Shown piece by piece: positions 1 to 64,000 of a stretch of DNA of 64,000 nucleotides. Numbering within the stretch: position 1 is the first letter of the stretch; each line of letters begins with the position of its first letter. The notes beneath the pieces were generated by a model. That model was not told where the DNA came from. It did no database searches and saw nothing but the letters and a program-made list of their open reading frames with translations. The position numbers and the translations under genes are program-made. This DNA is from Mucilaginibacter daejeonensis (GTDB lineage: Bacteria; Bacteroidota; Bacteroidia; Sphingobacteriales; Sphingobacteriaceae), in assembly GCF_020783335.1 (NCBI RefSeq), contig NZ_CP086068.1:4216001-4280000 (forward strand). The letters are read 5' to 3'.

Positions 1-1089
1 TTTAAGCGTTTGCGTAGTGGCGAAAGGCCATACGGCACCATCCCACTCGCAGCCGTGACCGGTGCCATGGGTACGGAACAGCGGGTGACGACGTTCGGCC
101 GTGGTGATACCCCATGGCGCATTGAAGCCTTTCTCGTCGGTCAGTTGTTCCCATTGCTCGGCGTATTTGACCTTATCATCAGGCAGGTTAAAGTACCAAG
201 GGATAAAGCCCAGCTCTTCACGAGCATCGGCCAGTTTTCCTTTGGCCACTTGTTTGACTTTGAAAAAGTTGGCCTCATTGTCCCATAGCGTATCCTGCAC
301 CATGCGCTTCAGTTGAGCGGCCTTGGCCTGGTAACGGTTCATCAACGTATCATTGCCAAAAAGTTTGGCCATTTTAGTAAGGGCTACCGCGTTGCCATAC
401 ATGTAGCTGTTGATCGTAGGCCTGATGTTCTTATCCTTACGGCCGCCGCTAATGGATTCCTCCATGGCATCGCGCACATCAAATTGCCAGAACATTTGGT
501 TTGGCGCCATCTTTTCGGTCTCCCACTGGCGGTAGTCGGCATCCAGTACGGGCAGTTGCTTTTGCAGCGTGGCCTTGTTCTGGTTAACGAGGTAGTAGTT
601 GTATACCGCATCCTGCAACCAGCTGCTGAACGCGTGCAAATGTGGCTTAGGAGTTTTAGGGTCGATATAGAGCCAGAAGTTGATGTACTGATCCAAGTAT
701 TGCGGGTCGCGCATCCAGCGACCTTCATAAATATGGTGGCCCAGGGCACTGCTTACCGTGTTGTACTTACCGGCATGGTTCACCTGTGTAATGAATTCCG
801 TGAACACGAACCCATCAGGTGTTTGCTTCAGGTGCTTGCGGAACGCCCACCAACGGTAGTAGTAGATCTTCTCGATGGTACTATCAGGGCACTCGAACAA
901 CGGCGCGTTCTTGGACAGGAACTCATACGCCTGGTCATTGGTCACGTAGTTCTTTACCGTTTCGGTATCGATCTTATTGAACGACTCTACGTAAAACTTC
1001 AGCTTATCGGTGCCGAGGCCTGGTTTGGTTTGCGCCACACCAATGGCCGTGGTCAGGCCAAGTGCAAGGCTGAATATCGTCTTCTTCAT
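1..1089 (-). CDS. Putative (alpha/alpha)6-barrel glycoside hydrolase, MGH1-like (C-terminus outside window)
   Basis: The gene starts at the ATG at 1089 and runs 363 codons to base 1 without a stop, so its C-terminus lies outside. Residues 1-19 look like a signal peptide ending near GVAQ, so the enzyme is probably periplasmic. Visible motifs are RDAMEESISGG (about residues 206-216), RPTINSYMYG (about 223-232) and GCEWDGAVWPFATT (about 346-359). These resemble toroid glycosidases related to GH63 and the MGH1-like family, where acidic residues in such motifs are catalytic. It is the last visible gene of the pectin locus, separated from the dehydrogenase gene by a palindromic repeat. A role on a pectin side chain is inferred from position only; the substrate is unknown. 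Confidence 0.75.
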   Translation of the reverse strand, partial: MKKTIFSLALGLTTAIGVAQTKPGLGTDKLKFYVESFNKIDTETVKNYVTNDQAYEFLSKNAPLFECPDSTIEKIYYYRWWAFRKHLKQTPDGFVFTEFITQVNHAGKYNTVSSALGHHIYEGRWMRDPQYLDQYINFWLYIDPKTPKPHLHAFSSWLQDAVYNYYLVNQNKATLQKQLPVLDADYRQWETEKMAPNQMFWQFDVRDAMEESISGGRKDKNIRPTINSYMYGNAVALTKMAKLFGNDTLMNRYQAKAAQLKRMVQDTLWDNEANFFKVKQVAKGKLADAREELGFIPWYFNLPDDKVKYAEQWEQLTDEKGFNAPWGITTAERRHPLFRTHGTGHGCEWDGAVWPFATTQTLK

Positions 1090-1099
1090 AATAAAAACG

Positions 1100-1194
1100 G
1101 CCCCACCTAAATCCTCCCCGGGAGGGAGGACCTTTGGAACCTGAGGTAGTTCTATGGTTCACCCCCTCCCTCCCGGGGAGGGCCGGGGTGGGGC
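1100..1194. repeat. Composite palindromic intergenic repeat, copy 1
   Basis: The whole gap between two genes is an inverted repeat. The outer ends are GCCCCACC (1100-1107) and GGTGGGGC (1187-1194). Inside each arm is a GC-rich hairpin core, CTCCCCGGGAGGGAGG, present once in each orientation (about 1114-1129 and 1167-1182). The middle is unrelated sequence. A second element with the same plan but different stem sequence lies at 24616-24710. It could also act as a terminator for the dehydrogenase gene. No coding potential was seen. Confidence 0.7.
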
Positions 1195-1198
1195 TATT

Positions 1199-2215
1199 TT
1201 ACTCGTTCACGATCATGGCTTTGATCACGCCGTTGGCGGGGTCAAGCCAGCTCTCAAAATTATCGGCCACCTCGTTAAATTCTACGCGGTGAGTTATGTA
1301 GGTCTTGGGATCTACCAGGCCTTGTTTCATGCAGGCGATCACATGCTCAAAATCCTGACGGGTGGCGTTGCGGCTGCTCATCAAGGTCGATTCGCGCTTG
1401 TGGAACTCAGGGTGACTAAAGCTGAACGCCTCTTTTTGCAGGCCGATGAGCACGTAACGGCCACCATGGGCCAGGTAGTCGATACCGCCGTTGATGGCTT
1501 TCAGGTTACCCGTAGCATCGATCACCACCGAGGCCATATCGCCACCGGTGATCTCACGTAGTTTTTCTACGGCGTTGCCGTCCAGAGGGTTGATCGTATA
1601 TTCGATACCCAGCTTATCCTTACAGAATTGCAAACGATCATTGCTTACATCCATGGCGATCACCTTACCACCGGCAATGCGGGCGAACTCGATGGTACCT
1701 AAACCGATAGGGCCCGCGCCGATCACGAGCACAAAATCGCCCTGATCAATGCCTGCACGGCGGATGCCATGGGCACCAATGGCCAATGGTTCAACCAAAG
1801 CCAATTCATCATAGGTAAGGCCTTCGCCGTGGATCAATGAGTAGGTGGGTACTTGCAGATAATCGCGCATACCTCCATCGGCATGCACACCGCACACTTG
1901 TATGTTGGCGCAGCAGTTAGGTTTGCCCGTGCGGCAGGCCACGCAATGGCCACAGTTAAAATACGGGATGAACGTTACGGCCTCTCCCACCTCAAAGCCC
2001 GGCGCGTTGCCGGTATCTACCAGCTCGCCCGAAAGCTCATGACCTAAGATGCGTGGGTAGCTAAAAAAGGGCTGCGTACCGCGAAAGGCATGCAGATCGG
2101 TACCGCAAACACCTATTCGTTTGATCTTGATGATGGCGTGATCGGCTTTGGATACCGGCTGCTCAGCTTCGCTATAGGCAAAGCTGCCCGGTGTGGTACA
2201 GGTCAATACTTTCAT
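1199..2215 (-). CDS. Zinc-dependent medium-chain alcohol dehydrogenase (sugar or sugar-acid dehydrogenase)
   Basis: This 338-residue protein is a typical medium-chain dehydrogenase. Catalytic zinc ligands are C37 (GVCGTD), H59 and E60 (GHE). Structural zinc ligands are C88, C91, C94 and C102. The Rossmann motif GAGPIG is at 166-171, and D189 at the end of the second beta strand favours NAD over NADP. The general family includes LgoD/RspB-like L-galactonate dehydrogenases, sorbitol dehydrogenases and deoxysugar dehydrogenases. It lies 12 bases after a lactonase-like amidohydrolase, so the pair may oxidise a sugar to its lactone and then open it; L-rhamnose from rhamnogalacturonan is one candidate. 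The exact substrate cannot be read from sequence. Confidence 0.85.
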   Translation of the reverse strand: MKVLTCTTPGSFAYSEAEQPVSKADHAIIKIKRIGVCGTDLHAFRGTQPFFSYPRILGHELSGELVDTGNAPGFEVGEAVTFIPYFNCGHCVACRTGKPNCCANIQVCGVHADGGMRDYLQVPTYSLIHGEGLTYDELALVEPLAIGAHGIRRAGIDQGDFVLVIGAGPIGLGTIEFARIAGGKVIAMDVSNDRLQFCKDKLGIEYTINPLDGNAVEKLREITGGDMASVVIDATGNLKAINGGIDYLAHGGRYVLIGLQKEAFSFSHPEFHKRESTLMSSRNATRQDFEHVIACMKQGLVDPKTYITHRVEFNEVADNFESWLDPANGVIKAMIVNE

Positions 2216-2227
2216 TATTATCAGGAA

Positions 2228-3064
2228 CTATATATCAAGGTTATAAAATTTGATGGCGTTGCCACCCCAGAACTTCATTTTATCGGTGTCAGACAAGGCT
2301 TCGGTGTAATGGCGCACCATTTTGACCACGCGGTTGTAACCTCCCGCTACCATACACACCGGCCAGTCAGACCCGAACATGACGCGATCAATGCCAAAGG
2401 CATCAAATATCACATCCATGTACGGTTTAAAGTCCTCTTCTTCCCAGGTGTACCAGTTGGCCTCGGTCACCATGCCCGACACTTTACAATGCACATTAGG
2501 ATGTTGAGCGATGGACCTGATGCTTTTTTCCCAACCTGCCACTTCGTGGTTCTTGATGTCGGGTTTGGCGATGTGATCGATCACAAAGGCCTGATCCGGG
2601 AACTCGGCCACCAGCTGCGCCGAAAAGTCGATCTGATCTGGAAAGATCAGGATGTCATAGGTGAAGCCGTATTTGCTTAACAAGCTGATACCCTTTTTGA
2701 ACTTTGGTGTCAGCATCAGATCACGCTGCGGTTCGCCCTGCAGCACATGCCTGAAACCTATCATCTTGTCATGACGGCTGTAATGCTTCAAACGCTCTTC
2801 CACATCGTCGGCCTGCAGATCAACCCAGCCCACTACGCCTTTGATGAATGGGTAACTGTGAGCCAGTTCCAATAAAAAAGTGTTCTCTTTTTCGGTTTGG
2901 CTGGCTTGCACGGCAATGCAACCCTCAATGCGGTTATGCATCAGGATGTGCATCAGGTCGGGCGGCAAAAAATCACGACGGATGACATCCATGTCCTCCG
3001 TGATCCAGCTGTCTCTTACAGGGTCAAATTTCCAAAAATGCTGATGGGCATCGATCTTTATCAT
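2228..3064 (-). CDS. Amidohydrolase-2 family, L-fucono/L-rhamnono-lactonase-like hydrolase
   Basis: The 278-residue protein begins MIKIDAHQHFW, the metal-binding HxH signature at the N-terminus of COG3618 lactonases. Later motifs are VIDHIAKP (metal His) and FGSDWPV (catalytic Asp), as in the amidohydrolase TIM barrel. The ATG at 3064 was chosen because the reading frame upstream, to about 3139, encodes an unrelated tail and the family starts at this motif. No signal peptide is seen, so it is cytoplasmic. Characterised relatives open L-fuconolactone or L-rhamnono-1,4-lactone. It forms a two-gene unit with the zinc dehydrogenase just downstream. The substrate is inferred. Confidence 0.85.
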   Translation of the reverse strand: MIKIDAHQHFWKFDPVRDSWITEDMDVIRRDFLPPDLMHILMHNRIEGCIAVQASQTEKENTFLLELAHSYPFIKGVVGWVDLQADDVEERLKHYSRHDKMIGFRHVLQGEPQRDLMLTPKFKKGISLLSKYGFTYDILIFPDQIDFSAQLVAEFPDQAFVIDHIAKPDIKNHEVAGWEKSIRSIAQHPNVHCKVSGMVTEANWYTWEEEDFKPYMDVIFDAFGIDRVMFGSDWPVCMVAGGYNRVVKMVRHYTEALSDTDKMKFWGGNAIKFYNLDI

Positions 3065-3265
3065 GGTAGTAGTAATGTTCTTATAGGTTATCCCACAACA
3101 ATGGCGGGGTACATCAGCGGCATTGTTCAAATAGATCAAAAATTATCAACACATCATTAATAATTTTTGCCCGTTTGTTATAGCATATTATCATTAACGG
3201 ATAACTTACGATCGGCCACTGAGCAAGATGTTCAAAATATTGAACCAAAGGTCCTGCCTTACGGC

Positions 3266-3832
3266 TTAGTTGCCCGGACCGGTAACGCCTTCGAAGCTTA
3301 CGTTGCGACTATCACTAATGTCCACATTCACGCGGCTATTCCCGTTAGGGTCTATCTCGAACGTGAACTTATCGATCTTAGGGTCATCCTTGGGATCTAC
3401 CACAATGGTCACGTTCCCTTTTTTACGCTGCTTTACGGCATACTGAAAGGTCTTGGTCACGTATTTCATAGGCGTCTCGTTACGTTTGGTGAGCACTGCC
3501 CCGTCAGAAGCGAAAGCACCATTATCATACTGGTTATCGAACGATGGCAAATAGGCCACCAACGAGTCGGCCGTCATTTTGATGTAGTAGTTATTGACCA
3601 GCTTGATATGGCTGTTGGCCGACGTGGCCTGGTTATTAGCGAAAGTAGCGTTCAGGGATACTTCCTTGCTAATGGCCGACAGGTTTGCGAACTTGGCCAA
3701 AAAGGTAAAGCTTTTACCATCGGCGAGCTTTTTAAGAGCCACGGCCTGCGGATCGGCGGCAGTTTGTGCTTTTACGAACAGCGTAGCAACGGCCATTAGC
3801 CCTGCGGTCATTAATAGTTTGATGGTTCTCAT
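3266..3832 (-). CDS. DUF4251-like secreted protein
   Basis: A 188-residue protein with a signal peptide (residues 1-22, ending FVKAQ) and no transmembrane helix after it, so probably periplasmic. The body, with its LVNNYYIKMTADSLVAYLP segment and alternating polar strands, resembles DUF4251, a Bacteroidota-restricted family of unknown function. It lies inside the pectin gene run but is cut off from uxaA upstream by a terminator (3935-3960) and from the lactonase downstream by about 200 bases. It may therefore be an independent unit rather than part of pectin use. No catalytic motif was recognised. Confidence 0.75.
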   Translation of the reverse strand: MRTIKLLMTAGLMAVATLFVKAQTAADPQAVALKKLADGKSFTFLAKFANLSAISKEVSLNATFANNQATSANSHIKLVNNYYIKMTADSLVAYLPSFDNQYDNGAFASDGAVLTKRNETPMKYVTKTFQYAVKQRKKGNVTIVVDPKDDPKIDKFTFEIDPNGNSRVNVDISDSRNVSFEGVTGPGN

Positions 3833-3934
3833 GATCGATATTGGTTAGTAAGGTTATAGTGGATCTAGTACACAACAATATACGCAAGTTTTATTTGATC
3901 TGAACATTAACGTTGGTGTATTTTGATACAATAT

Positions 3935-3960
3935 AAAAGGCCGCATAAATGCAGCCTTTT
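3935..3960 (-). terminator. Intrinsic terminator after uxaA
   Basis: A hairpin with arms AAAAGGC.GCAT and ATGC.GCCTTTT, a two-base loop and one C/A mismatch lies 25 bases past the uxaA stop. The stem sequence is nearly the same as the terminator at 59690-59716. Confidence 0.8.
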
Positions 3961-3984
3961 ATCATATATCTGTAACGCTATCGA

Positions 3985-5637
3985 TTATAATGACACACCG
4001 CGTTTCCACGGAATGAAATCGTCCTGACCATGGCGTACGGCGCTGACCTCGATCTCGCCGCTGGCCACCTGGATCACATAATCCAATATACGTGAGCCGG
4101 CCTGCTCAATGGTCTCCTCACCTTCAATGATGGTACCTGTATTGATATCGATGATGTCGCTCATCTTATTATACAGCGCGGTGTTGGTAGCGATCTTGAC
4201 CACCGGGGTGATCGGGTTGCCCGTAGGCGTACCCAAACCGGTAGTGAACAACACTACGTTAGCGCCCGAGCCTACCTCGGCGGTGGTACTTTCTACATCG
4301 TTGCCCGGGGTGCAAAGCAGGTTCAATCCGGGGTTGACCACTTTTTCAGGGTAATCCAGCACATCTACCACTGGTGAGGTACCGGCTTTTTTGGCCGCAC
4401 CTGCTGATTTGATGGCATCGGTGATCAGTCCGTCCTTGATGTTGCCCGGCGATGGGTTCATATCAAAGCCCGAACCGGCCTCTTCGGCACGTTGCGCGTA
4501 GGTATGTACCAGGTCAACAAAACGGTCGGCATCCTCTTTTTGCACGCAACGGTCGATCAGGTTCTGCTCAACTCCGCAAAGCTCAGGGAACTCGGCCAGG
4601 ATAACTGATCCGCCCAAAGCCACCAACAGATCGGAGGTATAACCGATGGCCGGGTTGGCCGATATACCCGAGAAACCGTCAGATCCGCCGCACTCTAATC
4701 CAATGGTAAGTTTGCTTAACGGTGCCGGCTGGCGGGTAGCCTTGTTGGCCTCGATCAGTCCGGCCAGGGTTTTACGTAAGGCCTGCTCGATCATATCCGA
4801 CTCCTTACCTATCGTTTGCTGATCCAGTATGTACAGCGGTTTATCAAAGTTGGGTGAGCGTTTTTGTATCTCGGCCTGCAGGATCGATACCTGTGCGTTT
4901 TGGCAGCCAAGGCTTAGCACCGTAGCACCGGCCACGTTAGGGTGGGTGATGTAGCCGGCCAGCAAGCCGCAAAGCGTTTCGGCATCCTGACGGATACCGC
5001 CGCAGCCGCCCGTGTGGCTCAAAAACTTGATGCCGTCAACATTAGGGAACACACGGCTTTGCTGATCATCGGCATCAGAACCCGATATCTCGGTGTATAA
5101 CACCTCATCGATACCGCCACCGGCCTTTACTTTGTTGATCAGTTGCTGTGCTTTGCTTTCGTATACTTTTTTACGACCGTAGCCCAGCGGTTTCAATAAC
5201 GATTCCTGCAACACCTCGATGTTGCGGTTCTCGCAAAACACCATAGGGATCACCAGCCAGTAGTTAGCGGTACCCACCTCGCCGTTGCTGCGGTGAAAAC
5301 CGTTAAAGGTGCGGCTTTGCCATGGACTTACGTCCGGCTTTTGCCAATCCATGTGGCTACCCTCATGCAGGGTGCTGTTGGCGGCATGCTTGATGTTGGC
5401 CGTACTGATCACACCACCCGCAGGGATGTGTACCTGCGCCTTGCCCACCAGTACACCGTACATAATGATCTCGTCGCCAGGTTCAAAGGCATTGATAGCC
5501 ACTTTGTGTTTGGCCGGTATAGGGTCAACTGTGGTAACGGTATCATTACCGTAGGTGATCACCTCACCCACCGGCAGATCTACCAGCGCCACCAGTACAT
5601 TATCATTAGGATTGATCTTTAAGATCTTCTGTTTCAT
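3985..5637 (-). CDS. uxaA: Altronate dehydratase
   Basis: This 550-residue enzyme converts D-altronate to 2-keto-3-deoxy-D-gluconate in galacturonate breakdown. The N-terminus (about residues 1-90) is a SAF-type domain ending before HAANSTLHEGSH. The rest is the UxaA/GarD catalytic domain with the cysteine-bearing stretches SHTGGCGGIRQD, LSLGCQN, IGLECGGSDGFSG and LLCTPGNDVES, typical of this iron-dependent dehydratase family. It is somewhat longer than E. coli UxaA (about 495). It starts 27 bases after the uxaB stop, so the two reductive-pathway enzymes are co-transcribed, and a terminator follows. Cytoplasmic. Assignment is firm. Confidence 0.96.
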   Translation of the reverse strand: MKQKILKINPNDNVLVALVDLPVGEVITYGNDTVTTVDPIPAKHKVAINAFEPGDEIIMYGVLVGKAQVHIPAGGVISTANIKHAANSTLHEGSHMDWQKPDVSPWQSRTFNGFHRSNGEVGTANYWLVIPMVFCENRNIEVLQESLLKPLGYGRKKVYESKAQQLINKVKAGGGIDEVLYTEISGSDADDQQSRVFPNVDGIKFLSHTGGCGGIRQDAETLCGLLAGYITHPNVAGATVLSLGCQNAQVSILQAEIQKRSPNFDKPLYILDQQTIGKESDMIEQALRKTLAGLIEANKATRQPAPLSKLTIGLECGGSDGFSGISANPAIGYTSDLLVALGGSVILAEFPELCGVEQNLIDRCVQKEDADRFVDLVHTYAQRAEEAGSGFDMNPSPGNIKDGLITDAIKSAGAAKKAGTSPVVDVLDYPEKVVNPGLNLLCTPGNDVESTTAEVGSGANVVLFTTGLGTPTGNPITPVVKIATNTALYNKMSDIIDINTGTIIEGEETIEQAGSRILDYVIQVASGEIEVSAVRHGQDDFIPWKRGVSL

Positions 5638-5664
5638 ATCTTCTCTTGTACTATTGATCTTCTG

Positions 5665-7170
5665 TTATACTAACGTTTCTTTGGCCAGGATATGTTGCGC
5701 ACCATGAGCCTCTATCTGCTGCAACTGTTTTAACACCGCCTCTTTAAAACCGGGCAGTTGGGTCAGGTCGGTATCCCACAGGGTCTTGTTGCTCAGTATG
5801 CTGTAGGTCACATCATGCAGGTCATGGTTTTGCCAGGCTTGCGCAAAAATATCGGCCTGGCTATCGGTGATCACATAGTCGGCACCGTTGGCATGACCAA
5901 TGTACTGGCCATTATCGGCCTTGGTACATTTCATGAACCTGATGAAGGCCGCAAAGCCGGTAGCGATGTGAACCGGGACCAGATCGCACATTTTGTAATG
6001 GTTAAGCAGTAACGGCAAAACCCTCATCTTGATCTTTGATGAGTATTGTGCCGAGATACTGATCCACTGATGCTCGATGGCCGGGTTGCGGAAACGATCG
6101 AGCACTTTGGCCGAAAATTCGGTAGCGGCCTCATGGTCTACATCATAAGGGATGGCCGGGGCGATCTCTTTCAGCATCAAATGTTCGATAAAGTGTTTGA
6201 AGCCGGCATCGTCCATGGCTTGCTTCACGGTACGGAAACCTGAAAGGAACGCTACAGCGCAGCTCAGGGTATGCGTGCCGTTCAGTAAACGCAATTTCAA
6301 CTCGCGGAAGATCTCGATATCAGGTACGATTACCACGCCTTTATCTACCTGGGCAAAGCTCAGCACGTTCTTCACATGCTCATCGCCTTCGATAGCCCAA
6401 AGGGAGTACACCTCTGATACGATGCGCAGATCATCCTGGTAACCGCACTCGCTTTGCAGCTGGGCGGCCTGATCCGCACCGGGCTTACCCGGAACGATAC
6501 GATCTACCAGTGAGTTGCAGAAATAGTTATGTTCTTCCAGCCAGTCCATAAAGGCGGGCTCGAGTTTATTCAAGTGTGCCAGCTCAAGCACGATGGACTC
6601 CAGCTTTTTGCCGTTATCAACGATCAGCTCAGATGGCACGATCACCAAACCGCTATCGGCGCTGCCGTTGAATGCCTGGTAACGCTCATACAATACCGCC
6701 AGTAACTTACCCGGGAAGGATACGGGCGGATGCTTGCGAATATCATCCTGTACCAACTGTATGCCCACCTCGGTGGTGTTGGATATCACGATCTGCAGGT
6801 CGGGGCTTTGAGCCACCTTCAGGATGGCATCCCAATCGGTACCGGCCGATAGCACACGGCTGATGGCCGAACAGATGATCTGCTCATCAACATGCTTACC
6901 CTCGTCGATGCCTTTGATGTGGAGGGTGTACAGGCTGTCCTGACGGTCAAAATCAGTGGCCGAACCGGTATCGGTAGATTTGACCACCACCACGCGGCCG
7001 TTAAATACGCCCTCACGATTGGCTTTATCAATGTAATAGTTGGGCAAACCGCGCAGCAATACGCCGGTACCGAACTGTAATACTTTTTCGGGCAGATCAA
7101 AGATCTTTTCATCTGGCATCACCAGGCCCTCTACGTTTATCTTGTTTAAATTATATCTGGAAAGGATCAT
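5665..7170 (-). CDS. uxaB: Tagaturonate reductase
   Basis: A 501-residue member of the mannitol dehydrogenase family that reduces D-tagaturonate to D-altronate with NADH. The N-terminal nucleotide-binding loop is VLQFGTGVLLRG, and the catalytic signature KLRLLNGTH, with its Lys-Asn-His residues, is near the middle. E. coli UxaB is 483 residues. It is followed at once by uxaA. The UxaC isomerase that makes tagaturonate is not in this window. UxaB was preferred over fructuronate reductase (UxuB) because the next gene is altronate, not mannonate, dehydratase and the length fits UxaB. Confidence 0.93.
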   Translation of the reverse strand: MILSRYNLNKINVEGLVMPDEKIFDLPEKVLQFGTGVLLRGLPNYYIDKANREGVFNGRVVVVKSTDTGSATDFDRQDSLYTLHIKGIDEGKHVDEQIICSAISRVLSAGTDWDAILKVAQSPDLQIVISNTTEVGIQLVQDDIRKHPPVSFPGKLLAVLYERYQAFNGSADSGLVIVPSELIVDNGKKLESIVLELAHLNKLEPAFMDWLEEHNYFCNSLVDRIVPGKPGADQAAQLQSECGYQDDLRIVSEVYSLWAIEGDEHVKNVLSFAQVDKGVVIVPDIEIFRELKLRLLNGTHTLSCAVAFLSGFRTVKQAMDDAGFKHFIEHLMLKEIAPAIPYDVDHEAATEFSAKVLDRFRNPAIEHQWISISAQYSSKIKMRVLPLLLNHYKMCDLVPVHIATGFAAFIRFMKCTKADNGQYIGHANGADYVITDSQADIFAQAWQNHDLHDVTYSILSNKTLWDTDLTQLPGFKEAVLKQLQQIEAHGAQHILAKETLV

Positions 7171-7296
7171 TTTCTATCTATCGCACCTGCATTTACATTC
7201 AATTACCATTTGCCGTTGTCACCTTATCAAAACGCAGCGATCCGCTGTATTTATCTGGCATCGGCCAACCTTTTACAGGCCCATTACAAATTAATT

Positions 7297-9198
7297 CTAC
7301 TTTTTAGCACCGATCTGCTGGGTTATCCAGTCCACCAGATCGTTGGCGGCTTTGTAATTATCAAAGTCGGGCGGCAGTTTGCGGCCGTCCAAATATTCGT
7401 TGTAGAACCATGGATCACCCACAGCGATCACCGTGCCTTTACCATACTTGGCCATGGCCACCACTACCTCGCCTTTATGCTCCAGTACCGGTTTGGCGGG
7501 TGCTTTCAGGTCGAAGGTGCTGATCTCTTTGATGTAGATCTTTTTGGCCGTTTTGAATACCGCATTGCCGGGCGGGATCATCACTGCGCCCTGCTCAAAT
7601 TTGCTACCCTCAACGTGGTTAATACTATTCAGTTTGAACGGCATACCAAATTTGTTCATCAGCGTGTTAAAGTGGTTGAACTCGGCGTTGCCGGTATCAT
7701 TATGCAACACCAGCAGCACACCGCCTTGTTTTACCCAATCGCTAACGGCGGTCACATGGGCCGGCTCTACATATTTAGCGTTCGGATTCTCTTTAGGGAT
7801 ATCAGCATCAATGATCACATAAACCGATGCCGGCTTCAGATCTGCCGTGGTAGGTGCTTTGTACAGCGTACCGATGTTGAAACCGTAGTTCTTGAATACC
7901 TGCCCGAACAATGACACGCCGTTATTGTCCCACTGCTCCCATTTGTAATGATAAGGCACCAGGGTACCGGTCACGTCCTTTTTGCGTTCGTCGTTAAAAT
8001 AGCTGTCGAGCAGTACGTTCTTGTTGTTGGCCTTGCTCAGGTCAGGTATACGCTCGATCTCGACCGCTGCCTGGATGAACGCGCCTACACCTTTGGCATC
8101 GTTGGTGACCACCTTTTCACTCAGGTAGTACTCGTAGCTGCCATCGCGGTATGGCTGGCCACCTAAACCGGCCACGCTTACCGTACCGTTCAGGTTGGTC
8201 TGCCCATCGGCATCAACGCTAATGAATTTTTTGATGATACCATTATAACCCTTTTGAGCCACCTCGCGGAAGTACACCGGCAAATAGTGCTGCCTTACGC
8301 CTTTTGCCAACGCATACACGAACATACATGATGCCGAAGCTTCGAGGTAATTACCCTTGCCGGTCGCCCGGTCGAGCACCTGGTACCAAAGCCCGGTGGG
8401 CTTATCCTGGAATTTGGCCACCGCCGTGGCGTAACGGCCTAATATGGCCAGCAGCGCCGGGCGTTTAGGGTGATCTAATGGCATTTGATCTAATACATCT
8501 ACCAAAGCCATACCGTACCAGCCCATGGCCCTGCCCCAAAAATGCGGCGAACGACCGGTGGTCTTGTCGGCCCAGCGCTCTTGTTTGCTTTGATCCCAGG
8601 CATGGTATAACAGGCCGGTCTTGGCATCGCGTGAGCTGCGCTCCATCAGAATGAACTGGTTGGCGATATCGTTAAAAGCGGTGTCTTCATGAAAGGTGTT
8701 GGCGTACTCGGCGTAGAAAGGTTCACCCATGTACAGGCCATCAAGCCACATTTGGTTGGGGTAGCGTTTCTTATGCCAAAAACCACCCTCAGGTACGCGG
8801 GGCTGCTGGCGCAATTGCTCGCGGAGGGTGCGTACGGCGGTGAGGTACTTGGCGGTACCCAGCACTTTGTACAGCATGAGCACCGAGCGGCCCGATAGAA
8901 CGTTATCGATGTTATAATCGGCCATTTTGTAGCCTTTGATGGTACCGTCATCAGCGATGTGGGCATCAACCCGGGCCTTAATGTAGTTGAAATACGTGCG
9001 GTCGGCGGTTTGCAGCCAAACATCTTGTACGCCTTTCCATACCACGCCCTGCTCGTATGTCCAATGGGGTTTGGAGGTATCGGCCCAAACCTTCATGGCG
9101 GTACGGGCCATGCGTTGTGAATATGGCAAAGCGGCATCCTGAGCATGAACAAGCTGAAGGCCTGCCAGCAGGAACAATCCAAGTAAGATCTTTCTCAT
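7297..9198 (-). CDS. GH105 unsaturated rhamnogalacturonyl hydrolase fused to a DUF4350-like domain
   Basis: This 633-residue protein has a signal peptide (1-20, ending VHAQ). Residues about 25-385 are an (alpha/alpha)6 GH105 (YteR/YesR-like) domain. D153 in QMWLDGLYMGEP matches the catalytic Asp of that family, and PHFWGRAMGWYGMALVD and LEASASCMFVYALAKG are family signatures. Such enzymes remove the 4,5-unsaturated galacturonyl residue left by pectate or rhamnogalacturonan lyases. Residues about 430-630 form a second alpha/beta domain like DUF4350, with VIIDADIP, GGVLLVLHND and VIAVGDPWFYNE. A probable LacI operator (9268-9279) lies 70 bases upstream. A lyase that would supply its substrate is not in the window. 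Confidence 0.9.
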   Translation of the reverse strand: MRKILLGLFLLAGLQLVHAQDAALPYSQRMARTAMKVWADTSKPHWTYEQGVVWKGVQDVWLQTADRTYFNYIKARVDAHIADDGTIKGYKMADYNIDNVLSGRSVLMLYKVLGTAKYLTAVRTLREQLRQQPRVPEGGFWHKKRYPNQMWLDGLYMGEPFYAEYANTFHEDTAFNDIANQFILMERSSRDAKTGLLYHAWDQSKQERWADKTTGRSPHFWGRAMGWYGMALVDVLDQMPLDHPKRPALLAILGRYATAVAKFQDKPTGLWYQVLDRATGKGNYLEASASCMFVYALAKGVRQHYLPVYFREVAQKGYNGIIKKFISVDADGQTNLNGTVSVAGLGGQPYRDGSYEYYLSEKVVTNDAKGVGAFIQAAVEIERIPDLSKANNKNVLLDSYFNDERKKDVTGTLVPYHYKWEQWDNNGVSLFGQVFKNYGFNIGTLYKAPTTADLKPASVYVIIDADIPKENPNAKYVEPAHVTAVSDWVKQGGVLLVLHNDTGNAEFNHFNTLMNKFGMPFKLNSINHVEGSKFEQGAVMIPPGNAVFKTAKKIYIKEISTFDLKAPAKPVLEHKGEVVVAMAKYGKGTVIAVGDPWFYNEYLDGRKLPPDFDNYKAANDLVDWITQQIGAKK

Positions 9199-9267
9199 TA
9201 TATATTGGTCACACTTACGAGTTTACAATTTTAAACATTATCTGTCAGGCTGATGCCAAAAATCCAT

Positions 9268-9279
9268 GCAAACGTTTGC
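9268..9279. promoter_or_regulatory. LacI-type operator upstream of the GH105 gene
   Basis: GCAAACGTTTGC is a perfect 12-base palindrome with the central CG that is typical of LacI/GalR operators. It sits in the 98-base gap between the pectinesterase gene and the GH105 gene, about 70 bases before the GH105 start. A near-identical site lies at 12972. The likely ligand is the LacI regulator encoded at 13143. Confidence 0.75.
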
Positions 9280-9296
9280 GCATGGCGATCGGTCAT

Positions 9297-10307
9297 TTAC
9301 TGCCTGGCTTCAGGCTGCCAATTATCAGTGCCACCCAGAATATTTTTAATGGTATAGGCTTTGGCTTCCTGATCGCTCAGTTGCTTGCTCCAGGCCACGC
9401 GCTGGGAGGTGTTGGCTCCGGGGCCGGTGTTCTTGTACTCGGCGTAATAGGCGGTCAATTCCTTGTTGGGGAACATGGCATCGCCGGGCCAGGAGTTCCA
9501 GCCGGCCGGGGCAATGTGCGCACCGATCTGGCAGTTCATGAACACCGTACGGGCGTAAGGCCTCCACGGGCGACCCAGCAACGCTTTCTTCACGCTGGTA
9601 TCGGCCACCAATTTGCATTTCATGAACACAAAGCCGAAAGGCTGACCCTGCAAGGTAGACGCTGCCGTAATGAACGATGGCGTTAAACTGCGGATGGTAC
9701 AACCGTTGAACACCGCCGTGGCCGCCCCGAAAATGAAGTCAGTAGTTCCCTCGATGTAGCAGTTATCATAATACTGGCGGCTGTTGCCATTGGTGGCATA
9801 CAAGGTATCCTGGTTGCCCAGCAGGCGGCAGTTCCTGATGACGGTGCGGTCGCCCTCTACGTGCAGGGCCACGGCCTGGCCTACCCGGCCTGCGGTATTC
9901 TCAATGGTAAGGTTCTCGAGAATAACACCCGCCCCTTGCACCAACACGGTGTGCGAGGTGTAGGTGGTCATTTGCGAGCGGCCATAGGCGTCGGTGCCGC
10001 CCGGAACGGCCTTTCCCGAATAGTCGTTATTGGTGATGATGGTATTCTCCGGCGCATCGCCCACCAGGCTGATGTTGGTCTTCCAGCTTGGGATCAGCAG
10101 CTTTTCGTGGTACGTGCCTTTTTTGATGTGGATCAACACGCGTTTCTGTCCCAGATCGCGCACCGAGTTCACGGCCTCCTGAATGGTGCGGTAGTTGCCG
10201 CTGCCATCCTGCGCCACGGTGAGCTCTGACAGGTACACCTGTTGCTGTGCCTGGGCCGCACCTGCCATCAGCAGGCACATGATCATGATCCGGAGCCTCT
10301 TCATCAT
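9297..10307 (-). CDS. Pectinesterase (carbohydrate esterase family 8)
   Basis: A 336-residue secreted enzyme with a signal peptide (1-20, ending AAQA) that removes methyl esters from homogalacturonan. It is a right-handed beta helix of normal CE8 length. The catalytic residues are visible: acid/base D167 in GNQDTLY, nucleophile D190 in TTDFIFG, and R247/W249 in LGRPWRPYA. The N-terminal motif VAQDGSGNYRTIQEAV is also typical. It starts 7 bases after the polygalacturonase stop, so the two are co-translated; de-esterification gives the polygalacturonase its substrate. Confidence 0.96.
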   Translation of the reverse strand: MMKRLRIMIMCLLMAGAAQAQQQVYLSELTVAQDGSGNYRTIQEAVNSVRDLGQKRVLIHIKKGTYHEKLLIPSWKTNISLVGDAPENTIITNNDYSGKAVPGGTDAYGRSQMTTYTSHTVLVQGAGVILENLTIENTAGRVGQAVALHVEGDRTVIRNCRLLGNQDTLYATNGNSRQYYDNCYIEGTTDFIFGAATAVFNGCTIRSLTPSFITAASTLQGQPFGFVFMKCKLVADTSVKKALLGRPWRPYARTVFMNCQIGAHIAPAGWNSWPGDAMFPNKELTAYYAEYKNTGPGANTSQRVAWSKQLSDQEAKAYTIKNILGGTDNWQPEARQ

Positions 10308-10314
10308 AGCTTGA

Positions 10315-11967
10315 TCATTTTACGGTCAAAGCTTTTTCGGTAGCGCCGTTCTTGAATTTGGTCTTTTGAGCGGCCTTGCTCAGGTCAGAGTTAACTACCT
10401 GTATGCCGCTGGTACGTTTACCGTTAATGCTGAACAGCAGCTCGGTCTTACCGTAACGGAAGTTATCGAACTTAACGTTGGTGCTGTTAATGATATCCAC
10501 CAATGGGTTATTCTGATCGGCCTCTATGTAAACGTTCTTGAGGGTGATGTCCTTACCTTCAATGATATCGATACCGCGTTTGGCCTTGATGCTGATGTTA
10601 TCGAAGTTCATGTTTCGGATCGCCATTTCGGGCAGGCCCCGGATCATCAGCGCACGGTCGGCACCGTTGCATGATACGTTGCTGATGTAAAAATCACGAA
10701 ACTGCGGTGTGGCCTCGGTAACGGCCGGAATGTTCACATCGTTGGCCATCTCCTCTTCGGTTGGCGATTTGCCGGTGTAGTACATATCCATCAGGATCGC
10801 GCTGGTGATGATATCCTTCATGGCGATGTTCTTGATGTGGATGTTCTCCACGATGCCGCCACGGCCACGGGTGGTCTTGAAACGCAGACCGATATCGGTG
10901 GTCATGAAGGTACAATCGCTCACAAAGATGTTGCGTGCCCCGCCCGACATCTCGCTGCCGATCACAAAGCCACCGTGTGCACGGTAAACGATGCTGTTCT
11001 TCACGATCATGTTCTCGGTAGGCATACCACGCTTACGGCCTTCCTCGTCACGGCCCGATTTTACGCAGATACCGTCGTCACCGCAATCGAAGGTACTGTT
11101 ATCGATCAGCACGTTCTTGCATGATTCTACGTCTATACCGTCGCCGTTCTGGGCGTTCCAGGGGTTGCGTACCTTCACGTTCTGCACGGTCAGGTCCTGA
11201 CACATCAAGGTGTGCAGGTTCCAGGCCGGCGAATTTTGGAACGTCGTACCTTGCAGCAATACCTTTTTACAATTGGTAAGCACCAGCATGTTAGGGCGGT
11301 AAAAATCCTTGAACTCGGCAGCCTTTTCAGCGGTAGAACCCGGCTCTATGTAACCCGCACGTGGGGTTTTGATCGCCTTAGCATATTGCTCTGACGGGTA
11401 CCAGCTCTTACCATTCTCACTGATCACGCCGCCTGAGGCCACTTTGCGTTTCCATTCTTCCTCGGTCAAACGATCCTTGCCTATGGCACGCCATACTTCG
11501 CCGTTACCATCTATCACGCCATCGCCGGTAATGGCCACATTGGTGAGGTTAGTGCCTGATATGGGCGACTCGTTGCGGTAGGCCGCGTGGCCTTCCCAGT
11601 TACCTTCAATGATCTTGTACTGGCTTTTATCGGCCGTGAACTGCAACAGGGCAGCACGGTGCAGGTGCAGGTCAACATTGCTTTTTAATACCACCGGTCC
11701 GGTCATCCACAGGCCGGCAGGGATCAGTACCACACCGCCACCTTTGGCGCTGCAGGCCGCAATGGCGCTGTTGATCGCTTTGGTATTCAGGGTGACGCCA
11801 TCATTTTTGGCACCATATTTCACAATGTTGATGGTATCCTTTTTAAATACCGGGCGCGCGATCTTGGGCAGGTTGCTCCACGAGTACGGCTTGGTTTGTG
11901 CTGATACGGTAGCGCCTGCGCCGAGCATCAACAGCGCGGCAACGCTTATTTTAGAGATATTGAACAT
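10315..11967 (-). CDS. Polygalacturonase (GH28)
   Basis: The protein from the ATG at 11967 has 550 residues. This start, rather than one 33 bases upstream, puts a clean signal peptide (MFNISKISV to VSAQ) at the N-terminus. It is a beta-helix GH28 enzyme that hydrolyses polygalacturonate. Catalytic residues are D276 (NGDGID), D297 and D298 (CGDDGI) and H331 (RAHGG, in place of the usual GHG), with RFKTTRGRGG standing in for the RIK region. An internal segment around residues 165-215 is longer than in fungal enzymes, as is common in Bacteroidota GH28 proteins. Endo or exo action cannot be told from sequence. Confidence 0.94.
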   Translation of the reverse strand: MFNISKISVAALLMLGAGATVSAQTKPYSWSNLPKIARPVFKKDTINIVKYGAKNDGVTLNTKAINSAIAACSAKGGGVVLIPAGLWMTGPVVLKSNVDLHLHRAALLQFTADKSQYKIIEGNWEGHAAYRNESPISGTNLTNVAITGDGVIDGNGEVWRAIGKDRLTEEEWKRKVASGGVISENGKSWYPSEQYAKAIKTPRAGYIEPGSTAEKAAEFKDFYRPNMLVLTNCKKVLLQGTTFQNSPAWNLHTLMCQDLTVQNVKVRNPWNAQNGDGIDVESCKNVLIDNSTFDCGDDGICVKSGRDEEGRKRGMPTENMIVKNSIVYRAHGGFVIGSEMSGGARNIFVSDCTFMTTDIGLRFKTTRGRGGIVENIHIKNIAMKDIITSAILMDMYYTGKSPTEEEMANDVNIPAVTEATPQFRDFYISNVSCNGADRALMIRGLPEMAIRNMNFDNISIKAKRGIDIIEGKDITLKNVYIEADQNNPLVDIINSTNVKFDNFRYGKTELLFSINGKRTSGIQVVNSDLSKAAQKTKFKNGATEKALTVK

Positions 11968-12070
11968 CAGGTTATTGATCGGTTTATACAGAATTATCAA
12001 AATACGTTATTTGTTAAGGTACTTGTGTTGACCCTTGTTATCCAATTTACTGGCAATAATTATCAAGATG

Positions 12071-12817
12071 CTACGGATGCACGATGCGATCGGCCAAACC
12101 CAGCTTCAGATCCTTGATATTTTGCAGCACCAGTTCGGCAATGCGGCGTGCGCCTAATTCGCTGAAATGGGTATCGTCCTCCTTACCTTTCGGGTAGTTA
12201 GGGTTTTGCCCCGGAGCTAAATAGTTGAACAGCATCTTTGAAGGCTCTACCCCTAACTGCTGGTATAGCTGCTGTGCCTGTGTATCCAGATCGATAAGCG
12301 GTACCTTTTGCTCCTGCGCCAACTTGCGCACGATCTGTGCGTAAACCTCATGCGTTGGAACGATGTGGCCGGTGCTATCGAACTTGCGGCGGGCCACCGG
12401 CGTGACCAGTACCGGGATGGCCTGCTTCTGGCGTGCCGTGTTCACGAACATTTCCAGGTACTTTTTAAAATCGGCTTCGGTGGTATAGCTTTTTTTGGTA
12501 GGCACCTCATCGTTATGGCCAAATTGAATGATCAGGTAGTCGCCGGGGCGCATGCCTTCGGCAACCGGTTTCCATAACCCTTCATTAATAAAGGTGCGGG
12601 TACTGCGGCCATTGCGGGCGCGGTCATCAACCGTTACGGTGCTGTCAAAGTAGTTGGCAAAAGGCATTCCCCAACCGGTCTCGGGGTAATACTTTTTCTC
12701 TTTGATGGACATGGTCGAATCGCCGATCATGTATACGGTGATCTTGTCCGGTGGTACGCACCAGGCTATGGTAATGGCCATTACAAATACACAAACGATA
12801 AATAACTTACGTTCCAT
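12071..12817 (-). CDS. Rhamnogalacturonan acetylesterase-like SGNH hydrolase
   Basis: A 248-residue secreted or membrane-anchored esterase with an N-terminal hydrophobic segment (residues 4-20). SGNH blocks are intact: the nucleophile S34 in IGDSTMS, G70 in ARNGRS, N102 in QFGHNDE, and D215/H217 in DDTHF. The spacing and the GDSTM block match family CE12 rhamnogalacturonan acetylesterases, which remove acetyl groups from the rhamnogalacturonan backbone. It is the first gene of the pectin run on this strand, about 100 bases before the polygalacturonase, and has a LacI-type operator 155 bases upstream. Confidence 0.9.
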   Translation of the reverse strand: MERKLFIVCVFVMAITIAWCVPPDKITVYMIGDSTMSIKEKKYYPETGWGMPFANYFDSTVTVDDRARNGRSTRTFINEGLWKPVAEGMRPGDYLIIQFGHNDEVPTKKSYTTEADFKKYLEMFVNTARQKQAIPVLVTPVARRKFDSTGHIVPTHEVYAQIVRKLAQEQKVPLIDLDTQAQQLYQQLGVEPSKMLFNYLAPGQNPNYPKGKEDDTHFSELGARRIAELVLQNIKDLKLGLADRIVHP

Positions 12818-13142
12818 TGGTTCACAGATCAGTTAACAGCGGCCGGGCCGCAAAACGCTACAGGTCAAGGTGTGGTTAGGGCAGCGGTAAAGGCTGATGC
12901 CCTGCTCACCGGTGCAATTGGTCGTGCATTGCAATTTGAAGAGTTTATGCGGCTTTCAAAAGAAAAAAGAACGCAATCGTTTGCGGGCGTTATTTCGATC
13001 GCCTAATGCTCTTTCGGTCTTCAGCTTCGAGCTATCAGTGTCTGCATCTGCCTTTATAAGCCTGTGACCATTAGCGGTACGGTCAACTTGAGGTGATGAT
13101 GGTGCGGTTATCAATAAAATGCTATAATTTTGACCAAAGGCC
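12818..13142. other. Divergent control region of the pectin locus
   Basis: 325 bases without a credible gene, between the divergent acetylesterase and lacI starts. Apart from the operator at 12972-12985, almost midway between the two starts, I see no second palindrome and no full promoter consensus. Confidence 0.6.
12972..12985. promoter_or_regulatory. LacI-type operator between the pectin genes and lacI
   Basis: CGCAATCGTTTGCG is a 14-base palindrome with one mismatched pair, and shares its core with the perfect site at 9268. It lies 155 bases before the acetylesterase start and 158 bases before the lacI start. One site here could control both directions, including lacI itself. Confidence 0.75.
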
Positions 13143-14171
13143 ATGTTCAAGTCATACACCATTAAAGATATCGCCAAGGCGCTTAACCTATCTACCTCCA
13201 CCGTATCGCGCGCGCTGAACGGCAGTTACGAGATAGGCACCGAGACCAAGAAACTGGTACTGGATTATGCCGAAAAGATCAATTACCGGCCCAACCCCAT
13301 CGCGTTGAGCCTAAAGGATCAGCGCAGCCGGTCCATCGGTGTGATCGTGTGCGAGGTGGCCAACAACTATTTTTCACAGGCCATTAATGGTATCGAATCC
13401 ATCGCTTACAACTCGGGTTACCATGTGATCATCTCACAAACGCATGAGTCGGCCGCACGCGAGGCTGCCAACGTGCAGAACCTGTTATCAAGGCATGTGG
13501 ATGGGTTGCTGATCTCGCTTTCGGCGGAGACCGCCGATACCTCGCAGTACCGTTACCTGCACGAAAAAGGTTTCCCGATCGTATTTTTTGATCGTGTGGC
13601 CACCGATATCGATACGCACCGCGTAACGGTGGATAACTTTAAAGGTGCATTTGAGGCCACGGAAGAACTGATCCATTCGGGCTATAAAAAGATCGCCATT
13701 GTGACCAATAATGCACATTTGCAGATCAGGCATGAGCGGTTCAATGGATTTAAAGCGGCTATGGAGAAACACGGCTTGCCCGTACCCGACCATTACGTGA
13801 GCCTTTGCGCACATGGTGGCATGATCATTGGCGAGGTGGAGGAAGCACTTACCCAACTGATGGGCTTGCCTGACCGCCCGGAGGCCATATTTTCGACCTA
13901 TGACCGATTGACCACTGCCTGCGTACCGGTGCTTAAGCAATTAGGCTACCGCATACCCGATGATGTGGGCCTTGCCGGCTTTACCAACTCTGACGTGTCC
14001 GGCTCCTTTGACCCGCCCCTCACCGTGGTAAGGCAGCCAGCCTTTATGATGGGCCAACTGGCCACCGAGTTACTGATCAAGACCATCGAGAGCAAATTCC
14101 CGATACACGAATATACCTCAGAGCAGGTTGGCACCGAACTGATCGTGAGGCGATCATCGGCCAAGGTCTGA
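13143..14171 (+). CDS. LacI-family transcriptional regulator of the pectin locus
   Basis: A 342-residue regulator. Residues 5-50 are the LacI helix-turn-helix (TIKDIAKALNLSTSTVSRAL, then the hinge region around NYRPNPIALSL). The rest is a periplasmic-binding-protein-like sensor domain that begins SIGVIVCEVANNYFSQ and includes the AGFTNSDVS and PPLTVVRQP segments seen across the family. It is divergent from the pectin genes, and two palindromes of the LacI class lie in front of pectin genes, so it most likely represses them until a pectin-derived sugar acid binds. The inducer is not known. Confidence 0.92.
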   Translation: MFKSYTIKDIAKALNLSTSTVSRALNGSYEIGTETKKLVLDYAEKINYRPNPIALSLKDQRSRSIGVIVCEVANNYFSQAINGIESIAYNSGYHVIISQTHESAAREAANVQNLLSRHVDGLLISLSAETADTSQYRYLHEKGFPIVFFDRVATDIDTHRVTVDNFKGAFEATEELIHSGYKKIAIVTNNAHLQIRHERFNGFKAAMEKHGLPVPDHYVSLCAHGGMIIGEVEEALTQLMGLPDRPEAIFSTYDRLTTACVPVLKQLGYRIPDDVGLAGFTNSDVSGSFDPPLTVVRQPAFMMGQLATELLIKTIESKFPIHEYTSEQVGTELIVRRSSAKV

Positions 14172-14193
14172 CCGCTCCATGTTCAATAAACAT

Positions 14194-14228
14194 AAAGGCC
14201 CGGCCACTTACGTGACCGGGCCTTTTTT
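14194..14228. terminator. Bidirectional terminator between lacI and the DUF4394 gene
   Basis: A hairpin with arms AAGGCCCGG.CAC and GTG.CCGGGCCTT, loop TTAC, followed by six T residues on the plus strand and preceded by three A residues. It serves the convergent genes on both sides. Confidence 0.88.
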
Positions 14229-14250
14229 GGTTGAGTGTGTGATCTGTGTA

Positions 14251-15780
14251 TTAGAAGCCAAGACCCAACGCAAAGCCACGAACCGCTTGCGGGAAGGTAG
14301 CGCCTGCGGTGGCTGCACCGGTTTGCAGGTTAACACTGTAGATACGGGTAACGCCACCCACAGTGAATATACCGTAGGCCGTGTTACTGGTACCGCCGAT
14401 ATCAAAACCGTTAGCAGCATCTACCGTGATACCCAGCGAGCCTACCTCTACCAGGGTACCATCATTAGGTGGGTCCTGGCGGTATAAGCGGCCATTGCTC
14501 GAGTTGATGTCATACAACACGGTGCTGGTGGCGCCTGCAAAATTGTTGGTGTAAGCTGCACCGTTGATGAAACTATTGGCTGTAGTAAGCGGGCCGTCGA
14601 TAGCTGCCACGGCACCTGTTTCAGGATTGAGGCGCAGGTTTTGGCCGGTGTTGCTTACCAAACGTATACGATCTACCGTTGGGTTAAAATCGAACCCGAA
14701 CGAGGTGCCCACCAGTAAGGTAGTGAATGGTGAGGTACCTACCGCAGTGGCCACACCTGATGAGGCATTGATGGTGTATAACCTGCTAGTGCTACCCAGG
14801 GCATAAAGCTGTCCGTTCACCGGGCGCATATCGATGCCTAAAATATTCTCTCCTGTTTGCAGTCCTGTCATGGCTTTCACCACCGGCGTTGGCGAGTTAG
14901 GGTTAAAGATCAGCAGTTCATTATTGTTGCTCACCGCGTAAGCCACCGGTTCGGTAGGGATGGCCACGCTCAATACCCTTGAGGTAAAGTTGGCGATCTT
15001 GGTGGCTTTGCCCGAGGTCAGATCAATGGTGTACAAACCTTGCTGACCATTGGCAGTGATCGGGGCTATAGCAACCTTACCATCAGGACTGATGTCAAAG
15101 TCATTAGCCTCGGTAGCGCTGATGCCCAGGCCGCCTACTTCTACCAGTTTGCCATCATTAGGCGGGTCTTGCTTGTATAATTTTTGCGTTGCCGCGTCAA
15201 TATCGTAAAGCACGGTGGTGGATGCACCGGCACGGTTCTCGGTGTAAGCTGCCGACGAGATCTTGACACCCGACACGCCGTTCAGTGCACCATCGGTGTT
15301 CACCACGGCACCTGTTTCGGGGTTAAGGCGCAGGTTTTGCCCATTGTTGGTGATCAGGCGTATACGATCTACCGTTGGATTAAAATCGAAACCTACGGCC
15401 GTACCGTTAATAGCTGGTGTGAAAGGCGTTGAGCTAACCGCGCGGGCCGCACCGGTACGCTGATCGATCACGTAGATGCGGCTGCCACTGCTCACACCAT
15501 ACAATTGCCCGGTGGCCGGACGATAATCGACGGCCAGGATGGTCTCGCCCGATTGCAGGCCGGAAATACCTACCGTTGGCGATACGGTGCCGCCTGTTTG
15601 GGCATTGAAATACGACAGTTGATTACCTTGTTGTAAGGCTACCACATTAACATTAGGACCAGGTGACAGGTCATCGCGGATCTCGTCATTATCTTTACGG
15701 CACGACGAAGTGATCAGTAGCAGGGCGGCCGCACAAAGCGTCCAAGCCTTTGCCGGAGCATAGTTGTTCAAAATTTTCAT
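14251..15780 (-). CDS. Lipoprotein with two tandem DUF4394 domains
   Basis: A 509-residue protein with a lipoprotein signal (LLLITSSC, Cys about 27). The rest is two copies of one domain, about residues 46-275 and 277-509. Each contains GETILAVDYRP or GENILGIDMRP, a GFDFNPTVDRIRL segment, NLRLNPETGAV and YRQDPPNDGTLVEVG or KQDPPNDGKLVEVG. These fit DUF4394, a beta-propeller-like family of unknown function. Matching segments also recur at DNA level 696 bases apart (for example 14663 and 15359), so the pair arose by internal duplication. Outer-membrane or periplasmic location is expected. No enzyme function can be assigned. Confidence 0.85.
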   Translation of the reverse strand: MKILNNYAPAKAWTLCAAALLLITSSCRKDNDEIRDDLSPGPNVNVVALQQGNQLSYFNAQTGGTVSPTVGISGLQSGETILAVDYRPATGQLYGVSSGSRIYVIDQRTGAARAVSSTPFTPAINGTAVGFDFNPTVDRIRLITNNGQNLRLNPETGAVVNTDGALNGVSGVKISSAAYTENRAGASTTVLYDIDAATQKLYKQDPPNDGKLVEVGGLGISATEANDFDISPDGKVAIAPITANGQQGLYTIDLTSGKATKIANFTSRVLSVAIPTEPVAYAVSNNNELLIFNPNSPTPVVKAMTGLQTGENILGIDMRPVNGQLYALGSTSRLYTINASSGVATAVGTSPFTTLLVGTSFGFDFNPTVDRIRLVSNTGQNLRLNPETGAVAAIDGPLTTANSFINGAAYTNNFAGATSTVLYDINSSNGRLYRQDPPNDGTLVEVGSLGITVDAANGFDIGGTSNTAYGIFTVGGVTRIYSVNLQTGAATAGATFPQAVRGFALGLGF

Positions 15781-15866
15781 AAGTATCGATTAAAAAAAAA
15801 TGAATGGATGGGCCATTGGGGCGGCCATCAGTTGATTACAAAAAAATATAAAGGTTACCTGACGGA

Positions 15867-16229
15867 TCAGGCGTTGGGAGGCGGTGTAAGTACCTTGAGG
15901 TAAGTGGAGGTCAGGCTACCGATCTGCAAAACCGGGCGATCAGGGCAGGCGACAAGTATGGCACCGATCACCGGCCGACCGATCAGGGCCGGCGCAAAGC
16001 ACTTGAATTGCTTTTCGGCATACTTGTTCTCTTCCTTTTTGTCGTCGTTCTCCTGCTCGCTGCTTTCGGAGTGGATGCGCGAGGTGCCTGGTTTGGGTAC
16101 ACCCGCAAAGCCGTAAACGCTAACCAGCGCTACCCGGCCAATAAAAATGAACAGCAACAAAAAGCCTACCGACCTGATCAACTTCAGGTACGGAACGCTT
16201 GTACGGCCAATGCTGTTGATGCTGCTCAT
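15867..16229 (-). CDS. Hypothetical small protein with one transmembrane segment
   Basis: A 120-residue reading frame starting at the ATG at 16229. Residues about 15-40 are a hydrophobic helix (VGFLLLFIFIGRVALVSVYG). A charged stretch follows (SSEQENDDKKEENKYAEKQ), then a Cys-containing C-terminal part ending in TPPPNA. I do not recognise the family. The start at 16229 was chosen over 16400 because the extra N-terminal stretch crosses the palindromic control region and reads as non-coding. It stands alone between the DUF4394 gene and a long regulatory-looking gap. Coding status is likely but not certain. Confidence 0.5.
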   Translation of the reverse strand: MSSINSIGRTSVPYLKLIRSVGFLLLFIFIGRVALVSVYGFAGVPKPGTSRIHSESSEQENDDKKEENKYAEKQFKCFAPALIGRPVIGAILVACPDRPVLQIGSLTSTYLKVLTPPPNA

Positions 16230-16653
16230 ATATGATCGCCATGAACCATTGCACGTCAGCACTTTACTAATGCCAACAGCCCGGACATGACCACTGATGA
16301 ACAAAAAGTATTTTGATGTAGAAAAGTTTGATGAAGGGAGCCACTGATCCACAACCATGAGTGCTATCAGCGTAAAGTACAGTATCGGCAGGTTACTCAA
16401 CGCCCCACCTTAGTGTAATGAAATAGCGTTACATCGATGTAACAAAATTCCCCAAATTTCCCCATTTCTCGTCATTGCGAAATTTGTAAAAACCCAACTT
16501 TTTCAAGAAAAAACTACAAAAAGCTGAAATGTAACACCATTTGTAACACTTTAACGTCCAAATGTAACACCGTAACAGAGCGGGCATGGTGTACCGGCAA
16601 CTACTTTAACGACAAGATCACAACTTTAACGAAAGTGATTACCAGATCGGTGA
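16230..16653. promoter_or_regulatory. 424-base gap with a palindrome and repeated GTAACA half-sites
   Basis: No credible gene was seen. GTTACATCGATGTAAC at 16428-16443 is a perfect 16-base palindrome. Its half-site GTAACA recurs in one orientation at 16531, 16543, 16564 and 16572. CTTTAACG occurs three times further on (from about 16549, 16601 and 16623). The array lies 200-350 bases upstream of the small gene starting at 16229 and just past the helix-hairpin-helix gene, so it most likely belongs to the small gene. Confidence 0.5.
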
Positions 16654-17496
16654 TCAGCGGATGAGGATGTACGGTTTCAATTTCTTCAGCACCCCGGCAT
16701 CTAAAATGGCCACATTGCTTAGTTCATCAAAGTGCTCGTAGTTGCCATGCTGCTTGCGGTACTGGATCAGGGCATTGGCCTGCTTATAACTCAGGTAAGG
16801 CATATCCTTAATGTCGGCCAGTTCCACAGCATTGATATCGATCTTCCTGATCTTACGGGCGTTCACCCTGAACTGACCCTGAATATCCTGGTAATGCATG
16901 GCATCCATACCGTATATCTCCATCAACTGTTTTTTGCTATGAAAGCCACCCAGCCGCATGCGGTATTGAATGATACGCCTGGCCAAACCGGGGCCTACGC
17001 CTTTCAAAGCGGCCAGTGCGGCACTATCGGCAGTGTTGAGCTCTACCACATGCATGGCAGCGGCCGAGCGTTCGGGGAGTTTGATGTAGGGTTCAAGCCG
17101 GTGGTAGTCGTCGGCACTAAGGGTGTACATCTTTTGCACATCGCCCTTGCTGATGAAACGTCCGCCTGCGGCCTCGTAGTTCTTGATGCCTTTGATCTGG
17201 CGGTCGGTAAGTCCTAACTGCTTCCACTTGGTTATGGGTAAGTGGTTGGGGTCGAACGCAAAAAGTTTGGCAGGCGTACTTGATGTAGTGTGTTGGCTGA
17301 TATCGCCGGTATAACCGGCCTTCTTCAGTTGTGCCACCGCACGCTGCAGTTTGCTAAAGTCGACAGGCTCGGGCGGATGCAGGTAGGAGTACACATATGG
17401 CGCAGCCACGGCCATTGCGATCAGTGCCACCATCACCACCAGACCGTTCCATTGGGTCTTGTTCAGGGCCAGGTAATTTTTGACGCGGGTGAGCAC
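16654..17496 (-). CDS. Membrane-anchored helix-hairpin-helix protein, ComEA-like
   Basis: 280 residues from a GTG start. Residues about 18-38 form one transmembrane helix near the N-terminus. Three helix-hairpin-helix units follow: LGLTDRQIKGIKNYEAAGG (about 95-113), LAALKGVGPGLARRIIQYR (about 162-180) and IKDMPYLSYKQANALIQYR (about 230-248). Each ComEA-type unit is expected to bind DNA non-specifically, which in competent bacteria pulls DNA across the envelope. Tandem units of this type on a membrane anchor are common in Bacteroidota, but their role in DNA uptake is not proven here, and no other competence gene is nearby. Confidence 0.82.
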   Translation of the reverse strand: MLTRVKNYLALNKTQWNGLVVMVALIAMAVAAPYVYSYLHPPEPVDFSKLQRAVAQLKKAGYTGDISQHTTSSTPAKLFAFDPNHLPITKWKQLGLTDRQIKGIKNYEAAGGRFISKGDVQKMYTLSADDYHRLEPYIKLPERSAAAMHVVELNTADSAALAALKGVGPGLARRIIQYRMRLGGFHSKKQLMEIYGMDAMHYQDIQGQFRVNARKIRKIDINAVELADIKDMPYLSYKQANALIQYRKQHGNYEHFDELSNVAILDAGVLKKLKPYILIR

Positions 17497-17572
17497 AGGG
17501 GTTAATTAAGCGACGGTTAAAATAGAGAGAAAATACTTATTTTTATAGAAATTTGCCGGGATAGGATCTGCT

Positions 17573-19327
17573 ATGAAAATTATAACCACAGATGAATTTG
17601 CCAAGGCCACCAAGCTGGATAAGCTGAAAATGCCGGGTTTGGCGGCTTTGTTGATGGAGCTGATGAAGATAAACCAGGTGAACAAATTGTTCGCCCAGGC
17701 ACAGCCCAAAGAAGGCCCTGATTTTGTGGACGCGATACTGGAAGGTTGCGGTGTAAGCATCGACATTGACCAGAACGAGCTAAAGAACCTGCCTGCCGAC
17801 GGCGCTTTCATAGCTATCGCAAACCATCCTTACGGGGGTATAGAAGGCATGATCCTGCTCAAGATCCTTTGCATGGTAAGGCCCGATGCCAAGCTGATGG
17901 CCAATTTCCTGCTCAAAAAGATCCCCAACCTGGCCGATTATTTTGTGGCCGTTAATCCTTTCGAGAACGTAGAGCATTCTTCCAGCATCAGTGGTATCAA
18001 GACCACCATGGAACTGCTTAACAACGGTACGCCGATCGGCATATTCCCGGCAGGTGAGGTATCTACCTACAAACTGAACACCAAACAGGTGACCGACCGC
18101 ATGTGGCACCCAGTAGTAGGTAAACTCATCAACAAAGCCAAAGTGCCGGTGGTACCGATCTATTTTCATGGCAACAATGGCCTGTTATTCAACTTATTGA
18201 GCCTGATACACCCTACCCTGCGTACTGCCAAGCTCCCTTCGGAGCTGTTCAATAAGCATGGTCATACCATCAAGGTACGCATCGGCAAACCGATCAGGGT
18301 TGAGGATATCCCTAACTACAACAACACTACCCAGCTTCTGAACTTTTTACGCGCCAAGACCTACGCTTTAGGCACTGGTTTGGAGAATGAAAAGAGACTA
18401 TTCAACCCCCGCAGCCTGTTCAAGATCAAAAAAGAAGCTAAGGAGATAGAACCGCCTACGGCCGCCGAATTGATGGAGCGTGAGCTGGAACCATTACGCG
18501 AGAACTACAAGGTTTGGACGGAAAAGAACTACGAAGTATTCATTACCCCTACTGCGCTGATCCCGAACATCATTCGTGAGATAGGCCGCCTGAGGGAGGT
18601 CACCTTCCGCGAGATAGGCGAAGGCACCAATAACAGCACCGACCTTGATGAGTACGATATTTATTATCACCATTTGTTCATTTGGGATTTCAAGGCCAGC
18701 ATGATCGTTGGCGCATACCGGATCGGTATGGGCGATGAGATATTTGATAGTTACGGTAAAAAGGGTTTCTACACGGCTAACCTGTTCAAGATCAAGTCTC
18801 AGTTCAGCGATGTGCTGCAAAGCAGCCTGGAACTGGGCCGCTCGTGGATCCGGAAGGAATATCAGCAAAAACCCTTGCCGCTGTTCCTGCTTTGGAAAGG
18901 CATCCTCAAATTCTTACTCGAGAATCGCCGTTATCGTTACCTGATCGGTCCGGTGAGTATCAGCAACACTTTCTCTAAGTTCTCCAAATCGCTGATCGTG
19001 GATTACATCACCCGTAACCATTTCGACCACGAGATGGCGCAATACGTAAAACCACGCAAGCAGTTCAAGGTCGATTTTTCAAGCATCGATACCGACCTGC
19101 TGATGGCCGGCGAAGAGAACTTTAAAAAGCTTGACAACCTCATCTCCGAGATCGAGACCCATAACATGAAGGTGCCGGTGTTATTGCGTCAATACATTTC
19201 GCTTAATGCCAAGATCATTTGCTTCAACATCGACCCCAAATTTGCCGACTGCTTAGACGGCTTCCTGGTGCTCGATTTGCAGAAAGTACCTAAGGACGTA
19301 CTGGATAAACTGGGCAGGAATTTGTAA
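17573..19327 (+). CDS. OlsF-like bifunctional acyltransferase (PlsC-type plus GNAT/hemolysin-type)
   Basis: A 584-residue protein in two halves. Residues about 70-270 are a lysophospholipid acyltransferase domain: NHPYGGIEG with the catalytic H85, then FPAGEVSTY (P-G-E motif). Residues about 300-560 resemble OlsB/hemolysin-type N-acyltransferases (TFREIGEGTNNSTDLDEYD, SSLELGRSWIR). This order matches OlsF, which in Flavobacterium and Serratia makes ornithine lipids by N-acylation then O-acylation; related Bacteroidota enzymes make glycine lipids. The usual Asp of the NHx4D-like motif is Glu here. It acts at the inner face of the cytoplasmic membrane. The amino acid acceptor is not known. Confidence 0.85.
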   Translation: MKIITTDEFAKATKLDKLKMPGLAALLMELMKINQVNKLFAQAQPKEGPDFVDAILEGCGVSIDIDQNELKNLPADGAFIAIANHPYGGIEGMILLKILCMVRPDAKLMANFLLKKIPNLADYFVAVNPFENVEHSSSISGIKTTMELLNNGTPIGIFPAGEVSTYKLNTKQVTDRMWHPVVGKLINKAKVPVVPIYFHGNNGLLFNLLSLIHPTLRTAKLPSELFNKHGHTIKVRIGKPIRVEDIPNYNNTTQLLNFLRAKTYALGTGLENEKRLFNPRSLFKIKKEAKEIEPPTAAELMERELEPLRENYKVWTEKNYEVFITPTALIPNIIREIGRLREVTFREIGEGTNNSTDLDEYDIYYHHLFIWDFKASMIVGAYRIGMGDEIFDSYGKKGFYTANLFKIKSQFSDVLQSSLELGRSWIRKEYQQKPLPLFLLWKGILKFLLENRRYRYLIGPVSISNTFSKFSKSLIVDYITRNHFDHEMAQYVKPRKQFKVDFSSIDTDLLMAGEENFKKLDNLISEIETHNMKVPVLLRQYISLNAKIICFNIDPKFADCLDGFLVLDLQKVPKDVLDKLGRNL

Positions 19328-19344
19328 GTAGAAAGATCGCTCTC

Positions 19345-20097
19345 TCAATCGTTAGTGCGACGATGCTTAAGCCAGTACCAGCCTAAGTTGAAGGCGATCA
19401 CCACATGGTTAAAAACGGTCGGTATTAAACCGTAGTGCTCTTTCATGATCTGGAATCGCTCTACCAAGCTTTGCCGGTGCTTGGCTTTTGACATGCCCCC
19501 GACCAGGTATTTAGCCACGTAAGCATGCACATTGACGATCTTTTTGGCTTTTTTGGCCGCCTGTAATATCCAATCGATATCGGCACTGAGCTGGTAACGC
19601 GGGTCATACGCGGTCAGCAACGAGCGTTTGATATAAATAGCCTGGTGACTAATGCTCATGCCATATTTGAAATCTTTCCAGGTAAAGCTTTTGGGAGCCT
19701 TGTGGCGGCGTTGACCAAGGCTGTTACCGGCATTGTCGATCATCTCGGTCTCGCCGTAGTAAATGTCCGCGTCTGGGGCCGAGGCAAATACCCTGCTTAC
19801 CGTGTCTTGGTCATATAGCTCGTCGCCTGAGTTCATGAACAGCACATAGTCGCCAGTGGCGTGTGCAAGGCCTTTATTCATGGCATCGTAAATGCCTTTG
19901 TCCTTTTCGGTCACCAACTGACTGATACGATCGCGGTAACGTTCTATCACCTGCAAGGTTCCATCGGTAGATGCCCCATCGATGATGATATATTCGATGT
20001 TGGTATATGTTTGACCGATGACCGATAGCAAGGTGCGTTCGATATCACGCAAGTTGTTATACACCACGGTGATCACACTCAACTTCGGGTCAGCCAT
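19345..20097 (-). CDS. Glycosyltransferase family 2
   Basis: A 250-residue GT-A fold enzyme starting at ATG 20097 (MADPKLSVITVVYNN). That start gives an 8-base overlap with the preceding glycosyltransferase gene and begins right at the family's first strand. DGASTDGTL is the nucleotide-binding loop, and FMNSGDELYD holds the acidic metal-binding region. Ending WKDFKYGMSISHQAIYIKRSLL and a later helix are typical of small WcaA-like transferases that build surface glycans. The donor and acceptor are unknown. It forms a two-gene operon with the GT4 gene and is convergent with the OlsF-like gene, only 17 bases away. Confidence 0.9.
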   Translation of the reverse strand: MADPKLSVITVVYNNLRDIERTLLSVIGQTYTNIEYIIIDGASTDGTLQVIERYRDRISQLVTEKDKGIYDAMNKGLAHATGDYVLFMNSGDELYDQDTVSRVFASAPDADIYYGETEMIDNAGNSLGQRRHKAPKSFTWKDFKYGMSISHQAIYIKRSLLTAYDPRYQLSADIDWILQAAKKAKKIVNVHAYVAKYLVGGMSKAKHRQSLVERFQIMKEHYGLIPTVFNHVVIAFNLGWYWLKHRRTND

Positions 20098-21382
20098 TCG
20101 CACCTCCAGGCCTGGCCGTTCCCAACAGTTGCTCATAAAGCTGAATATGCTTTTGCGCGATCACCTTTTCCGAAAATTTGCTCATCACCGTATCACGGGC
20201 ATGCTGCTGCAAGTCCGCGCGGTCGTTATGGTCAATGATCCACTGCATGCCGTCGGTGAAGCTCTCCGCAGACTTGTAGGTGGCCAGGTACCCGTTTTGT
20301 TCATGCTCCACCATATTGGGTATACCACCCGTGGTAAAGGCAACCACCGGTGTACCGCACGATAGCGATTCCATGACGGTATAAGGCAGGTTATCCTCAA
20401 GGGACGGGATCAGGAACGCATCTGCAGCAGCATAGCACAAGGCCAGTCGCTGATCATCATTGATGGTGCCTAAAAAGTTGGCCTTAAAAGCCAGCTCAGG
20501 TACGTTATTAGCATCACGGTTACCGAATACTACCAATTCCACATGATCTGCCCGGCTGCCCAAGCGGGTTTTAAGCATCTCCAGACTGTCCATCAAATAG
20601 CTGGTACCTTTATGAAGGTCCTTGCGCGAAGGCATAAAACCCGTCAGGAAGATGATCTTGTCTTCAGGTAATCCCAGTTGTTTGCGCGCTTCAGAACGGT
20701 TCACTGGCTTAAAGACATCGGTCTCCAAAGTATTGGGTATCTGCAGCACCGGCCTATCATGCATCAAACTGCTTGATAGCACTGAACTCAGCATCCACGA
20801 ACTTGGCGCAATGACATTGATATCCATCTTTTGGTAAGCCTCGTTCTTTTGTGTCCATATACGATGCGAGATATCATTGGCATCGGGCTTTTTTAGCAAT
20901 GGGCAATGACCGCATTGACGCAAAAAGTGGTCGCAGGTATAACGCACGTGGCAACCGCCAGTGAATGCGTTGCTATCATGGAATGTCCAAACGATGGGTT
21001 TGTTGAGCTTGGCCAGCTCGGCTAAATGTTTAGGGTCTAAAAAGCTATGGTTCACCCAATGGAGGTGGATCACATCGGCGGCCTTCACATCAGGATGATG
21101 GATCACCGACCGCCCGAACCAGGAGAACGAGAACGGCGTACGCTTTTGTGGTTTCAGGAAGCGCTTGGCCAGTATCCGCTCCAATATGATGGTACCGGCG
21201 GTGTAGGCCTTTTGCACGGCATTCTTATTAAAGGTGCCGATCTGCGGATCTTTGCCAAATTTATAGTGCACAATTACTTTAGAATCGATATTTTCGGCTT
21301 GCAGGGCCTTGTTCAACCGCAAGCACGCGCGGCCAGCCCCTCCGTTACCATCATAAGTATTGATATGCACTACTTTTAGCAT
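20090..21382 (-). CDS. Glycosyltransferase family 4
   Basis: A 430-residue GT-B retaining transferase. The N-terminus MLKVVHINTYDGNGGAGRA is the acceptor-side start typical for this class, and the C-terminal donor site shows LIPSLEDNLPYTVMESLSCGTPVVAF, the E-x7-E type motif of GT4. A CxxxC-type stretch (GGCHVRYTCDHFLRQCGHC, residues about 138-156) resembles that in WcaC/colanic-acid-like transferases. It overlaps the following GT2 gene by 8 bases, so they are coupled. It is divergent from the tricorn-protease gene. A role in exopolysaccharide or O-antigen assembly is inferred. Confidence 0.9.
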   Translation of the reverse strand: MLKVVHINTYDGNGGAGRACLRLNKALQAENIDSKVIVHYKFGKDPQIGTFNKNAVQKAYTAGTIILERILAKRFLKPQKRTPFSFSWFGRSVIHHPDVKAADVIHLHWVNHSFLDPKHLAELAKLNKPIVWTFHDSNAFTGGCHVRYTCDHFLRQCGHCPLLKKPDANDISHRIWTQKNEAYQKMDINVIAPSSWMLSSVLSSSLMHDRPVLQIPNTLETDVFKPVNRSEARKQLGLPEDKIIFLTGFMPSRKDLHKGTSYLMDSLEMLKTRLGSRADHVELVVFGNRDANNVPELAFKANFLGTINDDQRLALCYAAADAFLIPSLEDNLPYTVMESLSCGTPVVAFTTGGIPNMVEHEQNGYLATYKSAESFTDGMQWIIDHNDRADLQQHARDTVMSKFSEKVIAQKHIQLYEQLLGTARPGGANG

Positions 21383-21430
21383 GGTTCAAAAATACATTTT
21401 ATCGGCACAGTTATTCAACAGATCAGTTAT

Positions 21431-24400
21431 ATGAAAAGATCAATCGCCGCCTTTGCCTTATCGGTCGGCCTTTCATTACCGGGTTTTGCACAGCAAGCCT
21501 CAAGCTACTTCACTTCGTACCCTACCCTAACGCCCGACGGCAACACCATCGTTTTCAGTTTTGAAGGCGACATTTGGAAGGCCGATATCAACGGTAACAA
21601 CGCCGTTAGATTGACCGCCATGCAGGGGCTCGAGACCAATCCCAAAGTATCGCCCGATGGTAAGTGGCTGGCCTTTTCGGCCAATCAGTATGGAAACAGC
21701 GATGTATACGTGATGCCATTGACCGGTGGCGATGTCAAACAACTGACCTACAACGAATCGTTCGATGATGTAGCCTCCTGGAGTTGGGATTCCAGGACCA
21801 TCTATTTTACTTCAGGACGCTATAACTCGTTTTCGGCCTATAGTGTGCCGATCACCGGCGGTACGGCGGTACGTTTGTTCGGCAACTACTTCAATACCAT
21901 ACATGGCCTCACGCCGCATCCTAAAACTGGTGAATTATTCTTCGGTAACACATGGGAAAGCTTCCGTTTTCCGCAGCGTAAACATTACAAAGGTGATTAT
22001 AACCCAGATATCCAGTCGTACGATCCCAAGACCAAAGCCTACAAGCAATATACTACGTGGATAGGAAAGGACTTTGACGCTACTATAGATAGCAAAGGCA
22101 ACATCTATTTTATTAGCGATGAGGGTAACGGTGAGTATAATCTTTACACTTTCGACAACGGTAAAAAGACGGCGTTGACCCAGTTCAGCACGTCCATCAA
22201 ACGTCCGTCGGTAAGTGCTGATGGCCGCAAGGTAGTGTTCGAGAAAGATTACCAGCTGTACATTTATGATGTGGCTACCAAAGCCACTCAAAAGATAGGT
22301 TTATCGCTTACCCGCAATAACGTATTGCCTAAGGAGCAGGAATTCGACATCAGCGGTAAGATCGAGGCGGCAGACCTATCGGCCGATGGAAAGAAATTAG
22401 TGCTGGTATCACGCGGTGAGCTATTTGTTAGCGATGCTGATGGTAAATTCATCCAAAAGATCGAACGCAACAGCAGCGAACGTGTTACCGAAGCCAAATG
22501 GCTGGCCGATAACCGCACGTTGATCTATAACCAAACCCTGGGTGGCTATGTGAATTGGTACACCATCAGCGCCGACGGTAATGGCAAACCTAAACAGCTC
22601 ACTGCCGATAAACGCAGCAACCGCCAGCTTACCTTAAACAAGAACCGCACGCAAGGCATATACCTGAGCGGCCGAGACGAGGTGCGTACCATCGACCTAA
22701 AAACTTTGGCGAGCAAGACCATCGTCAAGGACGAGATATGGGCTTTCCAATCGCCGCAGCCCCGCTTTTCGCCTAATGGGGAATATGTATTATTTAATGC
22801 ACGCCGCAACTTTGAACTTGATCTTTTTGTGCATGACCTGCAAAGCGGCAAGACCCTCAACCTAACCAATACTGGCGTAACAGAGTCTGACCCGTTCTGG
22901 TCGCCTGACGGCAAGTACATCTACTTTAGCTCGTCGCGCGCTAAGCCTGAATATCCGTACGGAACTAATGACGCTCATATCTACCGCATGCCTTTACAAA
23001 AATTCGATGAGGCGTTCAAGCTGGATAAGTACCGGGAGCTATTTAAAGAGGAGAAGAAGGACACGCCGGCCACCACCGCCAAGACCAAGGCCAAAAAGGC
23101 CGAACCTAAAAAGATATCGGAACAGCCTACCCCGAAAGCACCGGCCGATATAGTGATCGATACCGACGACCTGATGAAACGCCTCGAGCGCATCAGCCCG
23201 GATTTTGGCCAGCAGGAAGCGCCTTATGTGATCCAGAAGGGCGACAAGAGCCTGGTGTATTATGTATCGGATCAGGGTGAAGGTAAACGTGCCGTATATC
23301 GTACCACTATCGAAAACTTTGAGAATAACAAGACCGAAAAGGTAGCCGGCGCCGACGTGTATGGTTTCGACATCGTTAGTGGCGGCGACAAGTATTACCT
23401 GTTGGGTAGCTCGGGTGACCTGTATAAACTCAACCTTGACCAGAACAAGGTGGATAAGGTAGCCATGAGTTACCGCTTCGACCGTAACCTTTCCAGCGAA
23501 TTTAAACAGATGTTCGATGAGGCTTGGGCCGGTTTGGAGGAGAACTATTATGACGGTACCTTCCATGGCGCTGACTGGGCTAAACTACATGATGTTTATG
23601 CCGCCTATTTACCTTATGTGAACAACCGTGCCGACCTGCGCTTATTGCTGGAGGACCTATTGGGCGAGCTTAATTCCTCACACATGGGCTTCAATTCGCG
23701 TGGTATGGAAGAACGTACCAACCTGCGCTACGTGACCATGGAGACCGGTATCGTGTTCGATGATCGCGATCCTTATAAAGTTGACCATATAGCCGACCTG
23801 AGCAACGCCGACCGCAAAGGCATCAACGTTAAACCAGGCGACCGCCTTAAGACCGTGAACGGAGTTGCGGTGGATGAGAAACAGGATCGCGACATGTACT
23901 TCACCAAACCATCGGCCGATGATGAGTTGGAACTGGGCTTTGAACGCTCGGGTACCAATGTCAACGTTAAAATTCATCCAGAACCAGCCGCTAAGTTGAA
24001 GGCCAACCTTTACGACGAATGGATCCGGAACAACCGCAAGATCGTGACCGATAAAAGTAAGAACCGTATCGCTTATGTGTACATGAAGGACATGGGCGGT
24101 CAATCACTACAAACCTTTTATGAGGACATGGTAGGCGATGCTTATAAAAAAGATGCCCTGATCCTTGACCTGCGATACAACACCGGCGGCAACGTGCACG
24201 ACAACGTATTGAACTTTTTGATGCAGCGCCCTTACCTGCAATGGCAGTATCGTGATGGTAAGCGCTCACCGCAGCCTAATTTTGCCCCTGCGGCCAAACC
24301 GATCGTGCTGCTCATTAATGAGCAAACGCTGAGCGATGGCGAGATGACCGCTCAGGGCTTCAAGGCGCTTGGCCTGGGCAAGATCATTGGCACCGAGACC

Positions 24401-24616
24401 TACCGCTGGATCATTTTCACCAGTGCCAAAGGACTTGTTGACGGTTCGAGCTATCGCATACCGGCCTGGGGTTGCTTTACGCTCGATGGCAAAGATGTGG
24501 AGAAGGAAGGCGTTAAACCCGACATCTACATCAAAACAACCTTTACTGATCGTTTGACCGGCCAAGATCCGCAGTTGGATAAGGCGATAGACGAAATTTT
24601 GAAACAACTGAAGTAA
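21431..24616 (+). CDS. Tricorn-type S41 family peptidase
   Basis: A 1061-residue secreted protease with a signal peptide (1-20, PGFAQ). Residues about 25-530 are WD40/PD40-like beta-propeller blades (LTPDGNTIVFSFEGDIW, VSPDGKWLAFSANQYG, FSPNGEYVLFNAR). A charged Lys/Pro linker covers about 545-575. The C1 region carries H751 (LNSSHMGF), a PDZ domain lies around 790-840 (KGINVKPGDRLKTVNGV), and the C2 region carries the nucleophile S968 in LSDGEM. Those positions closely track H746 and S965 of archaeal tricorn protease, so the site looks intact. It probably trims peptides in the periplasm. No type IX C-terminal signal domain was seen. Confidence 0.94.
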   Translation: MKRSIAAFALSVGLSLPGFAQQASSYFTSYPTLTPDGNTIVFSFEGDIWKADINGNNAVRLTAMQGLETNPKVSPDGKWLAFSANQYGNSDVYVMPLTGGDVKQLTYNESFDDVASWSWDSRTIYFTSGRYNSFSAYSVPITGGTAVRLFGNYFNTIHGLTPHPKTGELFFGNTWESFRFPQRKHYKGDYNPDIQSYDPKTKAYKQYTTWIGKDFDATIDSKGNIYFISDEGNGEYNLYTFDNGKKTALTQFSTSIKRPSVSADGRKVVFEKDYQLYIYDVATKATQKIGLSLTRNNVLPKEQEFDISGKIEAADLSADGKKLVLVSRGELFVSDADGKFIQKIERNSSERVTEAKWLADNRTLIYNQTLGGYVNWYTISADGNGKPKQLTADKRSNRQLTLNKNRTQGIYLSGRDEVRTIDLKTLASKTIVKDEIWAFQSPQPRFSPNGEYVLFNARRNFELDLFVHDLQSGKTLNLTNTGVTESDPFWSPDGKYIYFSSSRAKPEYPYGTNDAHIYRMPLQKFDEAFKLDKYRELFKEEKKDTPATTAKTKAKKAEPKKISEQPTPKAPADIVIDTDDLMKRLERISPDFGQQEAPYVIQKGDKSLVYYVSDQGEGKRAVYRTTIENFENNKTEKVAGADVYGFDIVSGGDKYYLLGSSGDLYKLNLDQNKVDKVAMSYRFDRNLSSEFKQMFDEAWAGLEENYYDGTFHGADWAKLHDVYAAYLPYVNNRADLRLLLEDLLGELNSSHMGFNSRGMEERTNLRYVTMETGIVFDDRDPYKVDHIADLSNADRKGINVKPGDRLKTVNGVAVDEKQDRDMYFTKPSADDELELGFERSGTNVNVKIHPEPAAKLKANLYDEWIRNNRKIVTDKSKNRIAYVYMKDMGGQSLQTFYEDMVGDAYKKDALILDLRYNTGGNVHDNVLNFLMQRPYLQWQYRDGKRSPQPNFAPAAKPIVLLINEQTLSDGEMTAQGFKALGLGKIIGTETYRWIIFTSAKGLVDGSSYRIPAWGCFTLDGKDVEKEGVKPDIYIKTTFTDRLTGQDPQLDKAIDEILKQLK

Positions 24617-24710
24617 CACCCCCACCTGAGTCCTCCCCCAAGGGGGAGGACCTTAAAAGCCCTCTTCTATTTTTGCTTCCTCTCCCCTGGAGAGGGTTGA
24701 GTAGAGGTGT
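24616..24710. repeat. Composite palindromic intergenic repeat, copy 2
   Basis: Outer ends ACACC (24616-24620) and GGTGT (24706-24710) enclose two hairpins. One is TCCTCCCCC-AA-GGGGGAGGA (24631-24650, perfect arms of 9). The other is CCTCTCC-CCT-GGAGAGG (24679-24695, perfect arms of 7). The plan matches the element at 1100-1194: CAC-rich end, pyrimidine-led hairpin, spacer, inverted hairpin, complementary end. It starts at the last base of the protease stop codon and ends in a T-run, so it may also terminate transcription. Confidence 0.65.
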
Positions 24711-24734
24711 TTTTTTCTTTTCTTTGCATCATAC

Positions 24735-25481
24735 ATGAGCAACGAACTCACCGACCGTAACTTTTGGGCTAATTACTGGGAATCAAAGACGGGGCTCGCC
24801 GTAGAGGTGCCCGCCAACTATACGTTTCACCGGTTATTTAAAGATCTGCTAAGCAGCAAGGGATTCTGCACGGCCATCGAGTTGGGCGGATTTCCTGGTT
24901 ACTACGCCATCTTCCTGAAAAAGTATTTTGGGCTCGATACCTCGTTGTTCGACTTTTATGTACACCAGCCTATCCTGAAAGAGGTACTTGCGGCCAACCA
25001 ACTTAAGGACGACGATATCAAGGTGATCGAGGGCGACCTGTTCACCTACCAGCCGGAGGAAAAATATGATCTCGTACTATCATGCGGACTGATCGAGCAT
25101 TTCAATGACACCAAGGATGTGATCGCTCGTCACTTACCTTTTTTGAAACCGGGCGGTACCCTATTTATAACGCTGCCCAACTTCACCGGCGTTAATGGCT
25201 GGGTGCAGCGCAGTTATGATATGGATAACTATAATAAGCATAACATCAGTAGTATGGACCCAGTCAAGCTGGCGCAGTACTGCAAAGAGTTAGGCTTAAA
25301 AGAGGTCAGTTCATTTTATTACGGTCACTTTTCGATATGGCTGGAGAATAAAGCTCAGCAAAGCGCCCTTACTAAGGCGTTCCTCAAAACCATATGGACA
25401 GCCGGCAAGATATTCACCAAGATCATCCCGATCGAGAGCAAGGCGTTGTCGCCTTATATCGTGGTGAAAGCGGTGCTTTAG
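24735..25481 (+). CDS. Class I SAM-dependent methyltransferase
   Basis: A 248-residue protein with a class I methyltransferase core. Motif I reads AIELGGFPGYYAIFL (about residues 52-66), an acidic residue follows at the end of strand 2 (LFDFYVHQ), and LSCGLIEHFNDTKDVI with LKPGGTLFITLPN are motifs IV and V of the Methyltransf_11/23 type. No signal peptide. It stands alone on the plus strand between two minus-strand glycan blocks, so it may modify a glycan or lipid-linked intermediate, but the substrate is unknown. Confidence 0.82.
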   Translation: MSNELTDRNFWANYWESKTGLAVEVPANYTFHRLFKDLLSSKGFCTAIELGGFPGYYAIFLKKYFGLDTSLFDFYVHQPILKEVLAANQLKDDDIKVIEGDLFTYQPEEKYDLVLSCGLIEHFNDTKDVIARHLPFLKPGGTLFITLPNFTGVNGWVQRSYDMDNYNKHNISSMDPVKLAQYCKELGLKEVSSFYYGHFSIWLENKAQQSALTKAFLKTIWTAGKIFTKIIPIESKALSPYIVVKAVL

Positions 25482-25581
25482 TTAGAACTTATTATTGTAA
25501 GATCAAGGCTTTCATTGATCATGTGTGGCCGGTGTATCTGACCAGGGATCGCTTCGCGCCTCACGATGACATAGCTTCAGT

Positions 25582-26493
25582 TCACTTCAAATACTTTTCG
25601 CGCATTTGTATTAAGAATCTGATGCCTCGTTGCCACAGCGTGCCTTTGCGGCTTTTCAGGAAGCTTTTGATGGCTTGATAGGCTTGCGGGTCTTCGTGTA
25701 TCGCGGATGGAAAGAAGGTGACCGGCTCGCGGGCCATTTGCACATCGTATATATCTTCGAGGTTAGAGTGGCGGCCACTACCATCATGGCCAATGTTCTG
25801 AATGAGTGAGTGCGAAGGGTTGAGCGTTAAACCGTTCCTCAAAAATATGGAGGCATACCAGCGTATGGCCCAGGAGTTATTTTTGCCTGCTTTGAACTGC
25901 TGCATCTGCTTCCAAAAGTTCATGGTGCCCTCGATCGAGAACTGGTGGATCCTCTCCTTGTCGAACTGCTGCATCAACACATCGATATTGGGTTCAAAAT
26001 GTTGCCACGCCCGCGCCCAGGTGGCCCAGCCCCAACTGGTGGCGGCCCGGTAAAAAAAGGTCGGCGGCAGATCTGGCACTTTCAGATCATACATATAAGC
26101 GCCAATGTGCATCACTTCGGGCACTTCCTGGTAACGGTCGAGTGCATCATTAAAGTAACGCAGCGTATAGGGCGATGACAACAGGTCATCCTCAAATACG
26201 ATCACCTTGCCGTACTCCTGCACCAGTTGCGTAACGCCGCTAATGATGGAGTTGGCCAAACCTACGTTCATACTGCGTTCGATCAGTTTTACCGACTTGA
26301 AACCCGTTACGGTGCGGGCCAGTTGACGTACGTCCTGCACCTTGACCTCGTCGGCAGTGGTACGGGGCCCATCAGAGAAGATAAACAAACGGGAATCAGC
26401 AGCCAGTTCGTTTTGCTGCAAAAAGCTGAGCGTGCGGCGCGCATGATCAGGCCGGTTGTACAAAAAAAGGGCTATGGGGGCTAAGTGCTGCAT
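25582..26493 (-). CDS. Glycosyltransferase of the GNT-I/sugar transferase type
   Basis: From the ATG at 26493 the protein is 303 residues; a 16-residue upstream extension was rejected because MQHLAPIALFLYNRPDH is the family's usual start. VFEDDLLSSPYTLRYF holds the EDD metal-binding motif of GNT-I-like GT-A enzymes, and SWGWATWARAW is a hallmark of this bacterial group. The N-terminal LFLYNRPDHARRTL and FSDGPR loops bind the nucleotide sugar. It is the last gene of the four-gene operon that begins with the flippase (29264), and the gap from the previous gene is 11 bases. Donor and acceptor are unknown. Confidence 0.85.
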   Translation of the reverse strand: MQHLAPIALFLYNRPDHARRTLSFLQQNELAADSRLFIFSDGPRTTADEVKVQDVRQLARTVTGFKSVKLIERSMNVGLANSIISGVTQLVQEYGKVIVFEDDLLSSPYTLRYFNDALDRYQEVPEVMHIGAYMYDLKVPDLPPTFFYRAATSWGWATWARAWQHFEPNIDVLMQQFDKERIHQFSIEGTMNFWKQMQQFKAGKNNSWAIRWYASIFLRNGLTLNPSHSLIQNIGHDGSGRHSNLEDIYDVQMAREPVTFFPSAIHEDPQAYQAIKSFLKSRKGTLWQRGIRFLIQMREKYLK

Positions 26494-26504
26494 CCCGTTG
26501 TTGG

Positions 26505-27278
26505 CTAAAAAATATCGGCCTGTTTGGTCGTCTTGCTGCACAATACCGTGTAGGCATTGGCCAGTTGTTCCTGTTTCTTTTTGCCCATCAGGCTGCCAAC
26601 AGCTTTTTTCAACCCGAACTCGGCAGTGATCTTCAGGTCGGTCACCAGGCTTTTAGGCTTCTTTTGATTGATGTAGGTATTGAACCTGGTCACCTCCGGC
26701 TCGATCATAGAGGTGAGGTCACGCTCTACCTTAAAGCCCTCGGTACGGAGCAAGTATCGTAATGAGGTAGGCGTGTACATGTTGATGTGCCCGTAAGCCA
26801 GGAAGTGTTTGATGCGGTCATCAACGTTGGTCTTGTAATCACGCGGAACTTCGATCACGCACGTTTTGGCGACGCGTTTAAGTTCACGAAGCAACAGGCG
26901 TTCATGCTCAACATGCTCCAAAACGTGCGAAAGGATAATGAGGTCGAAGCTGTCATCTGCAAAAGGCAACTGATAACCATCGAACACCTGAACCGATACT
27001 AATTTGTCGATATTGCGTGAGCGTATGTATTCTACGCCACTGTCCGATATCTCTACCGCATGATATTCTGGCGCAAAATTTTGTTCGGATAAGATCTTGA
27101 GTATACTGCCGTCACCAGCACCAACTTCCAACACACGGTCAAAGGTATATCCCTTACAAACCTCAATGATGTGTTGTGCTTTGTATTTGGCGCCCAGCAT
27201 GCGCCAGGCCTCATCATGCTTTTTGTAAAATTCGTCGTAGGCGGTCTTTACGTTGCCGCTCAGTTTATCGTCGGCCAT
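26505..27278 (-). CDS. Class I SAM-dependent methyltransferase
   Basis: A 257-residue cytoplasmic methyltransferase. [16 protein letters not shown] (about residues 48-63) is motif [15 protein letters not shown] holds the acidic SAM-ribose ligand, and [21 protein letters not shown] is motif IV of the Methyltransf_11 type. Such enzymes in surface-glycan operons often methylate sugars. It starts 4 bases after the stop of the methyltransferase upstream and is followed 11 bases later by the glycosyltransferase. The substrate is not predictable. Confidence 0.88.
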
Positions 27279-27282
27279 GTGA

Positions 27283-27930
27283 TCAGATCCCTAAGCAGTT
27301 ATTGTCTTTGTAAAAAACCGTGGTGGATTTGTAGTAGAACAATCCCGGCGATATACCACTGAACGGTATCTGCCTGAAACCTTTATCGGTCAAATAAGTG
27401 ATAGCGTCGCGATAGTCAGGGCGCTCTGAATCATCCAGTACAATCACGCCACTTGCCGATAAGGCTTCCACAGCCTGTATGCAGCAGTTCACACGGTCGC
27501 GGCCATCAACAATGATGATATCGAACTCCTCGCCCAGTTTCACCGGCATACGGCAGTAATCGCCGTCGCGCTGTAGCTCGCAGTATATTACTTCGGCATT
27601 GTCGGGCTTGTCTTTGGTCACTTTATCGAACCATTCTTTATCATGCTCTACCGATACCACTATGCCGGTACGCTGCGCGTAAAAAGCTGTAGAGTTACCC
27701 GACCCGAACTCGAACACAGCATGCTCGGGACGAAGCCGATCCTTGATAAAATCAATGAATGAATACGTTACCCACGGGATCGGGTTGCCTTGCGCATCAA
27801 CAGGGGCCTGATCATCAAATGCCCTGAGCCAGCCTATGGTGTTCAAATAACCCTTGCTATTGAATGATAGCAAAGAACGCAGCCTTTTGGGCTTCTGAAG
27901 GATATCTACAAGTAGTGAAAAGTTGCTCAA
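27283..27930 (-). CDS. Class I SAM-dependent methyltransferase, FkbM-like region
   Basis: A 215-residue protein from a TTG start that overlaps the flippase stop by four bases (TTGA). [19 protein letters not shown] (about residues 71-89) is the SAM-binding loop, [14 protein letters not shown] carries the acidic ligand, and [14 protein letters not shown] and [13 protein letters not shown] are later core motifs. There is no nearby ATG in frame, so the TTG start rests on the overlap. It may methylate a sugar of the glycan handled by this operon. Cytoplasmic. Confidence 0.82.
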
Positions 27931-29264
27931 CGACTGAATGCTTTTTGAAAAAGTGAAATTAAGAATAAAGATCTTAACATTTGCACACCCTGTGCCCGAG
28001 TTTTAGGAATGAACAGGATAAAAAATGTGGCTACAGCATAAGCTACAAGGGTTGCATAAGCCGCGCCGATGATGCCATATTTGGGGATAAGATAAATGTT
28101 CAACAGCACATTCACGATGGCTCCCACCCCGGTACGCAGCATGGACAGTTTGAAATAACCTTCAGCGATCAGGTACTGCCCGCTGGCACTTCCCAGGAAA
28201 ACGAATATGCCTGCCCAAACGTGGACTGCCAGCACCGGTGCACCTGCCCACCATTCGGGATGGTCACGAAAAGCTATGTGGTATATATATGTGGAAGCAA
28301 AGGTCATGAACAAAGCGACCGACACACTGATCACCACCATAAGGTCGTACATATTTTGCAAGCGCTTCAAATATCGGGCGTGATCGGTCTTGCGGGCATA
28401 AATGATAGCCGGGAAAACAGAGGTGACCACAGCCACCGGTAAAAAGTAAAAGCTTTCGCTTAACTGCGCCACGGTAGAATAGATGCCTAACTCAGCCTCG
28501 CCCAGGTAACTGGTGATCATGGCCTGATCGATCTTCATGTAAATGGATACCAGTACAGCCGAAAATGCCAAAGGCCAAGACCTTTTTAGAAGGTAAACGG
28601 CAAGAGCAGGTTTGAACTTCCATTCACCGATGCTATTGCCACTTGAGCGGTAAGCCAGCAGATACCCAGAGGCCAATATCGCCGCATCTAAAAGGAGTGC
28701 GTAAATAAAGAATATCAACGGCGCCTGCATGAATACCATCAGCAACTTGATCACGGCCGAAGCGATGTTGCCGAACACCTGCACATACATCACATACTTA
28801 CCCTGTACTTTGGCCTGAAAAAAGCTTTCAATGATGTTGACCGACTGCACCACCGAGACCAGACCGACGATCATCACATAGTTGACCGGTGTATCCAAGT
28901 GCTTAAAGTGGTCCTGTATCAGGTAAACCATGTACAGCAAAGGCAGGGTTAACAAGCCTGCCGCCATCCGCATCCAGAATGCGGTGCCTAAAAATGAGCC
29001 TTTCCTTTCAGGGTGATTAACAATCTCGCGAGTGACAAAGCCATCCAAACCAAGAGCAGCGATCGCCATGAAAAAGGTGACCAGCGCCATTGGATAGTTA
29101 AGTATGCCATACCGCTCGGTACCTAGATAGGTAGACAGCACAAAGCTGTTCACGATCATTTTGATGACCTGGCTGCCCACCTTGGCCAACATCAGCATCC
29201 CCGTATTTTTGAAATACTTTTGTAAAGCCTGCTGGTCAAAACCGGGGATATTGGGAATGCGCAT
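27927..29264 (-). CDS. Polysaccharide flippase (Wzx/MATE-like)
   Basis: A 445-residue integral membrane protein with about twelve hydrophobic helices, in the oligosaccharide flippase (PF01943/RfbX) family. The first helix is preceded by MLMLAKVGSQVIKMIVNSFVL, and EAELGIYSTVAQLSESFYFLPV and YRSSGN-type loops are characteristic. It would move lipid-linked oligosaccharide across the inner membrane. It heads an operon of four genes, which also holds two methyltransferases and a glycosyltransferase, so a modified repeat unit is likely. A wzy polymerase or ligase is not in this window. Confidence 0.9.
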   Translation of the reverse strand: MRIPNIPGFDQQALQKYFKNTGMLMLAKVGSQVIKMIVNSFVLSTYLGTERYGILNYPMALVTFFMAIAALGLDGFVTREIVNHPERKGSFLGTAFWMRMAAGLLTLPLLYMVYLIQDHFKHLDTPVNYVMIVGLVSVVQSVNIIESFFQAKVQGKYVMYVQVFGNIASAVIKLLMVFMQAPLIFFIYALLLDAAILASGYLLAYRSSGNSIGEWKFKPALAVYLLKRSWPLAFSAVLVSIYMKIDQAMITSYLGEAELGIYSTVAQLSESFYFLPVAVVTSVFPAIIYARKTDHARYLKRLQNMYDLMVVISVSVALFMTFASTYIYHIAFRDHPEWWAGAPVLAVHVWAGIFVFLGSASGQYLIAEGYFKLSMLRTGVGAIVNVLLNIYLIPKYGIIGAAYATLVAYAVATFFILFIPKTRAQGVQMLRSLFLISLFQKAFSR

Positions 29265-29274
29265 AAGTTGGGCA

Positions 29275-29306
29275 CAAAGGTATAAAAAAAGCGAACCCCG
29301 ATCAAT
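29275..29306 (-). promoter_or_regulatory. Bacteroidota-type promoter of the flippase operon
   Basis: On the minus strand the -7 box TACCTTTG (29282-29275) matches TAnnTTTG. About 20 bases upstream, ATTG (29306-29303) is one mismatch from the -33 box TTTG. The promoter lies inside the terminator of typA, and transcription would start only about 7 bases before the flippase start. Confidence 0.5.
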
Positions 29307-29320
29307 GCCGGGGTTCGCTT
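29283..29320 (-). terminator. Intrinsic terminator after typA
   Basis: A hairpin with perfect 12-base arms AAGCGAACCCCG (29289-29300) and CGGGGTTCGCTT (29309-29320), loop of 8, followed on the minus strand by a run of T (29288-29283). It ends the typA transcript 25 bases past its stop. Confidence 0.9.
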
Positions 29321-29345
29321 ATCAAATATGTTGTGCTTAATAAAA

Positions 29346-31160
29346 TTAAGCGTTCTGGAAACGTTTAGCGTTGATCTTACGCTCGTTCTCGGTAAGGTAG
29401 ATCTTACGGATACGCATGCTTTGCGGCGTAACCTCGATATACTCATCAGCCTGGATGTACTCCATTGATTCCTCTAATGAGAATTTGATAGCCGGCGCGA
29501 TACGTACGTTATCATCACTACCTGATGCACGCATGTTGGTCAATTGTTTACCTTTTACCAGGTTAACCACCAGGTCGTTGTCACGGATGTGCTCGCCCAG
29601 GATCTGACCTTCGTAGATATCAACACCCGGATCAACGAAGAAACGGCCACGATCTTGCAATTTATCGATCGAGAAAGCAGTGGTCTTACCGGTCTCCATA
29701 GAAACCAGTACACCGTTAGAACGGCCAGGGATAGTCCCTTTCCAAGGCTCGTAAGCTTTGAAACGGTGTGCCATGATCGCCTCACCTGCAGTAGCGGTCA
29801 GCACGTTGTTACGCAAACCTATGATACCGCGTGATGGGATCTCGAACTCTAAGTGCTGCAGATCACCTTTTGGTTCCATGATCAATAACTCGCCTTTACG
29901 CTGAGTTACCAACTCGATCACTTTACCGGCAACATCGCCCGGTACGTCAACGGTCAACACCTCGATAGGCTCGCATTTAACGCCGTCGATCTCTTTTACG
30001 ATAACCTGTGGCTGACCTACCTGTAACTCGTAACCTTCGCGACGCATGGTCTCGATCAGTACAGATAAGTGGAGGATACCACGGCCATATACTAAGTATG
30101 AATCAGGAGAATCGGTCTCGACCACTTTAAGGGCAAGGTTCTTCTCCATCTCTTTGTACAGACGGTCACGTACGTGACGTGAGGTAACGAATTTACCTTC
30201 TTTACCAAAGAAAGGCGAGTTGTTGATCGTGAACAACATGTTCATGGTCGGCTCGTCGATCTTGATAACCTCTAATTGCTCTGGTTTCTCAAAGTCAGCG
30301 ATAGTATCACCGATCTCAAAACCTTCGATACCTACAACAGCGCAAATATCACCGGCGTTAACCTCGGTAGCTTTAACTTTACCTAAACCTTCAAAGGTGT
30401 AAAGTTCTTTGATACGTGATTTTTGGATAGTACCATCACGTTTTACTAATGATACCGGCTGGTTCTCTTTGATGGTACCACGGGCCACACGACCGATCGC
30501 GATACGACCAACGAATGATGAGTAATCCAAAGAAGTGATCTGCATTTGAAGTGTACCTTCATTGTAAGGAGCAGCAGGGATATTTTCCAGGATGGCATCC
30601 ATCAACGGGAATATATCTTCTGTTTTTTGCTTCCAATCAGTGCTCATCCAGCCTTGTTTAGATGAACCGTAGATCACCGGGAAATCCAGTTGCTCTTCGG
30701 TAGCATCAAGGTTGAAGAACAATTCAAAGATCTGCTCGTAAACCTCTTCAGGACGGCAATTCTCTTTATCAACTTTATTAACTACCACGATCGGTTTCAA
30801 ACCTAAGGCCAAAGCCTTTTGAGTTACGAAACGGGTCTGTGGCATGGCACCTTCAAAAGCATCGCACAACAGCAATACACCATCGGCCATTTTTAACACA
30901 CGCTCAACCTCACCACCAAAGTCGGCGTGACCAGGGGTATCGATAATGTTGATCTTTACATCTTTATAACGTACTGAAACGTTCTTTGAAACGATGGTGA
31001 TACCACGCTCGCGTTCCAGATCATTGTTGTCAAGGATAAGCTCGCCTGTCTCCTGATTATCGCGGAAGATAGCGCAGCTATGAAGGATCTTATCGACCAA
31101 AGTGGTTTTACCGTGGTCAACGTGTGCTATGATAGCAATATTACGGATCTGATTTTGCAT
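29346..31160 (-). CDS. typA: Translational GTPase TypA/BipA
   Basis: A 604-residue ribosome-associated GTPase of the EF-G-like superfamily. G1 is [10 protein letters not shown] (about residues 12-21), the G3 [14 protein letters not shown] and G4 [10 protein letters not shown] follow. A domain II/III pair and a C-terminal domain of BipA type are present ([36 protein letters not shown]). Length is normal (E. coli 607). It assists ribosome assembly and translation under stress. It is monocistronic, with a promoter just upstream and a strong terminator after the stop. Confidence 0.97.
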
Positions 31161-31182
31161 GAAATGCCTCTTAAAATTTGCG

Positions 31183-31212
31183 CAAAGATACGCTTATTTT
31201 ATGGCATTTAAA
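31183..31212 (-). promoter_or_regulatory. Bacteroidota-type promoter of typA
   Basis: On the minus strand the -7 box TATCTTTG (31190-31183) fits TAnnTTTG, and TTTA (31212-31209), 18 bases upstream, is one mismatch from TTTG. The leader before the typA ATG at 31160 would be about 20 bases. Confidence 0.5.
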
Positions 31213-31370
31213 AGCATGCTCAGCTTTTTACAAATATTTGAAAATTAGAACATAACACATCGACAATAGATATCAACCGCCTTTTTAGTGAACACATAGG
31301 TGAACTGGTAATTTTCGTGATGACGTTCGTATATTTACGCAAGTCACATACTTCTATCCATATATATCCA

Positions 31371-32183
31371 ATGAGCCATCCCCCACCTGTTAAAGTAGCC
31401 ATACTGGATCTTTATGATGGTATAGTTAACCAGGGCATCATGGCCATACAAAAGGTGTTGGAAAATTTTGAAGATGAGCATGGCTTTCAATTCAAGATCG
31501 AGATATTCGACGTACGGGGCAGCAACCAATTGCCTGACACTGATCATGATATCTACCTGTCGAGTGGTGGCCCCGGCGATCCTTTAGCTAGCGAGGGCAG
31601 CGAATGGGAGAACAATTACTTTGACCTGATCGAGCGCCTCCAACGCCATAATCATACCGAAGGCACTATTAAGAAACATGTGCTGTTCATTTGCCACTCT
31701 TTTCAACTGATGTGCAGGCGGTGGCGTTTGGGCACCGTCAATTTACGCAAAATACCTTCATACGGTGTGGTACCAGTACAGATCACCGGCTACGAGCCAC
31801 TTTTGGCTTCATTGAGTGACCCGTTCTATGCGCTCGATTCCCGATCCTGGCAGGTGGTGCATCCTGATCAGGAACGCTTCGAACAGACCGGTGCCACACT
31901 GGTGGCTACTGAACAGGAGCCCGGAGAGCAGGATGATCCGCCTGCTATGATGGCTATTCGTTTCGATCCCTACTTTTTTGGCACGCAGTTCCACCCCGAG
32001 GCTGATGCCGAGATACTGACCGAATATCTTACCGGTGCAGACAAGCGCCATGAACTGATCGCAGATCGTGGAGAGGCAGGTTACTATGCGCTACTTGCAG
32101 ACGTTCAGGATCCGGCCAAGATCAAGGCCACACAGCACACCATTATACCGCAATTCCTACTTCAAGCTATATCAGGCAGTTGA
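31371..32183 (+). CDS. Class I glutamine amidotransferase-like protein, not fused to a synthetase
   Basis: A 270-residue protein starting at ATG 31371; the 18 codons before it do not fit the family. It carries the class I amidotransferase triad: C108 in FICHSFQL, H208 and E210 in TQFHPEA, with the oxyanion-strand SSGGPGDP near 64-71. The usual GxCxGxQ is degenerate here (ICHSFQ), but the Cys is kept. GMP synthase, CTP synthase and anthranilate synthase amidotransferases share the fold, yet no synthetase partner is adjacent, so the nitrogen acceptor is unknown. It is divergent from typA. Confidence 0.75.
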   Translation: MSHPPPVKVAILDLYDGIVNQGIMAIQKVLENFEDEHGFQFKIEIFDVRGSNQLPDTDHDIYLSSGGPGDPLASEGSEWENNYFDLIERLQRHNHTEGTIKKHVLFICHSFQLMCRRWRLGTVNLRKIPSYGVVPVQITGYEPLLASLSDPFYALDSRSWQVVHPDQERFEQTGATLVATEQEPGEQDDPPAMMAIRFDPYFFGTQFHPEADAEILTEYLTGADKRHELIADRGEAGYYALLADVQDPAKIKATQHTIIPQFLLQAISGS

Positions 32184-32246
32184 GAGCATTGCCCGTGCGT
32201 TGAACTAAATTACACTTCTGTTACGTAATAGTACCAAGCGTTACCT

Positions 32247-32254
32247 TAAATTTG
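32247..32254 (+). promoter_or_regulatory. -7 promoter box before the FeoB-associated gene
   Basis: TAAATTTG exactly matches the Bacteroidota -7 consensus TAnnTTTG and ends 7 bases before the ATG at 32262. No good -33 TTTG is visible at 19 bases upstream, so only half of the promoter is supported. Confidence 0.35.
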
Positions 32255-32261
32255 TGCCGTC

Positions 32262-32423
32262 ATGAGTTTTCAGACCATAGCTATCATATTGCTTTTTGCA
32301 GCTGCCATATTTTATGTGGGCCGCATGCTTTATAAGAGCCTTTATGTAAAAAAGGGCTGTGGCTCTAACTGTAAATGCGGTGTCGACTTCTCCAATATCG
32401 ACGTTAATAAACCCCGCTCCTGA
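32262..32423 (+). CDS. FeoB-associated Cys-rich membrane protein
   Basis: A 53-residue protein beginning MSFQTIAIILLFAAAIFYVG, one transmembrane helix, followed by a short basic stretch and a cysteine cluster GCGSNCKCG (about residues 32-40). This matches the small family annotated as FeoB-associated Cys-rich membrane proteins (PF12669), which normally lie beside the ferrous iron transporter FeoB. No feoB or feoA is in this window, so its partner gene is elsewhere. The cluster suggests iron or redox-sensitive binding, but no function is proven for the family. Confidence 0.75.
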   Translation: MSFQTIAIILLFAAAIFYVGRMLYKSLYVKKGCGSNCKCGVDFSNIDVNKPRS

Positions 32424-32443
32424 TCTTAATTGTCTTCTAATTC

Positions 32444-32471
32444 ACGGTTTTATACAAAACCGTTAAATTTG
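32444..32471 (+). promoter_or_regulatory. Promoter with a hairpin in its spacer, before the fused polysaccharide synthase
   Basis: The -7 box TAAATTTG (32464-32471) exactly matches TAnnTTTG and is 22 bases before the ATG at 32494. A perfect inverted repeat, ACGGTTTT-ATAC-AAAACCGT (32444-32463), abuts it and fills the promoter spacer. The -33 box is not clear. The dyad could bind a regulator, or be the remains of a terminator for the Cys-rich gene. Confidence 0.4.
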
Positions 32472-32493
32472 CAGCCTGCAAAGCTAAACCCTA

Positions 32494-35400
32494 ATGCCTA
32501 ATAACAAACAGATCTTTCAAGCCGATAGCCCTACCCGTTGGAACCGTTTCAAGTGGTTAAGCCGAGGCATCCTGTTCGTGCTCATATGCGGCGTGGTCGG
32601 TGCGGCCATCACCGTTACCTCCAAGCAATATCCTGATCTTCCCAATCTTATCCCTACTCAAAAAAAGCTGACCACCGCGCAGCTGAATAAGTTGAAACGC
32701 TCTACCGAGTACCGCGATTTCAAGGTAGATAAGGCCCGATTGGAGGAACTACGCAATGCGTTACGCCGCCATCAACTCAAGCATCCTAATAATAAGGACC
32801 GTATCAATGCTGGCTTTTACCTGGCCTGGGAGCCTCAGGCCTACTACTCACTGGCCGAACATATCAGTAAGCTCGACCTGATCGTGACCGAGGGCTTTGC
32901 CATAACACCGGGTCAGGACACCCTTACCGTAAGGCTCGACACCGGGCTCACCAATATCAATCGCCGTTACCGCAAACCGGTGATCGTAAGGTTGAGCAAT
33001 TACATTAACTACACCAACACCACCGGCGGTTTTGATACCAAGGATGTGGACCGCATCGTAGGCGATAAAAAGCTGCGTACCTCGTTCATCAACAACATAG
33101 TTGATCAGCTGAACAAGCATAAACTCAAGGGCATCGACCTTGGGTTCGATAATATTAAGAAACGTAACGGCCCCGCATTTAAAGCCTTCGAAAAGGAGTT
33201 GTATGCCACCTTGCACGAGCAGGGTTTTTGGGTAACGCAGGGTGTTTGGCCGGGCGATGATGAGTACGACCTCAAGTTCCTGCAAACGGTGAACGACTAC
33301 CTGTTCGTGATGGCCATTGACCAGCATAACGAGACCAGCAACGCGGGCGATGTATCGCACCAGCATTGGGTGGAAGAGATATTGGATGATGTATGCGAGC
33401 AGGTTCCCAGCAACAAGGTGATCCTGACCATAGTAGGTGGCGGGTACGACTGGCCGCAGAACAACATTGGCCAGCCAATGGGTTATACCACGGCTATCAG
33501 TACCGCCAAAGAGAACAACAGCAAGATCCAATTTGATCCCGGATCGGGCAATTCGAGTTTTACTTACAAAGGCACCGACAGCGTACAGCATACCGTTTAC
33601 TTTGCCGATGCGGCCACTAACTTCAACGTGATGCGTATGGCCGATGACTGGGCCACGGGCGGTATCGCGTTATGGCGTTTAGGCTTCGAGGACCCACGCT
33701 TGTGGACCTTTATACAAAAGAATCTATCGGCAGATACGCTGCGCAAGACAGGTATCGATAAAAAGAACTTCGCTGCCGTAGGTTTGAATGACCGTATCGA
33801 CTATGTGGGCGACGGTGAGGTGCTTGACCTGGTGAGCGTACCGCAAACGGGCCAGATCGCCGTGAGCTTTGACGATAAGAACTTTTTGATCACTGGGCAG
33901 GATTATCAAAAATTGCCTACCAAATACGTGATCAGGCGCTACGGCTACGCCCCTAAAAAGGTGGTGCTTACCTTTGATGATGGTCCTGACCCAAACTACA
34001 CGCCACGCATACTCGACATTCTGAAAAAGGAAAAGGTGCCCGGATCGTTCTTTGTGGTGGGCGCCATGGTAGAGAAGAATATGCCGCTTTTGCGCCGCAT
34101 CTATGATGAGGGATACGAGATCGGTAATCACACGTTCTTCCACCCTGATATATCGCAGATCAGCTTGCAGCGCGTAAGCCTCGAACTTAACTCTACCCGT
34201 AAACTCATCGAGTCGGTAACGGGCCACAGTACCATACTGTTCAGGGCGCCGTTCAACGCCGATGCAGAGCCGCAGACCCTTGCCGAGATCATTCCGGTAG
34301 CTAAAAGTAAGGAGGAGAACTACATCAACATTGGTGAATTTATTGACCCGCACGACTGGGAGCCCGGCGTTACGGCCGACAGCATAGTTGCCCGCACAAT
34401 TGCCCAGGCCAATAATGGATCGATGTTGCTATTGCACGATGCAGGTGGCGATACCCGTGAGGAAACCATCAAGGCCCTACCACGTATCATCCATTATTTT
34501 AAAACGCATGGTTATCAGTTCACCACCATTGCCGATGTGCTTCACAAAAAGAAGGATGAACTGATGCCACCGGTGAAGGATGATGCTGACTCAGGTGTTA
34601 CGGGCACGCTGTACGATATGTTCAACATTGGACTGTTCTATGGCAACTGGATCTTATTGTACCTGTTCTTATCGGCTATATTCTTGGCCGTGGGTCGTAT
34701 CATTTTGATCGGAATACTGGCGCTGCGTCAATATGCCGGAAATAAAAAGGACACTACCCGCAAGATCGACGTTGATCAGCTTCCACCGGTAAGCATCATC
34801 GTGCCCGCTTATAACGAAGAGATCACCGCTACCAAGACGATCGAGAGCCTCTTACAACTGGAGTACCCCAAACTGGAGATCTTATTTATCGACGATGGAT
34901 CAAAGGATCGCACCTACGAAGTTGTGAGCGCGGCTTACCAAGATCATACATTGGTGAAGGTACACACCAAACCTAACGGCGGTAAAGCATCGGCCCTTAA
35001 CTACGGCATTGGCAAGGCGCAGTATGACCATGTGGTTTGCATCGATGCCGATACCCTGCTCAAGAACGACGCTATATTGCACTTAATGTCGTACTTTACT
35101 GATGCCGAGATCGGCGCCGTTGCCGGTACCGTTAAGGTAGGTAACGAGACCAACATCATTACCCGCTGGCAATCTATCGAGTACATTACGGCACAGAACA
35201 TGGACCGCCGTGCATTTGATCTGCTGAATAGCATTACCGTGGTTCCGGGAGCGATCGGCGCTTTTAGCAAGGAAGCCATTAATAAAGCTGGCGGATTTAC
35301 TACGGATACCCTGGCCGAGGATTGCGACCTCACCATGCGTATCCTGAAGCAAGGCTACATCGTTCGTAATGCCGGTGAAGCCATTGCCTATACTGAGGCG

Positions 35401-35862
35401 CCTGAGAACGTGAACATGTTGCTTAAGCAACGTTTCCGCTGGAGTTACGGGGTGATGCAGAGTTTTTGGAAGAACCGTGATGCCTTATTTAACCGCAAGT
35501 ACAGTTACTTTGGTATGGTGGGCATGCCTAACATATTGATCTTCCAGATCATACTGCCATTGTTCTCGCCATTGGCAGATCTGATGATGATCGGTGGCTT
35601 GTTCAGTGATCATCCGGAAAAGATATTCGCCTTTTATCTCGCCTTCATCGTGATCGACCTGATCGTATCTATGATCGCCTTTAAGATGGAGAAGGAAAGC
35701 TATCGCAAGCTGCTGTACATTATCCCACAACGCTTTGTGTGGAGGCAGCTGATGTACTATATCCTGTTCAAATCATTACGCCGTGCCCTTAAAGGCCAGC
35801 ACAGCGGTTGGGGGATATTGAAACGTACAGGTAATGTAAAGGCCGACGAGCAAGCCAATTGA
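32494..35862 (+). CDS. Trifunctional polysaccharide synthase-like protein: GH18-like, NodB deacetylase, GT2 (PgaB-PgaC-like fusion)
   Basis: A 1122-residue protein. One membrane helix covers residues 24-44. Residues about 105-420 are GH18-like, residues about 485-680 are a NodB polysaccharide deacetylase (D495/D496 in TFDDGPD, metal ligands H546 and H550), a helix pair surrounds about 710-735, and residues about 766-1010 are processive GT2 (DXD-like D851/D853, EDCD 942-945, QRFRW 979-983), followed by membrane helices. PgaB carries NodB with a GH18-like domain and PgaC is the GT2, so this resembles both in one chain, with poly-N-acetylglucosamine as the likely product. In the GH18 part the usual DxxDxDxE reads KGIDLGFD (residues 212-219), so the catalytic Glu is absent. 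Confidence 0.9.
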   Translation: MPNNKQIFQADSPTRWNRFKWLSRGILFVLICGVVGAAITVTSKQYPDLPNLIPTQKKLTTAQLNKLKRSTEYRDFKVDKARLEELRNALRRHQLKHPNNKDRINAGFYLAWEPQAYYSLAEHISKLDLIVTEGFAITPGQDTLTVRLDTGLTNINRRYRKPVIVRLSNYINYTNTTGGFDTKDVDRIVGDKKLRTSFINNIVDQLNKHKLKGIDLGFDNIKKRNGPAFKAFEKELYATLHEQGFWVTQGVWPGDDEYDLKFLQTVNDYLFVMAIDQHNETSNAGDVSHQHWVEEILDDVCEQVPSNKVILTIVGGGYDWPQNNIGQPMGYTTAISTAKENNSKIQFDPGSGNSSFTYKGTDSVQHTVYFADAATNFNVMRMADDWATGGIALWRLGFEDPRLWTFIQKNLSADTLRKTGIDKKNFAAVGLNDRIDYVGDGEVLDLVSVPQTGQIAVSFDDKNFLITGQDYQKLPTKYVIRRYGYAPKKVVLTFDDGPDPNYTPRILDILKKEKVPGSFFVVGAMVEKNMPLLRRIYDEGYEIGNHTFFHPDISQISLQRVSLELNSTRKLIESVTGHSTILFRAPFNADAEPQTLAEIIPVAKSKEENYINIGEFIDPHDWEPGVTADSIVARTIAQANNGSMLLLHDAGGDTREETIKALPRIIHYFKTHGYQFTTIADVLHKKKDELMPPVKDDADSGVTGTLYDMFNIGLFYGNWILLYLFLSAIFLAVGRIILIGILALRQYAGNKKDTTRKIDVDQLPPVSIIVPAYNEEITATKTIESLLQLEYPKLEILFIDDGSKDRTYEVVSAAYQDHTLVKVHTKPNGGKASALNYGIGKAQYDHVVCIDADTLLKNDAILHLMSYFTDAEIGAVAGTVKVGNETNIITRWQSIEYITAQNMDRRAFDLLNSITVVPGAIGAFSKEAINKAGGFTTDTLAEDCDLTMRILKQGYIVRNAGEAIAYTEAPENVNMLLKQRFRWSYGVMQSFWKNRDALFNRKYSYFGMVGMPNILIFQIILPLFSPLADLMMIGGLFSDHPEKIFAFYLAFIVIDLIVSMIAFKMEKESYRKLLYIIPQRFVWRQLMYYILFKSLRRALKGQHSGWGILKRTGNVKADEQAN

Positions 35863-35884
35863 TCAGAGAGAGATCAGTTAGACC

Positions 35885-35928
35885 ATAAACAAGAAGCCCC
35901 TGCCGATCGGCAGGGGCTTCTTGTTTAT
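35885..35928. terminator. Perfect 44-base palindromic terminator between convergent genes
   Basis: Two perfect 22-base arms with no unpaired loop beyond the central GATC (the core is CCGATCGG). It serves the fusion-synthase gene on the plus strand and ispF on the minus strand, ending only 3 bases before the ispF stop codon. Confidence 0.93.
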
Positions 35929-35931
35929 CTA

Positions 35932-36411
35932 TCATTTCTCGATCAAACAGACGGCGTAGGCTACTACACCTTCGCCGCGGCCAATAAAGCCCATTTGTTC
36001 GTTAGTGGTAGCTTTGATCGATATATCTTCTTCGCTGATGCCTGCCGCGCGGGCAATGTGAGCTTTCATCTCAGGGATGTGCGGGTTGATCTTGGGCGCC
36101 TCGAGGCAGATCATGGCGTCGATATTACCGATGGTCCAGTCCTTTTCATCAAGTAGCTCCACCACATGCTCCAACAGGATCAAGCTACTGATGCCGCGCC
36201 AGCGCTCGTCCTTATTGCTGAAATGATAACCGATATCGCGCAGGTTGGCAGCACCTAACAACGCATCACATATGGCATGAACGATCACATCGGCATCTGA
36301 GTGGCCAAAGGCGCCCGAATGATGTGGCAGCGTAACACCTCCCATTACGAATGGATGCCCTTCTTTCATTTGGTGCACATCAAAACCAAAACCAATGCGT
36401 GTTTTACTCAT
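35932..36411 (-). CDS. ispF: 2-C-methyl-D-erythritol 2,4-cyclodiphosphate synthase
   Basis: A 159-residue enzyme, the usual length, acting in the non-mevalonate isoprenoid pathway. Zinc ligands are D8 and H10 in GFDVHQM and a His in FGHSDADVIVHA, and the C-terminal TTNEQMGFIGRGEGV is also diagnostic. It starts 12 bases after the porV stop, so porV and ispF are probably one operon, although their roles are unrelated. Confidence 0.97.
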   Translation of the reverse strand: MSKTRIGFGFDVHQMKEGHPFVMGGVTLPHHSGAFGHSDADVIVHAICDALLGAANLRDIGYHFSNKDERWRGISSLILLEHVVELLDEKDWTIGNIDAMICLEAPKINPHIPEMKAHIARAAGISEEDISIKATTNEQMGFIGRGEGVVAYAVCLIEK

Positions 36412-36423
36412 CGTACTAAAATA

Positions 36424-37599
36424 TTATTTGCTGCCAAAGTTAGCGATCACGGTAAAACGCAGCGTATTGGCCAATGCACTTTTTTGTTGTGTGGCCACCA
36501 GGTATGAAAGGTCGAACCTGAAGATGTCGTACTTGTAGCCTGCACCTAAGGTACCGTACTGGCGGTTACCCTTATTCGGATTCTCATAATAATACCCTGC
36601 CCTCAAGAACAACTGCTTATCATAACCATACTCTACGCCGCCGGCATAACTGATCTCGTGCAGTTCCTCGCGGAAGCCACCTGGCGCATCGCCAAAGGAA
36701 CCGAACACGCCTGACGGGATAGAACGGTCGTCGTCATACCCTCTAATGATATTGCCGCTGCTGTTACGGATGGGCGGCGTAGGAACCAGCAGTTTATTTA
36801 GGTCGAACGCTACAGTAAAGGTGTTCACCTGATCAAGTGTCCAGGTATCGGCCACACCAAGGCGCAGGTTGGCCGGTAAAAAATACCGCTTGCCCGACAT
36901 CGTGTAACCTATCTTGGTACCAATGTTCGACATGTTAAGGCCGAAGGCCAGCAAGGCTTCTTTGCCAAATTGACGGGTATATTTTTGATAGTAGCCAGAT
37001 ACATCGGTAGCTACTGCGTTGCCTGAGTTCACTTGCTGCCCGTTCAACGAGCCGCCGCTGGCTATACCCGAATGGATGTAACGCAGGGTAAGCCCGAGCG
37101 AGAAGTTTTGCCCGAACTTGCGCGCGAACGAGCCATCTATCGAAAATTCATTGGGTGTGTAAGTGCCTTGTGAATTCTGGTTCGCATCTACCAGCTGCAC
37201 GCTCCCGAGGTTAAAATAACGTAACGAGGCACCTATGGTATTGCGCTGATCCAGCCGGTGAGCGTAGCTTAGATAAGCGAGGTTGATCCCCCCCACCAAA
37301 TTACGCAACCATGGGCTGTAAGACAGGGAGGCCTGATCCTGGCCAGGTTCGTCAATGAAGGTCAGTTTGGATGGGTTCCAGTAATTGGCGTTCACGTCGG
37401 GGCTTAACGCCACGCCTGCATCACCCATTGCCCCTGAGCGTGAGTCGGGCGCTATGGTGAGGAATGGCACAGCGGTAGGAAGCCCGCCTGAGCTACCATT
37501 GGTAGTAGTGCCCGAATTGCCTATGGTACCCTGCGCCAACAGCATGCCGGGCAGTAAGCAGCAAGCAGTAATAAAAGCGGAAAGCTTACCAAATATCAT
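36424..37599 (-). CDS. porV: Type IX secretion outer membrane channel protein PorV
   Basis: A 391-residue outer membrane beta-barrel with a signal peptide (about 1-22, ending LLAQ). The start of the mature part, TAVPFLTIAPDSRSGAMGDAGVALSPDVNANYWNPSKL, is typical of PorV/LptO. The remainder alternates short strands and ends with an aromatic residue near the C-terminus (NFGSK). PorV is the shuttle that helps move substrates to the attachment complex and docks with PorU in Porphyromonas. Divergent from the gldJ-like gene, 222 bases apart. No porU lies next to it here. Confidence 0.93.
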   Translation of the reverse strand: MIFGKLSAFITACCLLPGMLLAQGTIGNSGTTTNGSSGGLPTAVPFLTIAPDSRSGAMGDAGVALSPDVNANYWNPSKLTFIDEPGQDQASLSYSPWLRNLVGGINLAYLSYAHRLDQRNTIGASLRYFNLGSVQLVDANQNSQGTYTPNEFSIDGSFARKFGQNFSLGLTLRYIHSGIASGGSLNGQQVNSGNAVATDVSGYYQKYTRQFGKEALLAFGLNMSNIGTKIGYTMSGKRYFLPANLRLGVADTWTLDQVNTFTVAFDLNKLLVPTPPIRNSSGNIIRGYDDDRSIPSGVFGSFGDAPGGFREELHEISYAGGVEYGYDKQLFLRAGYYYENPNKGNRQYGTLGAGYKYDIFRFDLSYLVATQQKSALANTLRFTVIANFGSK

Positions 37600-37821
37600 T
37601 GCCGCAAATTAGGTGTATTTTTTCAAATTGATGATACCGCTTGTATGCCGAACTCATAAATAATCATAAATTGGCTGCGCTGATCTTTTATTGATCTTAA
37701 CGTAACCAAATAGCCTCACTGCCGTATAACGGCTTACTTTACGATCACTATTATCAACTTGAATTACAGTTACGTTCAAATAAATTATTGTATTTTTACT
37801 ATCTAATTTTTTTAAAACAAC

Positions 37822-39435
37822 ATGATCAAGCGTTTTACCAGAACTGCTTTACTTTTGGGATGTGTGGGGACGATATTAGGCAGTTGCAGTAAGCCAATGC
37901 GCTCGCAAAAAACGGGCGTGGTATACAACAATAAGTATAACGGTGGCTACACGCGCTTTAAAAAGACCCACCCGGCACCTGGCCCTGGCCTGATCGCCAT
38001 TGAGGGTGGTACCTTCGTACTGGGCGGCAGCGCCGATCAGGACGTGATGTACGAGAACAACAACAATCGCCGTCGTGTTACCATCGCTTCGTTCTACATG
38101 GATGAAACGGAGGTATCTAACCAGGACTGGCTTGATTACCTCCACTATCTGGCGATCACCTTCCCGAACGATCGTGAGGCCTATTACAATGCCACTCCGG
38201 ACACACTGGTATGGCGCAGGCCCCTGTCTTATAACGAACCTTACGTTGACAGCTACTTAAGGCACCCTGCCTTCCAGGATTATCCGGTGGTAGGTGTTAC
38301 TTGGGAACAGGCGCAAGACTACTGTGCATTCCGTACCAACCAGATCAACGAAAATATTTTACGCGAGACCGGCCGTTTGGCCAGCTGGAAAGAAGTTGCC
38401 GCCAGTGGCAAAGGCACCGACCAGCCTTTTGATACCGACATGTTGCTGAATAACCAGTATGGTGGTAAGGCTGGCAAGAACGCGATCAAAGACCTTAACC
38501 CCAACGCCAAAGCCGGTGCCAATGGCAAAGCTACCAGATCAGTACGTATGGAGGATGGCATCTTGAAACCATCGTACCGCCTGCCAACTGAGGCTGAGTG
38601 GGAATATGCTGCCTTAGGTTTGGCCGGCAATACCCAGTTCGAGAACATTGAGGATGGTAAGATCTATCCTTGGAACGGCATGGGTGTGCGTTCGCCTAAA
38701 AGACGTACCCGCGGTTTGATCCTGGCCAACTTTAAACGTGGCGAAGGTGACAACATGGGTGTGGGTGGTTCATTGAACGATAAGGCCGACATTACCGCTC
38801 CGGTGCGCTCGTACGAACCGAACGACTTTGGCCTGTACAACATGGCCGGTAACGTTAATGAGTGGACACAGGACACTTACCGCCAGTTGACCTTTGAGGA
38901 CGTAGAGGATTTCAACCCTTTCCGTGGTAACGAGTATACTAACAAGCGTTTATCTGACCCTGAAAAAGGCATATTAGCAAAAGACAAATTTGGCCGCCCG
39001 ATCAAGGATGCTGCTAAATCGAATAAGAAAATGAGTTGGGCAGAGTTCACTGCTCAGCAGCAGGGTGCAAAAGCTCCGGCTACTACAGTGGCTCCTACCG
39101 TAAATGGCGTACCGGCTGCAGCACCGGCAGGTGCAACACTGGCAGGTAAGCCGTTCAAAGCGGATCAGCGCGGTTTTGCCGACTCGACCGATAACACTCT
39201 ATACGGTGTGACCACCTTAGTGAATGACCATTCGAAGGTGTACAAAGGTGGCTCATGGAACGACCGTGCCATGTGGCTTAACCCTGCTACCCGCCGTTAT
39301 ATGGATCAAGGTGATGCCAGTGCCGAGATAGGCTTCCGATGTGCCATGAGCATGATCGGTCCGGCGGAGATCAATCCGGGTAATCGCTCACACTTCAGCG
39401 TGAAGAAACCACAGGCCTATAAGCCTAAGAAATAA
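37822..39435 (+). CDS. gldJ: GldJ-like lipoprotein (FGE/SUMF1 domain), gliding motility/type IX secretion
   Basis: A 537-residue lipoprotein (ILGSC, Cys22). The whole body is a formylglycine-generating-enzyme-like fold: IAIEGGTFVLGG, SFYMDETEVSNQDWLDYL, YPVVGVTWEQAQDYCAFRT, YRLPTEAEWEYAA, GNVNEWTQDTY and a late KGGSWNDRAMWL. Sequence and order match GldJ of Flavobacterium johnsoniae more than GldK, including the PDTLVW segment that follows the N-terminal SUMF region. GldJ stabilises the motor complex, where it acts as a structural lipoprotein and not as an enzyme. A terminator follows at 39455. GldK/PorK is the main alternative. Confidence 0.82.
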   Translation: MIKRFTRTALLLGCVGTILGSCSKPMRSQKTGVVYNNKYNGGYTRFKKTHPAPGPGLIAIEGGTFVLGGSADQDVMYENNNNRRRVTIASFYMDETEVSNQDWLDYLHYLAITFPNDREAYYNATPDTLVWRRPLSYNEPYVDSYLRHPAFQDYPVVGVTWEQAQDYCAFRTNQINENILRETGRLASWKEVAASGKGTDQPFDTDMLLNNQYGGKAGKNAIKDLNPNAKAGANGKATRSVRMEDGILKPSYRLPTEAEWEYAALGLAGNTQFENIEDGKIYPWNGMGVRSPKRRTRGLILANFKRGEGDNMGVGGSLNDKADITAPVRSYEPNDFGLYNMAGNVNEWTQDTYRQLTFEDVEDFNPFRGNEYTNKRLSDPEKGILAKDKFGRPIKDAAKSNKKMSWAEFTAQQQGAKAPATTVAPTVNGVPAAAPAGATLAGKPFKADQRGFADSTDNTLYGVTTLVNDHSKVYKGGSWNDRAMWLNPATRRYMDQGDASAEIGFRCAMSMIGPAEINPGNRSHFSVKKPQAYKPKK

Positions 39436-39454
39436 ATTCACTCTGAGATCGTAT

Positions 39455-39484
39455 AAAGCCTGCTATTGAGATAGCAGGCTTTTT
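39455..39484 (+). terminator. Intrinsic terminator after gldJ
   Basis: Arms AAAGCCTGCTAT and ATAGCAGGCTTT, loop TGAG, followed by a T run. It ends the gldJ transcript about 20 bases after the stop. Confidence 0.92.
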
Positions 39485-39556
39485 CTATTTGAATACACCA
39501 AAAGCCCGTAACTGATGTTATATACTTAAGACAAACCGATTACCTCATCAGTTCAC

Positions 39557-39871
39557 ATGAATACAACATTAAATAAACTTTTAAAAATTTTGGCGTTGGG
39601 TATCGTACTCTATTTTTTATGCGATGCTATTTCGGCCATAGATACCTCACCTTCCCAACAACATATCCTCACATTTGAAAGAAAGACGGCGATAGATAAA
39701 AGCAATGACATTGAAGAAGTCAGATACATAGCCAAAAGTTATCTGGATGACCTATTGTTACAGCACGAAAATAAATCTGCAGCGGGGATCCTCAACATGA
39801 ACTTGCTGATCGTGTTAATGTGCATTCTTATTTACCTATCGTACAGCACAAAAAAAGCGGATACTGTATAG
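39557..39871 (+). CDS. Small hypothetical membrane protein
   Basis: 104 residues with hydrophobic helices at about 9-28 and 78-97 and a charged loop between them that contains TFERKTAIDKSNDIEEVRYIAKSYL. I do not recognise it. It has its own start 120 bases after the gldJ stop, beyond a terminator, so it is a separate unit. Its last bases overlap the CotH-gene terminator at 39851-39880. Codon use looks normal. Whether it is expressed cannot be told from sequence. Confidence 0.5.
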   Translation: MNTTLNKLLKILALGIVLYFLCDAISAIDTSPSQQHILTFERKTAIDKSNDIEEVRYIAKSYLDDLLLQHENKSAAGILNMNLLIVLMCILIYLSYSTKKADTV

Positions 39872-39880
39872 TACCCGCTT
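39851..39880 (-). terminator. Intrinsic terminator after the CotH-family gene
   Basis: On the minus strand a hairpin with the arms AAGCGGGTACT and AGTATCCGCTT (one mismatch), followed by a run of seven T. It overlaps the stop of the small plus-strand gene. Confidence 0.78.
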
Positions 39881-39905
39881 CCTTCGAACTTTTCAATGCT
39901 CACAA

Positions 39906-41501
39906 CTACCAAGACGCCATGTTGCTATTCATCCAGTTGATCCGTTTTGTTAAAAAGCTCTTTAAATATTCCACTTCTTTATCGTAACTGCCGGTCACTA
40001 CCGCGTTAGGGTATACGTAAGTGCCCAATATAGGCCAGCGAACAAAATTTCTTTTTTGGGAATACTTAAGGTATTCTGCATTTTCATCTATATCGGCCAG
40101 CAGTTGCTTCACCTCATTATCTTTTATTTGCGCCCACCTCTGTTTGACCTTAGCGGCAAATGCAGGATCTTTAGACAAACGCTCGAACCATTTACCGTAT
40201 TTAATATACCAAAAACTTGCCGGATCCTTTGTGGCCGCATAATCTACATTGCCGGCACTGGTATCAAAATCCCATATTGGCCCCATGCCTAACTTTCCGT
40301 TGCGATCTTTATAGTAAAATATGCTGCTAAAATCGCGCGCATCAGTGGTCTGGAAGATCTCTTCTACAAAATACCATTTTAAAAACGAGTCCACATTGAT
40401 GTACTTGGCATAACCATTAACAGAATCGTTGGCATTTGCTGCAAAAAGGGCATCTTCGGTGACCTGCATGTAACCGGTGATGTATTTAAGCTGTAGTGGA
40501 GTGATATCGTCGGGAGATTTTATGCTGAATGGCAGATCTTTTTTGGTTTTAAACCAGTGTACTTCGTCCATTTTTTGATCAAGCTCCAATAAGTAACCAC
40601 CTGTGATATCTTCGTCGGATGTATTGGTGGGTTTTAATTCTTTGATATTGACCCGCGCCTCGTTGACCTCAACCTGTGCTGTAAGCAAATAGTTACCTAC
40701 ATAATCGCCATTAAGGTATAATTCAACAAAGCGGCTGTCCGAAGTAAAATCAGCACCTAATCTGCGTCCCAGCGCCAAAGCCAAGCGGTTTCGCATCAAG
40801 GTTTTATCATTGTAATTGGCCAGAAGTACCCAATTTTTTGCCGATGGCATGCCAAGCATCGCCGCTTTATTATCGAATTTTAAGCGATATGGTTTTTTAG
40901 GATACATTACCCAAGTGGAATTACCCCTACCCTTAGCTTGCAATGGTATGGTGGTTATAGGCTGGTCAAACTCCATGTTAGGATCAACCGTTAACGTGCC
41001 CTTCACATAATCATCTTTAGATACGATCGGCCCTGATGTGGTTAACTTGAGGATCGGCAGACCTGTAAAGATCTTAACCATCACTTTGTAAGTTTTAGTG
41101 CTACCATCAGTGGCTAAGGTCACCAAATTGACCGGCTTACTATAATTGGTCACGGTTTTACCACTTACTACTAAGGTATCTTTATTTTTTACCGTAACAT
41201 TTGCTGTTTGAGTGGCGAACGTAAGCACCAATCTTTTAGAATCATCTACATTAGGCAATACGGCCACTATCTCATCTTTAGCATTGATAGAGCAGGTTAT
41301 GTCTTCGGTAGTTTTTCCTAAGTTATTTTTCAGTTCTATTTTAGCTGATATGATCGCTGCAGTAGAAACATTGGCAAGAGGTGGAGGAACAACGACCGTG
41401 CTGTCACCTTTTGCAGGCGTAGAGGTATCGTACTTACGGCAGCCCGGCACGATCGCAGCAACCACCAAAAAAAGTGATGAAAGAAGGTAATGTTTGATCA
41501 C
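39906..41501 (-). CDS. CotH-family lipoprotein
   Basis: About 531 residues from a GTG start at 41501; a TTG two codons earlier is the only other choice, since no ATG precedes the signal peptide. It is a lipoprotein (LVVAAIVPGC). The body is CotH-like: AKGRGNSTWVMYPKKPYRLKF, LANYNDKTLMRNRLAL, FVELYLNGDYVGNYLL, then DFDTSAGN. Spore-coat CotH and relatives act as atypical protein kinases; bacterial outer-membrane members are often attached to cellulose or hemicellulose use. A role cannot be inferred from the neighbours. Confidence 0.85.
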   Translation of the reverse strand: MIKHYLLSSLFLVVAAIVPGCRKYDTSTPAKGDSTVVVPPPLANVSTAAIISAKIELKNNLGKTTEDITCSINAKDEIVAVLPNVDDSKRLVLTFATQTANVTVKNKDTLVVSGKTVTNYSKPVNLVTLATDGSTKTYKVMVKIFTGLPILKLTTSGPIVSKDDYVKGTLTVDPNMEFDQPITTIPLQAKGRGNSTWVMYPKKPYRLKFDNKAAMLGMPSAKNWVLLANYNDKTLMRNRLALALGRRLGADFTSDSRFVELYLNGDYVGNYLLTAQVEVNEARVNIKELKPTNTSDEDITGGYLLELDQKMDEVHWFKTKKDLPFSIKSPDDITPLQLKYITGYMQVTEDALFAANANDSVNGYAKYINVDSFLKWYFVEEIFQTTDARDFSSIFYYKDRNGKLGMGPIWDFDTSAGNVDYAATKDPASFWYIKYGKWFERLSKDPAFAAKVKQRWAQIKDNEVKQLLADIDENAEYLKYSQKRNFVRWPILGTYVYPNAVVTGSYDKEVEYLKSFLTKRINWMNSNMASW

Positions 41502-41520
41502 ACGCAAGCTATTAGTAGAA

Positions 41521-41552
41521 CAAATATAGCTAATTATTAATGTGTTAGTAAA
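41521..41552 (-). promoter_or_regulatory. Bacteroidota-type promoter of the CotH-family gene
   Basis: On the minus strand the -7 box TATATTTG (41528-41521) is an exact match to TAnnTTTG, and TTTA (41552-41549) is one mismatch from TTTG with a 20-base spacer. The start codon GTG is about 16-20 bases downstream, supporting that choice of start. Confidence 0.5.
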
Positions 41553-41574
41553 TTTTGCGCAACTACAAGGCCAC

Positions 41575-42243
41575 TTATCTCATTAAAGCGTACTGTACCA
41601 TGTTGGCTCCCATTTTAAGAGCCTTTAGCCTCCTTTCAGGACTATCGCCTGCATAAGTACCTGCATCTTCCCACCCGTTACCTAGATCGCATTCTACGTC
41701 GTAAAAACACACCAGGCGGCCTTTGTATATCAAACCGAATCCTTGAGGCCGTTTATTATCATGCTCGTGTATCTTAGGCAAGCCGTTGGCAAAATCAAAT
41801 TTCTGGTGATATATCGGATGGTTCAATGGCAGTTCCACCAGTTCCAGCTCTGGAAATACCTTTTTCATTTGCGGCCTGATAAACTTATCCATGCCATAAT
41901 TATCGCAAATGTGTAGGAAACCACCACCGATCAGATACTTGCGCAGGTTACGTGCCTCCAGATCAGAAAAGATCACATTGCCGTGCCCGGTCATGAATAT
42001 GAATGGATAATTGAAGATCTGGCTGCTACCTACCTCAACGGTCTCGTCGTCGGGCTTAAAATTGGTCTTGAGCTGTTGATTGCAAAATTTGACCAGGTTG
42101 GGTAAGGCTGTGCGGTCGCCATACCAGTCGCCACCACCGTTGTACTTGAGCCGGGCCAACGTATAGGTAGGCACAGGCCGGTAACTGCAAAACAGTACAG
42201 CGATCAGGCTAATATAAAGGGTCTTGTATCGCATGGTCATCAT
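41575..42243 (-). CDS. DUF4159 domain protein
   Basis: A 222-residue protein, probably starting at an internal ATG (42234, MRYKTLYISL) after which a signal peptide runs to about residue 25. The remainder has the DUF4159 pattern: LKYNGGGDWYGDRTALPNLVKFC, FIFMTGHGNVIFSD and ARNLRKYLIGGGFLHICDNYG, the last resembling a class I amidotransferase-like Rossmann layer. The family is widespread in Bacteroidota with no proven function. It is the last gene of a five-gene run with rsmE upstream (26-base gap). Confidence 0.8.
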   Translation of the reverse strand: MMTMRYKTLYISLIAVLFCSYRPVPTYTLARLKYNGGGDWYGDRTALPNLVKFCNQQLKTNFKPDDETVEVGSSQIFNYPFIFMTGHGNVIFSDLEARNLRKYLIGGGFLHICDNYGMDKFIRPQMKKVFPELELVELPLNHPIYHQKFDFANGLPKIHEHDNKRPQGFGLIYKGRLVCFYDVECDLGNGWEDAGTYAGDSPERRLKALKMGANMVQYALMR

Positions 42244-42268
42244 CCGCTCCCGTAGCGCAAGTCGTGAA

Positions 42269-42979
42269 CTAACGGTTCAAAAAGTTCACTTCAAAGCAAG
42301 CCTCTAAGGCGGCGGTTTCGGTACGTAAGCGGCTCTCCCCTAAAGTTATGGGTTCGAAACCATTTTTCAAAGCATCAGCTATTTCCTTTTCGGTAAAATC
42401 ACCTTCAGGACCGATCAGGATCAGGCAACGACCCTTAGGTACCAACCTGGAAGCCAAACTCACCTTATCTTTGCCAGGTAAGCAGTGCGCAATGAACTTT
42501 TGCCCCTCGAAAGGCTGATCGATCAACTTGGTGAACGGCTGGACCGCATTAAGCTGCGGATGATAGGCCTTGAGTGATTGCTTTACGGCAGAGGTGATGA
42601 TCTTATCCAAACGTTCGGCCTTGGCCTCTTTACGCTCGGAACGCTGACATAGCAGCAATGAAATCTCGTCGATACCGATCTCAGTAGCCTTTTCCAGGAA
42701 CCACTCGATACGCTCGATATTCTTGGTAGGTGCCACCGCTATATGCAGGTAGTGGCCACGCTTGCAATATTCCTGTTTCGTATCAGTAATGACCAGTAAG
42801 GTCTTTTTGGGGTGCGAGTCAAGGATGCTGGCTGTGTATAGCCCTCCGCGGCCGTCCACAAGGGTAAGGCTATCGCCTTGTTGCAGTCGCAATACGCGGA
42901 TCGCATGCTTGCTTTCTTCTTCGGTAAGGGTGTAGTGGGTAGCGCCGGTAGCAATGTCGGGCGTATAGAAAATTTGCAT
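42269..42979 (-). CDS. rsmE: 16S rRNA (uracil-1498-N3)-methyltransferase
   Basis: A 236-residue SPOUT methyltransferase with the typical N-terminal PUA-like domain (HYTLTEEESKHAIRVLRLQQGD) and the knot-forming C-terminal motifs LILIGPEGDFTEKEI and ITLGESRLRTETAAL. It methylates U1498 of 16S rRNA. Length is normal. It sits 13 bases after the CNNM-type gene, in the dedA-ppa-CNNM-rsmE-DUF4159 run. Confidence 0.96.
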   Translation of the reverse strand: MQIFYTPDIATGATHYTLTEEESKHAIRVLRLQQGDSLTLVDGRGGLYTASILDSHPKKTLLVITDTKQEYCKRGHYLHIAVAPTKNIERIEWFLEKATEIGIDEISLLLCQRSERKEAKAERLDKIITSAVKQSLKAYHPQLNAVQPFTKLIDQPFEGQKFIAHCLPGKDKVSLASRLVPKGRCLILIGPEGDFTEKEIADALKNGFEPITLGESRLRTETAALEACFEVNFLNR

Positions 42980-42991
42980 AAGCGTTGCGGC

Positions 42992-44332
42992 TTAATGTAA
43001 ATTGGTCATGTCCTCTTCGTTGAGCAATACCTCAAGCTTGACCGACTCAACGTTCTGTTCTGATTTACGCAAAACGGTGATGTTGTAACCGTTGGCCTCA
43101 TGCTGTTCGCCAACTTCAGGTATCTTGCCAAATATATCGCTCACCCAACCCGATACGGTATCAAAGTCGCCGTCCTCAGGCAGGTCATGCGGTAAGCTTT
43201 CGTTCACGTCATAGATAGAGGCCACGGCATTGACGATGAACTCACGCTCATTCACCTTCTCAACGATCGGTTTTTCCTCGTCATACTCATCCTGTATCTC
43301 ACCCACCAATTCCTCAACGATGTCTTCCAGCGTCACCATACCGGCCGTACCACCGAACTCGTCCAGCACGATCGCTATCTGTATGCGCTTTTGCTGTAAC
43401 TCAGCCATCAGATCATTGATCTTTTTGGTCTCTGGGATGAAGTATGGCTTACGGATGATATCCTTCAGTTCGAACTCTTCTTTGCGCGCTAATAGTGGCA
43501 GAATATCCTTTGCATGTACTATACCAATGATCTTGTCTACCGTATCGTCATACACAGGCATGCGCGAGTAACCTTCGGTCACCAGGCAATCGAGGAGCTC
43601 TTCGGCAGTTGAGTCGATATCGATGCCCGATATCTTGGTGCGTGGCACCATGATGTTCTTGACCACACGCTCGTTAAAATCAAAAACGTTCTTGATCAGC
43701 TCATGCTCGTTTGAGTCAAGTGCACCACTCTCTTTACCTTGCTCCAGCAGGTATTGCAGCTCCTCTGACGAGTGATGTGACTCTTCTCCATGGACTACAT
43801 TAACGCCGAAAAGGCCTAAAATGAAGTTGGCAAAGTTGTTCAGCAACCAGATGAAAGGTCTGAACACTATAAAAAAGAAACGTAGGGGATACGATACTGC
43901 CATGGCCGTACGTACCGAGCGTTGGATGGCCAGCGTTTTAGGCGCCAACTCACCAAATACGATGTGTAGTACAGTGATAGTGATAAAGGCCACGATGTGG
44001 GTAATGGTGATGACCACCTGTGAGGTGATCGCTACGCCAAAAAGCAGGAACAGACGCATCACCAGGGTGGTGACCACCTCTTCCCCTATCACACCTAATG
44101 CAAGGGAAGCGATAGTGATACCCAGCTGTGTGGCAGCCAGGTATCCATCTAAATTGTGCATAATGCCCCGGGCAATTTTGGCCATACTACTGCCGGCCTT
44201 GGCCTGCAACTCGATCTGCGAACCCCGAACCCGCACGATGGCAAATTCGGCGGCCACGAAGAAGCCGTTAAGCAGCACCAAAAAAATGGTTAGGAATATG
44301 TGAAAACCGTTTATATCTAAGTCGGGGCCCAT
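42992..44332 (-). CDS. CNNM/CorC-type membrane protein (DUF21, CBS pair, transporter-associated domain)
   Basis: 446 residues. Three to four membrane helices fill residues about 10-160 (DUF21/CNNM; LNGFFVAAEFAIVRVR and FGELAPKTLAIQ are typical). Two CBS domains follow (about 210-330; MVPRTKISGID, VLDEFGGTAGMVTLEDIVEELVGEI), then a CorC_HlyC domain at about 350-440. Such proteins are annotated as hemolysins but are better viewed as magnesium/cation transport or efflux proteins. It starts 5 bases after the ppa stop. Confidence 0.92.
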   Translation of the reverse strand: MGPDLDINGFHIFLTIFLVLLNGFFVAAEFAIVRVRGSQIELQAKAGSSMAKIARGIMHNLDGYLAATQLGITIASLALGVIGEEVVTTLVMRLFLLFGVAITSQVVITITHIVAFITITVLHIVFGELAPKTLAIQRSVRTAMAVSYPLRFFFIVFRPFIWLLNNFANFILGLFGVNVVHGEESHHSSEELQYLLEQGKESGALDSNEHELIKNVFDFNERVVKNIMVPRTKISGIDIDSTAEELLDCLVTEGYSRMPVYDDTVDKIIGIVHAKDILPLLARKEEFELKDIIRKPYFIPETKKINDLMAELQQKRIQIAIVLDEFGGTAGMVTLEDIVEELVGEIQDEYDEEKPIVEKVNEREFIVNAVASIYDVNESLPHDLPEDGDFDTVSGWVSDIFGKIPEVGEQHEANGYNITVLRKSEQNVESVKLEVLLNEEDMTNLH

Positions 44333-44337
44333 GTATG

Positions 44338-44886
44338 TTATTGTTGGTACTCAGGGAAAGTGGACTTATACAGTTCCAAACTTTCTTCGATCACTTTAAG
44401 CGCGTATGGTTTACCCATCAGGTGCTCAATGGTAACATTCTTACCTTCCAGTTTCTTGTAATCCTGGAAAAAGCGAACGATCTCTTTCATGGCATGCGGA
44501 GGTAACTCATTAAGATCGTTAATATAGTTCACCGACATGTCGTTCTTGGCCACAGCAATGATCTTATCGTCCTGCTCACCGTTATCTACCATGTGCATCA
44601 CACCGATCACCTTAGCTTCGATAAGCGACATCGGGAACACGTCCACCGAGCAAAGTACCAATATATCCAAAGGATCTTTATCATCGCAGTAAGTTTGCGG
44701 GATAAAGCCGTAGTTGGCCGGATACATTACTGAGGAGAATAACACGCGGTCTAATTTCAACAGACCTGAATCTTTATCTATCTCGTATTTTGCTTTAGAA
44801 CCTTTTGGGATCTCGATGATGGCATTCACCACCTCGGGTAAATTCTCTCCCGGGTTGACCTGATGCCATGGATGTTGTGTGCTCAT
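44338..44886 (-). CDS. ppa: Inorganic pyrophosphatase (family I)
   Basis: A 182-residue soluble enzyme that hydrolyses pyrophosphate. The acidic active-site motif [12 protein letters not shown] (about residues 70-81), an earlier [11 protein letters not shown] and the later [16 protein letters not shown] are those of family I enzymes. Length is normal for bacterial forms. It lies between dedA and the CNNM-type gene. Confidence 0.95.
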
Positions 44887-44915
44887 GTAAAGTTTTATGA
44901 ATAATTAAATATAAA

Positions 44916-45560
44916 TTACTGTTCGTTCGTTTTGTTTGCGATCAGCTTCCTTTTAAAAAAGGCAATGATCAGCGGTATGCTCGTTATCACGATCAGTCCG
45001 ATAACAATATACTGTAAATAATCCTTAAGTTGTGGGTAACGCCTTCCTAAAAAATATCCTGTGAGGGTTAGCGTCATTACCCACGCCATACTGCCTACTA
45101 TATTATAAATAGTGAATTTTTTCAGGTCAACCTTTACAACTCCAGCAAAGATAGGGGCAAATGTCCTGATTATTGGGAAAAATCTACCCAATATCAATGC
45201 CATGCCACCATACTTTTGGTAGAACTCCTGTGCCGCTTCTACGTAACGCTTTTTAAAAAAGATACTCTCCTTTCTTGTCTCCATCAAAGGGCCGGTACGG
45301 TAACCGAACCAATAACCGGTGTAGTTGCCCAGTACTCCGGCCGCGATCAATGATAGAACAAGCGTAATTACAGGGATATCGAGCAGACCAGTGGCGCATA
45401 AAAGGCCCGCCATGAACAGGAGATAATCACCGGGAAGGAAGAATCCGAAGAAAAGTCCGGTCTCGGCATACACGACCACAAGTAATAAGTAAAAGCCTCC
45501 TTTACTGATTATGGCCTGCGAGTCCGTTAGGTTCTGTAGATGTTCCCAGAAGTTTTCCAT
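44916..45560 (-). CDS. DedA-family membrane protein
   Basis: A 214-residue integral membrane protein of the DedA/VTT family. GLFFGFFLPGDYLLFMAGLL near residue 33-52 and FFPIIRTFAPIFAGVVKV near 125-142 are the conserved segments, the second holding the re-entrant helix and a basic residue pattern F-x-P-x-x-R-T. Members recycle undecaprenyl phosphate or other lipids in several bacteria. A perfect dyad is 5 bases upstream of its start. It is the first of five co-directional genes. Confidence 0.9.
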   Translation of the reverse strand: MENFWEHLQNLTDSQAIISKGGFYLLLVVVYAETGLFFGFFLPGDYLLFMAGLLCATGLLDIPVITLVLSLIAAGVLGNYTGYWFGYRTGPLMETRKESIFFKKRYVEAAQEFYQKYGGMALILGRFFPIIRTFAPIFAGVVKVDLKKFTIYNIVGSMAWVMTLTLTGYFLGRRYPQLKDYLQYIVIGLIVITSIPLIIAFFKRKLIANKTNEQ

Positions 45561-45564
45561 TCAG

Positions 45565-45588
45565 AATATTTGTAAAGCTACAAATATT
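45565..45588. promoter_or_regulatory. Perfect dyad just upstream of dedA
   Basis: AATATTTGTA-AAGC-TACAAATATT, with perfect 10-base arms and a 4-base loop, ends 5 bases before the dedA ATG (45560). It could be an RNA hairpin blocking the start or an operator. I see no T-run to make it a terminator for nuoN. Confidence 0.55.
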
Positions 45589-45650
45589 AACCATACAAAC
45601 TATAGCCTATTTATGTTGCGAAAGGAGCTGGCTTAATTGCGCATACCGGC

Positions 45651-47030
45651 TCAGATCAGGTTAGTGATGAAGGCCGGATAGATGCCGATCACCAGGGTAG
45701 CAACGGCAGAAATGGCCAATACCACCTTATAATAAGCAGGTACGGTAAGCTCATCATGCTCCGCCGAACGGAAATACATGACAATGATCACCCTGAAATA
45801 ATAGTATATACTGATGATGGCATTGATCACCGCAATGATCACCAACCAGATCTGGAAACGAGCCATAGCACCCGAGAACATCAGGAATTTACCCATAAAA
45901 CCGGCGGTAAGCGGGATACCCGCTAATGATAACATGGCTATGGTAAGCACTGCCGCCAGGAACGGGTTACGTTTACCCAGCCCGTTGAAGCACTCAAAGC
46001 TATCACTACCTAATTGCTGTTGCACCAGGATAAGCACTCCGAACGCAGCTATAGAAGCGATGGAATAAGCAGTAGCATATACGAAGATGGCATTGCTTGA
46101 CACCGCGCTTAGCGCCACGATAGCGAACAGCAGGTAGCCGGCGTGCGATATACTGGAGAAAGCCAGCATACGCTTAAAGCTATGCTGATATAGAGCAGTA
46201 AGATTACCCACGAACAAGGTCAGGATGGTGATCACCAGCAAGGTCGGCATCCAGAAATCGGCCAGTGGGCCAAAGCTTACTGCGAACAAACGCAGGAAAG
46301 CGGCAAAGCCAGCGGTCTTGACCACGGTAGACATGAATGCGGTGATCAGTGTAGGTGAACCTTCGTATACGTCAGGCGTCCAGAAGTGGAACGGCGCAGC
46401 ACCCACCTTGAAGCATAGGCCCACGATCATGAGGATGATACCCGTGTGGAACAATGGGTCGATACCACGCGGATGAGCCAGTGCCCAGTCGCGGATGCCT
46501 TCCAGCTTAAAGGTACCGGTAGCACCGTAGATCAGCGCTACACCGAATAACAAGAAACCTGTTGAGAAAGCTCCCATCAAGAAGTATTTTAATGAGGCCT
46601 CGTTAGAAGCGAAGTTCTTTTTATCGATACCGGCCAGGATGTACAAACTTACCGACATGATCTCAATACCGATGAACAGCATGGTGAGGTTGTAGTAAGA
46701 TACCATCACGATGATACCGGCCAATGAGAACAGGATAATAGACAGATACTCGGCCACGTGCATACTGATTCGCTCAAAGTATCCTTTTGATAGCATGAGG
46801 ATCAGTAAAGTAGAGAATATGGCGGTCACCGAAAATGCGATCGAAAAGTTATCGAACAGCATCATATCATGGTATATAGGGAACGCACCACTGTTCCATT
46901 GCTTAACAGCAGCAGCCATAGCCAGTATCAACCCAACGATAGTTGCTGGCAGTAATGCTTTTTGCGCTTTGAACAAGCCCAGGTAAAGCAGCACGATCGG
47001 CAGTATGGCTATAATAATTAAGGTGGTCAT
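45651..47030 (-). CDS. nuoN: NADH-quinone oxidoreductase subunit N
   Basis: A 459-residue antiporter-like subunit of complex I with about 13-14 membrane helices. The Mrp-type signature (LFKVGAAPFHFWTPDVYEGSP region; ALYQHSFKRMLAFSSISHAGY) places it among NuoL/M/N. It is the last gene of the nuo run and forms part of the proton-pumping arm. A 54-base gap separates it from nuoM. Confidence 0.95.
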   Translation of the reverse strand: MTTLIIIAILPIVLLYLGLFKAQKALLPATIVGLILAMAAAVKQWNSGAFPIYHDMMLFDNFSIAFSVTAIFSTLLILMLSKGYFERISMHVAEYLSIILFSLAGIIVMVSYYNLTMLFIGIEIMSVSLYILAGIDKKNFASNEASLKYFLMGAFSTGFLLFGVALIYGATGTFKLEGIRDWALAHPRGIDPLFHTGIILMIVGLCFKVGAAPFHFWTPDVYEGSPTLITAFMSTVVKTAGFAAFLRLFAVSFGPLADFWMPTLLVITILTLFVGNLTALYQHSFKRMLAFSSISHAGYLLFAIVALSAVSSNAIFVYATAYSIASIAAFGVLILVQQQLGSDSFECFNGLGKRNPFLAAVLTIAMLSLAGIPLTAGFMGKFLMFSGAMARFQIWLVIIAVINAIISIYYYFRVIIVMYFRSAEHDELTVPAYYKVVLAISAVATLVIGIYPAFITNLI

Positions 47031-47084
47031 CTTTATATCAAAATACTTTTCTTAAAACTAATCTTTTTCCTCGCGGCTGGGGCG

Positions 47085-48575
47085 TTACATGCCCGGCGTT
47101 GGCCTGGCATGTAACAACTCCGTGCTGATCTTGCCGTTCACTTCATTCATCAGTACGTTAACCGCCTGTTCAGACAAATGCATTAGCGGCTGCGGATAAA
47201 CACCGATCACGATCACCAGCACGCAGATCACGCCCAGTATAAGCTTTTCGCTCATGGTGATATCGGTAATAGTGGCAGTAAGGGTATTGGTGCTTCCCTG
47301 CATCACGTTCTTGTAGTAGCGCAGCATGTATACCGCACCCAGAATGATGGTCAAACCCGCAACAATGCCCATCCACATATTATAGCGGTAAACACCGTTC
47401 AACAGCAAGAACTCACCAATGAAACCGTTAGTAAGCGGCAAACCTACCGAACCCAATACGATGATCAGGAACGCGATAGCCAAATGCGGTGCTACTTTGG
47501 CAATTCCCCCCAGATCGGTAACGTTGCGGGTGTTCAACTGGCGTTGAATGATATCGATGATGAAGAAGATACCAACCACTTCTAAACCGTGGTTGAACAT
47601 CTGGATCATGGCACCTTGTAAGCCTTGCATGTTCCATGCTAACAAACCGGCAGCGATCAGGCCCACGTGAGCGATAGATGAATAAGCGATCAAACGTTTA
47701 CCATCGGTTTGCTTGAAGGCTATGATGGATGCATATACGATACCTGCTATGGCCAGCCATAAAGGGTTGTTCTGGTATTCATAAAAGCCGATCGGCGCTA
47801 CCGGGATCATCCAGCGGATGGCACCATAGATACCCATCTTCAACATGATACCCGATAACAACATGGTACCCGCGGCAGGTGCCTCGGTGTAGGTGTCGGG
47901 CTGCCAGGTATGCAGCGGAAATATCGGCATCTTGATCGCAAAGGCCAGCAGGAACGCCGCAAACACCCAGCTTTGTTGTTTAACGGTAAGATTAAGCGCG
48001 TAGAACTTGTGTATATCGAAGGTACGGTCAGGCGTTTGCTGGTAGAGATAAAGGATAGCCAACAGCATGAACAATGAACCGGCGAACGTGTAGATGAAGA
48101 ACTTAAGCGTTACTTTGATACGGTTCTCGCCGCCCCACATACCACAAATGAAGTAGATCGGGATCAGCGCCACCTCCCATCCCACATAGAACAGGAACGC
48201 GTCAAAAGCAGTGAACACCAACAACAGGCCGAACTGCATGAACAAGATCAATGCATAGAACACAGAAGGGTTCTTGTATTCGTGCTTGAACGTAGTACCT
48301 ATGATGAGCGGCACCAATACGACCGTTAACAATATCGGGATGATATTGATACCGTCGATAGCGGCCGTAAAGTAAATACCCATTTTAGGCATCCAGGCCA
48401 CATCGGTCACGAATTGCAGGTTGGCATCGGATTTAAATTGCGAAAGGAAATACAAGCCTAAGGCCAACTCGGCCAAGCCAAACAACAGGGCAACGTTCTT
48501 TACTGCGTTACCTTTGATGAACAAAAGCGCAATGGCTGCCAGCAGGGGAAGAAATATCAATAAACTAACCGTCAT
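47085..48575 (-). CDS. nuoM: NADH-quinone oxidoreductase subunit M
   Basis: A 496-residue antiporter-like membrane subunit. Typical motifs include FAFAIKMPIFPLHTWQPDTYTEAP-like stretches (here AFLLAFAIKMPIFPLHTWQP), GTMLLSGIMLKMGIYG and AYSSIAHVGLI, with conserved Lys and His residues used in proton transfer. Length agrees with E. coli NuoM (509). 20 bases follow the nuoL stop. Confidence 0.96.
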   Translation of the reverse strand: MTVSLLIFLPLLAAIALLFIKGNAVKNVALLFGLAELALGLYFLSQFKSDANLQFVTDVAWMPKMGIYFTAAIDGINIIPILLTVVLVPLIIGTTFKHEYKNPSVFYALILFMQFGLLLVFTAFDAFLFYVGWEVALIPIYFICGMWGGENRIKVTLKFFIYTFAGSLFMLLAILYLYQQTPDRTFDIHKFYALNLTVKQQSWVFAAFLLAFAIKMPIFPLHTWQPDTYTEAPAAGTMLLSGIMLKMGIYGAIRWMIPVAPIGFYEYQNNPLWLAIAGIVYASIIAFKQTDGKRLIAYSSIAHVGLIAAGLLAWNMQGLQGAMIQMFNHGLEVVGIFFIIDIIQRQLNTRNVTDLGGIAKVAPHLAIAFLIIVLGSVGLPLTNGFIGEFLLLNGVYRYNMWMGIVAGLTIILGAVYMLRYYKNVMQGSTNTLTATITDITMSEKLILGVICVLVIVIGVYPQPLMHLSEQAVNVLMNEVNGKISTELLHARPTPGM

Positions 48576-48595
48576 GGTATGTGCAGTAAACGCTG

Positions 48596-50500
48596 TTATA
48601 TCTTTATCAAACTATAAATAAGCACGGCAATAACGCCGATCACCATCATGAATAAATACAGACCTACGTTACCGCTTTGCAGTAAACGTAAACCCTTGCC
48701 ACCCTCGATTGGGGCCTGGCCGATACCGTTCACCAAGCCATCGATACCCTTCTTGTCGATCACCTTGTAGAAGAAGGTCGACAGGAAGTCGAGTGGTTTG
48801 CGAATGATGGTATCGTATATCTCGTCGATGTAGAATTTATTGTAAGATAGTTTGACCAGCGCTGGGCGTTCTTCTGAGTCAGCGACCGGTATATCAGCTT
48901 GCTTCACGTATTTAATGTAAGCATACACCAGTGCGACCAATGCGCCACCCACCGATACGATCATCAGCATGCGCTCAGTATTTACCGCCACGAACATTTT
49001 GCCGGTGTGCACTGCTGAGCCTTCCAGCACTGGTTCTAACCAATGCTCCAACCAGTGGTGGCCGCCCAATGCTTCAGGCACACCCATAAAACCACCTATG
49101 GTAGACAGGATAGCCAATACGATCAGTGGAATGGTCATGCTTGCAGGCGACTCATGCAAGTGATGCTCTTGCTCATGCGTGCCGCGGAACTTGCCCCAAA
49201 AGGTCAGGTACATTAAACGGAACATATAGAATGAAGTGAACATGGCGCCTAACACACCCAACACATACAGGATAGGGCTGTGCATATAGGTGTGCGCCAG
49301 GATCTCGTCTTTACTAAAGAAACCTGCGAACGGTGGGATACCGGCAATAGCCAGCGTACCGATCAGCATGGTGATGAAGGTGACAGGTAGTTTGCCTTTC
49401 AGGCCGCCCATGTTGCGCATGTCCTGCTCACCGCTAACGGCATGGATCACCGAACCGGCACCCAGGAACAATAGTGCTTTAAAGAAAGCATGCGTAAGCA
49501 CGTGGAAGAAAGCACCGGTGTAGGCACCAACACCCAACGCCAGGAACATATAACCCAACTGCGAAACGGTAGAATAAGCCAATACCTTTTTGATATCGGT
49601 TTGCGTAAGGGCGATCAGTGCTGCCAGCAGTATGGTAGCCAAACCAATGATCGCGATGATATGCTGTGTGGCCGGGGCCAGGGTGAACAATACGTTAGAA
49701 CGGGCGATCATGTAGATACCTGCGGTAACCATGGTAGCTGCGTGGATCAACGCCGATACCGGTGTCGGACCAGCCATCGCATCAGGCAACCAGGTGAACA
49801 GTGGTATCTGTGCGGATTTACCGGTAGCACCCACGAACAACAGGATAGTGATCAGCACTAAGGTCGTGTCGCCGCTGTGCATTTTAGCAGCTTTGGCAAA
49901 TACGTCGGCATAAGTGATGCTGCCGAAGGTCTTCATGATGATGAACACAGCGATCAGGAAGCCGAGGTCACCTATACGGTTCATCACGAACGCTTTTTTA
50001 GCGGCATCGGCATAGCTTGGATTACTATACCAGAAACCGATAAGCAGGTAAGAGCACAGGCCCACGCCCTCCCAGCCAATGAACATCACGATATAGTTGC
50101 TACCTAATACCAGCAGTAGCATGAAGAATACGAATAGATTTAAATAAGCGAAGAACTTACCAAAGCCTTCATCATGGCTCATGTAGCCGATCGAATATAA
50201 ATGGATAAGAAAACCGATACCGGTGATGATGAGCAGCATGATCGAGCTCAACTGATCAACCATAAAAGCGAACGGGATATGCAGGTCGCCAACCTTTACC
50301 CAATCGAACAGGGTAACGTTAATGGCTTGGTGAGTGTCCTTGATCTGCATGAAAGCGCCAACGCTCAGGGCGAACGATACCAACACCATCAGGCTGGCAA
50401 TGCCACCGATCAGTGCTTTAGGTAAGGTATTGCGGCCAATTCCGTTGATCACGAAACCTGCTAAAGGCAGTACAGGAATAAGCCATAAATATTTCTCCAT
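48596..50500 (-). CDS. nuoL: NADH-quinone oxidoreductase subunit L
   Basis: A 634-residue subunit with about 15-16 membrane helices and a long lateral C-terminal helix. LFVGATGKSAQIPLFTWLPDAM, GPTPVSALIHAATMVTAG and AYSTVSQLGYMFLALG are NuoL signatures. Length matches E. coli NuoL (613) closely. A 126-base gap with degenerate repeated GCAT/GCAC-like words (50590-50621) separates it from nuoK. Confidence 0.96.
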   Translation of the reverse strand: MEKYLWLIPVLPLAGFVINGIGRNTLPKALIGGIASLMVLVSFALSVGAFMQIKDTHQAINVTLFDWVKVGDLHIPFAFMVDQLSSIMLLIITGIGFLIHLYSIGYMSHDEGFGKFFAYLNLFVFFMLLLVLGSNYIVMFIGWEGVGLCSYLLIGFWYSNPSYADAAKKAFVMNRIGDLGFLIAVFIIMKTFGSITYADVFAKAAKMHSGDTTLVLITILLFVGATGKSAQIPLFTWLPDAMAGPTPVSALIHAATMVTAGIYMIARSNVLFTLAPATQHIIAIIGLATILLAALIALTQTDIKKVLAYSTVSQLGYMFLALGVGAYTGAFFHVLTHAFFKALLFLGAGSVIHAVSGEQDMRNMGGLKGKLPVTFITMLIGTLAIAGIPPFAGFFSKDEILAHTYMHSPILYVLGVLGAMFTSFYMFRLMYLTFWGKFRGTHEQEHHLHESPASMTIPLIVLAILSTIGGFMGVPEALGGHHWLEHWLEPVLEGSAVHTGKMFVAVNTERMLMIVSVGGALVALVYAYIKYVKQADIPVADSEERPALVKLSYNKFYIDEIYDTIIRKPLDFLSTFFYKVIDKKGIDGLVNGIGQAPIEGGKGLRLLQSGNVGLYLFMMVIGVIAVLIYSLIKI

Positions 50501-50626
50501 ATTAGTATATCTGAACCGGAATTTTAAGAATTTATCTAATTGACAGAATTTCGGTCTGTATCTTACTTGTCTATCTTTTATTGTTCGTCAGCACATTTGC
50601 ATATCCACGCATCTGCACATCAGACG

Positions 50627-50956
50627 CTACCACTTCAATCGGTTCAAAATGTTGACGTCGATCGAGTTGGTATTGCGGTGGATCATCACGATGATGGCCA
50701 AACCAATGGCGATCTCGGCGGCGGCCAGCGCCATAATGAAGAACACGAAAACCTGCCCATTAGGGTCATTGCCATACACCGAGAAAACAGTGAGCAAAAG
50801 GTTAACGGCGTTGAGCATCAACTCTACCGACATGAACACCACAATGGCGTTACGACGGATCAGTACGCCTACTACTCCTATAGCAAATATGATAGCGCTT
50901 AACAGAATGTAATGGTTAAGCGGAACTACCTTTATACCTTCAATAAAACTTTCCAT
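50627..50956 (-). CDS. nuoK: NADH-quinone oxidoreductase subunit K
   Basis: A 109-residue membrane subunit with three helices. VELMLNAVNLLL and AAAEIAIGLAII carry the two conserved glutamates used for proton movement. Its start ATG overlaps the nuoJ stop by one base (TAATG), so the two are translationally coupled. Confidence 0.96.
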   Translation of the reverse strand: MESFIEGIKVVPLNHYILLSAIIFAIGVVGVLIRRNAIVVFMSVELMLNAVNLLLTVFSVYGNDPNGQVFVFFIMALAAAEIAIGLAIIVMIHRNTNSIDVNILNRLKW

Positions 50957-51462
50957 TAAACAGTAGCTTTAGGTTTTTCATCCTTGGTGGCCAATAACAC
51001 AGCGCCCACCATGGCCGATAGCAGCAGGATGGACGATACTTCAAATGGCAATAAGAACTCGTTGAATAACACCTTACCCAGGTTTTGCACTGAGCCCAGG
51101 TTCACGTCTTTAAGCAGCACCGGGTTCGACTTGGCGGTCATTTTCACAGCGGCCACCAGCGTTACCAGTAACGCTCCGCCACCGATCACACCGGCAAGCT
51201 TTACATAAATGCCCTTGCTGGGTTCAGTATCCTTGTTGAGGTTGAGCATCATCATCACAAAAAGGAACAACACCAGGATGGCCCCCATATATACGATGAA
51301 GTTCACGATAGCCAGGAATTGCGCGTTAAGAATGATGTAATGAATGGTGAACGTAAAAAAGGTAAGCACCAGGTACAATACACTGTGCACCGGGTTCTTG
51401 GCAAAGATCACCAGCAGTGCGAACAGGATCGACAGGAAGGCAATGAAGTAAAATATACTCAT
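50956..51462 (-). CDS. nuoJ: NADH-quinone oxidoreductase subunit J
   Basis: 168 residues starting at the ATG at 51462 (MSIFYFIAFLSILFALLVIF); a longer reading frame would add nine residues unlike NuoJ. Five membrane helices are visible, with LAIVNFIVYMGAILVLFLFVMMML the conserved third-helix region with its pi-bulge Tyr/Gly. Normal length for NuoJ. It overlaps nuoK by one base and lies 64 bases after the nuoI stop. Confidence 0.95.
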   Translation of the reverse strand: MSIFYFIAFLSILFALLVIFAKNPVHSVLYLVLTFFTFTIHYIILNAQFLAIVNFIVYMGAILVLFLFVMMMLNLNKDTEPSKGIYVKLAGVIGGGALLVTLVAAVKMTAKSNPVLLKDVNLGSVQNLGKVLFNEFLLPFEVSSILLLSAMVGAVLLATKDEKPKATV

Positions 51463-51526
51463 ACGGCTTAAAAACGGCTTTACTTTCACGGCTTTGGTCA
51501 GCGGCCGTAAAAGTAAATTCTTTTTG

Positions 51527-52039
51527 TTATTGGTTCAAAGGCGGCTCAACTAATTTGTCTTTGCCGTATATAAAATCTTTACGTAAAAAGTCGGTCGGTA
51601 CAATATCGCCGTCAAGATATATGGCCTCTTTAGGGCAGGCTTCCTCACAAAGGCCGCAAAAGATGCAGCGTAGCATATTGATCTCGTAAACGGCCGCATA
51701 CTTCTCTTCACGATAAAGATGCTCTTCGCCTTTCTGGCGCTCGGAAGCGGTCATGGTGATCGCTTCGGCCGGACATGATAATGCACACAGGCCGCAGGCG
51801 GTGCAACGCTCTTTACCATTCTCATCGCGTTTAAGCGAGTGCATACCACGGTAGTTCTCCGAGAACTCACGCTTTTCGTCAGGATAGCGCACGGTCACAT
51901 CACCACCGGCGAACACGTTCTTCACAAAGTGTTTCATGGTGATGCTCAGGCCTTGTGCAATGGCCGGTAAGTAGGCCTTCTCCCAAAAATTAAGGGGTTT
52001 GGCTTCTAATAACTTTCGCTTTTTACTTAAAGGTTCCAT
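51527..52039 (-). CDS. nuoI: NADH-quinone oxidoreductase subunit I
   Basis: 170 residues from the ATG at 52039 (MEPLSKKRKL), which avoids overlap with nuoH. Two 4Fe-4S motifs are complete: CTACGLCALSCP and CIFCGLCEEACP, giving clusters N6a and N6b. It sits in the peripheral arm and passes electrons from NuoG to NuoB. 7 bases separate it from the nuoH stop. Confidence 0.96.
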   Translation of the reverse strand: MEPLSKKRKLLEAKPLNFWEKAYLPAIAQGLSITMKHFVKNVFAGGDVTVRYPDEKREFSENYRGMHSLKRDENGKERCTACGLCALSCPAEAITMTASERQKGEEHLYREEKYAAVYEINMLRCIFCGLCEEACPKEAIYLDGDIVPTDFLRKDFIYGKDKLVEPPLNQ

Positions 52040-52046
52040 ATATGGG

Positions 52047-53090
52047 TTAAGCAAAGTAGTGTTGATATATTGTAGAGATAACGCCGGTCAACACGATGTT
52101 GGCAATGGCCAATGGAATCAGTGTCTTCCAGCCTAAGTGCATCAGCTGATCATAACGAAAACGCGGGATGGTCCAGCGGATCCACATGAAGAAGAAGATG
52201 AACGCGAATATTTTAGCGAACAATACCACCACACCAATAATAGGCGCAATGGTAGGACCCGCATGAGCAGCCACCCAGTCCATACCCGGATAGTTGTAGC
52301 CACCCCAGTATAGCGTAGCCATAACAGCCGATGATACGAACATGTTGATATACTCGGCGAACAGGTAAAAACCCAGTTTCATAGAAGAGTATTCGGTGTG
52401 ATAGCCACCTACCAGTTCGGTCTCACACTCGGGGAGGTCGAACGGGCTACGGTTGGTCTCGGCAAAAGCGCATACCATAAAGATCAGGAAGCCAAGCGGC
52501 TGGTACAAAACGTTCCAGTGCCAGCCATGCTGCTGGGCAGCGATCTCTTTCAGGCTAAGGGTCTGCGTAAGCATCAACAGGGCGATGATAGACAGGCCCA
52601 TCGATATCTCGTAGCTGATGCTTTGCGAAGCTGCACGGATAGCACCCAGCAATGAATATTTATTGTTAGATGCCCAGCCACCGATCATGATGCCGTATAC
52701 ACCTAATGACACCACACCGAAAATGTAGAGGATACCCACGTTGATGTCGGTCACCTGCAGATCGATCAGGCGGTCGCCGATCTTCATTTGCGGCCCCCAG
52801 GGGATCACCGCAGAGCCGATACAAGCGGTCATGATCGCTAATGAAGGACCTACCACGAACAAAAAGCCGCTGGCTCTTGTCGGGATGATCTCTTCTTTCA
52901 TGAACATCTTGGCACCATCGGCCAAAGGCTGTAATATACCGAACGGACCGGCGCGGTTAGGGCCTACCCTATCTTGAAAAAAGGCGGCCACTTTACGTTC
53001 GGCATAAGTAGAGTACATGGCTACTACCAGGCTAATGGCAAAGATCGCCACCACCAATATTAGCTTAATGATAAGATCAGTAGTTTCCAT
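52047..53090 (-). CDS. nuoH: NADH-quinone oxidoreductase subunit H
   Basis: 347 residues, about eight membrane helices; the protein forms the quinone-binding junction of complex I. Family motifs are AYSTYAERKVAAFFQDRVGPNRAGPFG-type (here AERKVAAFFQDRVGPNR), LADGAKMFMKEEIIP, SPFDLPECETELVGGYHTEYSSMK and IRWTIPRFRYDQLMHLGWK. Normal length (E. coli 325). It overlaps the nuoG stop by one base. Confidence 0.97.
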   Translation of the reverse strand: METTDLIIKLILVVAIFAISLVVAMYSTYAERKVAAFFQDRVGPNRAGPFGILQPLADGAKMFMKEEIIPTRASGFLFVVGPSLAIMTACIGSAVIPWGPQMKIGDRLIDLQVTDINVGILYIFGVVSLGVYGIMIGGWASNNKYSLLGAIRAASQSISYEISMGLSIIALLMLTQTLSLKEIAAQQHGWHWNVLYQPLGFLIFMVCAFAETNRSPFDLPECETELVGGYHTEYSSMKLGFYLFAEYINMFVSSAVMATLYWGGYNYPGMDWVAAHAGPTIAPIIGVVVLFAKIFAFIFFFMWIRWTIPRFRYDQLMHLGWKTLIPLAIANIVLTGVISTIYQHYFA

Positions 53091-54091
53091 TACAGTCGTG
53101 TCTCCCGTTCAAATTGTTCTTTATTAGCCTCCTGTAATACCAGGTTAGGTTTTACTACAGGCAGCGGCTTCAATGTATCGTAGTGGTTAGCGCTGATCAC
53201 CGAGGTATTGGCGATCTTACGCGGACCTTCGATCACCCAATCGGCGGTCTTCTTTTTATCAAAGCGGCAGGTGTTGCAAATAAATTCTTCCACCTCACCA
53301 TATTGATCTTTACGGGCAGTTACCCTGATCACATCCTCGCCTTTATACCATAAGGTCACCTTACCATTGCATTTCTCGTGCTCGCAATCGCGGTGGGCAT
53401 CAACTGGTTTGGTGAACCATACACGGTTCTTGAAGCGGAAGGTCTTATCGGTCAACGCACCAACAGGGCATACATCGATCACGTTACCTGAAAAGTCGTT
53501 GTCCACTGCTTTGTGTATGTAGGTAGATATCTCGGCATGATCGCCACGGTTCAATACACCATGTACGCGTTGCTCGGTGATCTGATCGGCCGTGAACACG
53601 CAACGGTAACAAAGTATGCAGCGCGTCATGTGGAGTTGGATCTTGTCACCTATATCGATACGCTCGAACGTACGACGATCAAATTCGTAACGGGTCTTGG
53701 CAGCACCGTGTTCAAAACCCAGATCTTGCAGGTGGCATTCGCCAGCCTGGTCACATACCGGGCAATCAAGCGGGTGATTGATGAGCAGCATCTCTACCAC
53801 TCCTTTACGGGCCTCGATCACCTCAGGCGAGGTGATATTTTGAACCTCCATACCGTCCATCACTGCGGTGCGGCATGAGGCTACCAGCTTAGGCATTGGG
53901 CGAGGGTCCTTTTCAGAGCCCTTGCTCACCTTTACCAGGCAGGTGCGGCATTTACCACCGCTGCCCTCAAGCTTTGAGTAATAACACATTGCCGGTGGCA
54001 CGATATCGCCTCCTATTTGCCTTGCGGCATTCAGGATGCTGGTGCCAGGCTCAACATCAATACTAATTCCGTCAATAGTTACTTTAACCAT
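53090..54091 (-). CDS. nuoG: Short NuoG-like 2Fe-2S/4Fe-4S subunit of complex I
   Basis: 333 residues from the ATG at 54091 (MVKVTIDGISIDVEPGTS); a 7-codon TTG extension was rejected. 2Fe-2S ligands are C36, C48, C51 and C73. The N5-type set is H106, C110, C113 and C119; the N4-type set is C158, C161, C164 and C208. A last group, C236, C241, C272 and C275, occupies the place of the Fe4S4 domain that precedes the molybdopterin-like part. The protein then ends: E. coli NuoG is about 908 residues, so the large C-terminal domain is absent. Short NuoG proteins are known in Bacteroidota. A gamma-glutamylcyclotransferase gene overlaps its start by 8 bases. Confidence 0.92.
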   Translation of the reverse strand: MVKVTIDGISIDVEPGTSILNAARQIGGDIVPPAMCYYSKLEGSGGKCRTCLVKVSKGSEKDPRPMPKLVASCRTAVMDGMEVQNITSPEVIEARKGVVEMLLINHPLDCPVCDQAGECHLQDLGFEHGAAKTRYEFDRRTFERIDIGDKIQLHMTRCILCYRCVFTADQITEQRVHGVLNRGDHAEISTYIHKAVDNDFSGNVIDVCPVGALTDKTFRFKNRVWFTKPVDAHRDCEHEKCNGKVTLWYKGEDVIRVTARKDQYGEVEEFICNTCRFDKKKTADWVIEGPRKIANTSVISANHYDTLKPLPVVKPNLVLQEANKEQFERETRL

Positions 54092-54476
54092 TATTAACTT
54101 TATTTCTAACAAAAGCGAGGTAATCGCCGTTGATGATCTCTTTATGCTTAGGCTTTAGGGCATCCTGATAAAGGTATACCCAACACCTGATCCGCTCATT
54201 ATCTGATGACCTCACCATCATTTTTCTGCGGATGTACTCGCTGCCTTCATATTCATCCAGCTCAGCAAATACCCGTTGTGGTTCGGTCACCCGGTATATC
54301 TCTCCGTACACCTCGTACCCGTTAGGGTCCTCTATTAAACCGGGATAACTTCCCAGATCGTAAAGCCTGCCTTTTACAAGGCCGGATCCACTGTGCTGCA
54401 GATATGGAGCCAATGGCCTTATTACCTCATGGTCAAAGTGTTTGAGCAAGGTACCGTACACAAATAAACATTCCAT
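54084..54476 (-). CDS. Gamma-glutamylcyclotransferase/AIG2-like protein inside the nuo operon
   Basis: A 130-residue protein of the GGCT/AIG2 fold. The signature glycine-rich turn is VYGTLL (residues 6-11), and the probable catalytic glutamate is in DEYEGSEYIRR (residues about 74-84). Known members cyclise gamma-glutamyl amines or peptides, or trim modified proteins. It lies between nuoF and nuoG, its stop overlaps the nuoG start by 8 bases (54084-54091), and it starts 38 bases after the 102-residue gene. Nothing in complex I needs this activity, so a linked function is inferred only from coupling. Confidence 0.85.
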   Translation of the reverse strand: MECLFVYGTLLKHFDHEVIRPLAPYLQHSGSGLVKGRLYDLGSYPGLIEDPNGYEVYGEIYRVTEPQRVFAELDEYEGSEYIRRKMMVRSSDNERIRCWVYLYQDALKPKHKEIINGDYLAFVRNKVNNG

Positions 54477-54514
54477 TCAATGCCTCCCTATGTAAGGTAC
54501 CTTGTTCATCAGCC

Positions 54515-54823
54515 TTATAGCTGATATTCTTTAACTATGGGTTGGCCTTGCGCATCCTTACCCATCTCAATATCGATCTTTGCGCCTTTCAGTATGGGCG
54601 AGTCCTGTAAGATGCCGGTCAGTGACCTGACCATCAACTCCGGATCGTGCGAGCTCATGTAAAAGATCGCCAGATTGTTATCCTCGTCCAACTCGTAGCT
54701 ATCGTACTCACCTATACGCCGGTGAGTAAGCGTTTCATCTATATTTTCTTGCAACTGATCTAAATAGTCAAAGTCCTCTACCTTGTAGTTGAACTTAATG
54801 ATCACATCGTGGTTCTCTGCCAT
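54515..54823 (-). CDS. Hypothetical 102-residue protein inside the nuo operon
   Basis: A small acidic protein with no signal peptide or membrane helix. It begins MAENHDVIIKFNYKVEDFDYLDQLQENID, and contains the segment LAIFYMSSHDPELMVRSLTGIL; the layout suggests an alpha/beta ferredoxin-like fold. I do not recognise the family and will not assign a function. It lies 78 bases after the nuoF stop and 38 bases before the cyclotransferase gene, in the same direction and with no terminator either side, so it is probably transcribed with nuo genes. Confidence 0.65.
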   Translation of the reverse strand: MAENHDVIIKFNYKVEDFDYLDQLQENIDETLTHRRIGEYDSYELDEDNNLAIFYMSSHDPELMVRSLTGILQDSPILKGAKIDIEMGKDAQGQPIVKEYQL

Positions 54824-54901
54824 TTTTTCAATAAGTATCGTTATGTGTTAATAAATATAACGCAACTTACTATCAATCAGTATTGTTTTTAGCATTTAAT
54901 G

Positions 54902-56257
54902 CTATGCCTCAACCTTGACTAAAGGGTCTGCATAATGAGCCAGACCAAAGTTACCGGCAACTGCTGCCGAGGGGTTGGTCACATGCCATTCGAACTCATC
55001 CCTGAAGTGACGGATCGCGCTGGCCACCGGCCACGCTGCCGCATCACCCAACGGACAGATCGTATTTCCTTCTATCTTTTTCGATACATCTACCAGCAGG
55101 TCCATATCGCTCAGTTTGCCATGACCATGCTCCAACCGGTGCAGTACCTTCTCCATCCAGCCGGTACCCTCACGGCAAGGCGAACATTGTCCGCAGCTTT
55201 CGTGGTGATAGAAACGGGTGAAGTTCCAGGTGTTACGAACGATGCACTGGTCCTCGTCAAAAGCGATAAAGCCGCCTGAACCCATCATGGTACCGGTAGC
55301 AAAACCACCTTCTGACAAACCTTCGTAGCTCATTACACGGGCATCGCCAGCAGCTGTTTTCAGGATCAGGTTAGCAGGCAATATCGGCACTGATGAACCA
55401 CCGGCAACTACCGCCTTTAAGCGCTTGCCGTTAGCTATACCACCGCAATACTCGTCCGAATAGATGAACTCCTCTACAGGCACACCCAATTCGATCTCGT
55501 AAACGCCTGGTTTTTTCAGGTTACCACCTGCCGAAATCAGTTTGGTACCGGTACTACGGCCGATACCGATCTTAGCATACTCATCGCCACCATCACGAAT
55601 GATCGGCACGGTAGCCGCGATAGACTCTACGTTGTTGACCACCGTAGGACAACCATACAGACCCGCGATAGCCGGGAACGGTGGTTTGATGCGTGGATTA
55701 CCACGTTTACCTTCCAACGATTCGATCAGTGCGGTCTCTTCGCCGCAGATGTAAGCACCACCACCTGGTTGTACATACAACTCCAGGTCGTAACCGGTGC
55801 CTAAAATGTCTTTGCCTAACAAACCTGCATTACGGGCCTCGGCAATGGCTCTTTCCAGTATACGAATCTGAGGCATCATTTCGCCACGTACGTAGATGTA
55901 CGAGGTTTTTGCGCCCAGTGCATAACTGGCTATGATCATACCCTCGATCAGTAAGTGAGGGATGTGGGTCATTAAATAACGGTCCTTGAAGGTACCGGGT
56001 TCCGACTCATCAGCATTGCAAACCAGGTAACGTGGCACACCTTCGGGCTTGGCCAAAAAGCTCCACTTCATACCTGTAGGGAAACCTGCACCACCACGAC
56101 CACGCAAACCCGACTTCTTTACCTCTTCTACCACTTCATCAGGGGTAAGGGTCTTCAATGCTTTTTGCATCGAATCGTAGCCGCCTTTTGACCGGTATAC
56201 CTCAAGGGTATTAATACCGGGTATGTTGATATGTTCGAGTAATAATTTGCGTGCCAT
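54902..56257 (-). CDS. nuoF: NADH-quinone oxidoreductase subunit F
   Basis: 451 residues, the NADH-oxidising subunit. FMN/NADH-binding stretches [15 protein letters not shown] (about residues 53-67) and [13 protein letters not shown] are present, and [12 protein letters not shown] with a downstream Cys form cluster N3. Length is normal (E. coli 445). Its ATG overlaps the nuoE stop by one base. Confidence 0.97.
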
Positions 56258-56784
56258 TAGTTGTTCTCCTTTGCTTTAAGGTCGCTGATCAGCTGATCTA
56301 CCGACTCAGGAGTCAGGTTCTCATAAAAAGTATATTCAGGACCGATCTGCAGCACAGGGCCAAAACCACATGCGGCCAGGCACTCTACCCCACGCCAGCT
56401 GAACATACCGTCGGCGGTAACTTCGCCTTCTTTAACGCCCAGCTTTTGCTCAATGTGATCCATGATCTTTTCGGCACCTACCAGGCAGCAAGGGCCGGTA
56501 CGGCAAACCTCAAGCATATATTTGCCTTGAGGTTTTAAAAAGTACATGGTATAAAAGGTAGCTACCTCATAAACCTCAATGGGTTCGATCTTCAGGTATT
56601 CGGCCACCTTGTCCATTGCAGGAGCGCTCACCCAACCGAACTCGGCCTGTACAGCGTGCAACGCAGGCAACAAGGCCGATTTTTGTTTTCCTTCAGGATA
56701 GCGGCTTACAAAGTCGGCAAATTGAGCCAATAACGCCGGTGAGAACTCTACCGGCTCATGGGTAACATTCTCTACTCTAAGCAT
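56257..56784 (-). CDS. nuoE: NADH-quinone oxidoreductase subunit E
   Basis: 175 residues, thioredoxin-like 2Fe-2S subunit. The four cluster N1a cysteines lie in CRTGPC and CLAACGFGP. The N-terminal four-helix part (FVSRYPEGKQKSALLPALHAVQ) is typical. It overlaps the nuoD stop by 8 bases and nuoF by one, indicating coupled translation. Confidence 0.97.
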   Translation of the reverse strand: MLRVENVTHEPVEFSPALLAQFADFVSRYPEGKQKSALLPALHAVQAEFGWVSAPAMDKVAEYLKIEPIEVYEVATFYTMYFLKPQGKYMLEVCRTGPCCLVGAEKIMDHIEQKLGVKEGEVTADGMFSWRGVECLAACGFGPVLQIGPEYTFYENLTPESVDQLISDLKAKENN

Positions 56785-58003
56785 CTAACTCTCCGGCTAT
56801 AACGTTCAAACTACTCATGTTAATAATGGCATCTGATAGCAGCATCCCACGGCTCATATCAGCATACATACTGTAATTGATAAAGCTTGGCCTGCGGAAG
56901 TGCAAACGGTAAGGCGACCTGCCACCATCATTCACCAGGTAAAAGCCCAACTCGCCGTTGGCACCTTCAACTGAATGATATACCTCTCCTACCGGTGTAT
57001 CGATCTCGCCCATCACGATCTTGAAGTGATAGATGAGCGCTTCCATATTGTTGTACACTTCCTCTTTGGGAGGCAGGTAGAACTCAGGAACATCCGCGTG
57101 GAATATGGTCGGGTCTTCTTTTTCTATTTTATCTAAAGCCTGCTGTATCATACGCATGCTTTGTTTCATTTCTTCGTTACGTACCAGGAAACGGTCATAA
57201 ACGTCGCCTGTGGTGCCTACCGGTACCTCAAAATCGAACTCTTCGTATGAGCAGTATGGGTTCATGGCGCGTACATCGTAATCAACACCGGCAGCACGCA
57301 GCAACGGGCCGCTCCAGCTGTAATCCAACGCGGTCTCGATACTTACCGGCGCTACGCCTTTGGTACGGTCGATGAAGATACGGTTACGGTTAAATAACGA
57401 TTCGAACTCGGCCAGTACCTTAGGGAACTCGGCCAGGAACTTCTTGATCTTGGCAAAAGCTATCTCATTGAAGTTACGCTCAAAACCACCGATGCGACCA
57501 ATGTTGGTGGTCAAACGTGATCCGCAAACTTCTTCGTATATCTCGTAAATGGCCTCACGGTATTCCATCATGTAAAGGAACCCGGTAAAGGCGCCGGTAT
57601 CAACACCCAATACACCGTTGCAAATGATGTGATCGGCTATACGTGATAACTCCATCACGATGATGCGCAGGTAATCTACCCTTTTCGGGGTCTGTATCTT
57701 TAACAGCTTCTCTACCGTCATGTGCCAGCCCATATTATTGATCGGGGCCGAGCAATAGTTCAAACGGTCAGTAAGCGGGGTGATCTGGTAAAAAGGGCGG
57801 TGTTCGGCGATCTTTTCGAACGCGCGGTGTATATAACCAATGGTAGATACGCCACTCACGATACGCTCGCCGTCCAGCTGCAATACGTTCTGGAACACAC
57901 CGTGCGTGGCCGGGTGGGTTGGCCCAAGGTTAAGGGTGGATAACTCGCTTTGCAGGTTGATATCCGTATTGCTGTTAGTATTTAACGAAGGAAAATTCTG
58001 CAT
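56777..58003 (-). CDS. nuoD: NADH-quinone oxidoreductase subunit D
   Basis: 408 residues. NLGPTHPATHGVFQNVLQLDGE (residues about 24-45) and the later RYLRIIVMELSRIADH-like stretch (here YLRIIVMELSRIADH) are signatures of the 49-kDa quinone-site subunit; its Tyr/His equivalents form the quinone pocket with nuoB. NuoC is encoded separately, unlike in E. coli where C and D are fused. It starts 3 bases after the nuoC stop. Confidence 0.97.
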   Translation of the reverse strand: MQNFPSLNTNSNTDINLQSELSTLNLGPTHPATHGVFQNVLQLDGERIVSGVSTIGYIHRAFEKIAEHRPFYQITPLTDRLNYCSAPINNMGWHMTVEKLLKIQTPKRVDYLRIIVMELSRIADHIICNGVLGVDTGAFTGFLYMMEYREAIYEIYEEVCGSRLTTNIGRIGGFERNFNEIAFAKIKKFLAEFPKVLAEFESLFNRNRIFIDRTKGVAPVSIETALDYSWSGPLLRAAGVDYDVRAMNPYCSYEEFDFEVPVGTTGDVYDRFLVRNEEMKQSMRMIQQALDKIEKEDPTIFHADVPEFYLPPKEEVYNNMEALIYHFKIVMGEIDTPVGEVYHSVEGANGELGFYLVNDGGRSPYRLHFRRPSFINYSMYADMSRGMLLSDAIINMSSLNVIAGELDA

Positions 58004-58006
58004 GGG

Positions 58007-58510
58007 TTATCTTCCAAAATAAAAATCTTTCTTGTCTACCCGGTTAGGATCTTCTAGCGGGTATTCCTTTCGCATCGGGAACACGGTCATGTCATCCACG
58101 TTGAGGATACGCACCAGATTGGGATGGCCTTCAAAGTTCACCCCAAAAAAGTCATAGGTCTCACGCTCCATCCAGTTAGCACCATTCCAAAGCACGGTAG
58201 CTGTAGGGATACGCTCATCACCGGCAGGCAGGAATACCTTGATGCGGATGCGGACATTGTGAACGAGGCTATGAACATGGTAGATCACGCCGATCGGGCT
58301 CTCCTTTTCAGGATACTGGATAGCAGTGATATCGGTCAGGTAAATGAACTGCAATGCTGCATCTGTTTTAATGTAGCGCAGCAGATCAATGATGGTATCA
58401 CGATCGGTATGCACGGTCAGCACGCCGTACTCATCGGCCTGAGGCTGTATAGCCTGGCCAAACTTGCCGGTCAGGTTCTCAAGTAATATATCGTTGTTCA
58501 ATGCAGCCAT
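58007..58510 (-). CDS. nuoC: NADH-quinone oxidoreductase subunit C
   Basis: 167 residues, the 30-kDa subunit. The conserved ERETYDFFGVNFEGHPNLVRI (shown here as ERETYDFFGVNFEGHPN) and the C-terminal FPMRKEYPLEDP are diagnostic. Not fused to nuoD. Its start and the nuoB stop share base 58510. Confidence 0.97.
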   Translation of the reverse strand: MAALNNDILLENLTGKFGQAIQPQADEYGVLTVHTDRDTIIDLLRYIKTDAALQFIYLTDITAIQYPEKESPIGVIYHVHSLVHNVRIRIKVFLPAGDERIPTATVLWNGANWMERETYDFFGVNFEGHPNLVRILNVDDMTVFPMRKEYPLEDPNRVDKKDFYFGR

Positions 58511-59052
58511 TACTGGATACCGTATTTAGCTAATAATGCCTGATACTCCGGCGTGTTACGACGACGCAGCGACTCAGTTTGTACAAGTTTTTGAATATTC
58601 ATGAAGCCATCAATGATCGCTTCGGGGCGCGGTGGGCAACCCGGAACATAAACATCCACCGGAATGATCTCATCGATACCCTGAAGCACTGAATAGGTAT
58701 CAAATATACCACCGCTTGATGCACAGGCACCAACGGCCATTACCCAGCGGGGCTCAGCCATTTGCAGATACACCTGACGAAGTACCGGTGCCATTTTTTT
58801 GGAGATCGTACCCATCACCATCAATAGGTCAGCCTGCCGAGGCGAAAAGCTCAAACGCTCGGCACCGAAACGCGAAAGGTCATAGTTAGAACCCATGGTG
58901 GCCATGAACTCGATACCGCAGCACGATGTTGCGAAGGGCAACGGCCACAACGAGTGTGAGCGAGCCAACCCTATAGCTTTATCTAAAGAGGTAGCAAAAA
59001 ATCCTGAACCCTCAACGCCCGGGGGGGCGTTCACTATCTGAACTTCACTCAT
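58510..59052 (-). CDS. nuoB: NADH-quinone oxidoreductase subunit B
   Basis: 180 residues. The paired cysteines TSCCGIEF plus the downstream Cys residues in [13 protein letters not shown] and [10 protein letters not shown] bind cluster N2, the last carrier before quinone. Length is normal. It has its own promoter-like sequence (59092-59099) and follows a terminator after nuoA, so it probably starts a second nuo transcript. Confidence 0.97.
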
Positions 59053-59091
59053 TGATACAATTGGCTAAATTCCACCTAAAGTGGATGGCTG

Positions 59092-59099
59092 CAAATTTA
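59092..59099 (-). promoter_or_regulatory. -7 promoter box for nuoB-N
   Basis: On the minus strand TAAATTTG (59099-59092) matches TAnnTTTG exactly, and would give a leader of about 35 bases before nuoB. At 19 bases upstream ATCG replaces TTTG, so the -33 box is weak. A small hairpin TCCAC-CTAAA-GTGGA (59071-59085) lies in the leader. Confidence 0.5.
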
Positions 59100-59203
59100 T
59101 TATAATTAACGTGAGTTGCGATAGTGTATGATGTACAACATAGTATTTAGAAACAGTCTAAACAACTTATTGTCAGCGTTTAAAAGGGCTTTTAGGATAC
59201 GAA

Positions 59204-59235
59204 AAAGCCCGTTCTGCAAATGCGGAACGGGCTTT
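59204..59235 (-). terminator. Intrinsic terminator between nuoA and nuoB
   Basis: Arms AAAGCCCGTTCTGC and GCGGAACGGGCTTT with one mismatch and loop AAAT, followed on the minus strand by five T. It lies about 50 bases past the nuoA stop and is as strong as the terminators that end the other operons here. Confidence 0.88.
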
Positions 59236-59283
59236 CTAATCGGTCTTTAATATCTCGTATGCTACGTGATGAGCGTAGGCTTG

Positions 59284-59655
59284 TTAATTCCAGTCTAATG
59301 CACCCTTTTTAAGCACGTAAATGAAGCCGGCCAGCAGTGTGGCCATAAAGATGAACATCTCGATCAGGCCTTCGGTACCCATGGTCTTGAAGTTTACGGC
59401 CCAAGGATACATGAAGATCACCTCTACGTCGAACAGTACGAACAGTATAGCTACTAGGAAATACTTGATCGATACCGGTGTACGGGCATTACCCACCACC
59501 TCGATACCTGACTCGAAAGGGGTAAGCTTATCGGCCGTTTGGCGCTTAGGACCTAACCTGTGCGTAAAGAACATGGTAGTGACCACGAACCCTACGGCCA
59601 CCAGCATTTGGATGATGATCGGCAGATAATTGATAGGTAAACTTTGTGCTTCCAT
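59284..59655 (-). CDS. nuoA: NADH-quinone oxidoreductase subunit A
   Basis: 123 residues, three membrane helices. Typical conserved parts are KLTPFESGIEVVGNARTPVSI and FVLFDVEVIFMYPWAV, with the acidic residues found near the quinone channel. Normal length. The ATG at 59655 lies only 4 bases after a perfect promoter -7 box, so the transcript may have almost no leader. The next in-frame ATG would cut into the first helix, so the start looks right. Confidence 0.96.
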   Translation of the reverse strand: MEAQSLPINYLPIIIQMLVAVGFVVTTMFFTHRLGPKRQTADKLTPFESGIEVVGNARTPVSIKYFLVAILFVLFDVEVIFMYPWAVNFKTMGTEGLIEMFIFMATLLAGFIYVLKKGALDWN

Positions 59656-59659
59656 TTGG

Positions 59660-59690
59660 CAAATATAACGCCGTGATACTTAATAACAAA
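59660..59690 (-). promoter_or_regulatory. Full Bacteroidota consensus promoter of nuoA
   Basis: On the minus strand TTTG (59690-59687), a spacer of exactly 19 bases, then TATATTTG (59667-59660): an exact match to TTTG-N19-TAnnTTTG. It abuts the terminator of the TPR operon (59690-59716), and ends 4 bases before the nuoA ATG. Confidence 0.78.
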
Positions 59691-59716
59691 AAAGGCCGCA
59701 TAAAATGCGGCCTTTT
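59690..59716 (-). terminator. Intrinsic terminator after the TPR gene
   Basis: Perfect arms of 12, AAAAGGCCGCAT and ATGCGGCCTTTT, with loop AAA, followed on the minus strand by a T-run. It ends the exbD-tonB-PstS-TPR transcript. Confidence 0.92.
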
Positions 59717-59731
59717 ATAAATTCGTTGATA

Positions 59732-61447
59732 TTATTTACCTTTTCCTTTAGCTGGAGTGGTCTTCTTTTGGAAGAAGAAAGCGGCCTGTTTGTTAGCAGG
59801 GTCGTACTCTCTTGCTTTGGTAAAGTTCTCAGTAGCTAAGGCCATATCTTTAGCGGCATACTGATAGTAGGTACCCAGGTAAGCATATGCTTCGCCCAAA
59901 CCTTTTTTATCAGCATCTTTTACCGGCTGTGTGGCAGTGGCTATCTGAATGTATTTCTCGTAGAATGGCTTAGCAAGACCTTGGCTGGTTTCGCGGCTTG
60001 GCTCTTTCAGGTCATTCACACGGGCACGGTATAAAGCTACCGCAGCGTTAGGGGTCGATACTTTCGATTCCACATAAGCGAAAGCTGAATCGGCTTTGGT
60101 CAACAATCCCATGTCAGGCGCAGGACCTTTTTTGTTGGCAGCAGCAGTATACTGATCGGTATAACCAAAGTAGTAGCTGGTACCCATAGCTAAGTAGTCG
60201 TTCAGCGTTAATTGCTTACGGGTCTTAGCTATGTATTTAGCATAAGCATCACCTGCCTGAACGTACTTTTGTTTACCATAGTAAGCTTTAGCGATATCGC
60301 CATAAAGATCTACTTGTGTGCTGTCCAGCTCGATAGCTTTTTGCATGGTGATCAAACCTACCGAATCCTGACCTGGAGTGTTCAGTTGCAAACGGCCTAA
60401 GTACAGGTAATCATAAGGGATGATACGTTTAGGGTCGGCTTTGGTCATCCAGGTGTTCAAAGCAGTTAGACCGTTAGCATAATCTTTGGTCTCATAACCG
60501 GCATAGCCTAAGTAACGATATACACGCAGGTTCACGTTTGGAAGTTTAGACAAAGCGGTAGCTTCGGCTTGCAGCTCCTTAAATTTACCGGCTTGGTATA
60601 AAAAGTCGGCATAACGTAAACGTGATTCTACTGAGTTATCGGTCAGGCTCAGGAACTTGCTGTATTTCTCAACTGCTTCGTTCACTTTAGCCGATGCTTG
60701 TTGAGGAACTTTTTGTGCCCAACGAATGTCGGTCTCAGCCCACTCACGGTAAGCAGGTCCATAGTTAGGATCGATAGCTAAAGCAGCTTTGAACTCGTTC
60801 TCTGACTCTTCCCAGTTCTGCGCCTGACGCCAAACCACACCAGTGGCCACTTTAGCGTGAGCAGCTTTAGGGTTGATGTTCAAAGCGTCGGTGTAAGCTT
60901 TAACCGCTTCAGTGTTCTTTAACTGGGTACGGTAAGCATCACCCAGGGCGATGAATAGGTCAGGATCTTTAGCGTTAACGGCTATACCTTTGTTCAACAC
61001 GGCAATGGCCGAGTTGCCATCAGGATTGGGGCCCAGCAAATAGCTCAAGCCTACGTACTCATATGGTTTGCTATCCTTACCTGCCAAAGTGATGGCTTGG
61101 GTAAAGTTAGACTGTGCGCCTGCGGCGTCTTTATTTAAACGGGCAACTGCACCTAAACCGGCATAGTTCAAACCTGATTTAGGATTTACCGCTATACCTT
61201 TATCAAAGGCAGCTTTTGCCGAGTCGATATACTCTTGCTCCAAATACACCCAGCCCAAATAGAAAAAATTCTCATCCTTTGTGGCTTGTGTGGTGGTGAG
61301 GTTTTTAAGCATCGACTTGGCTTTCTGGTATTGTTCGGCGTCAATGGCTTTCTTGGCGTCGGCAAGACTTTGCGCAAAAACTGATGAACCTATAAATACC
61401 AGGCCAAGGGCTGCGGTTCCCGCTACTTTACTCATCGTATTCTTCAT
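59732..61447 (-). CDS. Tetratricopeptide-repeat protein of the TonB-linked module
   Basis: 571 residues with a signal peptide (about 1-25, VFAQ). From about residue 28 to the end lie many TPR-like helix pairs: for example AKKAIDAEQYQKAKSML, NFFYLGWVYLEQEYIDSAKAAFDKG, LFIALGDAYRTQLKNTEAVKAYTDAL and GEAYAYLGTYYQYAAKDMALATENF. TPRs bind partners, so it could be a periplasmic scaffold. It lies 26 bases past the PstS-like gene in the same direction and ends the operon. A terminator follows. Confidence 0.88.
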   Translation of the reverse strand: MKNTMSKVAGTAALGLVFIGSSVFAQSLADAKKAIDAEQYQKAKSMLKNLTTTQATKDENFFYLGWVYLEQEYIDSAKAAFDKGIAVNPKSGLNYAGLGAVARLNKDAAGAQSNFTQAITLAGKDSKPYEYVGLSYLLGPNPDGNSAIAVLNKGIAVNAKDPDLFIALGDAYRTQLKNTEAVKAYTDALNINPKAAHAKVATGVVWRQAQNWEESENEFKAALAIDPNYGPAYREWAETDIRWAQKVPQQASAKVNEAVEKYSKFLSLTDNSVESRLRYADFLYQAGKFKELQAEATALSKLPNVNLRVYRYLGYAGYETKDYANGLTALNTWMTKADPKRIIPYDYLYLGRLQLNTPGQDSVGLITMQKAIELDSTQVDLYGDIAKAYYGKQKYVQAGDAYAKYIAKTRKQLTLNDYLAMGTSYYFGYTDQYTAAANKKGPAPDMGLLTKADSAFAYVESKVSTPNAAVALYRARVNDLKEPSRETSQGLAKPFYEKYIQIATATQPVKDADKKGLGEAYAYLGTYYQYAAKDMALATENFTKAREYDPANKQAAFFFQKKTTPAKGKGK

Positions 61448-61473
61448 GGCTTAATTTTATAGTTAGAATATAG

Positions 61474-62388
61474 TTATTTAATGTTTATCTCCCTCGCGGG
61501 TATAGAGTCAGGTAATAACCCCGACCGTAATATGATCCTCTGGCCTCTGTCGCTTCTTAAAAAATTTGAGAAAGCTGCAGCCAATCCAGCACGTCCGGTG
61601 CAATCTATCACATATAGTTTGCGGCTTAACGGATACTGTTTTAGAGCCAGTGTTTCCTGTGATGGTTTAAAGTATTGTGTAGGCGCTTTGTCATTCTTTG
61701 CGTCACGCACACCTACGATCTTCACTTTTGATACGGCATCAGCATAATCACTATCCGCATCATTGAGCCAACCAAAACCAACGATACCTATCGCATTTGC
61801 GTGAGCACTTACATAACGTATCACTTCTTTATTGGTGTTCAATGCGTAGATATTCTTTTGTTTTAGTTCCGTATTACCGCTCAGTTCTTTCAAATACCTT
61901 ACCAAACTCGAATTCGGGTTATCAAAAACGATGTTCTTATCGGCAAAAGCTTTGCCGTTCAACATCCCTTTGATCTGATCCACAGTAACTAACGTGTCAG
62001 TAGAAGCACTGTTCACGATCACTGCAACGGCATCTACCGCTACAGGCGTAGTTTCGGGCGGAAGTGTACGCGAGGTCATCAACTTGGCCTCACTATCGGT
62101 CAATTCTCTTGACAATATGGCAGCTCTAATGCTATCGGTCAATAATAGTTTCAAGGCCTCGTTCTCACTTTTGAACACGAGCTTAACATCAGTAGCCGGA
62201 TACAGCGACTTAAATATATAACGCTCCTGTTCTAAAATATTGCCGAACGACTCGTCGGCCAAGATCTTTATACTTCCCGATACACCGGTATCTGTTTCGG
62301 CAAGTTTAGCGGTCTTTTTGCGGTTGCACATCACAAATACCGCCATGACCACTACACAGGTCATGATCAGCTTCAAACTATTGCTCAT
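61474..62388 (-). CDS. PstS-like phosphate/substrate-binding lipoprotein
   Basis: 304 residues from ATG 62388 (MSNSLKLIM); a longer frame would add an unlikely N-terminal segment. A signal-like stretch (about residues 5-20) ends in VMCNRKK; a lipobox Cys is possible but not canonical. The rest is a periplasmic-binding-protein fold of the PstS type: GSIKILADESFGNILEQ, AVAVIVNSASTDTLVTVDQIKGML and GIVGFGWLND. No pst permease or ATPase is nearby. It overlaps the small 79-residue gene by 11 bases. Whether phosphate is its ligand is unproven. Confidence 0.82.
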   Translation of the reverse strand: MSNSLKLIMTCVVVMAVFVMCNRKKTAKLAETDTGVSGSIKILADESFGNILEQERYIFKSLYPATDVKLVFKSENEALKLLLTDSIRAAILSRELTDSEAKLMTSRTLPPETTPVAVDAVAVIVNSASTDTLVTVDQIKGMLNGKAFADKNIVFDNPNSSLVRYLKELSGNTELKQKNIYALNTNKEVIRYVSAHANAIGIVGFGWLNDADSDYADAVSKVKIVGVRDAKNDKAPTQYFKPSQETLALKQYPLSRKLYVIDCTGRAGLAAAFSNFLRSDRGQRIILRSGLLPDSIPAREINIK

Positions 62389-62617
62389 CGATCGTTGGTG
62401 TGTTGATGATACGTATAAAACGCAGTATACCGTAAATAACGAATACGCCTCCGAACGCATAGCGCTGGTATTGACTTAGCGTATTGAATAATGGGATGCC
62501 ATCCCAGAAAATGATCAGTACCCCGCATACGGTTATGCTAATGAAGAGGGCACCTCCTAAAATAAACAAAAATCGCCTTGTGGGCGATCTTTGTTTATTT
62601 GAAAACTTATTTAGCAT
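62378..62617 (-). CDS. Hypothetical small membrane protein of the TonB-linked module
   Basis: 79 residues from ATG 62617 (MLNKFSNKQRSPTRR), with hydrophobic helices at about 16-38 and 50-68. The C-terminus (LRFIRIINTPTIDEQ) is charged. It starts 6 bases after the tonB stop and overlaps the PstS-like gene by 11 bases, so it is co-translated with both. I do not recognise it beyond that. The same short membrane gene often sits in this cluster in Bacteroidota, which is general knowledge and was not checked. Confidence 0.65.
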   Translation of the reverse strand: MLNKFSNKQRSPTRRFLFILGGALFISITVCGVLIIFWDGIPLFNTLSQYQRYAFGGVFVIYGILRFIRIINTPTIDEQ

Positions 62618-62622
62618 CAATT

Positions 62623-63462
62623 TTATTGATCTGCCAGGGTGAACACTACCGGCACTGTGTATTGCACACGTACAGCACGACCGTTCTGTTTACCAGGGTT
62701 CCATTTAGGTGAAGATTTCAATACACGGATAGCTTCTTCTTCCAAACCTGAGCCTAATGTACGGCCTGCAGCCTTCACGTCGGTAAGGCTACCGTCACGT
62801 TCAACTACGAACGTTACGTTAACACGACCTTGTACACCGTTCTCTTGAGCCACAGCTGGATAACGTAGTACTTTATTCAGGTACTTGTAGAACTTATCGA
62901 TACCTCCCGGGAACTCAGGCAACTGCTCCACCGAAGTAAAGATCTCATTCGGGTTCGACTCCACTACGGCGGCGCTTACAGGAGCGTTACCCACAGGCTC
63001 GTCGATACGAACGGTTTGCGTTGGGTCACCTTTGATATCTTTCTGACCAGGGTCGGCGGTCTTCAGATCTTCCTGGGTCGGTGGATCTTTTTCGCGTACC
63101 TGCTCGTCAGGTTTTACTATCGGTGGCGGGAATTTCACCTGATCCACTTTAGGCTTCTGCGGCTCAGCCGATGGCGGCGGCGGTGGAGGAGGTGTTTTTT
63201 CGTTGATCGGTGGCGGAGGTATCAAAACTACTTCCTGGATCTTTACTTCCTCTTTTGGCGGAGGTATCAATCCTTTGATCTTGTTGATGATAGTTGGTAA
63301 CGATACGGCGAACACGAATAAAGTGCCCGTGATCAGCAAAGCGATCATTGTATTGCGACCATTGTTCTTACGAAGTTGGTACGCACCGTATGTTTTGTTC
63401 CTATCAGTAAAAACAACATCAAGCCACTCTGTTTTTAATATATCAAGCTTTGATCCTAACAT
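62623..63462 (-). CDS. tonB: TonB-family energy transducer
   Basis: 279 residues. A membrane helix is at about 42-60 after a cytoplasmic N-terminus (LGSKLDILKTEWLDVVFTDRNKTYGAYQLRK). A proline-rich span follows (PPPPINEKTPPPPPPPSAEP, then about residues 70-135) that crosses the periplasm. The C-terminal TonB domain contains PEFPGGIDKFYKYLNKVLRYP and ENGVQGRVNVTFVVERDG. It passes ExbB/ExbD energy to outer-membrane transporters such as SusC. exbD lies upstream, 38 bases away. Confidence 0.95.
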   Translation of the reverse strand: MLGSKLDILKTEWLDVVFTDRNKTYGAYQLRKNNGRNTMIALLITGTLFVFAVSLPTIINKIKGLIPPPKEEVKIQEVVLIPPPPINEKTPPPPPPPSAEPQKPKVDQVKFPPPIVKPDEQVREKDPPTQEDLKTADPGQKDIKGDPTQTVRIDEPVGNAPVSAAVVESNPNEIFTSVEQLPEFPGGIDKFYKYLNKVLRYPAVAQENGVQGRVNVTFVVERDGSLTDVKAAGRTLGSGLEEEAIRVLKSSPKWNPGKQNGRAVRVQYTVPVVFTLADQ

Positions 63463-63500
63463 GGCTTTTTATTTTAAAACGTTTAACAAAGTGTTTGTTT

Positions 63501-64000
63501 TTAGTAGATATTATCACGCTTCAAAAGATCAACTTCTGGAGGGGTGATAGCTACGATGGCAAATGCCATATTATCAGTGATGTGCAATTCGTCAAGCACA
63601 TCTACCACATTTTTGTATACCGACTTGTCGCTCGGTTTGACGATCACGAACAGTGATTTACCAGTGGTTTGTAATACCTTTTGTTTTTGCTCGGTAAGTA
63701 CCTTACGCAGGTCATTTTTACCGTAACCGATCACTTCAGGTGCACTTTTACCTGGCTCACCAATGAACCACTCCAGCTTATTATTGCTACCCAGCAGCAC
63801 CGTCATGGTACGTGAGGCAGCGATAGGCTCTTGTGTGTTCTGATCATCCTTATCAGGCATGGCAAGGTCCATTGCCTTAGGCTTATTGAGGGTGGTGGTA
63901 AGCATAAAGAAAGTTACCAATAAGAAAGCAAGATCCACCATGGCCGTAAGGTCCACACGTGTACTTTGCTTTTTACTTCTAACCTTCCCGCCTTTCTTGC
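63501..64000 (-). CDS. exbD: ExbD/TolR biopolymer transport protein (N-terminus outside window)
   Basis: The reading frame continues to the end of the window without a start, so the first residues lie outside. Residues visible from the edge read KKGGKVRSKKQSTRVDLTAM, then VDLAFLLVTFFMLTTTLNKP, the ExbD membrane helix in which the Asp of VDLAFLL is the proton-binding residue. The periplasmic domain ends in NMAFAIVAITPPEVDLL. It forms the proton channel partner of ExbB and drives TonB. A shorter start inside the frame (GTG at 63956) would remove the basic N-terminus and is unlikely. Confidence 0.93.
   Translation of the reverse strand, partial: KKGGKVRSKKQSTRVDLTAMVDLAFLLVTFFMLTTTLNKPKAMDLAMPDKDDQNTQEPIAASRTMTVLLGSNNKLEWFIGEPGKSAPEVIGYGKNDLRKVLTEQKQKVLQTTGKSLFVIVKPSDKSVYKNVVDVLDELHITDNMAFAIVAITPPEVDLLKRDNIY

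Follow-up and report, generated by a model that had tools for sequence, protein, structure and literature searches.

The nuo/nqo operons of proteobacteria such as Paracoccus and Rhodobacter contain unidentified reading frames. The Mucilaginibacter locus described here resembles them in that non-subunit genes are embedded in a complex I operon, but both the genes and the lineage differ, and natural losses of the operon permit a test here. Our literature search, which covered titles and the opening parts of abstracts, found no published account of foreign genes in the nuo operons of Bacteroidota.

One of the two inserted genes, here called GGCT, belongs to the GGACT/AIG2-like family (PF06094). 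For a member of this family, mouse gamma-glutamylamine cyclotransferase (A2LD1), the published account lists nine active-site residues, Ile50 and Tyr143 among them (PMC2954230). GGCT resembles the family in a profile score well above the cut-off and in the aligned active-site residues that it keeps, whereas it differs from these relatives in that it sits inside nuo and, judged from its anatomy, would be coupled to nuoG. The other gene, P102, encodes a small acidic protein. Most probably, two genes, one for a gamma-glutamyl enzyme and one for a small protein with a role of its own, came to occupy a permissive gap within a conserved operon.

The nuoF-P102-GGCT-nuoG segment

The stretch of DNA analysed here (64 kb, referred to as the window) is part of a 4.81-Mb single-contig genome, and its reading frames place the nuoA-N operon on the minus strand, running from 59655 to 45651. 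Between nuoF (54902..56257, minus strand, assigned from its reading frame and Pfam/NCBIfam profiles) and nuoG lie P102 (54515..54823, minus strand, 102 residues) and GGCT (54084..54476, minus strand, 130 residues). All four share one direction, as the preliminary description of this locus had reported. nuoG (53090..54091, minus strand) was taken to start at the ATG at 54091, while the program-made list of reading frames begins it at a TTG at 54112. The stop codon of GGCT (54084-54086) falls within the start of nuoG, which confirms the described 8-nt overlap. The encoded NuoG is a short form of 333 residues that corresponds to positions 1-260 of the 606 positions of the NuoG model, the rest being absent.

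The distance from the GGCT stop codon to the nuoG ATG is -26 to +2 nt in 16/16 genomes that carry GGCT directly upstream of nuoG. Since GGCT and nuoG overlap or are separated by 2 nt at most in every carrier, translational coupling is plausible. The preliminary description had stated such coupling outright; the tight spacing on which it was based holds throughout the carriers, and the coupling itself is read from anatomy. As in the preliminary description, the insert shows no convincing terminator: terminator-like patterns (four in 3.3 kb) were about as frequent as in shuffled sequence (mean 2.9), and the sole one on the coding strand within the 3.3 kb scanned falls inside GGCT.

Expression signals were compared across 60 operons, i.e., that of the window and 59 of the others among 139 genomes with a nuoG match; this sample is non-random, as it was chosen to include long contigs and, of the 15 GGCT carriers besides the window, 13. 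A promoter-like match to TTTG-N19-TAnnTTTG (59660..59690, minus strand) lies just upstream of nuoA and is the probable start of the operon transcript. The pattern is weak evidence when taken alone, with two matches in the window versus 1.07 expected, and the full pattern is found in 9/60 regions upstream of nuoA. However, the TAnnTTTG box ends 4 nt (51 operons) or 5 nt (7 operons) before the nuoA ATG in 58/60 operons, while among 52 control reading frames of the window eight have a box within 60 nt and two have it at 4 nt, one of these being nuoA. In Flavobacterium johnsoniae, the promoter box spans -12 to -5 (PMC6847099), and the nuo transcript would be leaderless if this geometry holds here. 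An internal sigma-A promoter of the full pattern was rejected, as it occurs in 0/60 nuoF-nuoG gaps. A TATATTT element (54853..54859, minus strand), which lacks the final G of TAnnTTTG, is found 36 nt upstream of the P102 ATG. The same element lies 33-37 nt before P102 in six of the seven genomes with P102 in nuo, versus 0.3 expected from mononucleotide shuffles, although three of the six are close relatives, and it is possibly a weak internal promoter box for P102. Judged from this arrangement, P102 and GGCT are likely co-transcribed with the operon from the nuoA promoter.

GGCT scores well as a member of PF06094 (E=5.8e-26, 91.8 bits, cut-off 22.8). Its profile matches include mouse A2LD1 (2kl2, 1vkb), human GGACT (3jub), E. 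coli YtfP (1xhs) and YkqA (2qik), and a phage gamma-glutamyl cyclotransferase family (phrog_2520) matches it with E=1.8e-15. Seven residues (Y7, G8, T9, L10, E77, Y81 and Y101) are invariant in eight aligned proteins and align with Tyr7, Gly8, Thr9, Leu10, Glu82, Tyr88 and Tyr115 of A2LD1. GGCT thus keeps seven of the nine listed active-site residues of the mouse enzyme; the equivalents of Ile50 and Tyr143 could not be placed. Based on the function of its family, GGCT is predicted to be a gamma-glutamyl(amine)cyclotransferase-type enzyme that would release 5-oxoproline from a gamma-glutamyl compound.

P102 has 22 D/E versus 9 K/R among its 102 residues and is therefore acidic. Its best Pfam hit (DUF3388, E=0.078) is below the cut-off, no NCBIfam model matches it, and five relatives of P102 have no match over the cut-off in either collection, in agreement with the earlier statement that this protein belongs to no recognised family. 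A structure prediction, which the preliminary description had proposed, was run with AlphaFold2 from six sequences and gave a ferredoxin-like fold with a mean pLDDT of 86.4. The best Foldseek match of this model is 1y0h (E=4.7e-4, TM 0.58), and structural comparison was made with the dimeric alpha+beta barrel proteins of ferredoxin-like fold, such as 1y0h and LsrG. With VIA-align, 1y0h aligned over 93 residues (Z 8.3, rmsd 4.0) and a mitoribosomal protein over 86 residues (Z 10.0, rmsd 2.9). The predicted fold is too common to name the function of P102, which may be a small-molecule-binding or accessory protein if the fold is any guide. A resemblance to RraB/DUF695 was considered and rejected after profile and structure searches gave no such match. 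Outside nuo, a further P102-like protein is encoded in G156 (L134) and G044 (L135), M. aquatilis (G and L numbers denote genomes and genomic regions, respectively); the one in L134 has 118 residues and appears by eye to lie near a metallopeptidase-like gene.

The nuoF-nuoG junction across the genus

A nuoG match is found in 139/149 Mucilaginibacter genomes, although those of G134 and G163 are to a protein of about 905 residues that is merely 34-35% identical. GGCT lies directly upstream of nuoG in 16/149 genomes, which essentially form one clade, and P102 accompanies it in seven of these 16 carriers. The arrangement is therefore not an oddity of one strain; occurrence in this strain alone is what the preliminary description had named as speaking against it. 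P102 is found in 11/149 genomes: seven have it between nuoF and GGCT, two lack nuoG (G002 and G110), and two have it directly upstream of nuoG without GGCT, intact in G115 and with a stop codon in G119. All five of the named relatives with P102 belong to Mucilaginibacter. Among 117 genomes of good quality (at least 90% complete, at most 5% contaminated), 115 have nuoG and seven of these have P102. These are counts of genomes and not of events.

Outside the genus, both proteins have relatives in other surroundings. In a sample of the family, P102 was found in 7/301 genomes and in one of 25 genera, Mucilaginibacter. In a sample of the phylum (395 genomes), four genomes besides that of the window have P102 relatives, one of them weak (E=6e-4), and the three contexts inspected are unrelated to nuo and have no adjoining GGCT. 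Three Burkholderia/Paraburkholderia plasmid records also carry P102 relatives with 28-29% identity. The profile of the nuo-site GGCT matches 81/395 phylum genomes, including that of the window. When the 29 best loci apart from the window were viewed with flanks of 1.5 kb, none had a nuo context; three of the 29 adjoin Gln genes (see below), and all three are from Mucilaginibacter. The preliminary description had also held that scattered homologues, together with no effect on complex I, would argue against its reading, and such homologues were found for both proteins in the genus, phylum and plasmid searches.

The genomes with GGCT in nuo group as one clade together with G011, with a support of 0.789 in a tree of three flanking proteins and 0.998 in a tree of nuoG and nuoH DNA. 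Within this clade, G011 has an IVP-type gene in the junction in place of GGCT. The main P102 carriers also form one clade (support 1.0 in both trees), inside which G142, G157 and G158 are without P102. Since the nuoG and nuoH DNA tree places G115 and G119 elsewhere in the genus, P102 appears either to have entered the junction more than once or to have been lost often. A search for P102 remnants in 57 gaps with an HMM returned the seven known copies and nothing else below an E-value of 2.3.

The nuoF-nuoG gap is the widest of the 60 operons, with a median of 194.5 nt and more than 200 nt in 30 of them. Other loose junctions are nuoA-nuoB (more than 200 nt in 22), nuoE-nuoF (10) and nuoK-nuoL (median 114.5 nt), while at every other junction the median is at most 34 nt. 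The nuoF-nuoG gap was searched for three types of cargo, and GGCT was found in 14 operons, IVP (PF05635, 23S_rRNA_IVP) in eight and Uma2 (PF05685) in four, all of them co-directional. The resulting 26/60 filled junctions come from a sample enriched for GGCT carriers and do not give a rate for the genus. The IVP and Uma2 insertions are each a single gene and resemble P102 and GGCT in position and direction, whereas the protein families are unrelated; what they have in common is thus the site. Our results show that nuoF-nuoG is a recurrent, permissive landing site in Mucilaginibacter. The nuoE-nuoF junction has cargo of its own, namely a membrane protein of 59 residues, often doubled, in 13/60 operons and a 113-residue protein without a Pfam family in 3/60 (L067, L068, L069 and 13 other regions).

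The GGCT copy beside the Gln genes

Other Mucilaginibacter carry a GGCT of the same family outside nuo, as a rule with one such copy per genome. All 17 non-nuo GGCT loci inspected, the best-scoring in the genus, adjoin a GlnII-like and/or a GlnA-like gene, and 12 of them are flanked by both. The GlnII-like neighbour has 336 residues (NF041605, E=2e-122, below cut-off), and the GlnA-like ligase has 452 residues and stays below the cut-off of each model that it matches (GlnA, type III GS and gamma-glutamylputrescine synthetase). This copy has never been found together with the nuo-site copy: no GGCT lies within about 1.5 kb of either Gln gene in the 16 carriers or in G110, although the contig with GlnII ends early in G147. 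Since all 16 carriers are without a Gln-site copy, the nuo-site GGCT probably does its job.

The two copies share a mean identity of 34.5% between groups, compared with 51% and 47% within groups. In a tree that included 22 other Bacteroidota sequences, the nuo-site group forms a branch of its own (0.998) outside the Gln-site branch (0.919/0.791). Because it is not nested in the Gln-site group, separate acquisition is preferred with moderate support, and the nuo-site gene was probably acquired independently of the Gln-site copy. A relocated Gln-site gene was rejected for the same reason, as two trees do not nest the nuo-site copy there. With this separation in the tree, the replacement is seen in gene content, and equal function would rest on that content and not on close kinship.

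The Gln neighbourhood gives a pointer to a gamma-glutamyl role, though it is suggestive and not a test. Among 32 hand-picked genomes, the GlnA-like gene is present in 30 and absent from G002 and G011, which are also without this GGCT (G002 lacks both Gln genes); every one of the 25 GGCT carriers has the GlnA-like gene. In five genomes (G024, G063, G075, G088 and G094), all with nuoG, the GlnA-like gene has no adjoining GGCT. A genome scan with PF06094 also found no GGCT in these five, but the scan is leaky, as four of nine genomes that it called empty (G046, G048, G070 and G079) have GGCT beside the GlnA-like gene. A decayed Gln-site GGCT in G011 was considered and dropped; the site holds another AIG2-like protein with a 111-residue reading frame. 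For the nuo-site copies, G156 and G160 (L067 and L068) differ at synonymous sites by 0.19 in GGCT versus 0.27-0.68 in 18 neighbouring genes, which may reflect recent recombination of GGCT.

Genomes that have lost the nuo operon

Two of the 117 good genomes, G110 (Mucilaginibacter sp. Bleaf8) and G002, lack nuoG. In G110 the nuo operon is gone and the site reads TPR-P102-GGCT-DedA-PPase, while in G002 it reads TPR-P102-nuoM-like-nuoN-like-DedA-PPase, with no GGCT found at the locus or in the PF06094 genome scan. The operon-type NuoD is missing from both. All five genomes tested, including these two, encode a second NuoD with a lower score, and NqrA was not found in the five. Thus, the nuo operon has been lost in G110 and G002, and some complex I-like set may remain. 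In the genome of the window, nuoA/nuoB-like and nuoC/nuoD-like genes also form another set, which is split in two and lies far from the nuo operon (L149:1856-3080 and 8234-9965; G000:C1:2875000-2894000).

G110 is sister to G068 (M. lacusdianchii, with a full nuo operon) with a support of 1.0, while G002 falls elsewhere in the P102 clade, its exact place being weakly supported. As they nest apart, the two losses are independent, and together they provide a test that most operon insertions lack, with M. lacusdianchii and Bleaf8 as a natural comparison pair with and without nuo. P102 is intact in both nuo-less genomes. Between G110 and G068 its dN/dS is 0.12, at a dS of 1.7 that is near saturation, and the two evolve at equal rates with four of four outgroups. 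In G002, P102 is slower than in four nuo-bearing relatives (unique changes 5 v 20, 7 v 18, 7 v 19 and 6 v 21). GGCT of G110 is also intact and keeps its active-site motifs, but it is faster than that of G068 (18 v 6, p=0.023; 20 v 5, p=0.004; 13 v 6, p=0.17; 16 v 7, p=0.09), i.e., at p<0.05 with two of four outgroups.

The orphan nuoM-like and nuoN-like genes left in G002 after the loss of nuoA-nuoL (L063:7342-10264) are open over 483 and 461 residues. They have 50% and 45% identity to the window, compared with 78-89% in eight relatives from the P102 clade that carry nuo. In nuoM, Arg replaces the conserved TM7 lysine, and the matching nuoN stretch is altered; these positions have a role in proton transfer. 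Both losses among the good genomes fall in the small P102 clade, for which we have no explanation. Outside the 117, G163 (99% complete, 6% contaminated) may also be without this nuoG and has no P102 match.

The two losses show that P102 is maintained independently of this complex I. Since relatives without the operon keep one or both genes (P102 in 2/2, GGCT in 1/2), P102 and GGCT most likely have jobs of their own, and we consider it probable that they are passengers for which the nuo operon serves as a vehicle of expression. GGCT would then have entered the permissive junction in one clade, where it stands in for the Gln-site copy, and both genes would be transcribed from the nuoA promoter, with GGCT coupled to nuoG. 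These results support the earlier claim that the two proteins are not complex I subunits. An accessory or assembly factor should track complex I across genomes; GGCT adjoins nuoG in 16/149 genomes and P102 is present in 11/149, so neither does, and most of the genus has complex I with neither gene at nuoF-nuoG. The proposed link to complex I assembly or redox is therefore not upheld: both genes persist without the operon in G110, as does P102 in G002, P102 occurs in 7/115 good genomes with nuoG, and GGCT in nuo replaces the Gln-site copy. More generally, a tight, inherited and overlapping placement in nuo did not predict shared function, which advises caution against guilt by association.

Some findings run against the passenger reading. 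GGCT has sped up in G110 and was not found in G002, which is what one would expect of a gene that is worth less once complex I is gone. In every carrier the GGCT stop and the nuoG start are closely spaced, and the second NuoD kept by G110 and G002 might belong to a complex with NuoF-like partners. Persistence of the two genes could also partly be lag after the losses. Such findings could mean that in one clade complex I recruited GGCT, possibly together with P102, and that synthesis of GGCT is matched to that of NuoG; the enzyme might, for instance, act on gamma-glutamyl or pyroglutamyl groups or assist the NADH module in maturing. That GGCT is passed on vertically within a single clade agrees with this. 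However, recruitment is unlikely, as G110 keeps an intact GGCT, G011 has nuo without GGCT at the junction inside the very clade, as does most of the genus, P102 is not relaxed after the losses, and GGCT replaces a Gln-site copy. A narrower version, in which GGCT alone is tied to complex I through gamma-glutamyl repair or maturation of the NADH module in step with NuoG and P102 is independent, would account for the contrast after operon loss, when GGCT becomes faster in one lineage and is missing from the other but P102 does neither, and we regard it as similarly doubtful.

It is even less probable that the two genes are almost neutral and without a selected function, having been trapped in a loose spacer and retained by chance and because disturbing nuoG translation would be costly. 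The patchy presence, with P102 lost in G142, G157 and G158 and GGCT absent from the G011 junction, and the tolerance of the spacer for unrelated cargo would fit. On the other hand, the low dN/dS of P102 between G110 and G068, even with dS near saturation, and low pN versus pS in other pairs argue for constraint, as do the seven invariant active-site residues of GGCT and the retention of P102 through both losses.

PF05635 and PF05685 genes are often found in mobile contexts. The presence of these families as other cargo at this junction, the phage cyclotransferase family and the occurrence of P102 without GGCT in G115 and G119 would agree with the pair being cargo of a mobile element or of a defence/toxin module that targets the nuoF-nuoG junction, but this is the most improbable explanation: GGCT at the junction has been passed down within one clade, inspection by eye of the neighbouring reading frames of the window shows no integrase or transposase, and in three other Bacteroidota the P102 relatives lack an adjoining GGCT.

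At the borders of the nuo operon, small antisense reading frames with a GG-type leader (...EMKNVLGG..., ...EMKSVMGG...) are found in the TPR-nuoA gap of L109 and L114 and in the nuoN-DedA gap of L114, and by eye these look like precursors of secreted peptides.
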